The notes under the pieces were generated by a model that was not told the origin of the DNA, ran no database searches, and saw only the letters and a program-made list of their open reading frames with translations. Below, piece by piece: positions 1-64,000 of a DNA stretch of 64,000 nt. The stretch comes from Fabrea salina (taxonomy: Eukaryota; Ciliophora; Heterotrichea; Heterotrichida; Fabreidae). A program made the translations under genes and the position numbers. The stretch is from assembly GCA_022984795.1 (NCBI GenBank), contig JALIHJ010000040.1, positions 62,001 through 126,000 of the forward strand. The letters run 5' to 3'. Within the stretch, counting starts at the first letter, position 1. Each line of letters opens with the position of its first letter.

Positions 1-2
1 AC

Positions 3-3000
3 TCATTGACTTGTTTAGTTGAAAAGTTAGGAAACATCTACGCAGTATTCATTCCAGTCATCCAAAAAGTAGCCCTTAACAAGAAAATAACCCACAAGCG
101 CTACGAAACAGCTGTGCAGGAGCTAATAGCTGGAAGTGAAGAAGTTGAAAGTCCCATAAGAAGAACTCGGCTGTCTACTCTGCAAACTGAACGGTCTTCA
201 ATGTTTCGAGAAACAAAAGACCAGTCACTTCCAGGACCTTACAAGTACGATGTAAACGTCCAGCAACTCTTAGCAGTCTGCGAAACTAAAGACCGCCACA
301 CCAAAGAAGAGTGGAAGGACTGGATGAGGAGGTTTTCCAACGAACTGCTCAAACAAGCCCCTGCTCCAGCTTTAAGAGAGTGCCAAGTTATAGAAGAGTA
401 CCCTAACTCTTTAGAGCTCTTCAACGCTGCTTTTGTGTCTTGTTGGAGTGACTTGTATGACGAAGACAAAAACATGATGATTGTTTACCTGGAAAAAGCT
501 TTTGACTCCTCAACTATTCCTACAGAGGTGCTTCAGGTGCTTTTGAACCTGGCTGAGTTTATGGAACACGACGACCACAAACTCTTTGACGCAAGAACCC
601 TTGGCAAGCTAGCTTACAAGTGCAAAGCTTACGCCAAAGCTCTTCACTACAAAGAAGTTGAGTTCCACACCTCAGCACCTAACTCCGAAATTATTGAGTC
701 TCTGGTTTCACTGAACAACCTTTTGCACCAACACGAAGCTGCTTACGGAATAAGAATGTACGCTAGAAAAAAGGGCTGGGGAGAACTCACTCAAAGCTGG
801 TGCCAAGAATTCCACAGGTGGCAAGACGCTGAAGAACTCCACGAAGCCATTAACGAAATGCTTATAACTGACCCCTACGCAGGTTCCTCTGACGAACTCA
901 CAGTAATCCGCATGAAGTGCTTAAAAGCACTTTCGGACTGGACTAAACTAATGTCGTTAGCAGAAATCAAATGGAACACCATCAAAGAAAAAGAGTCCTC
1001 AAGAAAAGAAGTTGCTAGTTACGCTGCAGCTGCAGCTTGGAACTTAGGTCGTTGGGAAGAGCTTGAAAACTACACAAAAGAAATGGACCCCAACAACTTC
1101 GACCAAACCTTTTACCAAGCAATTCTTTCAATACACGAAAACGACTTGCCCCAAACCAAAGAAGTCTTAGAAAAAGGCTGGGACATAGTAGATGCTAAGT
1201 TGCCTGGGCTTTTGCGCGAAAGCTACATAAGGGCTTACCCAGTAGTTGTAGAGATCCAGCAACTGTGCGACATAGAAGAAGTCGTTAAGTACAAAACCAA
1301 AGAAGAAACCTATGAAAGCAGAGAAGACCTTTTGAGTCTTTGGAACGCCAGACTAAAAGGGTGCTCTCCTTCAATTGACATTTGGGAAAAGTTCTTGTCC
1401 TTCAGGCCTTTGCTAGTAACTCCTGAAGAAGACTTAGACACCTGGATCCAGTTTTCTGAGCTTTGCATGAAAAATGGCCAAATGCGCTTAGCAGGAGACA
1501 CCTTAGAAACCTTGATGCTCCGAACAAACTACAACAAAAACGCTTTTTACAGCAAGATTTACAGTGAAGTCAGTGAAAGTGAAGCTTTCCATCCAGCAGG
1601 TGTAGTGTTTGTGTACTTGAAGTACCTTTACAAACAAGGCCCCAAACAAAAAGCCCTTGACCTGCTCCGCAACTTCGTAGGAGAACAAGAAACCCAAAAG
1701 GCACCTGGAACTGACCTGTGCAGGTACTACTTGCAATTGTCTAAGTGGCAAAAGCACCTTATGCAGGATGAGTTTAATTGTGAAGTCCTTAACAGAGCCT
1801 TAAAAAGCATTGAAACAGCTACAGCTCACAACTCCAAGTCTCCTAAAGTATGGCACAAATGGGGTATGCTTAACTTTGAAGCACTTAGTCACTATGAAAG
1901 GCCTTTGAAAGACGCAGGTGCTTTTAACATCCCTACTGACCAAGTTATGGAATCCCACATAGACTCAGCTTTAGAAGGGTTTATTCAGTCAATTTCTTTG
2001 GAGTACTCTCTTTCAAACTCCCACAAGCTCCAAAACCTTTTGCGACTCATCACTATTTGGTTTAACTACGGGTTCAAACCCAAAGTTTACTCAAAACTTA
2101 AAAGCTCCTTTGAAATACTAAGTGTGGAAGTCTGGCTGCAAGTGATTCCACAGATCATAGCAAGAGCTAGCACTCCTGACAAGGACCTTAGAGAACTCAT
2201 CATTCACTTGCTTAAAAAGATTTCGAAGTATCACCCCCATGCACTAGTTTACCCGCTTACAATGGCCATAAGGACTTCTAGTGAAGAAAGGAAGTCTGTA
2301 GCTTCAGAAGTTCTTGGGGAGATGCGCGAGCACTGTCAAGAAATTGTAGAAGACACTATGCTAGTTACTAGCGAGTTAATTAGGTGCTCAGTGCTTTGGA
2401 AAGAAGCCTGGAAAGAAACCATTGTAGAGGCTTCTCAACTTTACTTTGGAGCTAAAGACATCAGTGGGATGCTAGGAGTTCTTAAGGAGCTCCACAACCA
2501 AATGAACGAAGGACCAAGCACTATGAACGAAACAGGTTTTTACCAGGCTTACTCTGCTGACTTGGCAGAAGCTGAGTTTTGGCTGAACAGGTACGAAGAA
2601 AGCAGAAAGGACATAAACTTACAACAAGCCTGGAACATTTACTACAACATCTACATGAAACTCAGCAAGTCCGACGCTAAAGAAATATACCTAGAGAACG
2701 TGTCACCTAAGCTAGCAGAGGCTCAAAACTTAAATGCCACCATTCCAGGGATTTACAAGTCCCACAAAAAAATAGTCAAGATTCAGAACTTCGATAAAAC
2801 TCTAAAGGTATTCCAAACCAAGCAGCACCCAAGGAAGCTTTGCATGCTAGGAGCAAACGGCAAGGAGTACCACTTTTTGCTGAAAGGCCACGAAGACTCT
2901 AGACAAGACGAACGCGCTATGCAGTTGTTCGGACTAGTTAACGACCTGCTAGTTGGGGACCGAAGAACTAATGGCAAAGACTTAGCTATTAGGAGGTACG

Positions 3001-3902
3001 CTGTAGTGCCTCTTTCACCCACTTGTGGACTGATTGGTTGGGTGCACGAAGGTGACACTCTCAACCAGCTCATTCAAGAGTACAGACAGAGGAAAAGGAT
3101 TGAAACCTACGTTGAAAGGGACCTTATAAAAGGAATGTACTCTAGGTACGAGCACCTTTCACTCATAAACAAAATTGAAATCTTCGAGTACGCAATGTCG
3201 CAAACAAAAGGCGAAGATCTGCAACGCATACTGTGGTCCAAAAGTCCTACTTCAGAAATATGGCTAGAAAGAAGAACTAACTACACCAGGTCGTTAGCTG
3301 TTATGTCTATGGTAGGGTACATTCTAGGCTTGGGAGACAGACACCCCTCTAACCTTATGCTCGACAGGTACACTGGCAAAATCATCCACATTGACTTTGG
3401 GGACTGCTTTGAAGTTGCTATGAAGCGTGAACGCTGTCCTGAAAAGGTGCCTTTTAGACTTACTAGAATGCTAGTGAACGCAATGGAAATCTCAGGCATC
3501 GAAGGCAACTTTAGAAACACCTGTGAACAAGTTATGACTGTTTTGAGGCAAAACAAAGACTCACTCATGGCGATGCTGGAAGTGTTTTTGTACGAACCTT
3601 TAGTGAGTTGGAGAATCATCGAACAAGAAAAAGCTGGTCCTTCTCACGCAGAAGATGGCGAAATGACTGGGTCTGTGAGAGAAGACATAGTTAACAAGTT
3701 AAACGCTGAAGGCGAAATGACTGAACTGCTTAACAAAAAAGCAATTGAAGTACTTGACAGAGTTCTTGAGAAGCTAACAGGAAATGACTTTCCTGAGTCT
3801 AGGGAACTAAACGTTCCAGCACAAGTAGACAGACTCATTAAAGAAGCCCGGTCTATTAAGAACCTCGCTCAGTCCTACATAGGCTGGTGTCCTTTTTGGT
3901 AA
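3..3902 (+). CDS. TOR: TOR serine/threonine kinase (PIKK family), 5' end outside window
   Basis: This is the C-terminal half, about 1300 residues, of the nutrient-sensing Target of Rapamycin kinase. The frame is open to the left edge, so the true start lies outside. Order: end of the HEAT region, FAT domain (roughly residues 110-780 of the visible part), FRB domain (about 789-885), PIKK catalytic domain with the loop GDRHPSNLMLD and the metal motif HIDFGD, then the FATC tail ending in GWCPFW exactly as in human mTOR. In FRB the Ser of EASQLYF and the Trp of QAWNIYY, which contact FKBP12-rapamycin in animals, are present, while the second aromatic is Tyr instead of Phe. TOR acts in TORC1/TORC2 to control growth. 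It stops at TAA, 35 bp before the next gene. Confidence 0.97.
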   Translation, partial: SLTCLVEKLGNIYAVFIPVIQKVALNKKITHKRYETAVQELIAGSEEVESPIRRTRLSTLQTERSSMFRETKDQSLPGPYKYDVNVQQLLAVCETKDRHTKEEWKDWMRRFSNELLKQAPAPALRECQVIEEYPNSLELFNAAFVSCWSDLYDEDKNMMIVYLEKAFDSSTIPTEVLQVLLNLAEFMEHDDHKLFDARTLGKLAYKCKAYAKALHYKEVEFHTSAPNSEIIESLVSLNNLLHQHEAAYGIRMYARKKGWGELTQSWCQEFHRWQDAEELHEAINEMLITDPYAGSSDELTVIRMKCLKALSDWTKLMSLAEIKWNTIKEKESSRKEVASYAAAAAWNLGRWEELENYTKEMDPNNFDQTFYQAILSIHENDLPQTKEVLEKGWDIVDAKLPGLLRESYIRAYPVVVEIQQLCDIEEVVKYKTKEETYESREDLLSLWNARLKGCSPSIDIWEKFLSFRPLLVTPEEDLDTWIQFSELCMKNGQMRLAGDTLETLMLRTNYNKNAFYSKIYSEVSESEAFHPAGVVFVYLKYLYKQGPKQKALDLLRNFVGEQETQKAPGTDLCRYYLQLSKWQKHLMQDEFNCEVLNRALKSIETATAHNSKSPKVWHKWGMLNFEALSHYERPLKDAGAFNIPTDQVMESHIDSALEGFIQSISLEYSLSNSHKLQNLLRLITIWFNYGFKPKVYSKLKSSFEILSVEVWLQVIPQIIARASTPDKDLRELIIHLLKKISKYHPHALVYPLTMAIRTSSEERKSVASEVLGEMREHCQEIVEDTMLVTSELIRCSVLWKEAWKETIVEASQLYFGAKDISGMLGVLKELHNQMNEGPSTMNETGFYQAYSADLAEAEFWLNRYEESRKDINLQQAWNIYYNIYMKLSKSDAKEIYLENVSPKLAEAQNLNATIPGIYKSHKKIVKIQNFDKTLKVFQTKQHPRKLCMLGANGKEYHFLLKGHEDSRQDERAMQLFGLVNDLLVGDRRTNGKDLAIRRYAVVPLSPTCGLIGWVHEGDTLNQLIQEYRQRKRIETYVERDLIKGMYSRYEHLSLINKIEIFEYAMSQTKGEDLQRILWSKSPTSEIWLERRTNYTRSLAVMSMVGYILGLGDRHPSNLMLDRYTGKIIHIDFGDCFEVAMKRERCPEKVPFRLTRMLVNAMEISGIEGNFRNTCEQVMTVLRQNKDSLMAMLEVFLYEPLVSWRIIEQEKAGPSHAEDGEMTGSVREDIVNKLNAEGEMTELLNKKAIEVLDRVLEKLTGNDFPESRELNVPAQVDRLIKEARSIKNLAQSYIGWCPFW

Positions 3903-3937
3903 TAACAATTAAAACCTTTAGTGTTTCATATTGATAA

Positions 3938-4615
3938 ATGTTAAGTGCTCCTCGAAGAGCGTTCGCCCTGAACCGTTTTGGACTGTGGTTTGACAAGTCG
4001 TTAACGTGCTTGGAAAAGCAAGCTGGAGAGTTTGGCAAAAACTACACCCTAGTGAACTTGCTTACAAAGTCAAATTATTTAAGAACCTCTGGACTCATCA
4101 AAAGGCTTTCCGAAAAACTAGACTCGACTACAGCCACTCCTTCAACTGAGCGCTTGAGCATCACAGACAACTCCAAGTTGTTATTTTACTCACCTAGTGC
4201 AGGCAAGTACATACCGAAGATGAGGGCTTTGGAACTGGTGATTGCTCCTTATGTGCTTTTGTTCCCTCCTACTTGGATTCCTGCAATCGTTTACGGGTTG
4301 TTTTCTTTCTTCCACCAGCCTCTTTTAGTAAGTGCTTCTAGAATGTTTGTGGTGCGTATGGACTTATTGCCGCATATGGAGTGCATTCTTTTCCAAAAAG
4401 CAGGAATCTTTGGACTGCCTAGGACAGAGATAGTTCCTATCAAAAACTTGGTCAAGATGAAAGCACAGCACTCATACTACGACTACTACTTCAGACTGAT
4501 GGGGGGAGTGGACTACAACATGATGTTCCGCGACGTAGAAACTAAAGAAGAGTACGCCTTCGACCTAAACGGCGTCTGGGTAGAAGAGAACCTCAAGCAC
4601 GAGCTCATTAATTAA
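3938..4615 (+). CDS. Two-TM hairpin protein, possibly mitochondrial
   Basis: The product has 225 residues and no name I can give with confidence. The N-terminus is basic and amphipathic (LSAPRRAFALNRFG), compatible with a mitochondrial targeting peptide. A hydrophobic hairpin follows around residues 97-135, then a soluble C-terminal part rich in Tyr and acidic residues. This layout (presequence, two close membrane spans, matrix tail) is that of small inner-membrane assembly proteins such as TMEM186, TMEM70 or TMEM223. That assignment is inference from topology only. The gene is in tandem with TOR upstream and a small ORF downstream. The start is preceded by TGATAA directly before ATG. Confidence 0.75.
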   Translation: MLSAPRRAFALNRFGLWFDKSLTCLEKQAGEFGKNYTLVNLLTKSNYLRTSGLIKRLSEKLDSTTATPSTERLSITDNSKLLFYSPSAGKYIPKMRALELVIAPYVLLFPPTWIPAIVYGLFSFFHQPLLVSASRMFVVRMDLLPHMECILFQKAGIFGLPRTEIVPIKNLVKMKAQHSYYDYYFRLMGGVDYNMMFRDVETKEEYAFDLNGVWVEENLKHELIN

Positions 4616-4657
4616 GCTAGGTAGCTTTATATACTTTGTAAAGTTTGGCATATAAAA

Positions 4658-4903
4658 ATGGGTGTGAACCATATTCTAGGATGGTACTACGGAAAGCTCG
4701 GCTGGAACCGCATGTGGTCCCACTCTGTAGCTCTGATGTCCAACTTTGCTGCTGGTCCTCGGAAAAACAGACTGATTGCATCAGCTAAAACAGGGTTCAA
4801 GATAAGGGAATACAAGGGTGGCAGAGAAGTCAACAGGACTGAAATTCAAAACTTAGGCCAGGCACTTCCTACCATTGAAATCGATAAGGACGTTAGCATG
4901 TAA
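4658..4903 (+). CDS. Small conserved-looking hypothetical protein, 81 aa
   Basis: The product is 81 residues, rich in Trp and Gly at the N-terminus (GWYYGKLGWNRMW) and basic in the middle. No membrane span or known motif was recognised. It is accepted as a gene because it fills the space between its neighbours, has a TATAAAA hexamer-plus-A touching its ATG like many genes here, ends with TAA, and shows the C-ending Asn/Asp/Tyr codons typical of the window. A small organellar or ribosome-associated protein is possible, but nothing in the sequence proves it. Confidence 0.6.
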   Translation: MGVNHILGWYYGKLGWNRMWSHSVALMSNFAAGPRKNRLIASAKTGFKIREYKGGREVNRTEIQNLGQALPTIEIDKDVSM

Positions 4904-4934
4904 GCTGGCTAATCTTAAATAAACTTTAGAGTTA

Positions 4935-5441
4935 TCAGTAGTAGTCACGACCTGAGTTCACTGGAGTGTCGTGGGAAAAGAACTGTTTGGCAGCGTGTTG
5001 GAAAGGAGATTTGGAACGGCTGTGTGGAACTAGTGCTTCGTAGGACTTTAAACCAACTTGGTTTCCTTCGAAAAACAACTCAGTGTTTTTCTTGAAAGAA
5101 CTTAAGTTGTGACTTGACTTGTTTCTTAGTTCCTGGATTTCTTTTTTGAGTTGTGCGATTTCTTGGTCTCTTTCGCTTATCAGTTTTTTAACGAACTCAA
5201 TTTCTCGAAGTACTTTTTGCCTTTCGTACTGGTATTCTAAGCCTTCTTCTTGGGGTTCTTTTTGAGGTTCTTTTTGAGGCTTTTCTTCAATTTTGGGTTT
5301 AGATTTTTCTTCAAGGATTTCTATAGTGCTTGTGTTTTTGTGGGGGAACTGTTTTTTCTTGGAACTCAAGTTCAACTTGAACTAAGTGAATCTTACTTTT
5401 TCGAAGTCAAAAACCCTTCCTTCTCTAGGCAACAGACTCAT
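4935..5441 (-). CDS. Small coiled-coil protein with one 15-nt intron
   Basis: Translation from the ATG at 5441 gives 15 codons, then a 15-nt intron (5382-5396), then the rest, 163 residues in total. Without splicing the frame hits the TAG at the intron end. Residues about 40-65 are a Lys/Glu/Pro-rich linker with KEPQ repeats, and about 70-112 form a strong heptad coiled coil (LREIEFVKKLISERDQEIAQ). The tail is Ser/His-rich. The stop is TGA followed at once by an in-frame TAA. No family was recognised. It runs convergently toward the 81-aa gene (31 bp away) and in tandem with CFAP20 upstream. Confidence 0.75.
5382..5396 (-). other. 15-nt spliceosomal intron
   Basis: On the minus strand it reads GTAAGATTCACTTAG. 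It sits in phase 0 after codon 15 of the small coiled-coil gene. Removing it joins an ATG-led exon to an otherwise ATG-less frame. A is at position 10 and TAG ends it, as in the four other introns found in this window. Confidence 0.85.
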
Positions 5442-5487
5442 TTTAAAACAATAAGCGTTGAGTACAAAAACCAATTTAATTATATAC

Positions 5488-6060
5488 TCACTGTTTTTGA
5501 ATAGGTAAGAACAGTTTGAACTCAGGCGGGAGCTCTTCTTCGGAATACAGCCTGTCAGAGAAGTAAATTCTTCGGATCCGGCAGTTAGCGTGGATTTGAA
5601 CTCTGAGGGTCTCTATGTAGTTTGTTCCGTAAGCACGTCGAGTGAAGTCAGACAAGTTGAACTGAATCTGGTTCCAACCTTCGTCAAGCCTCATAGGCAT
5701 TGTGCAGATAAAAGGTTTGACCCTTGTAGTGCTTTGGTAATTCGAGGCTCTGAACCTCCGCCTGATGTTTTTGTCGTCGAGCACCTGGACTTCGAAGGTG
5801 AAGTACTTCTTGAGGTTTTTGATGATCATCACCAGAAAAGGCAATTTGATTCCTAAAGTTTTGTTTGCATCTGCTGGGCATGTGATGTATGTTGTGGACA
5901 CATTTGTCCCCATGATTTCCAAGACCGAACTCTGAATGTCCGTATCTGTAATCCTTTTGATATGTCCGTTTTGAACGTTTTTGTCCCAAATTTGCAGAGG
6001 CTTGGCTCCTATGCTGTAGAGGATTGATAGGAACCCTGATTGAAATGTGTTCTTAAACAT
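5488..6060 (-). CDS. CFAP20: CFAP20 ciliary microtubule inner protein
   Basis: The 190-residue product is close to identical to human CFAP20/BUG22 from residue 1 ([18 protein letters not shown]) through the conserved core ([64 protein letters not shown]). CFAP20 binds the inner junction between A and B tubules of ciliary doublets and centriolar microtubules and is needed for ciliary motility and tubulin modification. Length matches the family (about 193). The stop is TGA, with an in-frame TAA three codons further. It lies next to a tubulin-glycylase gene on the same strand, a plausible functional partner on axonemal microtubules. Confidence 0.97.
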
Positions 6061-6102
6061 TGCAAATAACTGTAAACATGGCGCTTTAGTTGCAATAAGT
6101 TA

Positions 6103-7917
6103 TTAATTAAAACGACTTCTTTCTTTGAAGCACAAAACGAATTTCCCAGTGTCGGAGCTATTGTTTATGTTGCAGTCAACAATGACTTTGATTACGTCTG
6201 AAAGGAACTGTTTTACAAGCGACTCAGTAACACTGGTGCTGTAGTCCATAGCTGGACTAGAGTTCACTTCAATTAGCCAGGGCTTCATGTTCTCGTCTAT
6301 CATAAAGTCAAACCCCAACACTTCAAAGGAGTTTTTTCTGCCTAGTCTGCCTACGCTTTGCAGAGTCCACTTTATTATTTTTTTAAGACTTGGGAAAATC
6401 TCAGTTTCCCACAGGTCTTTTCCGTATGTTTCTTTAAGGTAAGTTCTGAACTCCTCAATGTGCCACATGCAGTCTTTTATTTCGCTGTCTGAGAACCGCT
6501 GGCTTTCTTTGGAAATGCAGTTGTTAGTTAAGTGGATGAACAAGTTGTTTAGGTTCGTTTGGTCATAGTCGTCAACTCCAAACCTAAGGTAACAGTCGCT
6601 GTAGATCCACACAGTGAGGGGATCCGAACTGCTAACTAACACCCACTGTCTGATATCGAACTTTTTGTTTTGAATTATAAAGGGATTTTCTATGTACTTT
6701 TGCACTACCCAGCACGAAGACCTACTTGTGTAGTCTAGAATGCTTTCGAGTTCTTTGAAAAGAACTATGTCTCTGCCTCTGGATTTCCTGCCCGGCTTTA
6801 TAATCCAGATGTTGTTTTCGCCGTTAATGTGGTACTGAGGGTCTACTAATCTAAGTTTTTCTAAGGTTTCGCTAACTAAGCTAACAAGTTCTTGAGTTGA
6901 GTTAGGCACTTTAGGAGCTATGATTTTACTATACAGGTACTTAATTTCTGCAAGGTCCTCTGAGTTAAGTATCTTCCAAAAGTTAGTGAAAACGATAGTA
7001 AAAGGTCTTTCTCTAACTTCTTTGGAGTCCTTTTCTATTTCTTTAACCCACTTTTCAATGATGTAAACGCAACACATTATCTTCTCAGACACCCAGCCAC
7101 TAGGGTCCTTCATAAACTTCTTTAGGATGTTCAAAGCCTGCATTGTTTTGTAAACCTCCACAAACTCTTCGTTTCCTTTAGGACCTAGTTTAAAGCAGCG
7201 CGGAAAGAACTTAAGTGAGTTAACTTTCAGAGTGCTTACGAGTTTTTTCATGTTTTGGCTGAGGTTGACTTTAGTTGACAGTTCAAAGTTCCTTTCGAAG
7301 TGGTTGAAGTACTGCCACTCCATAAGTCCAGCAGGGATGCGTGCGTTCCTAGTCCACTTCAAGTCAAAAAACATACTTTCAGGGTCTGGGTTTTCGTACC
7401 AGCCCCTCTGGAGTAAGTTTTCGCGCACGTCTTGGTAGTTGCCTGATATTATAAAAACTTTGGCAGTTCCAGGAACTCTGTTCATGACTTTCCAGGTTTC
7501 GTAGTTACTAGAGTACTTGGTAGGCTTTGGTTCTTTTTGTTTAGGAACAATAGGCGACAAAGTCTTTTTAGGAGACCCCAGTACCTTAGGTTTTACTTGC
7601 CAAGTTTTGTTCATAGTGCACACAGACGAGTTTTTGGTTATTTGTTTTTGGGGTTCTTTAGCGTACTTCTTAACTAGTTCTTTTTTCTGGCTCAAAAGTA
7701 CCAGTTCGTGTTTGTCGTTTCTGGAAAAGTACTGCATTGGCGAAGACTTGGCATTCTTTTGCAAGTCGTGGAACCTTTTCTTTTTGCTTTGTTGGAGAGT
7801 TCTGCAGACTTCTACTTGGTAGCTTTCGTAGGGAAGCGATTTCAGCATTAAAATGATTTCGCTTTTGCTCTCATTTCTTTTTATCGAACGTTTAGCAGCT
7901 CTTTTGGGTTCCAACAT
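6103..7917 (-). CDS. TTLL3: TTLL3/TTLL8-type tubulin glycine ligase
   Basis: The 604-residue product carries a full tubulin-tyrosine-ligase-like ATP-grasp domain in its C-terminal two thirds. Visible motifs are NIWIIKPGRKSRGRDI (ATP lid), CWVVQKYIENPFII, KFDIRQWVLVSS, HLTNNCISK, and FEVLGFDFMIDENMKPWLIEVNSSPAMD with the metal-binding Glu/Asn. The N-terminal FDLKWT and FERNFELSTKVNL segments also match the TTLL3 subgroup, whose members start glycine side chains on ciliary tubulin. The first 130 residues are basic and disordered. It lies 42 bp from the CFAP20 start and 11 bp from the SH3 gene's stop, all on one strand. Substrate choice within the TTLL3/8 group is inferred. Confidence 0.88.
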   Translation of the reverse strand: MLEPKRAAKRSIKRNESKSEIILMLKSLPYESYQVEVCRTLQQSKKKRFHDLQKNAKSSPMQYFSRNDKHELVLLSQKKELVKKYAKEPQKQITKNSSVCTMNKTWQVKPKVLGSPKKTLSPIVPKQKEPKPTKYSSNYETWKVMNRVPGTAKVFIISGNYQDVRENLLQRGWYENPDPESMFFDLKWTRNARIPAGLMEWQYFNHFERNFELSTKVNLSQNMKKLVSTLKVNSLKFFPRCFKLGPKGNEEFVEVYKTMQALNILKKFMKDPSGWVSEKIMCCVYIIEKWVKEIEKDSKEVRERPFTIVFTNFWKILNSEDLAEIKYLYSKIIAPKVPNSTQELVSLVSETLEKLRLVDPQYHINGENNIWIIKPGRKSRGRDIVLFKELESILDYTSRSSCWVVQKYIENPFIIQNKKFDIRQWVLVSSSDPLTVWIYSDCYLRFGVDDYDQTNLNNLFIHLTNNCISKESQRFSDSEIKDCMWHIEEFRTYLKETYGKDLWETEIFPSLKKIIKWTLQSVGRLGRKNSFEVLGFDFMIDENMKPWLIEVNSSPAMDYSTSVTESLVKQFLSDVIKVIVDCNINNSSDTGKFVLCFKERSRFN

Positions 7918-7928
7918 TTAACTGTTAA

Positions 7929-9377
7929 TTATTTAGATACATAGTCAGGCGCAAAAAGTCCTCTTTCTCCTGTTTCGAGGTTCTCGCCTACACACCAGTC
8001 TTCCATTTCAGATATCAGTCGGATCTTGTCACCTTTGCGCAGCTCTATGAATCCCTCCGAAGAAGGGTCGTAGTCCACTTGTGAGTAGTATATTTCTGAC
8101 TTAAAGTTCTGCAGGCTGAACTTAGGCGTGTTGGGGTGGTTCTTTTTGATGTTTTGTCCAGCTAGTTCTGAAAAGGGCAAGTCAACTACTTCTTCGCTGT
8201 CTTCAAGAGCTTCAAGGAACTCTTCTTTGGCGTTTAAAAGTGAAGAAAAGCTTTTTTCTGACTTAGGTTCACTAAGAATGCCTGTGGGTTTGAAGTCTTT
8301 GCAGGGGTCTTCTAAAACTAGTGAAAAGTCAATGTCTTTGACTAGGTTGGGGCTGACTCTTATGAGTTTGTCAGTGACTACACTTAGTAACTTCTTAATG
8401 TTGTAGTTCTGTATAAGCAACATGTCATGCTCGTAAGAAATAGTGTCGCAAAACTGAATAGTTTCTTCAAGGGCGTCTTTGACTCTGTCCCTTTCGTCTA
8501 CTAGTTCTTCTATTTGTTTTTGGTACTCTTCTTCTTGTGACTCTTGAGAAGGCAGAGTGTAGTACACTGGCTCTTTGTGGGTTTGCGGAGAGGTTTCTGC
8601 TGTGGCCATTTCAAGTTCTTCGTCAACTATGATGCTTTTTTCTTGGGGTTTGGGTTTTAAGTTCTTTTTGCCGTAGTTAAGTAGGTCAAAGCCTTTAGGA
8701 GGTTTTTGAGTGGATTGCTTTTTCAAGTTGGTTTGGAAGAGTCTGAGTAGGTTCTGAGTGGACCTTTTTTTGCTGCTTTGAGGAGTTTTGAGTTTTAGTT
8801 CCATGTGCTCCTGCACACAGTACTCCAGAAACACATTGGAAGGAATCACTTCTGTGTAGTCCTGTTCGTAAAGTCTGGAACTGATTCTTTGGACACATAA
8901 AGTAGGTTTGCAGCTTTCTGCAAAGAGTTTACTAGTGATTTGCACCCACTCACTTGTGTTTATTTCGAGTTGACTTAAGTCTTCTACTTGCTTAGGACGG
9001 TCTCCAAGTTTGACCTGGATAACCATTTTCCTTGCTTTTAAGTAAAACACGAAGTGTTCGATTTCCCAGATTTCGTTAACCCAGTTATAAAACATAAGGA
9101 ACTCCGAGTTTTGGTCTTTGTAAGCTGCTAAGCAGTGTGCAAAGCCCCAGGCTTTCTGTGCAACTTCTTCTAAGGTTTTTAAACTGCGGCACTACTTATC
9201 ACTTACAGTGTGGTTTATGAAAAAACTAGACAAACTAGGAGGAGGAACCTCGTGCAAGGGGTAGTTGTTGCAGATCTCTGAAATAGTACTGAGTAAAAAA
9301 TTAGAGGGCACTTTCTCTTTGTTGTACAAGTGAAAAGGAATTCCTTTAGAGTTAAGCTCACTTTCGAACTTGGTCAT
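7929..9377 (-). CDS. SH3-domain coiled-coil protein with one 15-nt intron
   Basis: Two frames join across a 15-nt intron (9192-9206) to give 477 residues: 57 in exon 1, then 420. The N-terminal 130 residues look globular. A disordered linker follows, then a short coiled coil near residues 285-330, an acidic stretch, and a C-terminal SH3 domain (about 420-474: ALYDY-like QVDYDPSS, ELRKGDKIRLI, DWCVGENLETGERGLFAPDYV). SH3 domains bind proline-rich partners. No closer family was recognised, and a role as an adaptor at cortex or cilium is only a guess. Taking the internal ATG at 9095 would drop 89 residues that read on in frame after splicing. Confidence 0.85.
9192..9206 (-). other. 15-nt spliceosomal intron
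   Basis: On the minus strand it reads GTAAGTGATAAGTAG. It is in phase 0, between codons 57 and 58 of the SH3-protein gene. If retained, TAG ends the protein at 61 residues. A is at positions 10 and 11. Confidence 0.88.
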
Positions 9378-9390
9378 ATTTAAGTTATTA

Positions 9391-10842
9391 TCAAGGGTAC
9401 TTGATGTTAAGAACAAGAACTAACAGCAGCAAAGGAATGTGGGCAAAGCTAATACTAGCTGAAAGCCAAGGAGAGCTAGGTTTCACATCGTAAGTTGACT
9501 CCTTTTCCAGTAACTTTCTAGAAGCTAAGTGAAGTATAGGAATCGTTACTGGCACCATCAAAAACCCAACCATGCCTACAAAGTCTAGTATCTGTCCTAG
9601 GTTGAACTCAAAAAAAGCTATTAACACCGGAAGCACCACTACCAAACTTCTGAAAAACAAAAGTCCTCCTCTAGGAATAGCGTTCTTCGGCAGAGCTCCG
9701 TACTTAAGACTCAGCATGTTGTCTGCCAAAGGAATTCCTTGCAGTGGAAAGGCTGAAAACACGTCTATAGCTGGAAAGATAATTATTATGTACTCAACAA
9801 TGTAAGTCCACCAAGGTTTGTCACTTTCATCGTGGCCTGCACTGTAGTTCCGGTAAGAAAGCGTGCTCATGCTTGGCAAGTCGTCTATGGCAAAGGGCAC
9901 TATCAGTCCCAGAGCTAAGTAAAACACCACACAAGTCACCGTAGTCATTGAAATAATCTTAGGCAAGTTTTTGTCGCGTTCTCTAACGTGCTCAGTAATG
10001 GTGGGGATTTGGTTGTGGTAAAAACTAGCAAACAGAATTATAGGGATGGCGTTTCCAACGTAGTCAAAGTCGAAGTAAGAAGGCGTGTCTATTGAGTTGT
10101 AGTCAGAACTTTCGTTGTGTTGGTGGTAAGCAATGTCAAATACACAAGTAACTATCACTAAAGTCATGACTATGAACCTTACAAAAGTCATTGCGCTTTG
10201 GAACCAAACCTGCTCTTCCACACCTTTAATCGTTAAGTAAAGCATACAGACAAAAAACACACCTAAGTACACCCAGTACTTCCATCTGCAGTCTGTGAAG
10301 AACTCTTCGTCCTGGTAAATGTCGCAAGTGCCTAAAGTCCCCAAAGGAACGTTTGAAGCAAAAGACACTGCAAAAATAGACGAGTAAGCCAACTGTATTC
10401 CTAAGTTATAAAACACCATACAAAACAAGTAAGCAATGCTCCACTTCTCCCCGAAAATAATTCTCACGATTTCAGTGATGTCAAAGCGCCGTGCAGTGAT
10501 TTCAGGTGTGTGGTGGGTTTGTGGAAGCAATTCTTCTCCTTTTTGAGTGAACATTTCGCAAAAACGCACAGTAGGTACCTTTTGGTCTTCTTCTTTCATC
10601 CTTTGCAAAACTTCGACTCTGCTCATCACTTCCAGTAACTGCTTGGACAAGTACATGCTCACTCCTGAAACCAGCAACTGGAAAATCAAGCAAAAAACCC
10701 AACCACCTCTTTGGAATGCCCAAGGAATGGACAAAAAACCTGCCCCCACCACACAGTTTATAGTGAAAAAGTAACCTGTCCAGAGTCCGAAACGCCCACT
10801 TTCATAGTAGGGCACAGAAGGGGGTCTGATGCTTAATGCCAT
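9391..10842 (-). CDS. Amino acid/auxin permease family transporter (SLC38-like)
   Basis: The 483-residue product starts at the ATG at 10842; a longer reading to 10851 would need a TTG start. It has about eleven hydrophobic spans and the AAAP hallmark first helix (FFTINCVVGAGFLSIPWAFQRGG). Later segments SIPLYS-like SIFAVSFASNVPLG, FDYVGNAIPIILFASFYHNQIPT and the final helix pair fit the SLC36/SLC38/AVT group of proton- or sodium-coupled amino-acid transporters. Which membrane and which amino acids cannot be read from the sequence. The stop is TGA followed directly by two in-frame TAA codons. It is divergent from the synaptojanin-like gene, with 46 bp between starts. Confidence 0.9.
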   Translation of the reverse strand: MALSIRPPSVPYYESGRFGLWTGYFFTINCVVGAGFLSIPWAFQRGGWVFCLIFQLLVSGVSMYLSKQLLEVMSRVEVLQRMKEEDQKVPTVRFCEMFTQKGEELLPQTHHTPEITARRFDITEIVRIIFGEKWSIAYLFCMVFYNLGIQLAYSSIFAVSFASNVPLGTLGTCDIYQDEEFFTDCRWKYWVYLGVFFVCMLYLTIKGVEEQVWFQSAMTFVRFIVMTLVIVTCVFDIAYHQHNESSDYNSIDTPSYFDFDYVGNAIPIILFASFYHNQIPTITEHVRERDKNLPKIISMTTVTCVVFYLALGLIVPFAIDDLPSMSTLSYRNYSAGHDESDKPWWTYIVEYIIIIFPAIDVFSAFPLQGIPLADNMLSLKYGALPKNAIPRGGLLFFRSLVVVLPVLIAFFEFNLGQILDFVGMVGFLMVPVTIPILHLASRKLLEKESTYDVKPSSPWLSASISFAHIPLLLLVLVLNIKYP

Positions 10843-10888
10843 TTCTCCCAATAATAATGATACTACATAATGCTGTTCCGATAATAAT

Positions 10889-13462
10889 ATGAGCTACGCA
10901 GGAGTGCCAACAATGAAGCTTTACATCTCTCCTAAACACTTTATCTTACAAACCCTAGACCTAGGAACGCAAGCCCAACTAGTTATGGAACGAAACTCCG
11001 GACGCTGTTTTTGCACTGAAAGTTTCAACCCACTTGAAAAAGGGTCTTCGCCGTCCCAACTTTACTACCTGGACTGTTTTTTTATCCTTGGCATAATTCC
11101 TATTGAAAATGTTTTCTTTCTAGCAGCAGTCACCGAAGCAGACGTAGTGGACACTCTGAAGTCCCACAACATCTACGAAATTAAAGATGTGGAACTTATA
11201 CCTTTTGAATCCGTCACTCAAGAAACAGAACTGCTTTCTCTGCAAAAACAAAACATATGCAAGCTCCTAACTTCTGGGTTTTACTTTTCTTACAACTACG
11301 ACCTCACTAACGCAATGCAAAGGTCCCCTCAAGGAGAAACCCAGCACGAAAGGGCGGACACTAGGTTCTATTGGAACTACGAACTGTACAGAGACTTGCT
11401 GCAGCAAGCAGTAGACACCCAGTGGTGCATTCCTGTAATCCAGGGCTACATAGGCATCTACCGTGTAAACCAAGGCAACCACTTTATGACCTTGGCACTT
11501 ATTTCAAGGCGCAGCTGTGAACGAACTGGAACTCGGTACAACTGCAGAGGAGTCGACGACGAAGGCAACGTAGCTAACTTTGTAGAAACTGAGCAGGTGC
11601 TTGAAATAGAGGGTAGAGTTTACTCTTTTGTGCAAATCAGAGGCTCAGTGCCTATTTTCTGGGAACAAACAGGAATGACTGCGCAGTTAGCCCTAACACG
11701 CTCCAGAGAAATGAACACCCACGCTTTTAAAAAGCACCTTGAAAACATAGTGTCTAAGTACTCGCACGTTTGCTTCGTGAACTTGCTATCAACTAACAAG
11801 TCCCACGAGAAGATGCTTACTGACGAGTGGGAAGCTATTCTAAATAAAGTTTATTCAGAACTCAGTTCTAAAATAGCTTACCACTTTTTCGACTTCCACC
11901 ACAACTGCAAAAACAAGTATGACAACATCTATGTGTTTTTAAGACAAATACAAGACATGCTCAACTACCACATGTTCTACCAAGAACAAAACAACACTAA
12001 AGAAGTTTCCCAAAAAGGAGTAATGCGCACTAACTGCTTAGACTGCTTGGACAGAACAAACGTACTCCAGAGTTACTTAGCTTGGTATGTCATAACTGTT
12101 CAGTTGCGCATGGCTGGAATCGACTTTAACTATAGACTCGAAGATGCCGGAACCCTTCCACTGTGCCGTGCTTTCAAGCAACTGTGGGGCGACAACGGAG
12201 ACGTTTTAAGCATGCAGTACACTGGAACAGGCTCTACTATTTCTTCTGTTACTCGAGAAGGCAAAAAAAGCATAAAAGGGATAATTTCACACGGGTGGCG
12301 GTCTATTGGTAGGTTCTATAATGCTAACATTGAAGACGCTGCAAGGCAAGAAAGCATCGACGCAGTGCTTAGAAGAAAGGGCAGAGGGGGCTTGATGAGC
12401 AAGGTAGAAGAAGAGATTTCCAAAAGGGAGTCTGAGTACACCAAGTACTCCCAGCTGAGAATACGGGTAGTCACTTGGAACATGGCTGGCAGAAAGCTCC
12501 CAACTGAGTGCGAACTACTCAACTTACTAGTTGACGAAGAACCCCCCGATATGGTAATAGTGTGCTTCCAAGAAATAGTTAAACTCAATCCTCGGAACGT
12601 TATAAACGCTGGTTCCAACACAGGCGCCATCACAGGACTCAAAGAAATCCTTACAAGGACTCTAGGCGGCACTTACTACCTTTTGGGAGACGACAGTTTG
12701 ATAGGGTGCGCTTTGTTTCTTTACGCAAGTGAAAGACTCTACCACAAAATAACTGAAATAGCCACAGACAAGGTCAAAGTTGGCTTCAGAGGCAAAATGG
12801 GCAACAAAGGCGCAGTAGCGATTAGGTTCAACGTGCTGGACACTTCTTTTTGCATACTAAACTGCCACCTTGCAAGTGGGTCTGACCAGAACGAAGCCAG
12901 GAAAAACCAAATTATAGATATCCACAAAAAAGCTTTCCAGAAAGAAACTGTAGGGAGACAAACCCAGTACAGAGTAGACGACCACGAAGTTAAAATACTG
13001 TGTGGAGACTTGAACTTCCGAATAGCTCTAAGCAACCAACAGGTAAGGTACCTAGTGGCCAGAGGAGAGTACGGTGAGTTATTTAAAGCCGAACAACTTT
13101 CACAAGCCAGAAAGGCAGAGCTGCGTTCCTTCAAAGAGTGCGAGATAAACTTTCCACCTACTTACAAGTACGACGTAGGGACTGACAACTACGACACTTC
13201 TAAGAAACAAAGAACTCCTGCGTGGTGCGATAGAGTTTTGTTCAGAGGCGACTGCATTGAACCCCTTGCTTACAACTACCTTAACCTGAGGTACTCTGAC
13301 CACAAACCTGTTTTTGCTGAGTTCAGAGTAAAGGTTAAGCAAATAGACATTGAACGCAAAAACCAACTCTCTAACTCTTTGTATGCAGCTTTGGAGAACC
13401 CAGTGCAGCTAGAAGTAAAGCAAGAAAAACCTGAAGAAGTGGACTTGTTAGGGTTGGAATAA
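10889..13462 (+). CDS. Synaptojanin-like Sac1 plus inositol 5-phosphatase
   Basis: The 857-residue product joins two phosphoinositide phosphatases. The N-terminal Sac domain (about 60-500) ends in the CX5R catalytic motif RTNCLDCLDRTN (about 377-388). The C-terminal 5-phosphatase domain (about 520-830) shows WNMAGR, FQEIVKLN, GNKGAVAIRF, NCHLASG, GDLNFRI, PAWCDRVLFRG and SDHKPVFAEF, all catalytic or Mg-binding motifs of the IPPc fold. The architecture is that of synaptojanin and yeast Inp51-53, which strip PI(4,5)P2 from endocytic membranes. The tail is short and lacks the long proline-rich region of animal synaptojanin. It ends 1 bp before the convergent stop of CFAP184. Confidence 0.95.
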   Translation: MSYAGVPTMKLYISPKHFILQTLDLGTQAQLVMERNSGRCFCTESFNPLEKGSSPSQLYYLDCFFILGIIPIENVFFLAAVTEADVVDTLKSHNIYEIKDVELIPFESVTQETELLSLQKQNICKLLTSGFYFSYNYDLTNAMQRSPQGETQHERADTRFYWNYELYRDLLQQAVDTQWCIPVIQGYIGIYRVNQGNHFMTLALISRRSCERTGTRYNCRGVDDEGNVANFVETEQVLEIEGRVYSFVQIRGSVPIFWEQTGMTAQLALTRSREMNTHAFKKHLENIVSKYSHVCFVNLLSTNKSHEKMLTDEWEAILNKVYSELSSKIAYHFFDFHHNCKNKYDNIYVFLRQIQDMLNYHMFYQEQNNTKEVSQKGVMRTNCLDCLDRTNVLQSYLAWYVITVQLRMAGIDFNYRLEDAGTLPLCRAFKQLWGDNGDVLSMQYTGTGSTISSVTREGKKSIKGIISHGWRSIGRFYNANIEDAARQESIDAVLRRKGRGGLMSKVEEEISKRESEYTKYSQLRIRVVTWNMAGRKLPTECELLNLLVDEEPPDMVIVCFQEIVKLNPRNVINAGSNTGAITGLKEILTRTLGGTYYLLGDDSLIGCALFLYASERLYHKITEIATDKVKVGFRGKMGNKGAVAIRFNVLDTSFCILNCHLASGSDQNEARKNQIIDIHKKAFQKETVGRQTQYRVDDHEVKILCGDLNFRIALSNQQVRYLVARGEYGELFKAEQLSQARKAELRSFKECEINFPPTYKYDVGTDNYDTSKKQRTPAWCDRVLFRGDCIEPLAYNYLNLRYSDHKPVFAEFRVKVKQIDIERKNQLSNSLYAALENPVQLEVKQEKPEEVDLLGLE

Positions 13463-13463
13463 G

Positions 13464-15656
13464 TTATTCAAGAGCTTTGGCACTTGCAATGGTTTCTTGC
13501 ATTTGAGTGAACTGTTTTTCGTATGAAATTAGAGTTTCTTTGAGGTCTTCGACGTACTTCTTTCGCTTAGCTAAGTCAGAGTCCAGTTGGTTGCTGTTGA
13601 CAATTCCAGTTTCTTGTCTGTGCTTTTGTAAGTCAGCTCTGATAGTTTCAAGTCTTTTTTTAAGATTGTTAAGTTGGTTCCTTCCGGTTTCGAGTTTCTT
13701 AGCTTTTTTGTCTCGTCTTTCTTTGAGTACTTTTTTTTCAGCAGTTATAAACTTAAGTTTTTCTTTGGTGTGGGTGAGCATTTGCACAGTGGTTTCTATT
13801 TTTTTGCGGAGTTTGTGGAGTTCTTCGTTCCTTTCTTCAATCTTGTCGTTGAGTGTTTGTTTTTCGATTTTGAGTTGTTCGTAGTCAATTAAGTGGAGGC
13901 CTTCAGCAAGTTCTTCTTTGGTTTTGCCTTCGTTTTCGAGTTTAACTAGTTTGCTTTTGAGGGTTATGTTGTTGATTCGGACTTGTTGCAGTTCAGACTC
14001 CCTTTGTGACTCAGACTCTTCCCAGGAGTCCACTACTCTTTGAGGAATGGGTTTACCTGTTCTGGAGTACTCAGCTTGTTTAGCTACTTCTTTTTTGAAG
14101 TCTTTGAGGTACTGTTGGATTTCGTTGCACCTTTCTTGTTTTTCTTTGATGTTTTCTTGGTAGACTTGGGCCCAGTTTTCATAAGTTTCTGTGAGTTCGT
14201 TCATTTTCTGCTTTACTTGGTGCACGTTGGCAAGGGTGTTTAGGTACTTGTGCATAGTCATGGAGTCTTCTGAAGACTTGTCCTGGATGTTGCCTAGGTT
14301 CTTGCGGATTGCTACTATTCTTTTTTCCATTTCTTGGTTTTCTTGCTTCAGGCTTCTTTGGATTTCTTGGTTTTGCAGTATAGAGTCGATTAGGTCTTGT
14401 TTTTGATTCCCGTAAAAAACTTCTTCTTCAGACTCGCTTTTAAGAGAGTCGTCGCTTTGTTGTTGGGACTCTTGTTCGGGGCTTTTGGGGGCTGAGGGTT
14501 GTTGCTCTACAGAGCTGTCTTTTTGTCTGTGGCTAGTGTTGGCGCTTTGTGGAACTTCGTTTTCGACTTTTCTGAGTTTTTCTTGTTCCATGAGTTCTCT
14601 GCGTTGTTGTTCTCGGGTTTCCTGGCGTTTTGCAGCTTCTTCTTCTTCTTTCTTTTTAAGGTCTTCTTCGTAGTTCCTTTTTTGTTCTTCAAGGAGTGCT
14701 TTGCGTTCTTCAAGTTTGGCTTCTTCGTACTGGTGTCTGGGGTCTGGGTAGTGTTCTAGGCGTCTTCTTTCAGCAAGCTCTACGTGCTTGATGGACACTT
14801 TGGAGTCAGAAGACTTTCCGTAGGGTATTGTGTCTGGGTTGGCTCTTATGTAGACTTCTAAAAAGTTCTTTCCGTAGCCTTCGTCGTCGTACTCGATTTC
14901 AGTGTTAGTGGGAATCTTTATGGTGAATTGTTTAGAGTCTGGTTCGTAAGACATCTCAGAAGGCCCTACTATAGCAATTTCTTTCATGGAGGAGTCCACT
15001 AGTCTCCCTACATAAACTCCGAACTCACTTGCAGTTACTTCTCCTTTAACTTCTATACAAGCCTCTGCTTTTTGGATTGCAGTTACTTCTACCTTTTTGG
15101 AACTGAAAGCGTACACAAGACACAGCCTCATGTCTCTAACTCCCAGTCCAATTCCTACGTGGGTGTTTCCTTCGTCCAAAATCATTTCTCTGTTGAGTTC
15201 CATAAGCAACCCATGCGCGTCCAAGAAAGGCTCCACTAAGTGTTTGGGCTCTGAAACGTCTTCTTCAAGCAGAGTTAAAGCTGTGCATACCTTCATTTCT
15301 CCCACTGCTTTTGAGTCTGAAAGCATCTTAAGTAACTGGTCTTCGTCCTCTTCGTCTTCTAAAACTAGTTTAGTGTAATCGTGGCACCCCTCTGTAGCTA
15401 GCCAGTCAATGTACACAGTTTCTAACCCGACTGCTTCTTCTTGTCTCGACAAGTTCACAGCTTTAATAAGTTCTCTGCGGACTTTGCGCCAAGGATCTAA
15501 AGGTGGCAAGTGGGCGTAAGCAGGAATCTCTTCAAAGTTTACTTCAACGTTTCCAGCTTCTTCAAGGTCTTCTGAGTCTTGACTATCCTGACTATCTTGA
15601 CTTTCTTCGCTCTCTCCAAATTCTTTTTCGTCTTGTGAAAACTGCTCTTCTTCCAT
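13464..15656 (-). CDS. CFAP184: CFAP184 (CCDC96)-like axonemal protein
   Basis: The 730-residue product has an acidic N-terminus with SQDSQDSQDS repeats and a folded-looking region around residues 40-305 (GIGLGVRDMRLCLVYAF, GVYVGRLVDSS, FLEVYIRANPDTIPYG). A Lys/Glu-rich helix follows (about 310-370), then a low-complexity linker and a long C-terminal coiled coil (about 430-730). The segment LIDYEQLKIEKQTLNDKI with EERNEELHKLRKKI is the CCDC96/CCDC113 signature. In Tetrahymena these two proteins form a complex on the doublet between radial spoke 3 and the dynein regulatory complex. The folded N-terminal region is not something I know from human CCDC96. Its start lies 6 bp from the divergent start of PRPF6. 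Confidence 0.82.
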   Translation of the reverse strand: MEEEQFSQDEKEFGESEESQDSQDSQDSEDLEEAGNVEVNFEEIPAYAHLPPLDPWRKVRRELIKAVNLSRQEEAVGLETVYIDWLATEGCHDYTKLVLEDEEDEDQLLKMLSDSKAVGEMKVCTALTLLEEDVSEPKHLVEPFLDAHGLLMELNREMILDEGNTHVGIGLGVRDMRLCLVYAFSSKKVEVTAIQKAEACIEVKGEVTASEFGVYVGRLVDSSMKEIAIVGPSEMSYEPDSKQFTIKIPTNTEIEYDDEGYGKNFLEVYIRANPDTIPYGKSSDSKVSIKHVELAERRRLEHYPDPRHQYEEAKLEERKALLEEQKRNYEEDLKKKEEEEAAKRQETREQQRRELMEQEKLRKVENEVPQSANTSHRQKDSSVEQQPSAPKSPEQESQQQSDDSLKSESEEEVFYGNQKQDLIDSILQNQEIQRSLKQENQEMEKRIVAIRKNLGNIQDKSSEDSMTMHKYLNTLANVHQVKQKMNELTETYENWAQVYQENIKEKQERCNEIQQYLKDFKKEVAKQAEYSRTGKPIPQRVVDSWEESESQRESELQQVRINNITLKSKLVKLENEGKTKEELAEGLHLIDYEQLKIEKQTLNDKIEERNEELHKLRKKIETTVQMLTHTKEKLKFITAEKKVLKERRDKKAKKLETGRNQLNNLKKRLETIRADLQKHRQETGIVNSNQLDSDLAKRKKYVEDLKETLISYEKQFTQMQETIASAKALE

Positions 15657-15662
15657 TTAAAA

Positions 15663-18230
15663 ATGAAAGATGTTTTCAAGAAGCCCAAGTTCGGACAGCC
15701 CCCTGCTGGCTACGTAGCTGGAGTTGGCAGAGGCGCTGTTCCTATCTTCACTCGTTCTGATATAGGCGACCCCTCTGATCCTAACTCCAAAATCACCCCT
15801 ACAAGTGGCACACGTGGGCACGAGTATGAAAAAACTGACTTCTCAGACACTGCTTTTGATAAGTTTTACGGGTTCAATGATGCAGCTTTGGCTGACCAAC
15901 AGTACACTAAAGAAGACCAAGAAGCTGATCAAATATTTGACCAAGTAGAAGCTTACATGCATTCTAGAAAAAAGCACAGAAAAACCCAAGAACCCACCAA
16001 CAAAGGACCAGTGCCCTCCCAAATACTTAAAGACGCCAAAAAAGAACTAGTTAAAGTTTCTAAAGAAGAGTGGGACCAACTGCCTGACCCAAAAGCTTTT
16101 GGCAAGAAAAGAGGCCGCAGACAGAACTACTTGCCCATTTCTGACAGAGTCATTAAAACTGCTTATGAAGAAAACAAGTTAAGTTCAGGAGTAGTAAGTG
16201 GAGTCAGAAGCACAGTTATATCAGCCAAACTAGACAACACCCAGACTGGGTCGCTTTCAGTAGCTCCTTCAGTAGACCCTCAAGGCTACCTTACACAAAT
16301 GGACTCTATGAAAGTTTCTTCTTTAGGAGACTCTGCAGACCTCAGTAAAATAAGGAACTTAATTAAGTCACTTATTGAGTCCAACAGAAACAACCCTGAG
16401 GCTTGGTTAGCTGCCAGCAGACTTGAAGAAAAAGACAACAACCTTAAAGCTGCCAAAAAGATACTAGAAGAAGCTTGTCAGCAGTGCCCAGACTCAGAAG
16501 ACCTCTGGATAGAAGCTGCCAGGCTAGAAACTCTTTCTAAAGCCAAGCACATACTTACCAAAGGGGCTACTTTTATTCCCAAGTCAGTTAAAATATGGAT
16601 GGCGCTTTCAGCAAAGGAACAAAATCGCCAAGAAAAGGAAAAAGTCCTTAGGAAAGGTTTGGAATTCAACCCCGACTCTGTTAAGCTGTGGAAAGAAGTT
16701 GTTTCAGTTTGCCAAGAAGAACAGGCAAAAGCCTACCTTAAAAAAGCAGTAACTTGCTGTCCTTACAGCGTAGACTTGTGGTTAGCTCTTGCCAGACTGG
16801 AAGAGTACAAAAACGCCAGGGCTGTGCTTAACCAAGCTTTTAAAAAGATTCCAACCGAGCCAAAGATCCTGATAAGTGCAGCTAGACTAGAGGACACCCA
16901 AGGTAACACTGGCAATGTTGAGAAGCTCATAGACAGATCTATACGCACTCTTTCCAAAAAAGGGGTTCCTATAGTTAGAAAGGACTGGTTGAAAGAAGCT
17001 GCTTATGCCAGTGAAGCTTCTAACTTACTCACAGCTAAAGCAATAGTGCAGCAAACCCTTCACACTGGACTAGAAGAAAACCAAAAACTAAGCACTTGGC
17101 TAGAAGACCTTCAAACTCTAACTCAAGAAGGCCACTACAGCTGTGCAAGGATCATGGTAAAGTTTATACTAGAAATCTTTCCTAAGAACCCCAGTGTCTG
17201 GAGATTTGCAGTGGACATTGAAAAGCACTTTGGCGAGCTTGTCAAAGAGACCTACATACAAGCTTTTGAGTGCACAGAAGAGTTTTGGGAAGAAGCTTTA
17301 GAGTGCTTTTCTGAGTTAGCTATTCTTCGGGAAGTTTACCAGAAAGTTTTGAGTAAGCTGCATAACGACCCTAAGACTTACTTAGTTTCTGCTAAAATAG
17401 AAAAAAGATTTGGGAACTTAGACAAAGCTCTAGAACTACTTTACTCAGGAGTAAAAACCCTAGGCACTTCCTCACTCAGAGTTAAAGCAGCAAAGTACTT
17501 GCAACTCCAAGGAAAGAACCATGAGAGCTTGGAACTGCTTAAAGAAAGCTTGGAACTCTTTCCTAAAGTTCCAGAGTTTTACCTTTTAATTGGGAATTTA
17601 ACAAACATACTAGGAACTCAAGAAGCACTTAAAATCCTTGATAAAGGAATGCTGCTAATTCCAGAGTCGCCTTTGCTTTACACAAAAGCTTCCAAACTTA
17701 ACGAACTCCAAAAAAACACACTCAAAGCCCGAGTTTTACTTGAAAAAGCCAGAAAACAAGCCCCTTCTAAAAAGTCCTACCTTGCTTCTATTAACTTTGA
17801 ACTAAGACAAAAGAACCCCAAGTACGCTTTGTCACTAGTTTCTTCAGCTTTGAAGGACTTTCCTGACCTAGGAAAAGCATGGGCACTAAAAATCCAGCAC
17901 GAAAACCACCAAAAAAGCCTAGTTACAGAAGCCCTTCAGCACTGTGAAAACTGCCCTTATGTGCTGCTAGAAGCTGCAAAGGTCTTTTGGAAGCAAGGAA
18001 AACTCGCTAACGCAAGGGAATGGTTTGCAAAAGCCCTTGAAAAAGGTAAAAAAGTAGGCGACGTCTGGATATGGTGGTATGCATTTCAAAAAGAAAACGG
18101 AGAACCACAAAAGGTACTTGAAGAAGCCAACCAAGAAGTAATTAAACACGGAACACTTTGGAAAGCTTTTAACAGTCCACAAGCAACCAACACAGAAGTT
18201 ATTCAGTGCGCTGCAGATAACTTAAATTAG
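15663..18230 (+). CDS. PRPF6: PRPF6/Prp6 U5 snRNP splicing factor
   Basis: The 855-residue product starts with the PRP1 N-terminal domain (KKPKFGQPPAGYVAGVGRGA, FTRSDIGDPSD, ADQIFDQVEAYM) and continues with HAT/TPR helical repeats from about residue 240 to the end, as in human PRPF6 and yeast Prp6 (about 900-940). The protein bridges U5 and U4/U6 in the tri-snRNP. The splicing machinery it serves must handle 15-nt introns in this organism. The ATG is separated from the opposite-strand CFAP184 ATG by only TTAAAA. The stop TAG overlaps the stop codon of the convergent downstream gene. Confidence 0.96.
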   Translation: MKDVFKKPKFGQPPAGYVAGVGRGAVPIFTRSDIGDPSDPNSKITPTSGTRGHEYEKTDFSDTAFDKFYGFNDAALADQQYTKEDQEADQIFDQVEAYMHSRKKHRKTQEPTNKGPVPSQILKDAKKELVKVSKEEWDQLPDPKAFGKKRGRRQNYLPISDRVIKTAYEENKLSSGVVSGVRSTVISAKLDNTQTGSLSVAPSVDPQGYLTQMDSMKVSSLGDSADLSKIRNLIKSLIESNRNNPEAWLAASRLEEKDNNLKAAKKILEEACQQCPDSEDLWIEAARLETLSKAKHILTKGATFIPKSVKIWMALSAKEQNRQEKEKVLRKGLEFNPDSVKLWKEVVSVCQEEQAKAYLKKAVTCCPYSVDLWLALARLEEYKNARAVLNQAFKKIPTEPKILISAARLEDTQGNTGNVEKLIDRSIRTLSKKGVPIVRKDWLKEAAYASEASNLLTAKAIVQQTLHTGLEENQKLSTWLEDLQTLTQEGHYSCARIMVKFILEIFPKNPSVWRFAVDIEKHFGELVKETYIQAFECTEEFWEEALECFSELAILREVYQKVLSKLHNDPKTYLVSAKIEKRFGNLDKALELLYSGVKTLGTSSLRVKAAKYLQLQGKNHESLELLKESLELFPKVPEFYLLIGNLTNILGTQEALKILDKGMLLIPESPLLYTKASKLNELQKNTLKARVLLEKARKQAPSKKSYLASINFELRQKNPKYALSLVSSALKDFPDLGKAWALKIQHENHQKSLVTEALQHCENCPYVLLEAAKVFWKQGKLANAREWFAKALEKGKKVGDVWIWWYAFQKENGEPQKVLEEANQEVIKHGTLWKAFNSPQATNTEVIQCAADNLN

Positions 18231-18988
18231 TCTGAAAGATCTGGGTCTTTGTAGTTACTTACGTTTGTAGCAAGAACTTGCTTTTCCCAGTCCACTAACG
18301 AATTCACTTGGTCTTTTTCCTCGTTTTCTACTTCGTTTTTAACTCTGTCAGTCCACCTAGTTCCAGTTGACTCAGTTTCTTGTATGTTAGCAACTGACTT
18401 TTTGGCTTTATGGGCAATTCTGGGTTTCTGAGTGCTTCCAGCAACCAACCCTCCTTCTTTGAAGAAGCCTGCACTTTGTTCTGGCTTTTTGTAAGACTTG
18501 TCTCCAGAAGCTTTGTAGCTGATTCCGTTCCGCATTTGTTCAGTTCCGTTAATTCTTTTTTTCAGTCCGATTAACTGCTTGTGGTCGTTGTACTCAGAAG
18601 TCGGAAGGTCTTGGACTCTTGTGCCGTTCACGGTTACCATTTTGGTATGTTGGGGCATTTCGGGTTTGTTGCTTCTGCTAGGTGAAAACTGAATGTGCTT
18701 TTTTTCAGGCCTGGGTTTTTGGGTCTTGATAACTGGGGACAGGTGTTTGCGTTCTGATTCTTTTGGAACAGAAGGATTGGGGTTGTCTATTTTTTTGACA
18801 CAAGGTTTCCACTGCATAACTTCTTTACACTCTGATTGCTGGAAGTGTTTTTTTCCCTTCATAACTACTAACCCTTCACTGGTTTCTCCTAAAAGGCCTT
18901 CAGCAGTAGTTTGGCTGTAGACAGGCTGAACTATTTTCTTGCCTCCTGAAAATTTTTTAGGTCTGGAACCCTGCCAGTCTTCGTTCAT
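18227..18988 (-). CDS. Basic disordered protein of unknown function
   Basis: The 253-residue product is rich in Lys, Ser, Pro and Gln with little predicted fold. A short helix-forming segment near the C-terminus (RWTDRVKNEVENEEKDQVNS) is the only ordered-looking part. No family was recognised; ciliary or cytoskeletal proteins often look like this, but that is not evidence. Its 3' end overlaps PRPF6 by 4 bp through the stop codons, and its ATG lies 2 bp from the stop of the DHHC gene upstream. The frame uses the same C-ending codons as its neighbours, which supports it as a real gene. Confidence 0.7.
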   Translation of the reverse strand: MNEDWQGSRPKKFSGGKKIVQPVYSQTTAEGLLGETSEGLVVMKGKKHFQQSECKEVMQWKPCVKKIDNPNPSVPKESERKHLSPVIKTQKPRPEKKHIQFSPSRSNKPEMPQHTKMVTVNGTRVQDLPTSEYNDHKQLIGLKKRINGTEQMRNGISYKASGDKSYKKPEQSAGFFKEGGLVAGSTQKPRIAHKAKKSVANIQETESTGTRWTDRVKNEVENEEKDQVNSLVDWEKQVLATNVSNYKDPDLSD

Positions 18989-18990
18989 AT

Positions 18991-19920
18991 TTATCTGAAC
19001 TTAGCATAAAGAATATTGCCTGTGGCAACTAAGTACTTGTGGTAGTTAGGGTTGACTTCGAACTTTTCTGAAGCTTGGTTTTGCTCTACTTCAGTAGGGA
19101 TCTTTTCTAGCTCAGGAGCTAAACTTAAGCTTTTGTGTTTTGGAGGCAAAGGCCAGAACCAACTTAGGGGGTTAGTTCCAAATGTTTGCACAAAGTTAGC
19201 ATAAGGACCTAGGTTGTAGAGGTTAGGTGGATCGTCATAAACCTTAAACGTACTTGGCCTTATTATTATTCTGTAAGAGTCAAGCCAAGTCAAGTTCAAA
19301 AACAAATTGGGCCAGTTACGCAAGTTAAGATTCACTAAAAAAAACCAGAGAGAAAGCATCGTGTATAAGTGGATTGTATACCCAACAGCATAGACTACTG
19401 AGTAAGTCTTCAATACCTCATAGTGCCCGAAATACCAACTGGAAAGCCACTGGAAACTCCTTAGAATATAGTGTGTGTTTCCTAAAGTTCCAAAAACCAA
19501 AAACAGCAAAAAGGCTTTATGGTTATTGTAACCCACACACTGGTTAGTAAAGTCGCAATGGTGGTCGCGTTTCACCACACACAAACCGCACCTTGTGCAG
19601 TGGAAAGTTCTTTCAGGCTTAAACACTTTGCAGTCTTCGCACCACCTCCTCGAAGAGTCTTTGCAGTAAGCGTCCCAGTTCTCAAAGGGTTTCCCTGGAG
19701 AAATCAAGCACGCGCACAAGTAGTAAAACATTGTGGCAAAATACAAAGGGTAGCCTGTAAGGTAGTTGAATAAGTTTTCGTAGGGACCTCTTGCATCAAG
19801 CATGTCATATACTGGCTAAGTTACAGTTACATGGGTTTCTAAGTACACACAAATGTGTATGAGCACCAGCAACACTCCCTGAAGTAAGTACCCTAAGCTC
19901 TTTGAAACTTGAAATACCAT
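18991..19920 (-). CDS. DHHC palmitoyltransferase with one 15-nt intron
   Basis: Splicing out 15 nt (19816-19830) adds a first exon of 30 codons holding a membrane span (SLGYLLQGVLLVLIHICVYL) to the frame that follows, 304 residues in total. The cysteine-rich domain CEDCKVFKPERTFHCTRCGLC leads to the catalytic DHHC at about 114-117, with two membrane spans before it (one in exon 1) and two after, the usual four-TM topology of protein S-acyltransferases. The residues after DHHC are DFTNQCVG rather than the usual PWxxNCVG, an unusual variant next to the active Cys. The start at 19920 is 1 bp from the UBR7 stop. Confidence 0.93.
19816..19830 (-). other. 15-nt spliceosomal intron
   Basis: On the minus strand it reads GTAACTGTAACTTAG. 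It is in phase 0 after codon 30 of the DHHC gene. Retention would stop the protein after its first membrane span. A is at position 10. This is the one intron here with C rather than G or T after GTAA. Confidence 0.88.
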
Positions 19921-19921
19921 A

Positions 19922-20995
19922 TTAATACTTAGACTTCTTGTAAGCTTCGTATTTTTCTTGAAGTTTCTTTTTGAAGTCTTCAACTTGTTGTAGGTTGCAA
20001 ACACTTCCTTGCAAATCAAGCACAAACTCAGAAAGAGACTCCCTCAACAAGTTGTAGCCTTGGGCAATCTCGAGCTGGGTTTCATGGGGCATGTTGCTGA
20101 GCTCACTGAAAACTTCTTCTTCTTCAGGGTCTTCTTCTTCTTGTTCTTCTTCAAATATTTTTTCAGCTTCAGCTTCGAGTTCTTCCAAAAGGGTCCGGTT
20201 GTCTAGTTTCTGGATGATTTCGAACTCTTTTGGAAAAAATTCTTCACAAGAACTGCACTTGCACCTTTCGTCCAGCCAAGTGAGCTTTACAAAAACGTGG
20301 TAAGGAAACTTAGGAAACTCAGAAGTTTTCACAGGGCACTCGTCTACCCGGTTTCTTTTAGGGGGTTCTTCAGCGTAGATGTACTCTTTGTAGGCACTAG
20401 GGATATATAGCCAGTTCTGTAGGCACTTTTCACACACAAAAAAGAACTCTTCTAGATTTTCAAGGGGAACTTGGGGAATAGTTGTTTGATGGAACTCTTT
20501 GTCAGCTAAGTTGTGGGAGTTGTTTGCACTTTGCACACAAGTAGAGTGAAACCAGTCTTGGCACCCCACACACATAAACATTTCGCTTTCTCTAGTTTCG
20601 TCGCTGTCTTCAGAGTCGCAGATGCAAAACTTTCCTTTGAAGTTGTGTGAGTAAGAGTTATCGGGATTCTCAAGCGGCTTTTGGGAGTTTAAGGTGCACT
20701 TGTTGGACATTCTGGAGTTTCCGCAGTCACAAACTAGGTTAGTTTTAGGACCTAGTTCTACTACTTCGTGGTCTAAGTGGCACTGCAAGTAACATCCTAA
20801 GCACACTCCTGAACCTTCTGGGCAGGTGTTGCACGTTCTGCATAAAAACACTTCTTGAACTACTGGGTCTTTTGAGAAGCTACAAGTTTTGCCTTCTTCA
20901 CGTGAGTTTATCAGTTCCCGCGCTCTTTGTGCTACTTTTTCCCGCTTTTTTGAGATCTGAGTCCACCCTGATAAAAGGTTAAGTTCTTTGTCCAT
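19922..20995 (-). CDS. UBR7: UBR7-type UBR-box and PHD-finger protein
   Basis: The 357-residue product has a UBR box at about 38-100 (TCSFSKDPVVQEVF, CRTCNTCPEGSGVCLGCYLQCH, CDCGNSRM) and an atypical PHD finger at about 123-195 (FCICDSEDSDE, MFMCVGCQDWFHSTCVQ, FVCEKC). This pair in this order is diagnostic of UBR7/Mlo2, an E3 ubiquitin ligase reported for histone H2B. An acidic Glu-rich stretch (about 270-300) and a short helical tail complete it. Length is close to the family (about 425 in human). Its start is 24 bp from the divergent acyltransferase gene, and its 3' neighbour begins after 1 bp. Confidence 0.93.
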   Translation of the reverse strand: MDKELNLLSGWTQISKKREKVAQRARELINSREEGKTCSFSKDPVVQEVFLCRTCNTCPEGSGVCLGCYLQCHLDHEVVELGPKTNLVCDCGNSRMSNKCTLNSQKPLENPDNSYSHNFKGKFCICDSEDSDETRESEMFMCVGCQDWFHSTCVQSANNSHNLADKEFHQTTIPQVPLENLEEFFFVCEKCLQNWLYIPSAYKEYIYAEEPPKRNRVDECPVKTSEFPKFPYHVFVKLTWLDERCKCSSCEEFFPKEFEIIQKLDNRTLLEELEAEAEKIFEEEQEEEDPEEEEVFSELSNMPHETQLEIAQGYNLLRESLSEFVLDLQGSVCNLQQVEDFKKKLQEKYEAYKKSKY

Positions 20996-21019
20996 TTAAA
21001 TTTAAACACTTACACAAAA

Positions 21020-22234
21020 ATGAAGGACTCCAAAGAAAAGTCAGCTTACCACGGACCTTACGTTTCCTACAAGGTATCGTTTTTTGACTTGTGCGATTAC
21101 TCAGCAGGGTTCTACAAGTGCGAAATGAGAGGCCTTTACGTCATGTTTACTTTAATCAGTAGTTGCTACATACTGATATCTGCACTCACTAAGTTCTCGA
21201 AAAGTGGGTACTACCTAGAAACAGACTTTTTAGAACTGATGCTCAAGGACTTTAAGTTAGTAGGATTCCTGTGGCCAGGGGTTTTTTTGTACTCTTGGCT
21301 GGCTTACTTCTTGCAAGTCATGATTCTGAAAGGAATGCCTATGGTGCTTGCAAACATCTACCAGCACTTTTCCCAGACCATAACTTTTGTGATAGCTATA
21401 TACTTGTCGCTTACAAGGGACTGGAGCTTCACACAGGTACTTTTTGTGTCTTTGCTGTCTTGTGTGCATTTTATGAAGATGCACTCTTACACACTTGTAA
21501 ACAGAGACTTGCGAGCCCTTAAGCAGAAAAACTCTGAGCACTCTCCGTACCCCAGCAACATCAACGCTGCTAACTTCTTAAGGTTCATGATTACTCCTGC
21601 TTTGGTTTACCAGCCTGTTTACCCTACTTACAAAGAAGTCCGCTTTGACTACATATTCAAGAAACTAGTTCTGTTGATGGTGCAACTTACAATGATTTAC
21701 ATAGTAGTTACAGACAGCATCTTGCCAGTGCTGCACAACTCTGAAGACTACACTTTCACAGAAATTCTAGTGCACTTAACTATTCCGTGTTTGATTTTCG
21801 CGTTGATGAGTTTCCTTGTGCTCTTCGAGCAGATACTCAACATATTTGCAGAACTTGTTAAGTTTGCTGACAGGTCTTTTTACGACGACTGGTGGAACTC
21901 CACTACTTTTGAGGAATTCAACCGGAAGTGGAATCGTCCTGTCCACCTTTTCCTCTACAAACACGTTTACACCGAGTGCATAGTGCACTATGGACTTTCT
22001 AAACGAGTTGCTCAAATGACAACTTTTTTGTTTTCAGCACTTCTGCACGAAATGATTATGGCGTTAATTATCAAACAAATCAAACCAGTCATGTTGGGCT
22101 TTATGATGATACAGATCCCTGTTATAAGGTACTCGCGCCTGTTCCAGAAAACAGTTTTCGGGCTTTACTTTTACTGGTTTAGCATAATACTAGGGCCGCC
22201 TTTAATTCTTACTATATACGCTAAATCATTATAA
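21020..22234 (+). CDS. Sterol/diacylglycerol O-acyltransferase (MBOAT, ACAT/DGAT1 type)
   Basis: The 404-residue product has eight to nine membrane spans and the ACAT/DGAT1 signature FYDDWWNST (about 287-295) followed by RKWNRPVH and the catalytic His in SALLHE (about 343). Upstream LRFMITPALVYQPVYP matches the conserved loop of SOAT and DGAT1. These ER enzymes esterify sterols or diacylglycerol with acyl-CoA to make storage lipid. Residues alone do not settle which acceptor is used; FADRSFYDDWWNST is closer to SOAT in places and the length is nearer plant-like DGAT1 cores. It is followed after 5 bp by the next gene on the same strand. Confidence 0.92.
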   Translation: MKDSKEKSAYHGPYVSYKVSFFDLCDYSAGFYKCEMRGLYVMFTLISSCYILISALTKFSKSGYYLETDFLELMLKDFKLVGFLWPGVFLYSWLAYFLQVMILKGMPMVLANIYQHFSQTITFVIAIYLSLTRDWSFTQVLFVSLLSCVHFMKMHSYTLVNRDLRALKQKNSEHSPYPSNINAANFLRFMITPALVYQPVYPTYKEVRFDYIFKKLVLLMVQLTMIYIVVTDSILPVLHNSEDYTFTEILVHLTIPCLIFALMSFLVLFEQILNIFAELVKFADRSFYDDWWNSTTFEEFNRKWNRPVHLFLYKHVYTECIVHYGLSKRVAQMTTFLFSALLHEMIMALIIKQIKPVMLGFMMIQIPVIRYSRLFQKTVFGLYFYWFSIILGPPLILTIYAKSL

Positions 22235-22239
22235 AAAAT

Positions 22240-22611
22240 ATGCCAGGCTACACCTACTCGGTGATGGAAAGGATTCCTGAGTCAGAACTCGTGAGGATAG
22301 GGTTCAGGAAAAGAGACTTCCTCGAAAGCTACGCTTGCAGGTCTTGTTCGCAAAAAGTAATTGCAGCCTGCGTTCCTTTTATGCTTTCTTTTGTTTACTA
22401 TAAAGAATATCAGCAGAAATACGGCCACTACCCTTTTCTCAGAAGCAGTTTCTTCTTCGGCAAGGCTTCTTTGAGACAAAAGATTCATTATTTAGTTCCA
22501 ATTGCAGCTTTCTCTGTGGGCTTTTGGTGGGCCGAGTTGGCCTACAATAGGTGTGCGTTAGGAATCCAGGGTGCAGAACCCCTTCCTGACCAACTGATCG
22601 CTAAGGAATAA
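22240..22611 (+). CDS. Small two-TM protein, unknown
   Basis: The 123-residue product has two likely membrane helices (about 38-58, KVIAACVPFMLSFVYY; about 85-105, VPIAAFSVGFWWAELAYN) flanked by Cys and basic residues. The spacing of ESYACRSCSQ before the first helix and the R-rich loop between helices loosely recalls OCIA-domain mitochondrial proteins, but I would not name it on that. The ATG lies 5 bp after the acyltransferase stop, inside the string TATAAAAAATATG, so its promoter must overlap the upstream gene. Confidence 0.65.
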   Translation: MPGYTYSVMERIPESELVRIGFRKRDFLESYACRSCSQKVIAACVPFMLSFVYYKEYQQKYGHYPFLRSSFFFGKASLRQKIHYLVPIAAFSVGFWWAELAYNRCALGIQGAEPLPDQLIAKE

Positions 22612-22832
22612 GTAACACCTTCTCATCTTACTTAAGCTTAACTATGAACCATAATTTTAATCACAGAGTTTGAGGAGAGCTGCCTTTGCAGTTAACTCTA
22701 GGAACTGTGTAACAGTAAAGCTTTCTTTGAGTAAGCCACACCCTATTATGCTTTTAGTGCGTAGAGTCAGATGTAAGTTGCCTTTGCAACTACTTGGTAC
22801 TAAGCTAGACTAACACTTGATTTTAAGTAATC
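22612..22832. other. 221-bp convergent intergenic region with two related hairpins
   Basis: This lies between two gene 3' ends, so no promoter is expected. It holds two short hairpins built on the same decamer TGCCTTTGCA. The first has stem AGCTGC/GCAGTT around a CTTT loop (22678-22693), nested in an outer AGAGTT/AACTCT stem (22665-22699) with a one-sided 7-nt bulge. The second has AGTTGC/GCAACT with the same loop (22776-22791). A small structured RNA gene is possible. No snRNA, snoRNA box set or tRNA could be recognised. Confidence 0.35.
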
Positions 22833-24164
22833 TTACTTAAGGTCTGTAATATCTTCAATTTTGGGTTTGAACTGAGTTGCTTCTGAAGGCTGCTTCTTAG
22901 TCACTTGCTCAGCTAAGACCGCGCATATTTGCTTGTGTTTTTTCCAAGCTTCTACTTGGCACTTTCTTGAGCAGTACCACTCAGAGTGGCACTTACTGCA
23001 TCTGTTGGTAGCTGGGACTCCGCAGTTTGCACAAGTGGGGTCTTCTAGCATGTCGTCTAAGCCAGTCATGAGTAAGTCCATCATTCTTTTTCTGGACTCT
23101 TCAGTTTCTACTAAGTAGTTTTGTCTTTGATGTTCAGCAATCTCTTGCCAGTTTCTGTTTAGACAAATGTTGTTGGCTAACTCAGGCATTTGCTGTATTA
23201 GAAAAGCTGAAATCTTGCTGGTGGAACCTTCATTCATGATGCTCATTTCTTCCAAGGCCCTTAACAAGTTGCCTAGCACAGGGATCTGGTCTATAACTGT
23301 TTCGTTCAAAAACTTTCTGAGTCTCAAAAGGTTGTTTTTTCTGTAAGAAGTTAGTTCGTACTTGCTTCTTACGTCTTGGTTCATAAACAGGTTGTAAACA
23401 GTAAGCCAAATCTGTGCTTCTACTTTAGGAACCTTTGCAGAGTCCCTTAGTTTGAGCCACTGTTGGTTTTCGTATATGAGTTTTCCGTTTTTGGTGTCTT
23501 TGATCCAAGGCTTGGTTTCCATAAGAGGCACTAGCACACAAAAGATATCGCATTGTTCAATGAGCTGTTGCACAACAGCTAGTGTAAGTCCTTCCAAGTG
23601 GTCTGTTATGAACCTTACAATGGACAAGCAACTAATTCCCATTCCAAACTCTAACTCTTTAAGTTGGCACTGGAGTTCCTTACTTCTAGAGAGTTCTGAA
23701 GTTAAGGTTTCTTCGTGCTCGAAAGAGTTCAAACTAACTAGTTTGGAGTAAGCCCACCCTATCAAGTCCACCAGTAAGTCCCCTGCCTCTTCACAAGCTG
23801 TTCTGTGGTACAAAAGAACTTCTAAGAAGTTGGAAACCATTGCCTCATGGTAAACCAGCATGTAAGACCGAGCACTGTTGAGACTGCACACTGCTTCCTG
23901 CACAAGGGGCAAAACGTTTTGCTTCCAGACTTGCGAAGTTATTAAGTCGTGGATAAGTACCTTTACTTTGTCCCAAGTAACCATAAGATCCAACACAAAC
24001 TCGTCTTCCCTTGCTCTTGCGTTTCTGTGGGACTGCAAGTTAAGTTTGTATATGGCTTCGTGTTGTCTGTCCCAAGCACTGCTTGCGTACTGCTTGATGT
24101 CTATTTCTTGCAGACTCTGAACTAAGTGGTCTGCTTCAAAGTGCGTTATGACGTCTCCTTCCAT
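22833..24164 (-). CDS. ZMYND10: ZMYND10 dynein-arm assembly factor
   Basis: The 443-residue product matches human ZMYND10 (440 aa) over its length: an armadillo-like helical body (WDRQHEAIYKLNLQ, VYHEAMVSNFLEVLLYH, IWLTVYNLFMNQDVRSKYELT, QIPVLGNLLRALEEM) and a C-terminal MYND zinc finger (CANCGVPATNRCSKC, WYCSRKCQVEAWKKHKQIC). It works in the cytoplasm with HSP90/FKBP8 to fold axonemal dynein heavy chains before they enter cilia; loss causes primary ciliary dyskinesia in humans. It sits 13 bp downstream of the RING-PCMT fusion gene's 3' end on the same strand. Confidence 0.96.
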   Translation of the reverse strand: MEGDVITHFEADHLVQSLQEIDIKQYASSAWDRQHEAIYKLNLQSHRNARAREDEFVLDLMVTWDKVKVLIHDLITSQVWKQNVLPLVQEAVCSLNSARSYMLVYHEAMVSNFLEVLLYHRTACEEAGDLLVDLIGWAYSKLVSLNSFEHEETLTSELSRSKELQCQLKELEFGMGISCLSIVRFITDHLEGLTLAVVQQLIEQCDIFCVLVPLMETKPWIKDTKNGKLIYENQQWLKLRDSAKVPKVEAQIWLTVYNLFMNQDVRSKYELTSYRKNNLLRLRKFLNETVIDQIPVLGNLLRALEEMSIMNEGSTSKISAFLIQQMPELANNICLNRNWQEIAEHQRQNYLVETEESRKRMMDLLMTGLDDMLEDPTCANCGVPATNRCSKCHSEWYCSRKCQVEAWKKHKQICAVLAEQVTKKQPSEATQFKPKIEDITDLK

Positions 24165-24177
24165 AGTATATTAGTTA

Positions 24178-25776
24178 TTAAGGGCACTGTCTAGCTCTAT
24201 CGGTTAAAGGAGCGTAGCTTACACTCATGAGTCGGTTGTATTCGAGAGTCCCGTTGTCGTTCTTCTTTACAATAGTAATTTGCTGGCTGTGCTGAATGTG
24301 GCCTACTGGAGCCATAAGGATTCCTCCTACTTTTAATTGCTCAACTAAAGGAGCTGGAATCTCTGGCGTAGCTGCTCCAATGTGGATCACGTCAAAGGGC
24401 CCGTAGTCCTCCAAGCCCAGTCGACCGTCCCTGCAAATCATTCGCAGTTCCAAGTCGGGCTTCTGAATAAGGTGTAGATTGTTTTTCCTGATGTTGTCAA
24501 CAGCTTGGTTGATTAGTTCTTCAATATGGTCAACTCCATAGACTTTGCCCCTGCCTATCATTTTGGCCAAACACACTGTTAAGTAGCCACTTCCGCATCC
24601 AATATCCAGAACAGACTGCCCTGGACGTAAGTACTCTTCTAAAAAGCAAAGAGTCATAGCGTGCATATGAGGAGCTGACACTGTAGTGTTGAACCCTATT
24701 CTTTGGGGTCTGTCTTCGTAAGCGTGGCTCTCTGAAGGCACAAAGTCTTTTCTGTCTATTGACATAAGTACTTCTTTGATTCGTTCTGACATAGCAATTC
24801 CGCTTCTGACGAGTTCTTCGACCAGCCTTACTTGCTGGGGGTTGTTTTCGGTGGTGTGAAACACAGGCACGTCTCCAGGGGTCCACTCTACTAGTTTTTC
24901 GAGTTGCTTTTGCTGGGGTTCTAGTGAGTTGATGGACTCCAAAACATAGGAGGTGTCTATTGAAACTGGAAGTTCTAAACTAGCAGCTTCTTGTTCTAGT
25001 GACTGGATCATTCCGTCCTTAGTTTCTTCTTCTGGGAGTTCGCTGAGGCGCTGCACCATGCCTACTCTTTCAGGACCTGCTACCCAGTTGACCTGTCTTT
25101 GAGTGTTTTCAATTTCCGATATGATTTTTTGTCGTTTTTGGATAACATCATCGCACTCCTCAACGTGGCTTTGGACGTTTTTGATGAGCTGGTTGCAGGG
25201 TTCGTTCAAACTCATGATGAATTCTTCGCGTTTTTTGTTCAGAGCTTTTACAAGGGGTTCAAAAGCATTGTTAACTTGTTCTTTAGCAGCTTTGAGTTTG
25301 TCTTCAACTACTCCAAAGACCCCGATGACTCTTTCTCTTTGAGTTTGTGAGTTCTCAAGCATCCTTTCAGCCTTTCTGAAGAGTTCTTCAAGTTGCTTGT
25401 CGGTGCCTTGGGTTATAACGGGGTCGTCTAGGTCGTAGAAGTCGTGGGTTTTGTGCTTGGTGACGCACTTAGAACAGAAAGGGCAATTGCAAGTAAGACA
25501 AAAGAACTGGGACTCTACTCTGGAGTGCTGGGGACACGGAGCTATTAGTTTGGGCTTTTCAGCTCCTACTTGTTGAAGCACCAGTATGTTTTTTTTCATT
25601 TGGGAAACTTCTCGGTAGTCCCTGCCCCGACAATGCGGGCAGTTCAAAGCTCCCATACGACGCTCCATAGAGTTAATGCAGTTCTGACAAAAAGTGTGTC
25701 CACAAGACAGAACTAGTGGTACATTTTCTTCGCTGTTAAAAGTGTGAAAGCACACCGGACACTGTAAGGTTTCCAT
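24178..25776 (-). CDS. RING/B-box/coiled-coil fused to protein-L-isoaspartate O-methyltransferase
   Basis: One unbroken 532-residue frame joins two normally separate proteins. Residues 6-49 are a C3HC4 RING finger (C6, C9, C25, H27, C30, C33, C46, C49). Residues 81-111 are a B-box type 2 zinc finger (CPQH, CLTC, CSKC, HKTH). Residues about 125-295 are a coiled coil, giving the TRIM order of E3 ligases. Residues 312-530 are an apparently intact PCMT: TVSAPHMHA (365-373, substrate loop), VLDIGCGSGYLT (389-400, SAM motif I), DHIEEL, FDVIHIGAA, LKVGGILMAPVG and the C-terminal YAPLTD. PCMT repairs isoaspartyl damage in aged proteins. The expected role is to couple damage recognition to ubiquitin tagging, which is inference. 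Confidence 0.93.
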   Translation of the reverse strand: METLQCPVCFHTFNSEENVPLVLSCGHTFCQNCINSMERRMGALNCPHCRGRDYREVSQMKKNILVLQQVGAEKPKLIAPCPQHSRVESQFFCLTCNCPFCSKCVTKHKTHDFYDLDDPVITQGTDKQLEELFRKAERMLENSQTQRERVIGVFGVVEDKLKAAKEQVNNAFEPLVKALNKKREEFIMSLNEPCNQLIKNVQSHVEECDDVIQKRQKIISEIENTQRQVNWVAGPERVGMVQRLSELPEEETKDGMIQSLEQEAASLELPVSIDTSYVLESINSLEPQQKQLEKLVEWTPGDVPVFHTTENNPQQVRLVEELVRSGIAMSERIKEVLMSIDRKDFVPSESHAYEDRPQRIGFNTTVSAPHMHAMTLCFLEEYLRPGQSVLDIGCGSGYLTVCLAKMIGRGKVYGVDHIEELINQAVDNIRKNNLHLIQKPDLELRMICRDGRLGLEDYGPFDVIHIGAATPEIPAPLVEQLKVGGILMAPVGHIQHSQQITIVKKNDNGTLEYNRLMSVSYAPLTDRARQCP

Positions 25777-25941
25777 TATTTCGAATGTATATTACTTAGG
25801 TAAGTACTTGGCTTAAACTAGTGTTTCATCTTTAAGCTGTTGAATAAATTAAGTTTGTTCTAGAAATCCAGCATGGAAACTGGGACTGACTTATACATTT
25901 AATGGCTTTAAACTTAAGCTAACTTAGAAGTATTAGCTTAA
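25777..25941. other. 165-bp intergenic spacer
   Basis: This AT-rich spacer lies between the RING-PCMT start and the cyclin stop, both on the minus strand. It should hold the RING-PCMT promoter and the cyclin 3' end. No hairpin, repeat or RNA gene stood out. Confidence 0.4.
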
Positions 25942-26727
25942 TTAATCCTTGTGATCTGATACGTCGATAATATTGTTTCTCCTCAAGCACTCAAGCTTGC
26001 AGTGGTCGTACTCAGGAGTTTCGCTTAAAAGTTTTTCCACTAAAGAACGCTTGCAAACATCTGCTCCTTCTAAACCAAGGTTTAATTTTGACCTTAGCAT
26101 TCTGAGCCATTGGTTCCTAAAGTTAAGTTGACCTAATTGCTCCAAAGCGCACACTAAACTTGCAATGCTGATTTCAACCTGTAAAAACTGAGATAAGTTG
26201 TAGTCTGCGTAACACACCATCCCGAAAGCATTTGCTCTTTCGATAATCTTTGAAAAATCGTAGTTTAAACCTGTTATTTCCAATAGGAGCCTTGCTAGTT
26301 CTCCTACTGTGGGAGTGTTCAGTTTCCAGTTAAGCTTCTGCAGTACAAAAAGTTCTATTAATTTTATGTCGTTTACGCTATACCGTCCGCCGGTTAGGGT
26401 AAATACCTGGTTAACCGTAATCTTCATTGGTCCTTGGAATTTCTGAGCAATCAAAAGCGAAACTATAGACACTAAGCGAAGTACAGTAGGTTTAGTTCCT
26501 ACCTTTTCTAGGAACCGGTCAAGTATTATAACAGCTGTTTGTGCTGCTTCAATTTCAATCCCTTCTTGTTCCCCCACTTTCATAATATAGCTCACAGCTT
26601 TGTTCCTCATGTCAGGTGTTATTTCGCTGTTGTTTAAATAGTTGGATAGCCTTCCTGCTCTGCAGTCCTGCTCAATCAAGTAGCTCAAAGTTTCTACGCA
26701 ATACTGTGATCCATTCTTCATTTCCAT
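25942..26727 (-). CDS. Cyclin
   Basis: The 261-residue product has a cyclin N-terminal box (about 20-140: MRNKAVSYIMKVGEQEGIEI, QTAVIILDRFLEKVG, RLVSIVSLLIAQKFQ, IELFVLQKLNWKLNTPTV) followed by a second five-helix fold (about 145-240). The segment LDRFL followed by LNWKL on a helix is typical of core cell-cycle cyclins, and the short size without an N-terminal destruction-box region is more like D-type or ciliate-specific cyclins than B-type. It would bind and activate a cyclin-dependent kinase. Which one cannot be told. Two Met codons stand at the start (residues 1 and 3). Confidence 0.85.
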   Translation of the reverse strand: MEMKNGSQYCVETLSYLIEQDCRAGRLSNYLNNSEITPDMRNKAVSYIMKVGEQEGIEIEAAQTAVIILDRFLEKVGTKPTVLRLVSIVSLLIAQKFQGPMKITVNQVFTLTGGRYSVNDIKLIELFVLQKLNWKLNTPTVGELARLLLEITGLNYDFSKIIERANAFGMVCYADYNLSQFLQVEISIASLVCALEQLGQLNFRNQWLRMLRSKLNLGLEGADVCKRSLVEKLLSETPEYDHCKLECLRRNNIIDVSDHKD

Positions 26728-26735
26728 GAATTAAC

Positions 26736-28544
26736 TTAAATTATTGATCTAAATCTCACAGCCAACATAACCCAAACTGCAGCTTTTTCTTCTGGGTAAG
26801 CCATTAGTTTCACTCGCAAAGCAAATCGCACCGTATCTCCTCTAGTGTTTATGATTTCCTGTGAAATAGACGCATTTAGAATGTTCGAAAACATTTCAGC
26901 AGAACGAGTGTGTGGGAAGTACACCGGATAAGCTTTAAAGGTGTGGCCTTCTGGCACATACCGCTGAATGCTTTCCTGAAACTCCTCGTTTCCGTAAGTA
27001 ACGTTTCCAACTCTGTCTAGTTCATAGTTAATAAGTGCAGGGGACAACAAGTAACTTAATTCAGAGTCCCAGTTAGTCATTAAATCTGTGTTTTTTCTGT
27101 AGTCTTCAATCCTTTTTTTCAAGTCGTTTTCTATAGTAACTTCTTGTTCTTGTGGATTCGAAACTGGACCTAGCAGTGGCAAGTACTTAGGAACTCCTAC
27201 AAGTGCCTCTAGCATTTCAGGCGCCATGCCTTTCCACAGGCTTTCGTCGTCTAAGTCCCAGTTGGTGTTAGCTACTATGTCATCTACTTGAATGTTTGCA
27301 TAGAAGCTTTTGTGGTTAAACACACAGCCTACTTTGCGGTAGTACCTGTGAACTCTAGGGTCAGTGCTTTCAAGGCGTTGTCCAGTTAAAGCTTCCCAAA
27401 AAGTAACTTTTTCCCCCCTAGTCATGACCCAGGTGTGGGGACCTTCTCCACTGCTTCCCACACACACATAAGCGTCTAGGCAAAATCCAAGCAAAAGTCC
27501 ACAAAGAAGCACAGCGTGGTCTTCACTGTCCCCAGCTCCTCTAACTAAGAGTGTGTGCATGTTGTGCCAGACTTCAGTGCGCATTCCTCCAGGGGCTTCG
27601 TCTCGGACAAAGGGCAAAAGACTTACAAACCTTGCTGCCTGAAGCGGAGAGTCAACTAACCTGTTGGCTCTTAAAGGCTGAACTAAAGAACACACAGGCT
27701 TGTAACTGCCGTCTTCTGTTTCAGCATATATTTTAACCAGTCTTTTTTCGTGGCCTGGACGTATTTGTTTGAAGTCACGCCACCACTCGTTAGAGTATTC
27801 AAAGAACCCGTGGGCAATGTCCCTTTCGTACTTTTTTTCTAAGTTGAGTTGTTCATTTACAAGTCGGTCAGTAAGCATTTGGCCCCTGGCAGCTTTAGGC
27901 AACAGATCCAAACTAAAGTAAAGCACGCCAATTGAAATCTTAGCCTGGGTTCCCAAACCTGTTAACTCAACTGGAAAAGAAAGAGTAGAAGTGCACAGCA
28001 TCAGTCTCCACTCAATGTTTTTGGTAGCTATAACTTCTCTTTTGCCGTTGACTTCTTTCACTAGAACTACGTGAATAGGACTTGACAGCTTCACCAAGGA
28101 ACTAAAGTCCACAGAGCCCGACTCAGGTGTGGACAAGTTAAGCAAAAAACTGTCGTCAAACACAGGCTCAGCTGAACAAGGCACTTTTTTGCTTGCAAAG
28201 CGTTGTTGCAGAAACTGAATGTGGAGCTGGAAAGTAGCCCCAGCTACTTCTCTTCCTACAAAGTCTACAAAAGCTTTTCCGTACTGGAGTTTCATAAGAA
28301 TGTACCTGTTATTAGGCTGCACAGAGAGTTCAGGGAGTTGAGGAGTCTGTTGGACTTCTGCAAGCACGTCTCCCAGTACTCCTTTTTGACTTAAAGAAGC
28401 CAGTATTTTTTCTTGGGCCTCTTCGTCAGCTAAGTTTTGGTGTTCAAGCATTTCTTTAACTGTGTCAAATACTTGGTTGCGCTGGAGGTGCTGTTGAATA
28501 AGTTCTTTGAGGCGCGAAAGTTGTTCTGGGGTTAGCGAGGACAT
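26736..28544 (-). CDS. CEP76: CEP76 centriolar protein
   Basis: The 602-residue product matches human CEP76 (659 aa): an N-terminal helical region, a C2-like domain (about 80-230) and a transglutaminase-like fold in the middle (DEAPGGMRTEVWHNMHTLLVRGAGDSEDHAVLLC; GSSGEGPHTWVMTRGEKVTFWEALTG), then a C-terminal C2/beta region. CEP76 limits centriole reduplication and, with CCDC41-like partners, builds centriolar and transition-zone structures. A ciliate with thousands of basal bodies is expected to keep it. Stop and start lie 8 bp and 15 bp from the same-strand neighbours. Confidence 0.92.
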   Translation of the reverse strand: MSSLTPEQLSRLKELIQQHLQRNQVFDTVKEMLEHQNLADEEAQEKILASLSQKGVLGDVLAEVQQTPQLPELSVQPNNRYILMKLQYGKAFVDFVGREVAGATFQLHIQFLQQRFASKKVPCSAEPVFDDSFLLNLSTPESGSVDFSSLVKLSSPIHVVLVKEVNGKREVIATKNIEWRLMLCTSTLSFPVELTGLGTQAKISIGVLYFSLDLLPKAARGQMLTDRLVNEQLNLEKKYERDIAHGFFEYSNEWWRDFKQIRPGHEKRLVKIYAETEDGSYKPVCSLVQPLRANRLVDSPLQAARFVSLLPFVRDEAPGGMRTEVWHNMHTLLVRGAGDSEDHAVLLCGLLLGFCLDAYVCVGSSGEGPHTWVMTRGEKVTFWEALTGQRLESTDPRVHRYYRKVGCVFNHKSFYANIQVDDIVANTNWDLDDESLWKGMAPEMLEALVGVPKYLPLLGPVSNPQEQEVTIENDLKKRIEDYRKNTDLMTNWDSELSYLLSPALINYELDRVGNVTYGNEEFQESIQRYVPEGHTFKAYPVYFPHTRSAEMFSNILNASISQEIINTRGDTVRFALRVKLMAYPEEKAAVWVMLAVRFRSII

Positions 28545-28559
28545 TTTTAAATTTAAGAG

Positions 28560-29021
28560 TTATTCGTAAAGCCAGTTAATAAGAGAGTCAGACCAGCTTA
28601 CAGTTTCGTTCTGGTTGAACCATAAGTCTAGTTCTCGCTTGGCGCTTTCTGCACTGTCACTTCCATGTACAATGTTTCTTCCTACATCAAGTCCTAAGTC
28701 CCCTCTGATTGTGCCTGCTGGACTTTCTGAAGGCTTTGTGGAGCCAATAAGGCGTCTGCCAATGTCAACAGCGTTGGACCCTTCCCAGCACATAGCTACG
28801 ACTGGGCCAGAGCCTACGTATTGCACTAGCTTGGAGTAAAAGGGTTTTCCTTCGTGTTCTGCGTAGTGTTCTTTCAGAAGTTCGTTTGGGGCGTTTAAGA
28901 ACTTTAAGCCACACAACTTGAGTCCGCGCTTTTCAAAACGGCCCATTACGTCTGAAACTAGGCGTCTCTGTACTCCGTCTGGCTTTACCAACACAAAGGT
29001 CCTTGAATCCCTAGACTCCAT
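28560..29021 (-). CDS. NDK: Nucleoside diphosphate kinase
   Basis: The 153-residue product is a standard group I NDP kinase: TFVLVKPDGVQRRLV at the N-terminus, the phosphate-binding and hexamer residues (GTIRGDLGLD), and the active-site His119 in NIVHGSDS. It transfers the gamma-phosphate of ATP to other NDPs through phospho-His. It has family-standard length (about 150) and no targeting peptide, so it is likely cytosolic; axonemal NDK forms exist, but no extra domain is seen here. Confidence 0.98.
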   Translation of the reverse strand: MESRDSRTFVLVKPDGVQRRLVSDVMGRFEKRGLKLCGLKFLNAPNELLKEHYAEHEGKPFYSKLVQYVGSGPVVAMCWEGSNAVDIGRRLIGSTKPSESPAGTIRGDLGLDVGRNIVHGSDSAESAKRELDLWFNQNETVSWSDSLINWLYE

Positions 29022-29144
29022 TTATTACAGATTTTACTGAGTAAACATGTTGAATAAAAATTGTTACTTAGCCCCTTCCTCCTTCTGTGTGAAGGCAGTC
29101 GCCAAGAAGTACTATGTACCTCAAGGCCTTGGCGTGTTTAAAAT
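29022..29144. other. 123-bp intergenic region with two stable hairpins
   Basis: This lies between the NDK start and the RACK1 stop (both minus strand). It contains CCTTC/GAAGG with a 5-nt loop (29081-29095) and, 4 nt further, CGCCAAG/CTTGGCG (29100-29106 with 29128-29134) enclosing an inner GTAC/GTAC stem (29109-29119). Base composition is richer in G+C than other spacers here. It may be a small RNA gene or a 3'-UTR element of RACK1. No known RNA family was recognised. Confidence 0.35.
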
Positions 29145-30140
29145 TTATTCTCTGGCTCTAATTCCATAGGCCCTGATTGTTCCGTCAGTGAATCCTCCGT
29201 ACAGCACGTTTCCGTTGTTAGACCAAGCCACAGTCAAAGCTCCAGGGGGCTTGACTCTTGTTTGTTCGTCAGCAGCGTAAACTTCAGGCACCAAGTCAGT
29301 CAACAAGCACTTGGAGCTAAGATCCCAAACCTTGATTCCGTTGTCAGTGGCAGCTGCCAACCAGTACCTTGTGGGTGAAAAAGCAAGTGAGTTCACACAG
29401 CTCATAGTGTCTAGTTCGTAAAGTCGGATTTGGTCCTTAATGTGCCAGATCAAAAGAGTGCAGTCTTTTCCGCCAGAAGCACAGAAGTTTCCATCAGGAG
29501 AAATAGTGATGGAGTTAACGCACCCTGTGTGGCCAGTTAAGTTAGCCTTGAGTTTGTAGTTCTGTTGGTCCCAGAGCTTCACAAGTCCGTCCCAACCACA
29601 ACTAACAATCATGGGGTCTTTGGAGGTAGGAGTGAACCTTACACTGGTAACCCAGTCAGTGTGGCTGTTTTCAGCGTCGAAAGTGTACTTTTCTTCAGCC
29701 AAGGTGTTCCAGAGACGAATGGTTCTGTCACGGGAAGCACTGATGATTTGGCGGTTGTCTGGGGACATAGTTACGCTAGTAACGTCTTTAGTGTGGCCTA
29801 CAAAGCGGTATGTGGTGCGTCCTGCACGCAAGTCCCAAAGACGCATGGAGTTGTCCCAAGACCCAGTCAAAGCAAAGTTGTTGTCTGAAGAAAGCACCAC
29901 GTCTGAAATAAAGTGAGAGTGGCCAGTGAGGGACCTGTAGGGGCGTCCCACTACGCTGTGGACTTCGTTGTTGTGGGCTTCGACTTCTAAGTTCCAAATG
30001 AGCAAAGTTTTGTCACGGGAACCAGAAACCAACAAGTTTTCGTTTTCGGCGTTGCCTGTGCAGATGGAGGTGACCCATCCATTGTGTGCTTTGAGTTCTC
30101 CTACTTCAGATAGGGTTAGATCTTCTTCTCTTCCTTGCAT
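29145..30140 (-). CDS. RACK1: RACK1 ribosomal scaffold WD40 protein
   Basis: The 331-residue product is a seven-blade WD40 propeller with RACK1-specific blades: HNGWVTSICTG, LVSGSRDKTLLIWNLE, GHSHFISDVVLSSD, GSWDNSMRLWDLRAGRTTYRFVGHTKDVTSV, ASRDRTIRLWNT, SCGWDGLVKLWDQ, GGKDCTLLIWHI and the C-terminal LYGGFTDGTIRAYGI. It binds the small ribosomal subunit near the mRNA exit and scaffolds signalling kinases. It is slightly longer than human (317). It shares a divergent 311-bp upstream region with ASCC3. Confidence 0.98.
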   Translation of the reverse strand: MQGREEDLTLSEVGELKAHNGWVTSICTGNAENENLLVSGSRDKTLLIWNLEVEAHNNEVHSVVGRPYRSLTGHSHFISDVVLSSDNNFALTGSWDNSMRLWDLRAGRTTYRFVGHTKDVTSVTMSPDNRQIISASRDRTIRLWNTLAEEKYTFDAENSHTDWVTSVRFTPTSKDPMIVSCGWDGLVKLWDQQNYKLKANLTGHTGCVNSITISPDGNFCASGGKDCTLLIWHIKDQIRLYELDTMSCVNSLAFSPTRYWLAAATDNGIKVWDLSSKCLLTDLVPEVYAADEQTRVKPPGALTVAWSNNGNVLYGGFTDGTIRAYGIRARE

Positions 30141-30239
30141 TCTGTGGCTGGAATTTATTATAGCACTCCATTAAAAGCCATTGAAATCTTTCTTAAGCAC
30201 ACTGGAGTTGTTTAGGCTTTAAAAGTGCTTGAAGTGCTT

Positions 30240-30290
30240 AAAAGTTACTTAAAAGTTACTTAAAAGTTACTTAAAAGTTACTTAAAGTTG
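30240..30290. repeat. Tandem repeat of the 11-mer AAAAGTTACTT
   Basis: Four identical units (30240-30250, 30251-30261, 30262-30272, 30273-30283) and a partial fifth stand head to tail. Related degenerate copies (AAAAGTGCTT, GAAGTGCTT) precede them from 30220. A period of 11 bp places each unit on the same face of the helix, which fits a cluster of protein-binding sites. Confidence 0.85.
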
Positions 30291-30353
30291 ATTCAAGACT
30301 AAAATGCTTGTTACTTTAAAACTAGAAGACTATTTAAACCCTGGTTTAGTATT

Positions 30354-30370
30354 TGCAAAGTACCTTTGCA
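30354..30370. promoter_or_regulatory. Inverted repeat TGCAAAG-TAC-CTTTGCA upstream of ASCC3
   Basis: Arms of 7 bp are perfect around a 3-bp centre, 82 bp before the ASCC3 start. The arm CCTTTGCA is also the core of the two hairpins near 22.7 kb. It may be a dimeric factor site. No factor can be named. Confidence 0.35.
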
Positions 30371-30451
30371 CAGCTGGGTATTAGTGTCCAAGTTACTCTT
30401 CAAACAAACTAAAACTTTACTAAGCTTATTCAGAAACATAATAAATATAAC

Positions 30452-33400
30452 ATGGACATATACACCTTTTTAGAAAGGCTAGTTCAAGACCTAGAGTCAA
30501 CCCACATGCTACTCTCAGACTCAATCAAGAACTATTTAGAAGCTTTCAAAGCAGGAGGTTGTTTGATACAAGACAACGCTCAGCTGATTATATTCTTGTT
30601 TGACTGTCTTACTCCTTCGCTGACCTCTTCGGACCCAAAAACCCACTTTCAGGAAAACGGAACCCAAATCAACCAAATGATCCAAGAAGTGTGTGGAGAG
30701 TCTGTAGAAGTCGACGAGGACCTTTTTGACTTGATTCAGGAAGCCAAAAAAGCACACACCCACTCCAACCAGTCCAAAAGCATTCCTAAAAGCACACGCA
30801 AAATGAAAATAACACCTGACTCCAGAACTAAAGACACAGAAGTCTTTAAAGACTTGTACATGCAAGCAGTTAACAACTCAGAAGTACTAGATGACCCCGA
30901 CATGGCTGTAAGTGTACTTGACTTGCTGAACTCGCAAAGGTCTAACGAAGAGATCCAAGAGGAACTCCTTGAACTTATGGGCTTTGAAAATATCGAAGTG
31001 GTTACAGCAATGCTTGAAAACAGATTCCGCATTTGCAAAGCTACTAACTCCTTGAGCAAGCCTGACACCTCTGACATCAAAGTGTCTTCAATGATCACTG
31101 TCAAAAAGGGCAAAAAAACCAAAAAAGACGAGTCTAAAGGAAAAGGAGTAAAAACTAACTACGACATGCTCTACGACTTAGGATTTTCTGAAGAGTTCAT
31201 AATTCGCCACAAAGAAGAAGAAAAAAGTGCCCTGCAACTAGACATGTCAGCTCCAGCCTACCAAAAAAGAGTCCTGCCTCAGGACCTCCAAGAAATCAAA
31301 AAGAAGTTTTACACCGAGTTCTTGCTTCCTGCTCCTCCTAAAGCTGAAGTCCCTAAAGACAACCTAATTCCTATTGAAGCCCTTGAAGAGTGGAGTTTGG
31401 GCGCTTTCAAGGGAATGACTCACTTGAACTTAATGCAGACACAAGTCTTTGAAGCTGCTTACTTCACCAACGACAACATACTTGTAAGTGCCCCTACAGG
31501 TGCGGGGAAAACCAACGTAGCACTTTTGACTGTTTTAAAGGTAGTTAAAAACTCAATGAACGACCAAGGAATAATAGACCAGGAGTTTAAAGTAGTGTAC
31601 GTGGCCCCCATGAAAGCACTTGCAGCTGAAGTAACTGAGAAGTTCAGCAACAAACTCAAACACTTAGGACTGTTTGTAAGGGAACTCACAGGAGACATGC
31701 AGCTTTCCAGGAACGAAATGGCCAGAACACACATGATAGTAACCACTCCTGAGAAGTGGGACGTAGTTACTAGGAAGTCTGAGTCCATTGCTCCTCAAGT
31801 AAAGTTACTTATCTTAGACGAAATCCACCTTTTAGATGACGAAAGAGGACCAGTGATAGAAAGCATAGTGTCAAGGACTCTTAGACAAGTTGAAAGCTCC
31901 CAAAGCACTATTAGGATTCTAGGCCTTTCTGCTACACTGCCTAACTACAAAGACGTGTCTGACTTTTTAAAAGTTCCTGACCACGCTTGTTTTTATTTCG
32001 ACGGAGGGTACAGACCTGTGCCTTTAGAGCAAAGGTTCATTGGAGTAAAAAAAGCCCTTGATTCAAGACAGCAACAGTCAATGATACTTGAAGCTTGTTA
32101 CGAAAAAGTTGTGGAGCAACTCAAAGAAGACCATCAAATTATGGTTTTTGTGCACTCTAGAAAAGACACTGTCAACACTGCCAAAGGCTTGAGGGATATT
32201 GCTGTTAACTACGGAGAGCTGCATTGGTTTGAGTGTTGCTATTCACTTAACAGCAAAAAGGAAGTTGAAAAGTCCAAAAACAGAGACTTGAAGTTTCTGT
32301 TTGAGTGGGGCTTCGGAATCCACAACGCTGGAATGCTTAGGAAAGACAGGAACTTAACAGAGAAACTTTTTAGGGAAGGTCAAATTAAAGTGTTAATTAC
32401 TACAGCTACTTTGGCTTGGGGAGTTAACTTGCCAGCACACGCAGTCATTATAAAAGGCACTGAAATCTATGACTCAACTATTGGTGACTTCAAGGACGTT
32501 GGAGTGCTGGACGTGCAACAGATATTTGGAAGAGCGGGAAGGCCTGACTACGACACTTCAGGGGTGGCAGAAATCATCACTTTGAGGTCTAAAGTTGACA
32601 AGTACTTGCAGATGCTAGTTTACCAACGACCTATAGAAAGTAGGTTCTTGACTCACTTAGAAGACGCTTTGAACGCTGAGATTGCCCTGGGCACTGTAAG
32701 TAACATCCAAGAAGCCTTGAGGTGGCTTAGGTACAGTTACTTCTACGTAAGGCTGAGAAAGAACCCCCTTGCGTACGGGTTTTCTTTGGACGACATGAAA
32801 ACTGAACAACTTATGCAAGAAAAAATCAGACAACGAGTAACAGAAGCTGCCACCAAGCTCAACGAGTCCCGAATGATAAGGTTCGACACGAAGTCAGGGA
32901 ACTTGGCCACTACTGCTTTGGGAAGAATAGCTTCGAATTACTACATAAGGTGTGAGTCAATAGAGGTTTACAACAACATGTTAAACCCTATTTTAGAGGA
33001 CGAAGAGATTTACAAAATGTTTACTGAAAGTCAAGAATTCAAACAAATTAAACTCCGTGAAGACGAAATGCCTGAACTTTTCCACTTGATTGAAGAAATC
33101 AACCAAACTTGGATTCCTGTTAAAAAAGAAGAAGTTTACACTACTTTTGGAAAGGTAATTTCGCTTCTCTACGGGTACTTAGTGAGGCACCAAGTAGAGG
33201 CCTTTTCTTTGGTTTCTGATATGGCTTACGTAGTCCAGAACGGTGTTAGAATCCTAAGGGCTTTGTTTGAAATATGCTTGCGGAGGTTCTGGACTTACTT
33301 GGCTGAAAGGCTGCTGAGCATTTGCAGAACAGTGGACAGACGCATTTGTGACTGGGAGTCTCCTTTAAGACAGTTTGCAGCTTCAACAAACATGGGAGGG

Positions 33401-36400
33401 TTCACAGCTTACACAAGTTCTAACGTGTTCAAAGGAGGCTACATCAGTGAAGAACTCGTGATCAAAATCGAAACTCTAGGACTCACTCCAACTAGGATTA
33501 AAGAAATGCAGTTTAAAGAACTAACTTTCCTTCTAAGATTTGAAGAAGGCGCTAGAATAGCTAAGCAGTATGCTAGTTACTTGCCAATGCTCAAGATCGA
33601 ACCTACCATACAACCTATCACTGGCTCGATCATCAAGATACATCTTGAAATAGAGCCAGACTTTACTTGGCGCGAAAGGTGGCACGGGCAGACACTTAGT
33701 TACTGGATTTGGGTTGACGACGGAAGAGACATTCTGCACTATGAGTACTTTTTGCTGCACAACAAAGCAATGTTTATGGAAGAAAAACCCTCAGTGACCT
33801 TTGCAGTGCCAGTGCACAGAAACAGAGCTGGGGACATCTTTTACATAAGGTGCTTCAGTGATCACTGGGTAGGTGCAGACAATACTGTTCCTATTGAAAT
33901 AGACACTTCTATTTTGCCTAGTGAGATTTCACAACACACTGAGCTTCTAGACTTGACTCCACTGCCTAAAACAGTTTTACAGAACCCTCTTTATGAAGCC
34001 TTGTACAGCTTTGACTACTTTAATCCAATCCAAACTCAAGCTTTCCACACTTTGTTCCACCAAGACACAAACGTACTAGTGGGCGCACCCACAGGGTCGG
34101 GCAAAACCATTACAGCTGAGATTGCTATGTTCCGAGTCTTCAACAACTTTCCTGAGAAAAAAGTTATTTACATAGCTCCTTTAAAAGCTTTGGCACGCGA
34201 AAGACTCAGAGACTGGAACATAAGGTTCAAAGCTTTGGGGAAAAGCATAGTGGAACTTACAGGTGACTACACTCCTGACATAAAAGCCCTGAACTCCTCT
34301 GACGTTATGATAACTACTCCTGAAAAGTGGGACGGAATCAGCAGGAACTGGCAACACAGAGGGTACGTGCAGCAAGTAGCGTTAGTGATCATTGACGAAA
34401 TTCACTTGCTGGGCCAGGAAAGAGGCCCTGTTTTGGAAGTGATTGTAAGTAGAATGCGTTATATGGCCACTCAGCTTAAAACACACATTAGAATCATAGG
34501 ACTGAGCACTGCCCTTGCAAACGCTGTGGACTTAGGAAACTGGTTAGGTGTAGAAACAATGGGCTTCTTCAACTTTAAGCCAAGTGTGCGGCCAGTGCCT
34601 CTTCAAGTACACATTGACGGCTTCCCAGAAAAGGCTTACTGCCCAAGAATGGCAACTATGAACAAACCTGCTTACAACGCCATTATGACTTACAGTGCTA
34701 ACAAACCCACTCTTATATTTGTGTCTTCGAGACGCCAAACCCGCATGACAGCTTTTGACTTGATTGCAAACTGCACTGCCCAACAAGACTCGAGTATGGG
34801 ATTCCTAAGAATCGAAGGCCAAGAAATGGAAGTTATCTCGCAAAAGATCAAAGACAACAACCTTAAGCAAACCTTAATGTTTGGAATAGGCTTGCACCAC
34901 GCAGGACTCACTGAAGGCGACAGAAACATAGTTGAAGAGCTCTTTGTCAACGGAAAGATTTTAGTTTTGGTAACAACAAGTACTTTGGCTTGGGGAGTTA
35001 ACTTTCCTGCTCATTTAGTCATTATAAAAGGAACTGAGTTCTTCGACCCTAAGCTTAAAAGGTACGTGGACTTTCCAACTACAGACATACTGCAGATGAT
35101 GGGCAGAGCAGGAAGGCCTCAGTTCGACAACAACGGTATAGTGTGCATTTACGCCCAAGAAGAAAAAAGAGCTTTCCTTAAAACGTTCTTGTACCAGCCT
35201 TTTCCAGTGGAGAGTTCTCTCATAAGTCAGTTACACGACCACATTAACGCTGAGGTGGCAGCAGGTACACTTACTTCAAGGGCTTCTTGCATTAACTACT
35301 TGACTTGGACTTACTTTTTCAGGAGACTCACACAAAACCCTGCCTTTTATAACTTGTTCAACACCTCTGCTGAGGGTTTGAACGAGTACTTAACTGGACT
35401 GGTTGAAAACGTGTTGGAGGAACTTCAAGCTAGCGAGTGCATAACTGTTGAAGAAGACTACATAGAACCTACTTCTATGGGGCACATAGCTAGTTTTTAC
35501 TACTTGACTTACAAAACAGCCTTTATGCTAAAAGGCCAACTTGCTAGAAGAGAAGTTTCTTTCCAAGAGTTAATAGAAGTTTTAAGCAAGGCTCCTGAGT
35601 TCTCAGAACTCCCAGTTAGGCACAATGAAGACTGCATGAACGAAGAACTCTCCAGACTAGTTCCTTACAAAGTAGACATGAGGTCTTTAGACTCGCCCTT
35701 CACGAAAACCCACTTGTTGCTGCAGGCGCACTTTTCAAGAGTGCCCCTTCCAATTGTAGACTACTTAACAGACACTAAGCTTGTTTTAGACCAAAGTGCT
35801 AGGATAGTTCACGGAATGGTTGACATCTGTGCTGAAGTAGGCACCCTAGAAACCACCCTGAAGATTATGACTCTTTCTCAAATGACGGTTCAAGGCCAGT
35901 GGTACAACGACTCTTCTCTACTGAATGTTCCAGGACTGGACATTCAAGAAATCTCAAAGTTGTTTTACTCAAAGCACAAAATAGAAATCCTTGCACAACT
36001 TCTAGAAACCAACTCTAAGAACCTAAGACAGATGCTTGAAGAGTTAGAAATTCTGATGTCTCAAGAAGACAAAAAAGACTTTTTCAAGAGTCTTGAACAG
36101 CTGCCTTTGATGAAAGTAACTTGGAGCGCTGATAAAGAAGACTCTGAAGAAGAAAGTTTGTGGGAAGACGAAACTACTTTTGTCCCTGGATCAGTTGTGA
36201 GTTTACAGGTTACAATTGAAAAGCTTAACAGACCTTCTGTCCGGCCTTTGTTCAATAAAACCGGAAGGCTGCAAGAAATTGGGTTCTGGCTGGTAGCAGG
36301 CTGCAGAAACTCCAACAGAGTGCTTGCCCTTAAGCGGTTCCAACTCCCCAAAAGAACCCAAACTAAGTTTTCTCTGAGTGTAGAAGTCCCTGAAGACCCC

Positions 36401-36466
36401 TTAATAAGTTTGTATCTGATGAACGACAGCTACTTAGGCCTTGACCAGCAATACAATATAAGTTAA
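30452..36466 (+). CDS. ASCC3: ASCC3 Ski2-like tandem helicase
   Basis: The 2004-residue product has two RecA-pair helicase cassettes, each followed by a Sec63 unit. Cassette 1 shows APTGAGKT (about 347), LDEIHLL, SATLPN and GRAGRP. Cassette 2 shows APTGSGKT (about 1211), DEIHLLG, GLSTALANA and MMGRAGRP. The second cassette keeps intact catalytic motifs, which separates ASCC3 from Brr2/SNRNP200, whose second cassette is degenerate. Strings such as ITTPEKWDGISR, FNFKPSVRPVPLQVHI and YCPRMATMNKPA are ASCC3-specific. The protein unwinds DNA for alkylation repair and splits collided ribosomes in the ASC-1 complex. Length is near human (2202). I see no intron. Confidence 0.95.
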   Translation: MDIYTFLERLVQDLESTHMLLSDSIKNYLEAFKAGGCLIQDNAQLIIFLFDCLTPSLTSSDPKTHFQENGTQINQMIQEVCGESVEVDEDLFDLIQEAKKAHTHSNQSKSIPKSTRKMKITPDSRTKDTEVFKDLYMQAVNNSEVLDDPDMAVSVLDLLNSQRSNEEIQEELLELMGFENIEVVTAMLENRFRICKATNSLSKPDTSDIKVSSMITVKKGKKTKKDESKGKGVKTNYDMLYDLGFSEEFIIRHKEEEKSALQLDMSAPAYQKRVLPQDLQEIKKKFYTEFLLPAPPKAEVPKDNLIPIEALEEWSLGAFKGMTHLNLMQTQVFEAAYFTNDNILVSAPTGAGKTNVALLTVLKVVKNSMNDQGIIDQEFKVVYVAPMKALAAEVTEKFSNKLKHLGLFVRELTGDMQLSRNEMARTHMIVTTPEKWDVVTRKSESIAPQVKLLILDEIHLLDDERGPVIESIVSRTLRQVESSQSTIRILGLSATLPNYKDVSDFLKVPDHACFYFDGGYRPVPLEQRFIGVKKALDSRQQQSMILEACYEKVVEQLKEDHQIMVFVHSRKDTVNTAKGLRDIAVNYGELHWFECCYSLNSKKEVEKSKNRDLKFLFEWGFGIHNAGMLRKDRNLTEKLFREGQIKVLITTATLAWGVNLPAHAVIIKGTEIYDSTIGDFKDVGVLDVQQIFGRAGRPDYDTSGVAEIITLRSKVDKYLQMLVYQRPIESRFLTHLEDALNAEIALGTVSNIQEALRWLRYSYFYVRLRKNPLAYGFSLDDMKTEQLMQEKIRQRVTEAATKLNESRMIRFDTKSGNLATTALGRIASNYYIRCESIEVYNNMLNPILEDEEIYKMFTESQEFKQIKLREDEMPELFHLIEEINQTWIPVKKEEVYTTFGKVISLLYGYLVRHQVEAFSLVSDMAYVVQNGVRILRALFEICLRRFWTYLAERLLSICRTVDRRICDWESPLRQFAASTNMGGFTAYTSSNVFKGGYISEELVIKIETLGLTPTRIKEMQFKELTFLLRFEEGARIAKQYASYLPMLKIEPTIQPITGSIIKIHLEIEPDFTWRERWHGQTLSYWIWVDDGRDILHYEYFLLHNKAMFMEEKPSVTFAVPVHRNRAGDIFYIRCFSDHWVGADNTVPIEIDTSILPSEISQHTELLDLTPLPKTVLQNPLYEALYSFDYFNPIQTQAFHTLFHQDTNVLVGAPTGSGKTITAEIAMFRVFNNFPEKKVIYIAPLKALARERLRDWNIRFKALGKSIVELTGDYTPDIKALNSSDVMITTPEKWDGISRNWQHRGYVQQVALVIIDEIHLLGQERGPVLEVIVSRMRYMATQLKTHIRIIGLSTALANAVDLGNWLGVETMGFFNFKPSVRPVPLQVHIDGFPEKAYCPRMATMNKPAYNAIMTYSANKPTLIFVSSRRQTRMTAFDLIANCTAQQDSSMGFLRIEGQEMEVISQKIKDNNLKQTLMFGIGLHHAGLTEGDRNIVEELFVNGKILVLVTTSTLAWGVNFPAHLVIIKGTEFFDPKLKRYVDFPTTDILQMMGRAGRPQFDNNGIVCIYAQEEKRAFLKTFLYQPFPVESSLISQLHDHINAEVAAGTLTSRASCINYLTWTYFFRRLTQNPAFYNLFNTSAEGLNEYLTGLVENVLEELQASECITVEEDYIEPTSMGHIASFYYLTYKTAFMLKGQLARREVSFQELIEVLSKAPEFSELPVRHNEDCMNEELSRLVPYKVDMRSLDSPFTKTHLLLQAHFSRVPLPIVDYLTDTKLVLDQSARIVHGMVDICAEVGTLETTLKIMTLSQMTVQGQWYNDSSLLNVPGLDIQEISKLFYSKHKIEILAQLLETNSKNLRQMLEELEILMSQEDKKDFFKSLEQLPLMKVTWSADKEDSEEESLWEDETTFVPGSVVSLQVTIEKLNRPSVRPLFNKTGRLQEIGFWLVAGCRNSNRVLALKRFQLPKRTQTKFSLSVEVPEDPLISLYLMNDSYLGLDQQYNIS

Positions 36467-36668
36467 GAATTAGTTAAAGGGTTCCTAAACCTAGTAATTT
36501 CCCGTGTTTACTTTTAATAGCCAAAGTAGAATTTATTCTGAGACAACCAAAAAAAGGTTGCTTCATATTCATAATTTTTTTACTTGACTTAAGAACTATA
36601 CAAGTAGTTAGGGTAATACGGAATATTATAAGCCCATTTCAATTGTGGTGATAATTGCCTACAAAAAA
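36467..36668. other. 202-bp intergenic region upstream of COQ10
   Basis: This AT-rich tandem spacer holds one small hairpin, CAACC-A7-GGTTG (36544-36560), which could mark the ASCC3 3' end or the COQ10 promoter. Nothing else was recognised. Confidence 0.35.
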
Positions 36669-37238
36669 ATGCTGGCCAAAGCAGGCAAAAGGTTTTTCTT
36701 GCAATGGGAAACAGAACTACTGTCAAGGAAGATGATTCTCCACCTGAACAAATCCCCGGTCACTTGCTTCTCAGTCGTTGCAGACATGGACAAGTACCCA
36801 GAATTTGTGAACTGGATTAACTCTGCGTCTTGCAAATTTATTTCTGACTCCTACGCCAAAGTTAATCTTACAATAGGGTTCCCTCCAATTACTGAGACCT
36901 ACTTATCCCACGTGACCCTTAACTACCCCTACAAAATAACCTCAATTGCCAGAAATACCCCAGTTTTCGAGACACTTGAAAGTTATTGGGAATTTTACCC
37001 TGACAAACGAAGCCTACGCCAAAACGGCGACATAGTTCCTGTAACACACTGTGAGGCTCACTACTTCGTTAGATTTAGGTTCAACTCCCCCATCTACCAG
37101 AACATGTCTAAGCTATTCCTCGACAAGGTTTGCACAGAAACTAGCAGGGCCTTTGCTAAAAGAATTAACGGACTGACAAGTAACGAAGAGGTGCTTTACA
37201 ACAAAGAGAAACATAACTACGTACTCGCTAATAATTAA
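36669..37238 (+). CDS. COQ10: COQ10 coenzyme Q-binding START-domain protein
   Basis: The 189-residue product starts at the ATG at 36669; the frame is open further left to 36645 but only with a GTG start. The N-terminus is basic (AKAGKRFFLQW), compatible with mitochondrial import. The START-like body shows the family's opening SPVTCFSVVADMDKYPEFVNW and the later THCEAHYFVRFRFNSPIYQNM. COQ10 binds ubiquinone and supports respiration and CoQ synthesis in the mitochondrial matrix. Length fits (yeast 207, human about 247). Confidence 0.9.
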   Translation: MLAKAGKRFFLQWETELLSRKMILHLNKSPVTCFSVVADMDKYPEFVNWINSASCKFISDSYAKVNLTIGFPPITETYLSHVTLNYPYKITSIARNTPVFETLESYWEFYPDKRSLRQNGDIVPVTHCEAHYFVRFRFNSPIYQNMSKLFLDKVCTETSRAFAKRINGLTSNEEVLYNKEKHNYVLANN

Positions 37239-37279
37239 ATCTAAATCAGTATTACAAGTAGGTCCCCGCCACTCTATAA

Positions 37280-37891
37280 ATGGAAGCTCTTTTGATAGTA
37301 GACCCTCAAAATGACTTTTGTGAAGGAGGCTCTCTAGGCGCAAATCAGTCCCAAGAAATATTTCCAGTCATCAACAGCTTGAGAGAAAGACACCACTTCC
37401 CTTACACCTTCGTGTCCCAAGACTGGCACCCAGAAAACCACGTTTCTTTCCAAGTAAACAACCCAGAATCTACTTTGTTCGAAGAAAAGTATATTGAAAA
37501 AACAGGCAAAACCCAGGTAATGTGGCCAGTGCACTGCGTGCAGAACACAGCTGGTGCAGAGATCAACAAAGACCTGCAACTCAAAGGTAACGAAATCTTC
37601 ATTAAAAAAGGAACTGACCCCGATCACGACTCTTACTCAGCTTTTGGGTGCGAAGAAGAAAGGACTAGCCTTGCAGAGCAGTTAAGAGAAAAAGGAGTAG
37701 AGAAACTTTACGTCTGCGGACTTGCTTTAGACTACTGTGTAGGGAACTCTTGTATTGACAGCGCCAAAAATGGAATTACGACCTATCTGATAATGGACGC
37801 CACCAAAGGAATCAAACAAGAGAGTGTAGACGCCATGAACTCAAAACTGGTTAACTGGAGAGTCCAGTTCATAAACTCGTCCGACCTCTAA
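37280..37891 (+). CDS. PNC1: Nicotinamidase (isochorismatase fold)
   Basis: The 203-residue product has the full nicotinamidase set: D8 in VDPQNDF, metal ligands D48, H50 and H54 in DWHPENH, K110 in FIKKGTD, and the nucleophile C153 in ALDYCVG. It hydrolyses nicotinamide to nicotinate for the Preiss-Handler NAD salvage route, an enzyme vertebrates lack but yeast, plants, flies and protists have. It has family-standard length. TATAAATG at 37275 overlaps its start codon. Confidence 0.96.
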   Translation: MEALLIVDPQNDFCEGGSLGANQSQEIFPVINSLRERHHFPYTFVSQDWHPENHVSFQVNNPESTLFEEKYIEKTGKTQVMWPVHCVQNTAGAEINKDLQLKGNEIFIKKGTDPDHDSYSAFGCEEERTSLAEQLREKGVEKLYVCGLALDYCVGNSCIDSAKNGITTYLIMDATKGIKQESVDAMNSKLVNWRVQFINSSDL

Positions 37892-37913
37892 TAATTAACT
37901 TTGGTCTAATAAT

Positions 37914-38492
37914 ATGAACGGACCCGCTGCTACAGAAACCTTTTACAACAGAATAATAACCAAAACCTGCGAAAAGATGCGCATTCCTTTTTCAAACGCT
38001 GCAATCCCAGAAGAAGTCCTTATGAAAATCAAAAAGCTTTGGGAAGAAAACCTAGTAAAACAAAAAGAATTCCCCCACGAACACTACAGTCCTGAGCGGG
38101 AAGAAATACCTGAACCCCCAGTTTACGTCCCAGAAGTTAAGCCAGAACTCCCTCCAGAAGAACCTGTTGTATCTGAAGCTTCCTCCTCCGAAGAAGAAGA
38201 GGAGGACGAGTACCAGCAAATGTTTCAACAAAAGAAAGCCGAAGAAAAACAGTTCAAACAAGAAGAAGTCAAAATAGAACCCCCTGTTCTCAAAGAAGAA
38301 CCTATTAGTGACGACGAAACTAGTTTGGCCTCCCCCAGAGCCACTGACCACATGTATTGTATGTATAATAAGGTCGACAGAAAAAGCAACAGATGGAACC
38401 TGCAACTTGCGTTTTGTGTGCTTCAGTCTGAAAACAGAGGCGACTTCGTGTTCAGGTCTGCCAGTGCCAACCTCAACTTCATGAAAAGCTAA
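37914..38492 (+). CDS. GTF2A1: TFIIA large (alpha/beta) subunit
   Basis: The 192-residue product has the two conserved ends of TFIIA alpha/beta joined by a disordered acidic linker. The N-terminal four-helix part has YNRIITKTCEKMR and IPEEVLMKIKKLWEENL. The linker holds SSSEEEEEDE. The C-terminal beta-barrel strand set is YCMYNKVDRKSNRWNLQLAF with GDFVFRSASANLNF. TFIIA steadies TBP on promoter DNA. It is shorter than human (376) because the linker is short. The divergent C-terminal half makes me slightly less sure than the N-terminal match alone would. Confidence 0.88.
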   Translation: MNGPAATETFYNRIITKTCEKMRIPFSNAAIPEEVLMKIKKLWEENLVKQKEFPHEHYSPEREEIPEPPVYVPEVKPELPPEEPVVSEASSSEEEEEDEYQQMFQQKKAEEKQFKQEEVKIEPPVLKEEPISDDETSLASPRATDHMYCMYNKVDRKSNRWNLQLAFCVLQSENRGDFVFRSASANLNFMKS

Positions 38493-38511
38493 GTAATACA
38501 CTTATATAAAT

Positions 38512-39162
38512 ATGAAGGAATTTCCTAGCGAAGAACAAAAAGACTCTAGTTTCAACGAAATAGTTATTCAAGACTCTGCACCTAAAATTGAGAAAAGGGA
38601 TATACTAGTGCCCCAGGCCAATCACTCAGGCTTCCAGCCAGTCCCTGACAACTCCCCCATAAAGGTGTCTCTTCCTCCTTCAGTCCAGCCTTTGAGCGAA
38701 CGTAACCAGCGCTACAACCAAGTTCTGAACTACTCACGCTACATCAAGTTTTTTGCTTTGCTTGACTTTTTACTTGATATACTTTTCATAGTAACAGGTG
38801 AATACTGGCTGTTGATTTCGCTAGTTTTTCCGATCCTGGGTTACTTAGCAGGCAAGAAGCTCAGTAAATGGTACACTCTAGGCTACTTGGCTTACTTAGT
38901 AGGAGTGATAGTGCTCCGCTTTGTCAGTATGTTCTTGACTGACATAGTGGCTTACATCATTCTAGAGTGTCTTTTTGTGCTTATTGACTTAGTGGTGATC
39001 TACGTCGTAGTGAAGTTTTTCTTGATGCTGAGAAGCCTTACACCCAGTGAAAGAGGGGAGTTGTTGCTTCTCCAAAACGGAGTCCCTCAAAGCAGAGACA
39101 ACTTCCAAAACATGAACAGCGACAGAAACCAGAGTGAAGCTGCCCAAAAATACAGTATTTAG
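38512..39162 (+). CDS. Multi-TM membrane protein, unknown
   Basis: The 216-residue product has a soluble N-terminus of about 75 residues, then four hydrophobic segments between about 78 and 180 (FFALLDFLLDILFIV, LLISLVFPILGYLAG, YLAYLVGVIVLRFVSMF, AYIILECLFVLIDLVVIYVVV) and a short polar tail. The pattern looks like small four-TM trafficking proteins, but no family signature was recognised. TATAAA lies 2 bp before the ATG, and the gene ends with TAG. Confidence 0.75.
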   Translation: MKEFPSEEQKDSSFNEIVIQDSAPKIEKRDILVPQANHSGFQPVPDNSPIKVSLPPSVQPLSERNQRYNQVLNYSRYIKFFALLDFLLDILFIVTGEYWLLISLVFPILGYLAGKKLSKWYTLGYLAYLVGVIVLRFVSMFLTDIVAYIILECLFVLIDLVVIYVVVKFFLMLRSLTPSERGELLLLQNGVPQSRDNFQNMNSDRNQSEAAQKYSI

Positions 39163-39202
39163 TGTAAGTATAAGACTAAGTAAAGGGAAATACGGGTGTT
39201 AA

Positions 39203-39487
39203 TTAATCACCTCCCTGCATTATTCTCCTTAAACGTTGGACGTTGTGTCTTGCTGTGAGTGCCTTAGAAGTGGTAGGGGTCCAGGCTCCACCAGCCATAG
39301 CCTTGCCGCACTTGCTGCATTTCCAAATGCCCACGACTTGTCTCTTGACAGTTCTCTTAGCGCAGAAAGGACACTCGTACTTGGAGTGCTGGGACACTTC
39401 GATTTTCTTGATCATTTTCCTGACAGAGGCTCCGTAACGAGTTTGGTATTTCCCTACAATTCCTACCTTGCGTGTTCTTTTGCCCAT
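39203..39487 (-). CDS. RPL43: Ribosomal protein eL43 (L37a)
   Basis: The 94-residue product matches eL43 end to end: [23 protein letters not shown]-type start, a C4 zinc ribbon with C39, C42, C57 and C60 (CPFC, CSKC), and [17 protein letters not shown]. It is a large-subunit protein. It has standard length and no intron, although ribosomal genes in many ciliates do have them. Confidence 0.98.
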
Positions 39488-39540
39488 TTATTAAAATGTC
39501 ACCTCACGTTTAATCTGAGTAGAGTTTGCAAATTACTTAG

Positions 39541-40098
39541 TTAGAATCTTTTAATGCTGGTATCCATGTCGGCTTTAACTCTTGAGTTGAGAATTATGGG
39601 TTTGCTAGTGATTCCTCTTGAACTAGGTTGGTAAGTTTTGCGCATGTCTACACAAGACTTAGACTCCCTCATAAGAGGTTGTTTAAACTGGGCTGTTAAA
39701 AGGCTTCCCTGGAGTTTTAGAGGAGATTTTAGGTCTCTTGTTGAAGTTTTAGGTTTTTTGGTTTTCGAGGAGTCCCTCGCTGACTTGCTTTTTTTGCTAG
39801 GAGAAAGCACCTTTTCTCGGTCTTTTTCGGTCAGTTCAGGAAATTTTGGTTTACAGATGTTATGTATATACTTTTGAGTTTCTTTGAGAAACATAAGCGT
39901 GTCTCTTTTGCCTTTATCTTGTCCTGTGATCTGCTCGAACTTTCTTTCACCTGCGCACTTAAACCAAGCATTAGGTATTGAGGACTTCCAAATAAACCTA
40001 ATAGGAGTTGTATTGGTTTTTCGGGTGACAACTATTGGGTAAATGGTTTTCTTCTCGTCTTGGAAAAGGGTTTTAGCTGATAAATCCCTACCTTTCAT
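39541..40098 (-). CDS. Basic disordered protein of unknown function
   Basis: The 185-residue product has an ordered-looking N-terminal third (YPIVVTRKTNTTPIRFIWK, NAWFKCAGERKFEQITGQD) and a Lys/Ser-rich disordered remainder with SPSKKSKSARDSS and multiple basic patches. No family was recognised. Reading-frame length, clean start and compact spacing support it as a gene. It is divergent from the next gene, with 77 bp between starts. Confidence 0.65.
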   Translation of the reverse strand: MKGRDLSAKTLFQDEKKTIYPIVVTRKTNTTPIRFIWKSSIPNAWFKCAGERKFEQITGQDKGKRDTLMFLKETQKYIHNICKPKFPELTEKDREKVLSPSKKSKSARDSSKTKKPKTSTRDLKSPLKLQGSLLTAQFKQPLMRESKSCVDMRKTYQPSSRGITSKPIILNSRVKADMDTSIKRF

Positions 40099-40175
40099 AC
40101 TTAGGGGTTACTTTATAAGACTCATATTTATACAGACAATCAAAAATTAGTTTACAGCTTAACTCAAGTATAAAT

Positions 40176-40922
40176 ATGGCAGAGGACTGTATAGTTTTTG
40201 ATTATTCAGAACAGGACACAGGCATCTCTAGGATCTTTTCAGATTCTCCATCGAACGAGGACTCAGGAGACTTGAGTCCTTTGGTGCAGTTCTGCTCTGA
40301 GTCTAATCTGCCAGAATGCCAAGCATTTCAGTCTCTGACTTTTTCAGACTCACCTCGTTCGCAAAGAGGCCGCAAGTGCGACCCAGAGTCTCACTTGTTC
40401 AATTCTTTCATCAAGAAAGGAAAAGAAGTTAGGGGACGCCATTTCAAAGAATCTATGCTTAAAAACGTGTTCAGGGGGCTTAGGTCCACGTTCAAGTCCT
40501 TTTTGGCAGGAAAGGGCATGAAGTCAAGGTTCCGCGAACTCTACCGAATCTGCCAAAGTAAACCTGAAGAGGTAGTTGGTATTGTAAATAGTGGAGTGTG
40601 GCCCCGTACAGAGCGTCCTCTGCAACCCAGTACTTTCTCGTGCTTCAACAGTCAGTGCATTCGTGCTTTGCTTAACGACGAGGTCCTTAAAAAATTCTAT
40701 GTTATTTACATAGAAGAGTTGTTTTTTGACTACAATATTAGTTACCTGCAGAAATCATTTAAATTCAAATGCTGCAGCGGAAACTCACACAACTATTGCT
40801 GCATAATGAGGTGGAAAGCTCTCAAGTTTTACCTCACTGAGGTTATTTTTGAAAAATTTGGGATTGCACCTTTGAAAGTCACACCTAAGCAAGACTTGTT
40901 CATAGATATATATAGTTTTTAA
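40176..40922 (+). CDS. Unknown protein, possibly lineage-specific
   Basis: The 248-residue product has an acidic Ser-rich N-terminus (about 1-70), then a basic helical region (KGKEVRGRHFKESMLKNVFRGLRSTFKSF) and a Cys-rich C-terminal part (FKCCSGNSHNYCCIMRWK). No domain was recognised. The last 200 bp use more A/T-ending codons than the neighbours, so the gene may be fast-evolving. TATAAA lies 1 bp before its ATG. It ends 2 bp before the convergent ELMO gene's stop. Confidence 0.65.
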   Translation: MAEDCIVFDYSEQDTGISRIFSDSPSNEDSGDLSPLVQFCSESNLPECQAFQSLTFSDSPRSQRGRKCDPESHLFNSFIKKGKEVRGRHFKESMLKNVFRGLRSTFKSFLAGKGMKSRFRELYRICQSKPEEVVGIVNSGVWPRTERPLQPSTFSCFNSQCIRALLNDEVLKKFYVIYIEELFFDYNISYLQKSFKFKCCSGNSHNYCCIMRWKALKFYLTEVIFEKFGIAPLKVTPKQDLFIDIYSF

Positions 40923-40924
40923 GC

Positions 40925-42517
40925 TTAATTAACACAGAGTTTTTTAGAGGCCCTTAGTACCTCTGCAGGCTTGGACTTTGCTAAGCTTTCTAATTGTTTT
41001 TTGACTGCATTAAAGTCTGTTAATTTGGCTTTGTACACTTGAAAACTTGCAACTAGTCCAGTTACGAATTCTAAGAAAAGTTTTACCACTTCAGGGTGTT
41101 TTTTTATTAGGTTGTTTAGGTAGTTCTTTTCTAGGAGTTCAAGGGCTAACTCTGTCATGCTGATTACTAAGAACCCGAACTTTTCAGGAACTTGGGGACT
41201 TTTAGTTGACAAAAACAAAACACTCACAGCTCCCATCATTCCTGAGTTTCTAAGTTCGTCTCCTGGGTAGTCACTTAAAAAGCCTAGTTCTTTCCAGTGC
41301 TCTCCGTAAATACTGCAGTCTGTACCTTTTACCAAGTTCCAAGCTGTAAGCATAATTGACATGTGAGTGAACTTAGTGGGGTCCATTGGTTCTTTTGAAA
41401 AACTCAGGATCTTCTCTACCTGGGTGATTTTTTCTGGGTCTTTTAATGCAGAAGGTGAAGACCTGAAGCACTTGAAAAGTTTAGAAAAAGAAAACTTAGA
41501 CTTGGAAGTAGGAGGGAGTTTAACTGTAACAGGACTTGCCTGGACTTCTTCAATAGCTTGTTGAATAGTAAAATTGTTACTGTAAAAAGCAGTGGGTTCT
41601 ATGGATTCTTTGATTTCTTCAACGTTAGTAATTTTGTGTTGAGACTCTTCCGAAGAGGATTTTCTACAAAGTTCTTGTGCAGGCTTTATTTCAACTTCTA
41701 TGAATTCGTCTTTTGGAGCTTCTTCTTCTGAGTTTTCTTTAGGTTCTTCTTGTTCTTCTGGAGCTTTTGGAGGTTCTGCTTTCATTTCGAGTTGTTGGAG
41801 TTTAGCTTGGGCTTTTATTCCCCTAGTTTTTAGGTCTATCTTTTTGGATTCTTTAGGGGCTTCTTTGGGGCTTTCTTTTGGGACTTCTCTGGGTTTAGAG
41901 GGTTTGATTTGTATTTGTTGGTTGCTTTCGAGGTCGAACTCTTCAGAAGAAGACTCTGAGCTTTCTTTGTCGTTAACGTTGGCCGAGTACATTGCGTACT
42001 CGTATACTTCTCCCATGCCGTCTTCTTCAAATTCGTCTACTTCTACTTGGGGTTGTTTAGGCTGGGGTTTGGGGCCGCCGAACTTAAAGTTGAACCCAAG
42101 CAGTGAAACTTTAGGGGGGTCTTTAGAAGGACTAGGTTTCTGGTCTTTTTTAGTGGAGTTTTGTGTAGGTTTGCTAGGAAGGCTGATTCCAAACTTGAGT
42201 TGGGGAATTTGGAACTGATTTGGTTGGGACTCCTTTTTGGTTTCTTCGAGATTTAAACTGGGAAAACTAGGAGTCATAATCTGACTACTTTGGACTTTGC
42301 TTGAGTTAAAAGGTTCAGCTTCTTCAAAGACTATTTCATCCAGTTCTCCCAACAAGCCTTCTTGTGGCTTTGAATCGAAGTGTTCAACCTGAGGTTTCAT
42401 TTTGATCTTTCTTTTAGAAGGCAACTCTTCTCCTTCATGAGTTTTCTGTTCAGACTTATACAAACCATCAGCTGCCAGAGAAGCTTCCAAAATAGCTGCC
42501 AAGCGGTTTTCAGACAT
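40925..42517 (-). CDS. ELMO-domain protein with long disordered N-terminus
   Basis: In this 530-residue product, roughly the first 370 residues are disordered and rich in Glu, Lys, Pro and Ser (KPREVPKESPKEAPKES repeats). The C-terminal about 140 residues resemble the ELMO/CED-12 domain: HWKELGFLSDYPGDELRNSG matches the motif WxxxGFQGxDPxTDFRGxG, followed by MMGAVSVLFLS and ISMTELALELLEK. The Arg that ELMOD proteins use as GTPase-activating finger for Arf/Arl GTPases is present, while the surrounding Gln and Gly residues have changed. An Arf/Arl regulator is likely but activity is uncertain. Its start is 5 bp from the opposite-strand start at 42523. Confidence 0.68.
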   Translation of the reverse strand: MSENRLAAILEASLAADGLYKSEQKTHEGEELPSKRKIKMKPQVEHFDSKPQEGLLGELDEIVFEEAEPFNSSKVQSSQIMTPSFPSLNLEETKKESQPNQFQIPQLKFGISLPSKPTQNSTKKDQKPSPSKDPPKVSLLGFNFKFGGPKPQPKQPQVEVDEFEEDGMGEVYEYAMYSANVNDKESSESSSEEFDLESNQQIQIKPSKPREVPKESPKEAPKESKKIDLKTRGIKAQAKLQQLEMKAEPPKAPEEQEEPKENSEEEAPKDEFIEVEIKPAQELCRKSSSEESQHKITNVEEIKESIEPTAFYSNNFTIQQAIEEVQASPVTVKLPPTSKSKFSFSKLFKCFRSSPSALKDPEKITQVEKILSFSKEPMDPTKFTHMSIMLTAWNLVKGTDCSIYGEHWKELGFLSDYPGDELRNSGMMGAVSVLFLSTKSPQVPEKFGFLVISMTELALELLEKNYLNNLIKKHPEVVKLFLEFVTGLVASFQVYKAKLTDFNAVKKQLESLAKSKPAEVLRASKKLCVN

Positions 42518-42522
42518 TATAA

Positions 42523-44124
42523 ATGGAAAAGTTCACAGAAGAAACTCAACGTTCAGGACTAAGACCCCAAAGTGCCAAAGTGAGCGAACTACAGGCTTTA
42601 AAGTCCTCCAAAAGCAGATCTATTTCTTCAGCAAACAAGCAAATCATGAAAAGAATAAAGCTCAGGGCTGAAAACAGCAAAGCCAAGCACAGCAAAGTCC
42701 CCTATTCAAGAGAAGAACTTTACGACCAAAACATGCTGGTGAAGCACCAAATGAACCAACTCAAAGACGAAAACCTCAAACTCAAAACTAAAGTGAAAAT
42801 TCTTGAAAAAGAAAACAAAAAAGAAGAAACTGAATCTGACAAAGGACACCTTGTCACGAATTTGAAAATTCAAATAAAAGACCTTCAGAAACAACTCGAA
42901 ACCAAAGACCACGAAATAACTGAAATGAAAAAGAACTCAAAGCACACTAAACTCCAAGAAATAGAAGTAGAGATGAAAATGTACATAGACGAATGCACAA
43001 GACTCAGACGCATGCTCGAAGAAACCATGCAGCAGTTGTTCGGCGGACAGTACGCTTACGACCTCCAAGAAAAGTACATCCAGCAAAGCATCCAACTCAA
43101 AAACGTCAAAAGGGACTTTCAAAACCTTTCAATGGTAAACGAAGAAATAAGGAACCCAGACTCCAGGTACAGGAAAAAAGAAAAACTTATCAAACTCAAG
43201 CGCAGTTTGGTCGAAATGAGGGAAGAAATCAACAAACTCAGAGATGAAAACCAAAACTTAAACAGAATGCTTAACGAAAAATGCCCTCACTGCAACATGA
43301 ACCAAGAAGCTGCTAGAGGACCCCAAGAAATAGTATGGGACATCTGGCAAGCTATAGAACATAGAAGACTCACCCCCCAAACAACTTGCCAACTCATTAA
43401 CTTGTCTGAGAACCAAATGTCACTTGACGAATTCAACCTTAACTTAGAAAAACTAGGGATTTTCTTGACTCCTCAAGAAATCACTAACTTATCAGAGCTC
43501 ACTAACTCAACCACTATTTCTCAAAGCCAGTTCTTAAGCTTACTTTCTAGCCAAAAGCCTAGCCAACTCGTAACTTACTCTGACGTAAAAGAAACACTCC
43601 AGCACTTTTCTTTCAGACTGCAAATCAAAAGGTGGACTTTAGACCAGGTGCCCCACATATTTTTCCAAGAGCCTAGATTTTACTCCCAACAAGAGTTCTA
43701 CACTATGCTTCACGACGAACCAGTGGAACTAAACGACCAGCAAGCAGAACTACTTTCAAGGTACTTGTTTGGAAGTGCCGAGATGCTTCCTGCAGAAGAA
43801 GGAATTGCAAGGATCTTTGACTGCTTGGAAAACTGGGAAGTGCTTAACGAAGACAAAGAAGTCCAGTTCGACAGAAAACTTAGAGAAATCCTCCAAGAAA
43901 AAAGTTCTGAAATCAAAGAGAAGTGTGAAGAACTCGACACTGAGAAAAAAGGAATCTTGCAGTTGGAAGAGTTCAAAAAGGTTTGGAAAGAAATAGGTTT
44001 GGAAGTTGAGGACGAGCTTTGGAACTACTTAGAACTACTTTTTTATACTGACCAGTTCCTTTTGGACTGTGTGCCTTATGTGAACTTTTTGCAAGCTTAT
44101 TCTTCAGAAGAAAGAGCTTCATAG
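42523..44124 (+). CDS. Coiled-coil protein with EF-hand-like C-terminus
   Basis: The 533-residue product has a basic Ser-rich head, then the segment YSREELYDQNMLVKHQMNQL opening a long coiled coil (about 65-265), a CPHCNMN knuckle near 262, and a helical C-terminal half with EF-hand-like units. One of these, DTEKKGILQLEE (about 470), fits a calcium loop partly. The REEL-D-x-LK start of the coil recalls the N-terminal coil of RPGRIP1L/NPHP8-like ciliary proteins, but the rest does not, so I leave it unnamed. The sequence TATAA is the whole spacer to the divergent ELMO gene. It ends with TAG. Confidence 0.75.
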   Translation: MEKFTEETQRSGLRPQSAKVSELQALKSSKSRSISSANKQIMKRIKLRAENSKAKHSKVPYSREELYDQNMLVKHQMNQLKDENLKLKTKVKILEKENKKEETESDKGHLVTNLKIQIKDLQKQLETKDHEITEMKKNSKHTKLQEIEVEMKMYIDECTRLRRMLEETMQQLFGGQYAYDLQEKYIQQSIQLKNVKRDFQNLSMVNEEIRNPDSRYRKKEKLIKLKRSLVEMREEINKLRDENQNLNRMLNEKCPHCNMNQEAARGPQEIVWDIWQAIEHRRLTPQTTCQLINLSENQMSLDEFNLNLEKLGIFLTPQEITNLSELTNSTTISQSQFLSLLSSQKPSQLVTYSDVKETLQHFSFRLQIKRWTLDQVPHIFFQEPRFYSQQEFYTMLHDEPVELNDQQAELLSRYLFGSAEMLPAEEGIARIFDCLENWEVLNEDKEVQFDRKLREILQEKSSEIKEKCEELDTEKKGILQLEEFKKVWKEIGLEVEDELWNYLELLFYTDQFLLDCVPYVNFLQAYSSEERAS

Positions 44125-44141
44125 TTGTTTAACTAATAAAC

Positions 44142-44636
44142 ATGATTCCTTTAGCAAAACTGGCAACTCTGCTGATAAGGATCTTAACTAGACCTCTTAC
44201 TACCCTTATGAAGTCGTATTTAAAAAGCAACCAGCCTTTGGAAGACTCTGTTATCAGAGAGACTTTGGTCTCTTTGGGGCAGAGTTACCACAAATTTAAC
44301 ATAAGACTCCAAAGGAAGTCTTTGAACCTTTCGGGAAGTCACACCTACATAAAGCCTTTGCCTGAGGACAAAGCGCTTGAAAACGGAATAGAGTTCTTTG
44401 GGGAGATTGTAGCTTATGGCACACTCTTAGTTTTAGGGATTTATGAGCTCAATAGAAGAACTACTCAGCAAAGGGCTAGAAAAGCCGAACGCGAAGAAAC
44501 TATTTCTAAGATTCACGCTAGAATTGAAGGTTTAGAGTCTCAATACGAAGCTCTTCGAACTGAGATCCACCAGTTAGCCCGAAGCTTTGAAGAATTAAAC
44601 AAAAAAACATCTGAAAAAGAACCTCTTGAAAAGTAA
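44142..44636 (+). CDS. OPA3: OPA3-like mitochondrial protein
   Basis: The 164-residue product matches the OPA3 family: an amphipathic N-terminus (PLAKLATLLIRILTRPL) typical of mitochondrial targeting, the segment YIKPLPEDKALENGIEFFGEIVAYG corresponding to [24 protein letters not shown], one membrane span, and a charged C-terminal coiled coil. OPA3 sits in the mitochondrial membrane and affects morphology; human mutations cause optic atrophy. Length fits (human 179). It converges with Piezo, with 5 bp between stop codons. Confidence 0.88.
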   Translation: MIPLAKLATLLIRILTRPLTTLMKSYLKSNQPLEDSVIRETLVSLGQSYHKFNIRLQRKSLNLSGSHTYIKPLPEDKALENGIEFFGEIVAYGTLLVLGIYELNRRTTQQRARKAEREETISKIHARIEGLESQYEALRTEIHQLARSFEELNKKTSEKEPLEK

Positions 44637-44641
44637 TTTAG

Positions 44642-47600
44642 TTAATCGGTTTTTTCTTTTCTGGAACTTGTTCCAGTTATGCTTTTAATCATCTCTGGAG
44701 ACCTAAGTATGTCTATGAGTTCGTAGTAAAAAATCTCTTCTTCAGCAAGTTTCTCAGTCATTCTGCTGACTAAGACTCCAATAGACAACTGAATTAAAGG
44801 CTGGGGGTTAGGCATTTCAGTAAGAACTAAGTTGTTTTTTCCGCCTCCTGTCCAAAGCCTTAGTAGTCTTCCTGCCACGTACACTACTGATATGTAAAAA
44901 GTAGCTACTGAAAAGTTAAAAGTCACTGGGCTATAGTTTTCAGAAATTATGTAGAACTTAAGTCCTTGGACTTGGTCTTTACTTGGTGTGCCTATTTCCC
45001 AGTACTCGCTTTTGTCAGTTCTTTGGAGAGTCATGCTTATACTTGAATTAGACTCCCTTTCTTTAACTAAAATAGGCTTGATGTTGTCTCCTGAACTGGG
45101 CAGTTTAATAACTTCGCCTTTAAAGTCTGAAAGAAGTATTTGAGATTCTTTTTCTTCACAAAGCATTCTGTGCAAAGCCCCAAGTTTAAGTTGGTCTAAA
45201 GGGTACCTGGAGCTCCTCGTAAGTACTTTTTGTTGGGGAGGATAAGGCCTTTCAAAGTTGTAAACAAATTCCAGAGAAAACTCCAGGCCCTTTTCGTTCA
45301 GAGTCTGGTTAAGGTAGTTGCAGATCTGCATTTTGCTAGGAGGTGTTATGTCCCAGAGCGAGTCTGAAAACGCAGGAATTGTTAGTACTTGCATTAAGTC
45401 TTTTTCTTCAGCAGTTAGCTCTTTTAGCTTGTCGAAGCTCATATAAGTCCACTCTTCGTCAGAAATGTACTCGACACTAGTTACTCTGGAGGCCAAAAAG
45501 AACCTGTAGTAGTTGCTGTTTTGGACAACAGCTCCTATTTCTACACTCATTCTTTCTAAGGGGTTGGCTTCTTTGATTGGGTTAAGTGAACTAAAAAGCA
45601 TCAAAGGTCCTGTTATTATAAGAAGTATCACAAAAAGCACACATCCTCCTTGCAAGCACTTGAACCACCCATTAATAGGCTCGCCTATTCTATCCTCAAA
45701 GGACCTTGCATTGTATCCCATTTGGATTACTTTTGTGATGTAAAGCTGTGCAAGAACATCTTCAAACTTAAACCACTGCCAAAAGTCAAGTGCTGTTTTA
45801 GTAAAGGTCCAGTCGACAAGTGTCCGAATTTCAAAAACAAAAGGCAAAGCCATATAGCACTGGAACACAGCTTTGGCATAAATGTTGTCATGCCTCATCA
45901 AGGGAAAGGTTCCGTCTCTGTAACTAGGCAGTCCGTCTCTTATCTGCAAACAAACTATTACAAAGTAAACACAGTACAACACATAAAAACCTTGCAAAGC
46001 CTTGTTAACTTCAAAGTTACTGCAGCGCTCATGCAGGTCTTTGCAGTAAGGAGTGTCTAGAATTCTGATGTTTGCGTTTATAGGAAAGTACCAAAATATA
46101 AGGGCATGCACAAGCACTAGAAGAATCATGTGGAGGACCAACTTAGACAGCAGTATGTAGTCAAGTTTCGAAGAAGGAGCTGAAGGACTTGTAGCTAGTC
46201 TTACAGCCTGAGAAGTCCTTTCTAGATAAAAATACCTTTCTAAAAGTATTATGAAGATCTGTATGATTAGTGCCAAAACCATCCTTCCTGAAAACTGATT
46301 TGACTGCAAAGCTTCTGAAATGTCTTTGGACTCCCCATCTATTTGGGAGAAAAAAGCAAAAATGTAAATCAAAATGCAAAACTGAACGATAAAAGTCGAA
46401 GCATAGTAGTCCGTTCCAGGTTTTTCTTTCTTGTTTCTAGGAATTAGTCTGTTGTAGAACTCCTTTACCTTTTTAAAGACACTTTTCTTAGTGGAGAGTT
46501 CAACTTCGAACAAACTTGAAGAGTCCATTTGAGAAGGCATTTCGGAGTTGTAGCTTTCAGTTCTGCGACGGAACTCTAGCCTAGGACTTTCTTGAGGAGA
46601 GTAACTAAGGGCTTTGTGGTTCTCAGGCGACTCTAGTGCTTGTTTCTCTGCTTCTTCCAAGGTTTCGATTTGGTACTCTGCTTTAAGATGAAGGCCTACT
46701 TTTATCAAGTAAAACTCATGAAGCAACAGTACAAGCATACAAGCAACGTCCCAAAAAGTGTAGTATAACAGGTTTTGGCTGTAAGTTTTCTCAACTACGT
46801 TAAACCCTGTTTTGTAGCTGTCTTTGTTAGTTCCAACAAAGTCTGAACCAAAAAGCACACTCCAAATGTCTAGCTGGAAGGTATACTTAGTGAAAAACAC
46901 CACCTGAGTGTACAAAAGCATAACTCTGAAAAAGGAGAACCCTGGAGGTCTGGGGTACTCCAGCATTGCATAGCCTAAAACAGATATAGGAAACACCAGT
47001 GACTCTAAACTAGCGTACTCAATGTGGTTGATTATGAAAAACAAGTACACTAGAGTTTGAGTGTTGCTTACTACCACACAACCTAAAAGCACTAGGTAGT
47101 TAGTGAAGTTTAAGTTGTACTCAGTGTTACTGCTTTCAATGAGGAGTTCTTGAAGGTTGGGTTCCTCGTCAGGGCTTAGTCTTTCTTCCAAGTCTTTCTT
47201 TTTGCTTTTTTTGATCTTTTTCATGTAGTTTTCGAACAAAACAGGGTTTATCCACTTTATAAGGAGTCTCTGGAACTTAGAAGCTAAGGACTTAGTTTGG
47301 GAACGAACAAACTTACTAGTGAAGGTATGTCTAAGTCCACCGTAAGACCGTCTTGAGTTTCTTCCACTGTCAGTGTTTTTAGTGACTCTTTGTTTGTCAA
47401 TCCACTTGTCTAGTTTGCCCAGAGTATACTGGAGTTTGTTTTTTTGCTCTTCATACTTTTCATTCTTAGAAATTCTTTTTTTGTTGAAAGTGTGGGCCAT
47501 TTTGTAAGCGATCTCTTTAGCGTTTTCGTGGATTCTTTTTCTTTCTTTGTCCATGTTTTCTTTGAAGTCGTAACTGGACATCATTCTAAACATCATATAC

Positions 47601-50600
47601 AAAAACGAAAAAGTAAAGATCTTAAACAAAACACTTGTGAAGTTAACTCTTAGGTTTTCAGGAGTCGAGTCTTTGCCTGCACTCCAAAGCTTCACTAACC
47701 CAACAGCCTCTAGCCAAGTGTCAAACTTAGTGTGGAAAATGTCAAATGGCAGCTGATAAACTATTTGCAGAGTCAGTTCTAAAGCCATAAACACCAAAAA
47801 GTAGTGCCACAGAATTCTTAGGTAAGACTCCCAGTTTTTTTTGTCTATAAACATCACGTTGGCTTTGTATATGAAGATCAAACAAAACATGCAGTAAATT
47901 GAAGAAATCACTCCGTAGCTTTGACTTATAAACACCAGCACTATGGTGAGTATCACAATGTGCGAGTAGTTATAAATAACCTTTTTAACAAAGTCCAGAG
48001 TCCTTTTTCTGTGAAGCTTGGTTTGGGAAAGCCTTCTGGACTTTTGGAAAGTTTCACTGATAACTTTTAACTCTTGCTCTTTGTTAGCCAGGTACTTAAA
48101 GTACACATAAAACAAAAGACACACTCCCATGTCCCCAAACAAGTACTTCAGCTGGTAAGAGTGGTTTCCGAGATTCATAAAGTCTAACTGGTCTTGGTTG
48201 TGAGTAGGAATAAGTGGGTACCAAGGACTAGGGTAAGGCTTTGTTTCTACATTGGGCACAGAGGTTACCTTTTCGTTTATGTTGCTCAGGATCAAAAGGT
48301 ACTGAAGCCAAGTCATTCCTATGAGTATGTAGAACATTCCTCTTTGTGGTAGCTTGGAACATATAAAGATGTTAAACACTGAAACCACATAAAACAAACT
48401 CACAAAAGTAATCTTCTGAAAGGCTATGAGCAGCAAGCACAAAGGAGCTATCGACTCCACTATCACTCTCAAGATGTTAAGCATTTTGTAGATAGAAAGC
48501 GTTTTGGAGTTCTTTGGGTCTATGAGTTCTTGCTGGGAGTGAATTCTGGTGTAGGTTTGGTGGAGGCAGTGCCTTTCTAAAGCTAAAAGTGCTGTTATGA
48601 CGAAGTACTCGTAGTTGTGTTGGATCAGCAGTTCTCCTTCTGACTTGTCAAACCCCAAAACAAATAAGCACCACACTGCATAGTCATAGTACTTAGCACC
48701 TAAAAACTCTTTTTTTATCAAAAAGTTTGAGTATGAACAGATCAAGTACAAAACACTGAGTCTGAAAAGCCAGTACCATAAGTTTTTTCTGAGTTTCCAA
48801 AAGTGTTTGGTTTGAGGTTGCTGTTTGGTGAATAAGACTCTGGCTGAGTAACTGCAAACTGCTATGAAGTAAATCCCTATTGCAGTTAGATACAAAAGCA
48901 TAGACACTGAAAGCCTTCTAAACACACTCAACACAAATATGCTTCCAATAACTAAGAAAATAAACCACTCAGCTACAAGCTCCAAAGGCTTCTTGAATAA
49001 ATTCAAGTCGTCCTGAAGGAACTTAAGTCTTACAAACACAGTTAGTACACCTGACTTCTGTAAAGAGTCAGAGTTGCTTTGTCTTAGCTGAGTTGAAGAA
49101 GTTTTAGAAGTCACTATAACGATTATAAAGGTCAAGGCTGCCATAGACATTCTTTCGTAAAGTTCTTTTTTGTCGTAAACAGTTAACCCAAGCAAAGGGA
49201 ACTGGTACATGCTTAACTCACCAACAAAAGGCAAGAACTGGAAAACATACTTAAGCACCAAAAGCACTCCGCAGTAAACTTCAAGCATCAACCAGCCCTT
49301 CCTAACTTTCCTCAAGTTGTCGTTCCAAGCATACTTTGGGTTTTCTAAGTTCAGCACTAAAAGCCCACACAGCACTGAGAAACCTATAAAGTTAGAAATG
49401 TCTAAGTAAGACACTGAAAAAATCACTAAAAGCAAAGAGTAAGCTACCCATATTCCCAACAAGTACGTTAAAGCGTATATTTTGGCAAAGAAAAACACTA
49501 CACTCCTTATAAACCAATTTGGGTTTGAGTTTTCGATCTTAGAATAGTCTTCTTGGGTTGTTTTGAACTGGTTGCTTTTGTAAGCTTTAAGCTGAATGTT
49601 GGAAATAATCAAAGCCAGCCAAATCAGCACGTCCTCAGAAACAAACCCTAGAAACAACTGCTGGTCAACGGTAGTTGGAACTCCTATAAGGTCTGAGAGT
49701 TCCTTTTTAACAAGTAATTTTCCGTAGAACTTTAAAGTTAGCTGCCAAACGTACCTAGAGACCAACAGCACTAAAATGTAAACTATCAGCACTCTGCACA
49801 GGAACTCTGAGTACCTTTTGTTTTCAGTGGACAAAATAAACACCAAACTGAATATTATGAGGCCTGCGTGCAAAAGGTTTATGTAGGACAAACTTATCAG
49901 AAAGAATATTGTCAAAGAAAACTTTTCAGAGTTCTGAAGAAATACTCTGGAAACAAAGTGAGTCCACTTTTCAGGGTCGAAGTTAGTAACTTGTGTGCTT
50001 TTGAACTTTTCTCTGTGCTTATTTGAGTATAGAAGAAGCAATACAAGAAGCACTTGGAAAAGCAACTCAGGAATGGGGTAACTAAAAGTGTAAAAGCAGT
50101 AATTGCCTCCAATAGAGGTTTGCAGCCAGTTGGCCATGTAAAACCCTAGCAAGTTCAAGCACATAAGTCCCAAGCACACGTACTGCAATTTTGAGTCAAA
50201 GAACTTGTGCCTTTTTTTAAGTATGGAATACAATAAACAGCACATAACTAGAAAGCCCAGTAAGTTCATGAAGTAGTAAATCGAGAGGTAAAGCATAACT
50301 CGCCATACAACGTACAAGTAATGGTGAAACAAACTCCTTTGAACTGGAGTTTCTGGTCTTAAAAGCAAAGGTTGCTCCAGGTGCCTTCTAGACAAGTCTG
50401 CTGACCTTTTCCAGTGCTTAATGCTAACTGTGTGGAGCAAAATAGTCACTAAGTAACTAGGAATTTCTTCTTGAAGTTTGATAGAAACTCCGAAGTAACT
50501 CACCCAAGAGTCACTGTATTGCAAGTCTTTAAGTGAAAAAGCAAAAAAGGCTAAAAGTTGCAAACCTGTTAAAACAGACACTCCCAAAGAAACAGGCTTC

Positions 50601-51136
50601 AGTGCATTGAGACTTTTGTTAGTCGTCCAAAACAAACCAAACACCAACCCTAGTACTCCATAAACCAGGTTAACTAAGTTCAAATAAGAAACCAAACTAA
50701 AACTCAACACAAAAAACACCAAAAGCCCTTTTGAAGTGTTTTGAGTTCTGACTTTTGCTTTTAGTCTTTTAAGCTTAAGGTAACCAGCTAGTATTGCAAA
50801 GCAAGATACTCCGTCTGGCAAAATACTTAGTGCAGAGTCTAGGTTAAGTTGGCTTTCTTTGGCATAAAAACCCAGCAAACCCAACTCGTGAGCGTAAAAC
50901 TCAAACAAGTCAAGTCGAATTTTGTAGTACATCAAAAAGAATAAAACTACTTTGAAGCAAAAACTACACAAACTAGGAATGAAAAAAGCTAGGTAATTAA
51001 ATGGGCGTGGGTGGTGGTATGAAAATACCAAGTGCATCCATATCACTAAAGCAAGGCCTAACCACACCCCTCCAACCACTGAAGGCTGCACTGTTCCACA
51101 TACTATCAGTACCAAGTTGATCCACTCCTCTGACAT
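44642..51136 (-). CDS. PIEZO: Piezo mechanosensitive channel
   Basis: The 2164-residue product consists of repeated four-helix membrane units through most of its length, with a central cytosolic loop rich in basic residues (about 1230-1350) and a C-terminal pore module: anchor-like WFKCLQGGCVLFVILLIITGPLMLF, an extracellular cap region (about 1840-2060) and a final helix, then the conserved tail ending ELIDILRSPEMIKSITG (animal Piezo: YRSPE). Piezo channels form trimers that open on membrane tension and pass cations. It is shorter than animal Piezos (about 2500-2800). One uninterrupted frame, no introns. Ciliates show strong mechanical responses, so it is a good candidate receptor channel. 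Confidence 0.93.
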   Translation of the reverse strand: MSEEWINLVLIVCGTVQPSVVGGVWLGLALVIWMHLVFSYHHPRPFNYLAFFIPSLCSFCFKVVLFFLMYYKIRLDLFEFYAHELGLLGFYAKESQLNLDSALSILPDGVSCFAILAGYLKLKRLKAKVRTQNTSKGLLVFFVLSFSLVSYLNLVNLVYGVLGLVFGLFWTTNKSLNALKPVSLGVSVLTGLQLLAFFAFSLKDLQYSDSWVSYFGVSIKLQEEIPSYLVTILLHTVSIKHWKRSADLSRRHLEQPLLLRPETPVQRSLFHHYLYVVWRVMLYLSIYYFMNLLGFLVMCCLLYSILKKRHKFFDSKLQYVCLGLMCLNLLGFYMANWLQTSIGGNYCFYTFSYPIPELLFQVLLVLLLLYSNKHREKFKSTQVTNFDPEKWTHFVSRVFLQNSEKFSLTIFFLISLSYINLLHAGLIIFSLVFILSTENKRYSEFLCRVLIVYILVLLVSRYVWQLTLKFYGKLLVKKELSDLIGVPTTVDQQLFLGFVSEDVLIWLALIISNIQLKAYKSNQFKTTQEDYSKIENSNPNWFIRSVVFFFAKIYALTYLLGIWVAYSLLLVIFSVSYLDISNFIGFSVLCGLLVLNLENPKYAWNDNLRKVRKGWLMLEVYCGVLLVLKYVFQFLPFVGELSMYQFPLLGLTVYDKKELYERMSMAALTFIIVIVTSKTSSTQLRQSNSDSLQKSGVLTVFVRLKFLQDDLNLFKKPLELVAEWFIFLVIGSIFVLSVFRRLSVSMLLYLTAIGIYFIAVCSYSARVLFTKQQPQTKHFWKLRKNLWYWLFRLSVLYLICSYSNFLIKKEFLGAKYYDYAVWCLFVLGFDKSEGELLIQHNYEYFVITALLALERHCLHQTYTRIHSQQELIDPKNSKTLSIYKMLNILRVIVESIAPLCLLLIAFQKITFVSLFYVVSVFNIFICSKLPQRGMFYILIGMTWLQYLLILSNINEKVTSVPNVETKPYPSPWYPLIPTHNQDQLDFMNLGNHSYQLKYLFGDMGVCLLFYVYFKYLANKEQELKVISETFQKSRRLSQTKLHRKRTLDFVKKVIYNYSHIVILTIVLVFISQSYGVISSIYCMFCLIFIYKANVMFIDKKNWESYLRILWHYFLVFMALELTLQIVYQLPFDIFHTKFDTWLEAVGLVKLWSAGKDSTPENLRVNFTSVLFKIFTFSFLYMMFRMMSSYDFKENMDKERKRIHENAKEIAYKMAHTFNKKRISKNEKYEEQKNKLQYTLGKLDKWIDKQRVTKNTDSGRNSRRSYGGLRHTFTSKFVRSQTKSLASKFQRLLIKWINPVLFENYMKKIKKSKKKDLEERLSPDEEPNLQELLIESSNTEYNLNFTNYLVLLGCVVVSNTQTLVYLFFIINHIEYASLESLVFPISVLGYAMLEYPRPPGFSFFRVMLLYTQVVFFTKYTFQLDIWSVLFGSDFVGTNKDSYKTGFNVVEKTYSQNLLYYTFWDVACMLVLLLHEFYLIKVGLHLKAEYQIETLEEAEKQALESPENHKALSYSPQESPRLEFRRRTESYNSEMPSQMDSSSLFEVELSTKKSVFKKVKEFYNRLIPRNKKEKPGTDYYASTFIVQFCILIYIFAFFSQIDGESKDISEALQSNQFSGRMVLALIIQIFIILLERYFYLERTSQAVRLATSPSAPSSKLDYILLSKLVLHMILLVLVHALIFWYFPINANIRILDTPYCKDLHERCSNFEVNKALQGFYVLYCVYFVIVCLQIRDGLPSYRDGTFPLMRHDNIYAKAVFQCYMALPFVFEIRTLVDWTFTKTALDFWQWFKFEDVLAQLYITKVIQMGYNARSFEDRIGEPINGWFKCLQGGCVLFVILLIITGPLMLFSSLNPIKEANPLERMSVEIGAVVQNSNYYRFFLASRVTSVEYISDEEWTYMSFDKLKELTAEEKDLMQVLTIPAFSDSLWDITPPSKMQICNYLNQTLNEKGLEFSLEFVYNFERPYPPQQKVLTRSSRYPLDQLKLGALHRMLCEEKESQILLSDFKGEVIKLPSSGDNIKPILVKERESNSSISMTLQRTDKSEYWEIGTPSKDQVQGLKFYIISENYSPVTFNFSVATFYISVVYVAGRLLRLWTGGGKNNLVLTEMPNPQPLIQLSIGVLVSRMTEKLAEEEIFYYELIDILRSPEMIKSITGTSSRKEKTD

Positions 51137-51219
51137 CTTTTATTAACTACCCTTGGTAACTTTCTAATATGAGCAGTCACCGTTTCTAAGTAGGTTTTCT
51201 ATAGTGAGAGAATTAATAA

Positions 51220-52260
51220 ATGATATCCGACCAAAGTTTTGCTGAAATGCAGAAGCCAAGCAAAGAGTTTGCAAACACACAAGCAACCTCTAGAAACTTT
51301 GTGTGGACTTATGAATCTCCTTGGGTGATTTCTAGTTTGAATTTCTCTTACCAGCCCTCACAACTTTTACAGATTGGAATTGGTTCTTCAGAAACTCACC
51401 AAGGCTTAAGTCACTTGCAAATAGTTAGGCTTCTGCCCCAAGAAACTAGATTTGCAGTTGTAGACGATGTAAGTCTCACTTCGCAAGTAAGTAAACTTAT
51501 GTGGGTTCCAGACTTTTCTGGGAGGTGCCCCAACATCCTAGCAACTGCTAGTGACTGTTTGAGAATCTGGAACTGTGATGGAAAAGTTAAACTTGAATCT
51601 AGTTTGCTCCACGATCCCTCTGGTGGTCCAGCAAGCTACCTCAATAGTTTAGACTGGAATTTTGTTGACCCAAAGATAATAGGAACTGCAAGTAAGGACA
51701 AAACTTGCATTATTTGGGACATAGAAAGGCGAACGCCACTTAAACAAATACAAGCCCACAACCAAGAAGTCAATGACTTTGCTTTTGCTGAAAATCCTAA
51801 CATCTTTAGCACGGTTGGTTCTGACTGCTCAGTAAGAGTCTTTGACCTTCGGAACCTAGAAGAATGCAGCGTCATTTACCAGAACAAACAGATGAACCCC
51901 TACAAAAAAGTTTCTTGGAACAAAATAGACCCTGACACCTTGGCTGTAGTAAGCAGTCACTCTCCAGAAGTGGAGTTGTTTGACGTTAGAATGCCAGGAA
52001 GCCCAGTAGTCACCCTTAAAAGGCATGAAAAGCCAGTGACTTCAATGGCTTGGGCCCCCAACTCGAACTGCTACATCTGCACTGGCGGCAGAGACAATGC
52101 AGTTTATATTTGGGAGCTTAAGTATAAAACTGGCGAAGTTACAGAACCTTACATGATGTACAAGGCTTGTTCGGATATCAATGCTGTGGTTTGGAATGAA
52201 ATTTACCAAGACTGCATTGCTATTGCTTTCGAGAATTGCTTGCAAGTATTACAATTATAA
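51220..52260 (+). CDS. DCAF7: DCAF7/WDR68 WD40 adaptor
   Basis: The 346-residue product matches human DCAF7 (342 aa) and plant TTG1 throughout: FVWTYESPWVISSLNFS, VSKLMWVPDFSG, LATASDCLRIWNCDG, SLDWNFVDPKIIGTASKDKTCIIWDIE, VNDFAFAENPNIFSTVGSDCSVRVFDLRNLE, WNKIDPDTLAVV, SMAWAPNSNCYICTGGRDN and the tail IAIAFENCLQVLQL. It scaffolds DYRK1A/HIPK kinases and acts as a CUL4-DDB1 substrate receptor. The 83-bp region to Piezo is shared by divergent promoters. Confidence 0.95.
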   Translation: MISDQSFAEMQKPSKEFANTQATSRNFVWTYESPWVISSLNFSYQPSQLLQIGIGSSETHQGLSHLQIVRLLPQETRFAVVDDVSLTSQVSKLMWVPDFSGRCPNILATASDCLRIWNCDGKVKLESSLLHDPSGGPASYLNSLDWNFVDPKIIGTASKDKTCIIWDIERRTPLKQIQAHNQEVNDFAFAENPNIFSTVGSDCSVRVFDLRNLEECSVIYQNKQMNPYKKVSWNKIDPDTLAVVSSHSPEVELFDVRMPGSPVVTLKRHEKPVTSMAWAPNSNCYICTGGRDNAVYIWELKYKTGEVTEPYMMYKACSDINAVVWNEIYQDCIAIAFENCLQVLQL

Positions 52261-52294
52261 TGCTCAATTAGATTAATCAAAATTCTTAGGTAAT

Positions 52295-55200
52295 TTAATA
52301 CTTAGAAAAAGTCTGTCGCAACTGACTGATAGACAAGGGTTTTTCCTGTGCACTTAAACTAGAAGTTTCTCTGTAATCAAAAAGTTCTTTTTCAAGGGTT
52401 CTTTTTTCTCTAAGTAGCTGGTCTAGTTTTTCGTCTTTTTCTTCGACTTTGCTTAGGGTGTTTCTTAGTTGGAACTTAGCATTTTCGAGTTCTTTTTGTT
52501 TTTCTTGTCTGAGTTTTTGAGTGTGTTTTAGTTCTTGGGAAATTGAGTCTTTAAGGGTCACTACTTCAGACTCCATTGCTTTGAAGGCACTTTCAGTCCG
52601 AGTTTCGATGTAAGTAAATTCTTCTTCTAGAGTTTTGAGTTGTTTTTTAAGAGCTTGCTGGTTGGCTTTGGCTTTTTTAAGTTGGTTTTGGTAGTACTCA
52701 ACGCTGTTTTTATGAGTAGAAGAAATACTGTGGACTTCAGTTTGGTGGGCACTCTGCATTGACTTTACTTGTTGGTTTAGTTTATGAATTTTAGACTCGT
52801 ATTCTTCTTTGACGTCTTCTAAGATTTGTTTGTAGTTCTTTACTTTTTGGGTGAGTTTTTCTTTAGCTTCAGTTTCTTGGTTTACCTTTTTGTAGTTGAG
52901 TTGGTGTTGCAGTTGCAAGTTTTCTTGTCTGTACTTTTCTAAGTTTTCGTAAGCTAGAGCTAGTTCTTTTTGGAGTTTGTACTTGTCGTCTTCCAAGGCA
53001 TTCATTTCTTCATAGTACTCTGAAAGCTTTTCTGACTTTTCAGAGAGTTCTTGTTTGAGCTTGGTGATAGCTTCGTTTATAGAGGTTTCTTGGGACCTTT
53101 TTAAGGAGTTGTTTAAGCTAGTTTTTTGGGACTCTAGCTTTTGGATCTTTTCTTGCATTTCTGAGAGTTGCTGTTTGTAGTTGTTTTTCATAGAATTAGA
53201 CTGTTCTTTTACTTGGAACACAGCATTTTCAACTTGCAAGTTAAGGGTTTTTTTAAACTGCATTATTTCTTGTAAAGACTTTTGGGACAAGTTTTTAAGT
53301 TCGGATCTAAGTTGCGACAGGTTGTTTTTAAAGGTTTTGGTTTTAGCTTTAAGTGACTGGTTCAACTTTCTAGTTCGAAGTAACTCTTGTTCTAGTTCTG
53401 ATACTTGGCTTTGAAGTTGGGTGTTTATAGTTTGGTTGGTTTTTGCTGAGTTTTTAGAGTCTGCTAGGTCTTTTTGGTAGGAGTTAACCCAGGTTTTAAG
53501 TTCCTGACAGTAGTTAGTGACTTCGTTTAACTTAGAAGACAAGTTTTGTATTTCGTTGCAGGCCTCTGCAAGTTCTTGGCGGGTCTGTGAGTGGTTAGCT
53601 AGTTCTTGTTCATACTTAAAGCTTTCTTCTTCCCTGATTTTAATATTCTTCTGAAAGTACTCGTTGGTGTTTTGAGTTAGAGTGTTTAATGATTCTTTCT
53701 TTTCTTTTTCAAGCTTTTTGCACAAGTTTTGGAGTTCTTGTACTTGCTTTTTGAGTTGTTCAGAGTTAGTTTTTTCTCGTTGCAAGGAGTCCTGGTGCTC
53801 TGAAAGTTGTTTCCTAGACTTGGAGTGCAGTGAATTAAGTTGGTTCTGGTGTTCTTTTTCTTTTTCCTGGATTGAGTACTCGAGACTCCGGCACTTGTAA
53901 AGGAGTTCGTTAGAAGCAGACTGGGCTTGTTCTTTTTCCATGTACTCTTTGTCCAAGTGGTACCTGACTCTTACTAGTTCTTGTTGAGTTTCTTCTAAGT
54001 CCTCACTCAAAGACTCCTTAGTTTTTCGAAGGAACTCTAAGTCTTCTGTCTGGGTCTTGTTTTTGTGTTTAAGAGTGTCGATGGTTTCTTGCAAAGACTC
54101 CAGCTGTATTTCTAGTTGTCTTTTTTCTGAAACAACTTTGGAGTGTTCTTCTTCTAGTGTGTGAATTTTTGACTCAAAAATGTTTGCTTGGGCTTTAGTT
54201 TTCTCATAAAAACTTCTGATTTTAGAGACATCTTCTTTGTAGTTAGTTTCTAGTTTTTTTGTTTCTTCTTGGTAGTGCTTGTGTAACTTGCCTAGTTCTT
54301 CGTTTAGAGTGTTTTCGTGCTCTGAAATTTTAACATGTTGTTTTTTGAAGGTTTCAAGTTCTTCCTTGTGAGTTTTAATTAGTGAGGCTTCTTTTTCTTT
54401 GTGTCTTTCTGCTTGAGACTGGGTAAGTTCTTCTTGGCTTTTGAGTTTTTGGTCTAGGTTTTCTTTGTAGTTCCTTTTAAGTTCGGACTTTTCGAGTTGG
54501 TGGTTGTGTTGGACTTGGCTTATTTGGGCTCTGTAGTAGTTTTCTAAGTCCTGACATCTTTTTTCCCACTGTTCTTTGAGTTTCTTCATGTCTTCATTTA
54601 CGTTTTTAAAAGACTCGTTGTAGGTGTTTTTGGTTTTTTCAAGGACTAGTTGAGCTTTGTCAAGTTCTTTTTCGTAGGCTTTGAGGGTGTTTTTTTGCTG
54701 AACAAGTTTCTTTTTAAGTTTGGTGCACTTTTCTTTAGAGGTGGCTTTAGTTTGGGTGATTTGTTGGTTTAAGTGTTGGATTTCTTTGTTGAGTTGGTCT
54801 TTTAGTTGAGTTTCTCTTAGTTCGTTTTGGGTGTTTTCATCTTTTAGTGCAGTTAGAGTTTGTTTGAGTTTAAAAATAGTTTCTTGGGCAAAGTCTAGTT
54901 CTTCTTGGAGTTTTTGGGTTTTTTTGGACTTTTCGTAAACTTCGAAGTCGCTTGTTTGCTTAGCTTTTTCTGTTTCTTTTAAAGCTGTTTTTAGGTCTTC
55001 GATTTCTAGGCTCATGCTTTGGGTTTTTTCTTGGGCGTTTTGGAGTTTTTGTTTGTAAATTTCAACTTCTGAAGACTTTTCCCATAAGTTTTTGTTTGCA
55101 GTGTTGAGTTCTTGTTTGAGTTGGTCTATTTGAGTGGTGGTTTTTTGGGTAGAAGACTTAAGTTCTTGTTTTTTCAAGTGGAGTTTTTCTTGGTACTCTG

Positions 55201-55615
55201 AACGAAAGGAGTCCAATGAGCTTCTGAGACTGTGAACCTGTTCCTGAAAGTCTTCGGTTTTTTCAGTCTGGCTCTGTAAGGCACTTGAAGTGCTTTCTAG
55301 TTGGCTTTTAGTGGTTTGGAGTTCAGAAGTAGTTTTTCGGAGCTGGGCTTTAGTTTTGGAGAGTTCTTCTGTAAGTCTTTCAATGGTTTCTTCTCTTTCC
55401 ATTGCAAAGTTGTCTTCTGCTATTTCTTGCATTCTGTTCCAAACAAAAACATTTGAAGTAGGGTCTCCTTTCATAGTTTCAATCACATCGTCTTCTTTTA
55501 TTTCCTGGTAAATCAGTCTGACTTTGTCCCTGAGGGTTTCAACCCTTTGGTCATACTGCTTTTTGGCTTCTGCAAGACGAGTTTCGGCACTGCTAGGTAA
55601 CTCCTCTGAATTCAT
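52295..55615 (-). CDS. Giant coiled-coil structural protein, 1106 aa
   Basis: Nearly the whole protein from about residue 75 to 1085 is heptad coiled coil rich in Glu, Lys, Gln and Leu, with few breaks. The first 70 residues are a short helical head (TLRDKVRLIYQEIKEDDVIE). No motor, calponin or kinase domain is present. Such proteins make fibres: ciliary rootlets, kinetodesmal or centrosomal scaffolds, or golgins. Composition alone cannot choose among these. The ATG is directly preceded by the stop codon of the ZnT gene (TAA-ATG, zero spacer). Confidence 0.85.
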   Translation of the reverse strand: MNSEELPSSAETRLAEAKKQYDQRVETLRDKVRLIYQEIKEDDVIETMKGDPTSNVFVWNRMQEIAEDNFAMEREETIERLTEELSKTKAQLRKTTSELQTTKSQLESTSSALQSQTEKTEDFQEQVHSLRSSLDSFRSEYQEKLHLKKQELKSSTQKTTTQIDQLKQELNTANKNLWEKSSEVEIYKQKLQNAQEKTQSMSLEIEDLKTALKETEKAKQTSDFEVYEKSKKTQKLQEELDFAQETIFKLKQTLTALKDENTQNELRETQLKDQLNKEIQHLNQQITQTKATSKEKCTKLKKKLVQQKNTLKAYEKELDKAQLVLEKTKNTYNESFKNVNEDMKKLKEQWEKRCQDLENYYRAQISQVQHNHQLEKSELKRNYKENLDQKLKSQEELTQSQAERHKEKEASLIKTHKEELETFKKQHVKISEHENTLNEELGKLHKHYQEETKKLETNYKEDVSKIRSFYEKTKAQANIFESKIHTLEEEHSKVVSEKRQLEIQLESLQETIDTLKHKNKTQTEDLEFLRKTKESLSEDLEETQQELVRVRYHLDKEYMEKEQAQSASNELLYKCRSLEYSIQEKEKEHQNQLNSLHSKSRKQLSEHQDSLQREKTNSEQLKKQVQELQNLCKKLEKEKKESLNTLTQNTNEYFQKNIKIREEESFKYEQELANHSQTRQELAEACNEIQNLSSKLNEVTNYCQELKTWVNSYQKDLADSKNSAKTNQTINTQLQSQVSELEQELLRTRKLNQSLKAKTKTFKNNLSQLRSELKNLSQKSLQEIMQFKKTLNLQVENAVFQVKEQSNSMKNNYKQQLSEMQEKIQKLESQKTSLNNSLKRSQETSINEAITKLKQELSEKSEKLSEYYEEMNALEDDKYKLQKELALAYENLEKYRQENLQLQHQLNYKKVNQETEAKEKLTQKVKNYKQILEDVKEEYESKIHKLNQQVKSMQSAHQTEVHSISSTHKNSVEYYQNQLKKAKANQQALKKQLKTLEEEFTYIETRTESAFKAMESEVVTLKDSISQELKHTQKLRQEKQKELENAKFQLRNTLSKVEEKDEKLDQLLREKRTLEKELFDYRETSSLSAQEKPLSISQLRQTFSKY

Positions 55616-56593
55616 TTAAAAATTATTAAGCATGCATTCACTACTGCAAGAGAAGTTTTCAGAGTTTATAGGCTCTATTTGAATAGTGGTGTGGCAAATT
55701 GAGTGTTGGCGCTTGCACACTAGGGTGGCTTTAGATAAAGCTAAGGAAGCATCCTTTGCAAGTAGATGACAACACATAGAGTTTCTTCCAGGACTAAGAC
55801 TCCACACATGCAAGTCGTGGACTTCTATAACTTCTTCTATGGCTTCTAAGTCGCTTTTGAGACTGAAGGTGTCTATGTTGTTAGGAACGCCTTCCATAAG
55901 TATCTTCACACAGTCTTTGATCACAGGAAAAGTGGTAAACACCACTATCACAGAAAACATTACCGTGCAGATAGGGTCTATAAACAGCCAAGTAGGTTCG
56001 AAGTAAATAACTAAAGCTGCTATACACACTCCTACGCTCTGCAAAATGTCGCCTAAAACATGGATGATTGCAGCCCTTATATTGACGTTATGCTCATGCT
56101 CATGGTGGTGGTGAAGCATTCTGCACATGACAAGGTTGCACAAAAACCCTATTCCTGCTGTGACCAGCATAAACAGCCCGTCAATGCTTTGTGGGTAAAT
56201 CATTCTGTATACTGCTTCTTTCAAAAGGACTCCTGTGATGATCCATATCAGCAGAATGCTTGCCATAGCCCCTAGCACTTCTGCTCTGTTGTAACCAAAA
56301 GTCAAGTCTTTTTTCGCAGGCTTCGAAGAAATAAACACTGAAAGCATACTTATTGCAAACCCAGTGAGGTCTGAAAGCATGTGGGTAGCATCTGAAAAAA
56401 TAGCTATAGAGTTTGATACAATGCCGCCCACTACTTCGGCGGCCATCATGAAAAAGCACACTACTGAGACTCTAACTAGTTTTCTAAGAACTCTTTTTCT
56501 TTCTTGGAGTACACTGATCAGCTCTGGACTTTCTTCTGTTTCAACTGACTTGCACAGTTCGCTATAAGTGTTTTCCAAAGTAGTTTCTTGCAT
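55616..56593 (-). CDS. Zinc transporter of the CDF/SLC30 (ZnT) family
   Basis: The 325-residue product has six membrane spans with both zinc-site motifs: HMLSD (H71, D75) in the second and HVLGD (H178, D182) in the fifth span. A His-rich cytosolic loop HHHHEHEH (161-168) lies between spans four and five, and the C-terminal cytosolic domain has VHDLHVWSLSPG. This is the ZnT2/3/4/8 subgroup that loads zinc into vesicles by proton exchange. The His/Asp pair (rather than Asp/Asp) marks zinc over manganese preference. Its stop codon touches the next gene's ATG. Confidence 0.96.
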   Translation of the reverse strand: MQETTLENTYSELCKSVETEESPELISVLQERKRVLRKLVRVSVVCFFMMAAEVVGGIVSNSIAIFSDATHMLSDLTGFAISMLSVFISSKPAKKDLTFGYNRAEVLGAMASILLIWIITGVLLKEAVYRMIYPQSIDGLFMLVTAGIGFLCNLVMCRMLHHHHEHEHNVNIRAAIIHVLGDILQSVGVCIAALVIYFEPTWLFIDPICTVMFSVIVVFTTFPVIKDCVKILMEGVPNNIDTFSLKSDLEAIEEVIEVHDLHVWSLSPGRNSMCCHLLAKDASLALSKATLVCKRQHSICHTTIQIEPINSENFSCSSECMLNNF

Positions 56594-56656
56594 ACTTTAT
56601 TATTTAGGCTTTAATTATATTGATTCTCCATTAATAGGTCCCAGAACTTAGCACAG

Positions 56657-57133
56657 TTAGTTGTATATGAACCTGCTCCTTGTTTTAAGGCTTTTAACTG
56701 ACTCGTCGAAGCTGTCAAGATTCTTGACTAGTTCAGCATCTTCATAGGGTAACTTAAAAGTATGCTTAGGAAACCTTTTAATTGGAGACAAAGAAACAGG
56801 CCTACTGGGTTGGAAGGGCTTTTTCTTAGTGACTAAAGTAGTAAAGAGTTTGCTCCCAGTTACTCTAGAGTCTTTGAGGCTTTTATGAGCAGAGTACTTA
56901 TACCTGTGGGGTTTAGGTTGGTTGGCATACTCTGATAAGTCGCCCTTCCTCCGCAAAAACCTTTGTGGACTGTCGTTTCTTTGGTTCCACAAGTGGTGGA
57001 ACTTAGTGCGAGACCTAATTCTAAAAGACTCAACTAAAGAGTGGTCTGTTCTTTGACTCAGCGTAATGGAGTCGTAGTCCACAGACACATTAGGTGCAGG
57101 AAAAGCAAATTCTTGAGAAGAAAAAGGCTCCAT
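56657..57133 (-). CDS. Basic unknown protein, 158 aa
   Basis: The 158-residue product is rich in Arg, Lys, Ser and Phe ([40 protein letters not shown]). It has no transmembrane span and little predicted fold. The composition suits a microtubule-binding or ciliary inner protein, but that is only a resemblance. Its start is 11 bp from the divergent centrin start, so both share one tiny promoter, a hint at co-expression. Confidence 0.65.
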
Positions 57134-57137
57134 CAGT

Positions 57138-57144
57138 TATAAAA
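57138..57144 (+). promoter_or_regulatory. TATAAAA element touching the centrin ATG
   Basis: TATAAAA ends at the base before the start codon. The same element at 0-6 bp from ATG recurs at 4651, 22230, 37275, 38505, 40169, 42518 and 63631. It may be an initiator or TSS-linked motif rather than a classical TATA box at -30. Confidence 0.45.
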
Positions 57145-57645
57145 ATGCACAAAGCTGGGCGCAAAGGCAAAGGAAGAAGCCACTTCAGACAAGAACTCAG
57201 TGAACAGCAAAAAGCTGAGGTCAAAGAAGCCTTTGACTTATTTGACACTGACGGCTCAGGAGTGATTGAAGCTAAAGAACTCAAAGTAGCCTTAAGAGCC
57301 TTAGGAATTGAACCCCAAAAAGACGAAATCAAACGTCTGATCAACGAAGTAGACCGCTCTGGAAAAGAAAGAGACGCAACTGGCACTATAGACTTCAAAG
57401 AGTTTTTAGAAATAATGACTACAAAGATGAGTGAAAAAGACAACCCTGAAGAAATCCAAAAAGCTTTTGACTTATTTGACAAAGATGACTCTGGACAAAT
57501 TAGTTATGAAAACTTAAGAGAAGTTGCTGAAGAGTTAGGCGAAAACATCAGTGAAGACGAGTTGCGAGAAATGATCTTTGAAGCTTGTAAGGACAGGTTT
57601 GGCTCTGTTTCAAAAGAACAGTTTGAAAACATTCTTAATCGATAA
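57145..57645 (+). CDS. Centrin
   Basis: The 166-residue product starts at the ATG at 57145 because the frame further left overlaps the opposite gene. The basic head [13 protein letters not shown] is followed by four EF-hand units. EF1 ([12 protein letters not shown], 34-45) is canonical. EF2 is [17 protein letters not shown] (70-86): a canonical loop with five extra residues. EF3 (112-123) is as in human centrin-2. EF4 ([12 protein letters not shown]) has lost its acidic ligands. Centrins build basal bodies and, in heterotrichs, contractile myonemes. It shares an 11-bp divergent spacer with the 158-aa gene. Confidence 0.93.
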
Positions 57646-57652
57646 TAATCTT

Positions 57653-57658
57653 AAAAAA
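57653..57658 (-). terminator. Pol III T-run terminator of tRNA-Cys
   Basis: On the minus strand TTTTTT follows directly after the discriminator base of the tRNA, the standard RNA polymerase III stop signal. Confidence 0.8.
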
Positions 57659-57730
57659 AGGGCAGTGTCGGAATCGAACCAACTACCTATTGATCTGCAG
57701 TCAATTGCTCTACCATTGAGCTAACCGCCC
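57659..57730 (-). tRNA. trnC-GCA: tRNA-Cys(GCA)
   Basis: On the minus strand all arms fold: acceptor GGGCGGT/ACTGCCC with one G-U pair, D arm GCTC-AATGGTA-GAGC, anticodon arm ATTGA-CTGCAGA-TCAAT with anticodon GCA at 57696-57698, variable loop AGGTA, and T arm GTTGG-TTCGATT-CCGAC. The discriminator is U73, the main Cys identity base. No intron, and CCA is not encoded. It decodes UGC and UGU as Cys; UGA is not read by GCA, consistent with UGA as stop here (Euplotes, in contrast, reads UGA as Cys). Confidence 0.97.
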
Positions 57731-57907
57731 GGAGTTATTTTCTTACTCGTTTACACCTATTTAATTCTTGTTTCCCCAACAAAACCTTTAAGTTCTTTAC
57801 TCAAAAAGTAAGTGCAAAAACTTCAAACTATTCATAAAACTTAGGAACTATAATGAATTAACTATTCAAATCCATTATTTTGGCGGCCAAAGAAATAATA
57901 GAAAAAT
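57731..57907. promoter_or_regulatory. 14-3-3 upstream region with inverted repeat
   Basis: This 177-bp stretch lies between the tRNA-Cys 5' end and the 14-3-3 start. It is AT-rich except for TTTGG-CGG-CCAAA (57879-57891), a perfect 5-bp-arm inverted repeat 16 bp before the ATG, flanked by longer imperfect arms (ATTATT...AATAAT). The half TTTGGCGG resembles an E2F site, which is a resemblance only. Confidence 0.45.
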
Positions 57908-58600
57908 ATGTCAAGGGAAGAACTAGTCTACCAAGCAAAGCTGGCAGAGCACGCCGAACGCTACAAAGACATGATCAACTATACCAAGCAAATCATCGAA
58001 GAAGCTGATGGAGATCTAACCGAAGAAGAAAGGACGCTCCTCAGCGTGGCTTACAAACAAGCGGTCAGCGAGTGCAGGTCTGCTTGGCGCAATATTTCTT
58101 ATTTCGAAGAGAAACAAAAGGCCAAAAACCCCCAACACGCTGATCTCATCCAAGACTACAAAGGTCTGATCCGCAAAGACTTAGATGCCTTCTGTTCAGA
58201 CCTTGTTGATTTGATTGATTCAAAGCTGCTTAAAGAAGGTGACTCTTCAGATGTCCGAGTGTTTTACCTCAAACTCAAAGGCGACTATTATAGATACAGA
58301 TCTGAAGCCCAAGAAGAAGAGTGTGCTAGCAAAGGCTTGGAAGCCTACCAACAAGCCCAAGAAGAGGCTAAGTCCCTTCCGACCAACAGCCCCGTAAAAC
58401 TTGGGTTAGCTCTGAACTTCTCTGTCTTTTACTACGAAGTCATGAATGACACCCAGAAAGCCTGTGAGCTCGCCAAAAGTACTTTTGATGAAGCTATTTC
58501 TACCATTGAAGATCTGGACGAAAGAGCTTATAAAGAGGCTTCTAGTATTTTGAGTCTTCTTAGAGACAACTTGACTATGTGGAGTTCAGAAGAAGATTAA
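57908..58600 (+). CDS. 14-3-3 phosphopeptide-binding protein
   Basis: The 230-residue product is a nine-helix 14-3-3 protein: N-terminal dimer helices (EELVYQAKLAEHAERYKDM), signature 1 in variant form (LLSVAYKQAVSECRSAWR), the phosphate-binding Arg pair and KGDYYRYRSE (Arg-Tyr pocket), and signature 2 as ASSILSLLRDNLTMWSS. It is shorter than human isoforms (about 245) because the C-terminal tail is short. It binds phosphoserine motifs and regulates many kinases and transporters. It mixes GAT with GAC for Asp more than most neighbours, perhaps reflecting high expression. Confidence 0.98.
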   Translation: MSREELVYQAKLAEHAERYKDMINYTKQIIEEADGDLTEEERTLLSVAYKQAVSECRSAWRNISYFEEKQKAKNPQHADLIQDYKGLIRKDLDAFCSDLVDLIDSKLLKEGDSSDVRVFYLKLKGDYYRYRSEAQEEECASKGLEAYQQAQEEAKSLPTNSPVKLGLALNFSVFYYEVMNDTQKACELAKSTFDEAISTIEDLDERAYKEASSILSLLRDNLTMWSSEED

Positions 58601-58623
58601 CTAATAAATTTTCAGCTTCAATC

Positions 58624-59529
58624 TTATATTATAAACTTGCGGAAGTTCACTTCAATGTTTTTAACATGGTTCGAAATGGCCAAAGAAGGCGCGAAGTGCT
58701 GGGTTTCGTAAGAACGCTTGACTGGTTTAAGGTCAAACTGTCTAGGAATAAGGTCTTGATCGTATTCACAAGGAGGCTCTTCATGGAACTCCTGGACTTC
58801 ATAATCAGGAATCTGCATGTTTTCTAGGTCCTTTTTAGTGTCTTCTAGTAACTTAGCTAGGTTGCTTGCGTAATCGTCTTCAGGAGGTTCATAAGGTTCA
58901 GTTGGTCCAGTAGCTTCTTCCAAAATGCTTCTGAAAGAGTTTTCTGGAATCTTTTCAAAACTCTGCTGCACTGGAGTTTGGGTATCTGGAGAAAGGCAAA
59001 AAATAGAGTCTTGAGACAACTCGTTGGGCTCAGTGTAGTCTAAAGGTTCTTCTAGAGAAAAGTGCTGGCTAGGAACTTGTTGCAAACTGGACTGGTGACT
59101 CACAGGTTGGAGTGAGTCCATCATAGCAGACTCTAGTTGTTTCATAGCTTCGTCTAGCTTAGTTAGGGTTTGATACTGTTCTTGGAAAGAACCTACTTTG
59201 GTGGTTTTTACGTTTGAAGGTTTTACCTGGGGTTTGGGTTCTTGAGGAACTGGCTTAGCTGTGGAGGGGCGATTGTTGGAGTTTTTAGGATTTTTGGCTA
59301 TAGTTGCAGAATTCGCTGTGAACTTTTTGGGAGGAGGAGCAATGACTTGTTTGACTTCTTTAGGGATTTTCCCCTGTTTGAGCATTTCTTGTTTTTTGGA
59401 TAACTCTTCTCTGGCCTTTTCTTTGTTTTTGGATACAAGTGAAGCCCTTCTGTTGATTTGCTCGGCAAAACTAAGACGGTACTGGCTTAAGTCGTTTTTT
59501 GTGTCATCCCATCTAGGACGTCTTTGCAT
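58624..59529 (-). CDS. SPICE1-like centriole-associated protein (tentative)
   Basis: The 301-residue product has an N-terminal conserved-looking helix, RPRWDDTKNDLSQYRLSFAE followed by QINRRASLVSKNKEKAREEL, whose pattern W-D-T-x2-DL-x3-R-x8-RR-x6-NK-x2-A-x2-EL resembles the N-terminal region of SPICE1 (spindle and centriole-associated protein). The rest is disordered, rich in Pro, Gln and Ser, with short helices at about 115-140 and 225-245. The SPICE1 link rests on this one motif and is tentative. It is in tandem with the four-TM coiled-coil gene upstream. Confidence 0.6.
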   Translation of the reverse strand: MQRRPRWDDTKNDLSQYRLSFAEQINRRASLVSKNKEKAREELSKKQEMLKQGKIPKEVKQVIAPPPKKFTANSATIAKNPKNSNNRPSTAKPVPQEPKPQVKPSNVKTTKVGSFQEQYQTLTKLDEAMKQLESAMMDSLQPVSHQSSLQQVPSQHFSLEEPLDYTEPNELSQDSIFCLSPDTQTPVQQSFEKIPENSFRSILEEATGPTEPYEPPEDDYASNLAKLLEDTKKDLENMQIPDYEVQEFHEEPPCEYDQDLIPRQFDLKPVKRSYETQHFAPSLAISNHVKNIEVNFRKFII

Positions 59530-59550
59530 ATTTAAATAAGAATTCCAGAT

Positions 59551-62415
59551 TTAAAATTTAGGACTTGGCAGAGTTCTAGCTCTGACTTTTCTTGGTGAAC
59601 TTTCTGTGTGCTCAAGAATGTCCTCTAAGAAGTCTTCAGAAACTTGGAATGGATCTTGTAGTAACTCTTTGACTGCAAAAGCTTTGAGTCCAAACATTCC
59701 AAGTGGGTTGTTTACGCATGCCAAAATCAGCTGAGGCTTAAAAACTGGAGCATCTTGGAATTCTTTTAAAAGTTCTTGGACTTTGTATGGTTCTTCGAGT
59801 TGCTTAGTTACTTCAATGCACTTTGAATCGTTTGGCAAAGCTTCTTGGAGTTTAATAGCTTCGTTCAGTTGTCTTTTCTGGTAAACTTCAACAATTGCGT
59901 TTAAGTAAGTAGACTTAGAAACTACGTACTCTACTTTTCTGCTCAGTTTTGAAAAGTTTTCAAGATTTAAAGTCTGAAAAAATTCCGCAAGTTCAATTTT
60001 TGAGTCCTTAAAAAATGCTTTGGCCCACTTGTCACTCACCCATATGCTAAATTCAGCTTTTAGAGTTTTAAACTTTTCAAAGTCAATTGTGTCTGTTTGA
60101 AGCAACCTTGAAATGTCTTCTGAGTTAACTCCAGCTTTCTTCAACTTGTGACTAACTACAAACCCAAAATATTCAGAGTCACTTAAGTTGTTTGGTTTGA
60201 GTTTTGGAACTATTTCAGTTCCAATGGAAGAGTCAGCTTGGAACTGTGAGTAGATCAGTTCTAATGTGTCTGTTAGCATAGCTTCTTCTTTATAGGTTTC
60301 ATTTCGAGCTTTAATTCCTAAGGCTTCTTTGAGTTTGTTAGCTTTAGCAACTAAGATCATAAAAGTACCACGTGCTTTCACAAGGTAAATGGCTAGGTTG
60401 TAAGATATAGGATTGCTAGATACCTGCAAAAGGTCAGAGTAGAACTTAGCATAAGCACTTCCTTGCTTAACTAGGTTCTCTAGAGCAGGAATCAGTTGGC
60501 TTAAAAACTTTAAAGCTAAGTTCTTAATTCCAAACTTGCGAGTTAGGTACTCTAAAGTAAACTCAGGTATGGGTTTAGGGTTGAGTTTGTCTTTAAGGTC
60601 TTTAAGGTCTGTTTTATACTTTTGGTCCATCATTTCTTCTAGGAACTTAAACAGATTAGCTAAGGTTAAAGGCTTTGATTCTAGACTGAGTCTTTTGCAT
60701 TCATGCAGTAAAATGTTGTTTTTAAGTAAATTTTGTTTTTCTGTATTTAGAATTTCTATTGCACGTTTTTGTGTCCCACAGATACTTTTCCAGTGCTTCA
60801 GATAGTTCTTAATAGCTTTGTGGTGGTTGTTTTGAAGTTTATGAACCAAAAGTTTTGTTTTTTCAGTTAAAGTGGGTCCTTTTTGGGAAATGAACTCTCT
60901 AATTTCATTTTGGCTTTCCTCGATTATTTCTATTTGATGCATTAAGTTTTGAGAGTACTTTTCTAAGGTTTGAGAGTATTCATCAGACTTAACTTGGAAG
61001 TTTTCAAGAAACCCAGTTAAGTCTTTGCTTTGGAGTTCTTTATTTTCTAAAATTGCTTTTTGGTACTTTTCTTGGAGTTCCTGCAACTGTGTTTTCATGG
61101 TTTCCTCGGCAGTTTTGGACTTCCTAGACATGCTACTGATGAGTTTTTCTATTTCTTCTTCTTTTTCGCAAACTCTTCTGTGCAAAGCTGAGATTTCTTT
61201 GTTTTTTGAGTCTTTAACATAGTTGATTCGGTTAGTAAGTGCAATGACTTCTGAATCTTTGCTTTGGAGTTTTTTGAAGTATTTGTATTTAAAGTGTCTT
61301 AGATCTTCTAGTTCAAGTAAGAGTTCTGAAATGTTTTCTTCTTCAGTTGTTTCAGTGGCTTTGTCTTGCTTAGTGGATTCCGTTAAAAGTTCTGTTTCGG
61401 AGGCTTTGTCTTGTTTGGGCTGAGATAAGTTTTTTAAAGAGGTTTCTGCTGCAGTTAGTTTGGAAATTAAGTTTTTGTTTTGTTTTTTTAAGTTAGAGAG
61501 TTGGTTCAGTGTTAAGTTGTAGTTAGTGAGTTCTTGAGAGGCCTCTTCTAGTTTTTTCGAAAAGCTTTTGTTCTGTTGCTGTAATTCAGTTATTTGTTTG
61601 TTTTTTTGGTGTTCAGTTTCGTTGAGACTCTTGATTAAGGCTTTCTTTTTGCTGATGATAGTTTCTAGGTCAGGGAGTTTTTTCTTCAAGGCTTTGTGTT
61701 TGGACTTTATATCAGTAAGTTTGTCTGTGTAGAGTTTTTCTTGGTGTCTTATGTGGTCTTTTTGCTTTTTGACTTCTTTTTTGAGTTGTTCGTTAAGTGC
61801 TTCTTGGCTTTTTAAAAGGCTTTGATTGGATGAGTTTCCTTTGAGTTCTACTTCAGACTGCTTTTCAAAACCTAGTGAATTGCACTCTGCAAAGTAGTAA
61901 GTAAGCCCAATCAAACTCAAAAGAATCTTAGTAAAGTCTAGATAAGTTCCTTTTTGGAATGAAAACTCAGAATTGACCCAAAATAGAGTGAAGTAGTAAA
62001 CTAGTGCTCCTAAAGTTGCAAGGAAGGGATTTAGCAAGTGCAGAGCAGAGGTGCTTGACTTCTTAAACAAAATAAAAGCTAGTGAGTCAAACATGCAAGC
62101 CATCACTAAAACTAAAAGTCCACAAAGGAAAAAAAAGTAACACCCCCCAGCTAATTGGTAGGTGTAAGTGTTTTGGCAGGAGTCATTTGAACAGCAAGTG
62201 CTTAAAAACTCGGAGTAAGAAGCAAAGACTTCTATGCCGTTTAACTTAAAACTCACTCCACTAAGTCCGAACTTAGAACCCCCTGCTTCAAAGAAAACTT
62301 CAAACAAACTACAGCTAGTCAAAAGCAACTGCCCTGAGTAAACAGCTAAGCTAGTGTAAGCGTTAGGCATATTCTTATAAGTTTCCATTATCTGACACAT
62401 ATTAATAACTTCCAT
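59551..62415 (-). CDS. Four-TM protein with long coiled-coil cytoplasmic region
   Basis: The 954-residue product has four hydrophobic spans within the first about 175 residues and a Cys-rich loop between the first two (STCCSNDSCQNTYTY). A coiled coil runs from about 185 to 480 with breaks to 600, followed by a mixed helical C-terminal domain to the end. No known family was recognised; the plan suggests a membrane anchor for a cytoskeletal tether. Start choice is uncertain: M1 lies 2 bp from the opposite-strand MOK ATG, while M6, M10 and M16 would leave room for a 5' UTR. Confidence 0.8.
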   Translation of the reverse strand: MEVINMCQIMETYKNMPNAYTSLAVYSGQLLLTSCSLFEVFFEAGGSKFGLSGVSFKLNGIEVFASYSEFLSTCCSNDSCQNTYTYQLAGGCYFFFLCGLLVLVMACMFDSLAFILFKKSSTSALHLLNPFLATLGALVYYFTLFWVNSEFSFQKGTYLDFTKILLSLIGLTYYFAECNSLGFEKQSEVELKGNSSNQSLLKSQEALNEQLKKEVKKQKDHIRHQEKLYTDKLTDIKSKHKALKKKLPDLETIISKKKALIKSLNETEHQKNKQITELQQQNKSFSKKLEEASQELTNYNLTLNQLSNLKKQNKNLISKLTAAETSLKNLSQPKQDKASETELLTESTKQDKATETTEEENISELLLELEDLRHFKYKYFKKLQSKDSEVIALTNRINYVKDSKNKEISALHRRVCEKEEEIEKLISSMSRKSKTAEETMKTQLQELQEKYQKAILENKELQSKDLTGFLENFQVKSDEYSQTLEKYSQNLMHQIEIIEESQNEIREFISQKGPTLTEKTKLLVHKLQNNHHKAIKNYLKHWKSICGTQKRAIEILNTEKQNLLKNNILLHECKRLSLESKPLTLANLFKFLEEMMDQKYKTDLKDLKDKLNPKPIPEFTLEYLTRKFGIKNLALKFLSQLIPALENLVKQGSAYAKFYSDLLQVSSNPISYNLAIYLVKARGTFMILVAKANKLKEALGIKARNETYKEEAMLTDTLELIYSQFQADSSIGTEIVPKLKPNNLSDSEYFGFVVSHKLKKAGVNSEDISRLLQTDTIDFEKFKTLKAEFSIWVSDKWAKAFFKDSKIELAEFFQTLNLENFSKLSRKVEYVVSKSTYLNAIVEVYQKRQLNEAIKLQEALPNDSKCIEVTKQLEEPYKVQELLKEFQDAPVFKPQLILACVNNPLGMFGLKAFAVKELLQDPFQVSEDFLEDILEHTESSPRKVRARTLPSPKF

Positions 62416-62417
62416 TT

Positions 62418-63593
62418 ATGCACAGTAAGCCCTAAGTAGAATACCGTCTCATTTCAAAGAAGGGCGAAGGAACCTTTTCAGAGGTGCTGAAGGCCCAAAG
62501 CATCAAAACAGGCAAATACGTTGCAATTAAATGCATGAAAAACCATTTCGACTCCCTTGAAAAAGTCAACAACCTCCGCGAGATCCAAGCACTAAGACGC
62601 TTGTCACCAAACCCACATATAGTCAAGCTACTCGAAATTCTATAGTAATGCCTAATTAGTGACGAACCCACTGGGAGACTTGCTTTGGTCTTTGAATTGA
62701 TGGAATTGAATTTGTACGAGTGGATCCGAGGAAGAAGACACTACTTGCCTGAAACAAAGGTTAAATACTACATGTACCAGTTGTTTAAGTCACTAGACCA
62801 CATGCACCGCAACGGTATTTTCCACAGGGACATTAAACCTGAAAACGTTCTGATAAACGAAGAAGTTTTGAAACTTGCAGACTTTGGTTCCTGCAGAGGC
62901 ATATACAGCAAGCAGCCCTACACTGAGTACATCAGCACTCGTTGGTACAGACCTCCAGAGTGCTTGCTCACTGATGGTTACTACAACTACAAAATGGATA
63001 TTTGGGGAGCAGGTTGTGTGTTTTTTGAAGTCTTGGCTTTGTTTCCTCTTTTTCCGGGAAATAACGAACTAGACCAAGTCCACAAAATCCACAACGTTTT
63101 AGGAACTCCTAGCAAAGAACTACTTATGGAGTACCAACAAAAAGCTTCCCATATGGACTTCAACTTCCCTTCCAAAGATGGAACTGGAATTGATAAACTG
63201 ATTCCACACGTTTCAGCATTAGCACGTGACTTAATTACCAAGTTACTTACTTACAAGCATGACGACCGAATTTCAGCCCGAAAAGCCCTTAAGCATCCTT
63301 ACTTCAAGGACTTGCGCGAAATGGACAAGCCCAGCAAAGTAACTACTTTAAGGACTCCTGACGCCGATAGTGCTGCTGGTGAAGAGACTAAGCATTCTGA
63401 GCCCCAGCTTCCACCAATTAAAGGCCACTTCACTAGAAAGAAACAAGAATTCCGTCTTAAAAACAATCCCTCCAACAAGTCAATTTCAATTGACCATAGA
63501 ACCAACTACTCTAATAAAAAGATTTCTAATGACACTAGGAAACACTACGTTTCTCCCCATAGGAAAAATCTTTTTAAAAACCATTTTAACTAA
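62418..63593 (+). CDS. MOK: MOK (RCK-family) protein kinase with two 15-nt introns
   Basis: Three exons (62418-62424, 62440-62644, 62660-63593) give 381 residues. The kinase domain (about 3-290) shows GEGTFSEV (11-18), K33 in VAIK, VNNLREIQALRRL, FHRDIKPEN, DFGSCRG and the TEY activation site in PYTEYISTRWYR, nearly as in human MOK. The following motif is PPE rather than the usual APE. A basic disordered tail ends it. MOK, MAK and CILK1 regulate cilium length and intraflagellar transport. Without splicing the gene loses its glycine-rich loop, so both introns are needed. The ATG is 2 bp from the divergent neighbour's. Confidence 0.95.
62425..62439 (+). other. 15-nt spliceosomal intron (MOK intron 1)
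   Basis: It reads GTAAGCCCTAAGTAG. It is in phase 1 after only seven coding bases, so the first exon is ATGCACA. Retention gives an in-frame TAA inside the intron. A is at position 10. Confidence 0.88.
62645..62659 (+). other. 15-nt spliceosomal intron (MOK intron 2)
   Basis: It reads GTAATGCCTAATTAG. It is in phase 2 in the kinase N-lobe between EILY and DEPTG. Splicing restores the strand order expected from human MOK. A is at position 10. Confidence 0.92.
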
Positions 63594-63641
63594 CAAGGAA
63601 TACCATTCTAGAAAAGTAAATTTACTTGGCTATAAATAAAT

Positions 63642-64000
63642 ATGATAACTTGGCTTGGTCACGCAGGGTTTAAGATTAGGTGCAAAGATCCCGGTTCTGG
63701 GGAGGAAAAGGTAATATTTATTGATCCTTGGCTTAGCTGCCCTACTTGTCCTGAGTCTGAAAAAACCCAAGAAAAAGCTGACCTTATTCTTGTGACTCAC
63801 GGACACTTTGACCACTGTTCTGACTCCCCTGAACTAAGTGCTAAAACAGGTGCACCCATTGTAGCTGTTCGTGAACTTGCAGAAGTACTTTCTGCTAAAG
63901 GAGCAGCCCAAATTACAGGAATGAATAAAGGTGGCACACTCGAGTACGACTACTGCAATGTTACAATGGTAAGTGCAGACCATAGTGGAGGTGGACCTGA
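63642..64000 (+). CDS. Metallo-beta-lactamase-fold hydrolase (UPF0173-like), 3' end outside window
   Basis: The visible 119 residues start MITWLGHAGFKI and run off the right edge. Motifs: IDPW after the first strands, the zinc-binding THGHFDHCSD (HxHxDH), and a second histidine in MVSADHSGG. The short strand-loop start and spacing match the UPF0173 group of metal-dependent hydrolases, widespread in bacteria and archaea and patchy in eukaryotes. Substrate unknown. TATAAA lies 5 bp before the ATG. Confidence 0.88.
   Translation, partial: MITWLGHAGFKIRCKDPGSGEEKVIFIDPWLSCPTCPESEKTQEKADLILVTHGHFDHCSDSPELSAKTGAPIVAVRELAEVLSAKGAAQITGMNKGGTLEYDYCNVTMVSADHSGGGP

Follow-up and report, generated by a model that had tools for sequence, protein, structure and literature searches.

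A predicted Fabrea salina protein with a TRIM-type N-terminal half and a C-terminal PCMT1-type methyltransferase domain

A single frame carries RING, B-box and PCMT domains

We analyzed a 64,000-nt stretch of Fabrea salina DNA (the window) in which a minus-strand gene at 24178–25776 combines a RING finger, a B-box, a probable coiled coil and a PCMT domain. The gene is a single 532-codon frame that runs from ATG to TAA, and the plus strand across the same interval has many stops. The original prediction had described such a 532-codon frame with these four parts; both frame and parts are borne out, the strand, which the prediction left unstated, is the minus strand, and the predicted domain borders are correct to within a few residues as judged by Pfam, zinc-ligand spacing and AlphaFold2. 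A Pfam search of the whole 532-residue protein matched RING, B-box and PCMT profiles, with at least one model per domain exceeding its curated cut-off, and the E-values exclude chance as the source of these matches. The features are:

24178–25776, minus strand: whole RING-B-box-coiled coil-PCMT gene, 532 residues (frame reading and Pfam)
25630–25761, minus strand: RING finger, residues 6–49, C3HC4 spacing (zinc-ligand spacing and Pfam)
25444–25536, minus strand: B-box zinc finger, residues 81–111 (zinc-ligand spacing and Pfam)
24892–25401, minus strand: helical, probably coiled-coil region, residues 126–295 (AlphaFold model, moderate to low confidence)
24838–24891, minus strand: linker and join, residues 296–313 (no stop, no Met between codons 256 and 329, coding score kept, low pLDDT at 292–308)
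24193–24831, minus strand: PCMT domain, residues 316–528 (Pfam, TIGR00080, motifs and fold)

The surrounding window is filled with closely packed frames. Forty ATG-initiated frames of at least 100 codons (overlap below 20%) occupy 93% of its 64,000 nt, gaps within the 21 adjacent same-strand pairs range from 0 to 295 bp (20 bp or less in nine pairs), and stop codons are standard, with TAA ending 35 of the 40 frames. A MYND-finger protein gene on the same strand (22833–24164, minus) begins 13 bp past the stop of the fused gene, a cyclin-like frame ends 165 bp upstream of it and CEP76 lies two genes upstream. Such extreme compaction, together with the standard stops and CEP76, fits the heterotrich Fabrea salina, whose genome is called 'extremely streamlined' in the title of its paper. 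About 3.2 kb downstream of the fused gene, at 19922–20995 of the window (minus strand), is a second ubiquitin-linked gene, which encodes a UBR-box protein, presumably UBR7-like, with a weak PHD match.

The join lies upstream of a complete PCMT domain

Because closely spaced neighbors are frequent in so compact a genome, the join was put to the test. Two adjoining genes could have been joined by an assembly error, or an intron or stop could have gone unseen, and the spacing of only 0–15 bp between neighboring genes in places lends this reading some support. So do low coding scores within parts of the gene: the 30-codon segments 1–30, 76–105, 91–120, 361–390 and 376–405, which belong to the RING, the B-box and the region that binds SAM, score below 0.068 (the 5th percentile of the genes). 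Strong profile matches in these stretches nevertheless indicate that they are coding. At the join itself the coding score is unbroken, at 0.37, 0.53 and 0.47 for codons 271–300, 286–315 and 301–330, respectively, against a mean of 0.38 for the other genes of the window. No in-frame stop codon is present at the join, nor is there a Met between codons 256 and 329; a separate PCMT gene would thus have to start without an ATG at the domain border.

The residues that precede the domain, NPQQVRLVEEL, resemble the NPKQARLVDEL that leads a stand-alone paralogue in the same genome (L002), which places the join upstream of a full PCMT. We also scanned for short introns, taken as GTA...AG stretches of 15–18, 21 and 24 nt. 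Those of likely intron size closest to the join are 16 nt long, at codons 316 and 336, and removing them would frameshift the PCMT domain; two stretches of 15 nt, at codons 70 and 238, are in frame and are possible introns, and the fusion stays whole even if they are removed. The missing stop and Met, the continuing coding score and the intron scan thus make a two-gene or intron artefact highly improbable, and the open frame and the properties of the join support the original view of a natural single-frame fusion between a TRIM-like N-terminus and PCMT.

The N-terminal half resembles TRIM E3 ligases

RING models match residues 5–50 (PF13445, 41.3 bits against a cut-off of 25.2) and a B-box model matches residues 80–113 (29.9 bits against 24.1). 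All eight RING zinc ligands (C6, C9, C25, H27, C30, C33, C46 and C49) and all eight B-box ligands (C81, H84, C93, C96, C101, C104, H108 and H111) are present with the usual spacing. The last RING ligand is directly followed by Arg, at what we take to be the usual linchpin site. AlphaFold2 predicts helices at residues 126–245, 250–266 and 275–295 with moderate to low confidence (block pLDDT 41–77), and on this model a coiled coil probably follows the B-box; the RING and B-box themselves, which no alignment row spans, are predicted at low confidence. The TRIM coiled-coil family (TRIM_CC) does not appear among the matches listed, which comprise 25 of 45 Pfam families.

The best solved relatives of this half are TRIM3 (aligning to residues 4–236) and TRIM32 (2–70), E3 ligases in which RING, B-box and coiled coil precede a C-terminal module. 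The same order is found here – a RING with its zinc ligands, then a B-box, then a predicted coiled coil – but the fused protein ends in PCMT. TRIM proteins usually carry SPRY, NHL or other modules at this end, and a TRIM that ends in PCMT is not known to us. The tree built from the TRIM halves is weak and picks out no nearest paralogue.

The C-terminal half is a PCMT1-type domain

The PCMT half matches Pfam PF01135 at residues 316–528 (224.6 bits against a cut-off of 20.3; E 1.5e-66) and passes the NCBIfam PIMT equivalog model TIGR00080 (196.1 against 159.05 bits), while falling below the cut-offs of two more PIMT equivalog models (NF001453, 160 against 188 bits; NF010549, 156 against 282 bits). 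It shares a complete domain with PCMT1/PIMT (EC 2.1.1.77) and its best solved relative is human PCMT1 (E 3.7e-51), to which 88 of 210 aligned residues are identical. The human enzyme is a free protein (solved chain of 226 residues), whereas here the domain makes up the C-terminal 217 of 532 residues. The SAM motifs and PCMT-specific motifs are kept:

residues 366–373: VSAPHMHA
residues 390–399: LDIGCGSGYL
residues 414–421: GVDHIEEL
residues 462–469: DVIHIGAA
residues 481–492: LKVGGILMAPVG
residues 520–526: SYAPLTD

We compared the domain with seven further PCMTs: those of human and fly, two more solved structures and three paralogues from its own genome. Among the 31 columns in which these seven agree, the fused domain matches 28, the changes being V333I, I366V and E377C, the last of which places Cys where all seven have Glu; when the seven are left out in turn, they keep between 28/28 and 28/33 invariant columns. 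The fused domain likewise keeps 21 of 23 columns that are invariant in 18 viral PCMTs.

These viral sequences come from two alignment-based searches of viral contigs, which gave 6 relatives among 132 matches and 89 among 296 (80 kept), all relatives of the PCMT part, and they served solely as rows for the fold and the tree. From the 80 kept loci 35 were tried and 20 passed length and redundancy filters; one of these was dropped for ambiguous letters (L095) and three by eye for their close likeness to kept rows (L071, L091 and L092), and the remaining 16 together with L060 and L061 formed the fold alignment. Built on these 18 rows, the AlphaFold2 model has blocks above 90 pLDDT across residues 311–520 except for 431–440 (68) and 491–500 (84), with 69 for 521–530 (whole protein, mean pLDDT 69.7, pTM 0.48). 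Foldseek ranks 1i1n, 1kr5 and 1r18 at the top (target-normalized TM 0.89, 0.91 and 0.87), with PCMTD1 17th (0.65); the top match is human PCMT1. Structure prediction, which the original prediction had proposed for each domain as a check, yields a confident PCMT1-like fold for the PCMT half but low confidence for RING and B-box and moderate or lower confidence for the coiled coil.

In a 15-row tree, 4o29 and 2yxe (both solved structures) and five viral rows form a 100/99 group to which the fused domain does not belong; the tree does not fix its order relative to the PCMTs of human, fly, 2pbf and its own genome. Its branch length of 0.57 compares with 0.45 for human, 0.68 for fly, 0.35, 0.76 and 1.19 for the stand-alone paralogues L002, L001 and L004, and 5.36 for the PCMT-like L005; so short a branch is as expected of a constrained enzyme. 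The earlier impression of a catalytically intact methyltransferase agrees with the retained invariant columns and the PCMT1-like fold, and this half looks like a PCMT1-type isoaspartyl methyltransferase with predicted catalysis.

The domain differs from PCMTD1 and PCMTD2

The original prediction had set the fusion apart from vertebrate PCMTD1/2, in which a PCMT fold is also joined to ubiquitin ligation, there with CUL5 and elongin BC. In PMC7859441 and PMC10798966, the PCMT-like domain of PCMTD1/2 is described as about 25% identical to PCMT1. PCMTD1 is reported there and in PMC11514484 to bind SAM, CUL5 and elongins without detected isoaspartyl methylation, and PCMTD2 is reported as a CUL5 substrate receptor (PMC10798966). 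The prediction's account of the SOCS-box/CUL5 link and of the missing PCMTD1 activity agrees with PMC10798966. The SOCS box of PCMTD1/2 recruits a separate cullin-RING ligase, whereas the protein described here has a RING in the same chain and a PCMT1-like PCMT. It matches PCMTD1 at an E-value of 1.8e-11, far behind PCMT1 in sequence as in fold rank, and it stops four residues past the PCMT match and lacks a SOCS box behind that fold.

A PCMTD-like identity had been suggested by the LKVGGIL...APL tail and was ruled out. The C-terminal 70 residues match PCMT1 at 4.9e-12 and PCMTD1 at 0.13, and the last SAM motif, GGIL here and GGRL in human, is GGIL in E. coli Pcm too.

The reports on PCMTD1 and PCMTD2 make it conceivable that the fused PCMT is a SAM-dependent receptor without useful catalysis, which would present substrates that are not necessarily isoaspartyl, as proposed for PCMTD1/2 in CRL5 (PMC10798966 and PMC11514484). 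Since the fused domain is PCMT1-like, and unlike PCMTD1, in sequence, motifs and fold, such a receptor fits less well and we regard it as quite unlikely.

RING and B-box fronts carry many C-terminal partners

We surveyed the genome (18.33 Mb in 103 contigs) for relatives of both halves. A PCMT profile gives eight matches, all above cut-off, four of them strong (179–232 bits). Besides the fused protein, the strong matches are stand-alone frames of 217–249 residues, two of the three passing TIGR00080. One of these paralogues (L002:1480–2226, minus strand) has an N-terminal hydrophobic stretch that may serve as a signal or anchor. Of the 48 matches returned with the fused protein as query, one is the protein itself, 43 fall on residues 1–263 and four lie on the PCMT part. 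A B-box profile gave 38.

We assigned loci to 20 of the 48 matches and to 30 of the 38, several being the same genes, and Pfam-scanned 34 distinct RING/B-box-type frames (E 0.01 or 0.001), leaving out L044 and matches without a locus. At these scan thresholds, where some matches lie below the curated cut-off, both RING and B-box are matched in 19 frames, RING alone in 4, B-box alone in 10 and neither domain in the scanned part of 1; the last, L058, has a B-box upstream of its chosen ATG. Six frames (L021, L023, L033, L043, L054 and L056) overrun the fetched DNA, so that modules may be missed in them. The C-terminal modules found are:

Kelch, eight frames: L016, L017, L019, L024, L026, L031, L033 and L051
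PHR, three frames: L013, L021 and L023
fn3, two frames: L043 and L047
LRR: L032 above cut-off, L030 below
one frame each: MATH (L035), MORN (L025), OHA (L056), EF-hand (L057) and NADAR (L058)

RING/B-box fronts are thus joined to many modules in this genome, among which PCMT is one more C-terminal partner, and by its position in the sequence it occupies the place that a recognition module takes in TRIM proteins. The original prediction had presented the fusion as an independent joining of damage recognition and ubiquitin tagging. The fusion itself stands, but in a genome that keeps three stand-alone PCMTs and has many other partners of RING/B-box fronts it is one more such combination.

The survey also bears on whether ubiquitin transfer is the role of the TRIM half, which might instead merely dimerize the repair enzyme or position it, for example on a scaffold or organelle. 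No C-terminal module above the Pfam cut-off is found in 14 of the 34 frames, as might suit this idea, and the E3 activity of the fused protein is a prediction. The complete set of RING ligands and the Arg at the usual linchpin position argue otherwise, and we consider a purely structural TRIM half decidedly improbable.

Relatives in other collections and in the literature

Searched with the fused protein, viral contigs gave no relatives among 18 pattern matches. In a plasmid collection, none of 346 matching records covers 80% of the query. The PCMT part found one relative among 50 matches to genome contigs of a prokaryote collection, a short bacterial match. No RING-PCMT protein is among the papers listed by searches of an open-licence library, which is weak negative evidence, and a relative of the fusion may already be described or annotated in eukaryotic protein databases. 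Judged from its sequence, we regard the fusion as real and unusual; its enzyme looks intact, and there is a conceptual precedent for it.

A possible link between isoaspartyl repair and ubiquitination

Proteins acquire isoaspartyl damage spontaneously, and the known response is repair by PCMT. To our knowledge, how a cell chooses between repair and degradation of isoaspartyl proteins is not settled. The best-supported reading, to which we give about even odds (roughly 0.5), is that this single gene encodes a TRIM-type RING E3 whose intact-looking PCMT1-type methyltransferase takes the C-terminal substrate-recognition position and recognizes isoaspartyl proteins. Sequence and model show the one open frame, the zinc-ligand patterns, the long predicted helices after the B-box and the full PCMT fold and motifs. 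PMC10798966 provides a precedent by analogy, in that PCMTD2 as a CUL5 substrate receptor would place a PCMT fold in ubiquitin ligation.

The architecture suggests that one protein could repair or tag damaged proteins. The coiled coil would dimerize the protein, the RING would recruit E2~ubiquitin and the PCMT domain would bind proteins bearing L-isoaspartyl residues. Bound proteins would be methylated, which amounts to repair, and those bound repeatedly or for long would receive ubiquitin from the RING of that dimer. Against this reading, the three stand-alone PCMTs, two of them above the TIGR00080 cut-off, could perform ordinary repair, leaving the fused PCMT free to change role. We propose only tentatively that the protein is such a one-chain 'repair or destroy' enzyme, which methylates isoaspartyl proteins and ubiquitinates those left unrepaired through its attached TRIM RING. 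Also counting against the main reading, to repair a substrate and to degrade it seem opposite ends, and there is no visible rule for choosing between them.

PCMT might instead regulate the E3. By methylating deamidated Asn/Asp within its own dimer's coiled coil, or within that of a partner TRIM, it would switch off oligomerization and ubiquitination. This is the strongest rival because PIMT is reported in PMC10112892 to bind TRAF6, to methylate N350 in the TRAF6 coiled coil and to inhibit TRAF6 oligomerization and autoubiquitination. In that case a PCMT acts on a RING coiled-coil E3 as two proteins in trans, whereas here both are fused in one chain. The methyltransferase appears intact, and NS pairs at 142 and 283 and a DG pair at 254 lie in or beside the coiled-coil region of the fused protein; such deamidation-prone pairs are, however, probably frequent by chance. 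PCMT moreover fills the slot held by binding modules in the paralogues, which favors substrate recognition, and regulation through the coiled coil seems unlikely to us.

A TRIM-type E3 with PCMT in the recognition position would suggest that an enzyme fold can act as a TRIM recognition module. The human PCMTD1/2–CUL5 link hints at ubiquitin involvement in isoaspartyl damage, though PCMTD1 has no detected isoaspartyl activity in the papers cited above. With a RING and an intact-looking PCMT1-type domain in one protein, the question of repair versus degradation would become directly testable in vitro. If the repair-or-destroy proposal is true, the enzyme would give proteins that have aged spontaneously a degradation pathway of their own.

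Other RING and B-box fusions in the genome

Several of the surveyed frames have further features. Two RING proteins whose frames are covered in part have repeated PHR matches (three in L021, two in L023), and L056 combines an OHA (OST-HTH associated) domain with two B-boxes. Another odd B-box fusion is L058 (871–2022, minus strand), in which the B-box lies upstream of the NADAR match in one frame; its scanned part has no RING match, and NADAR is a second enzyme-like partner.
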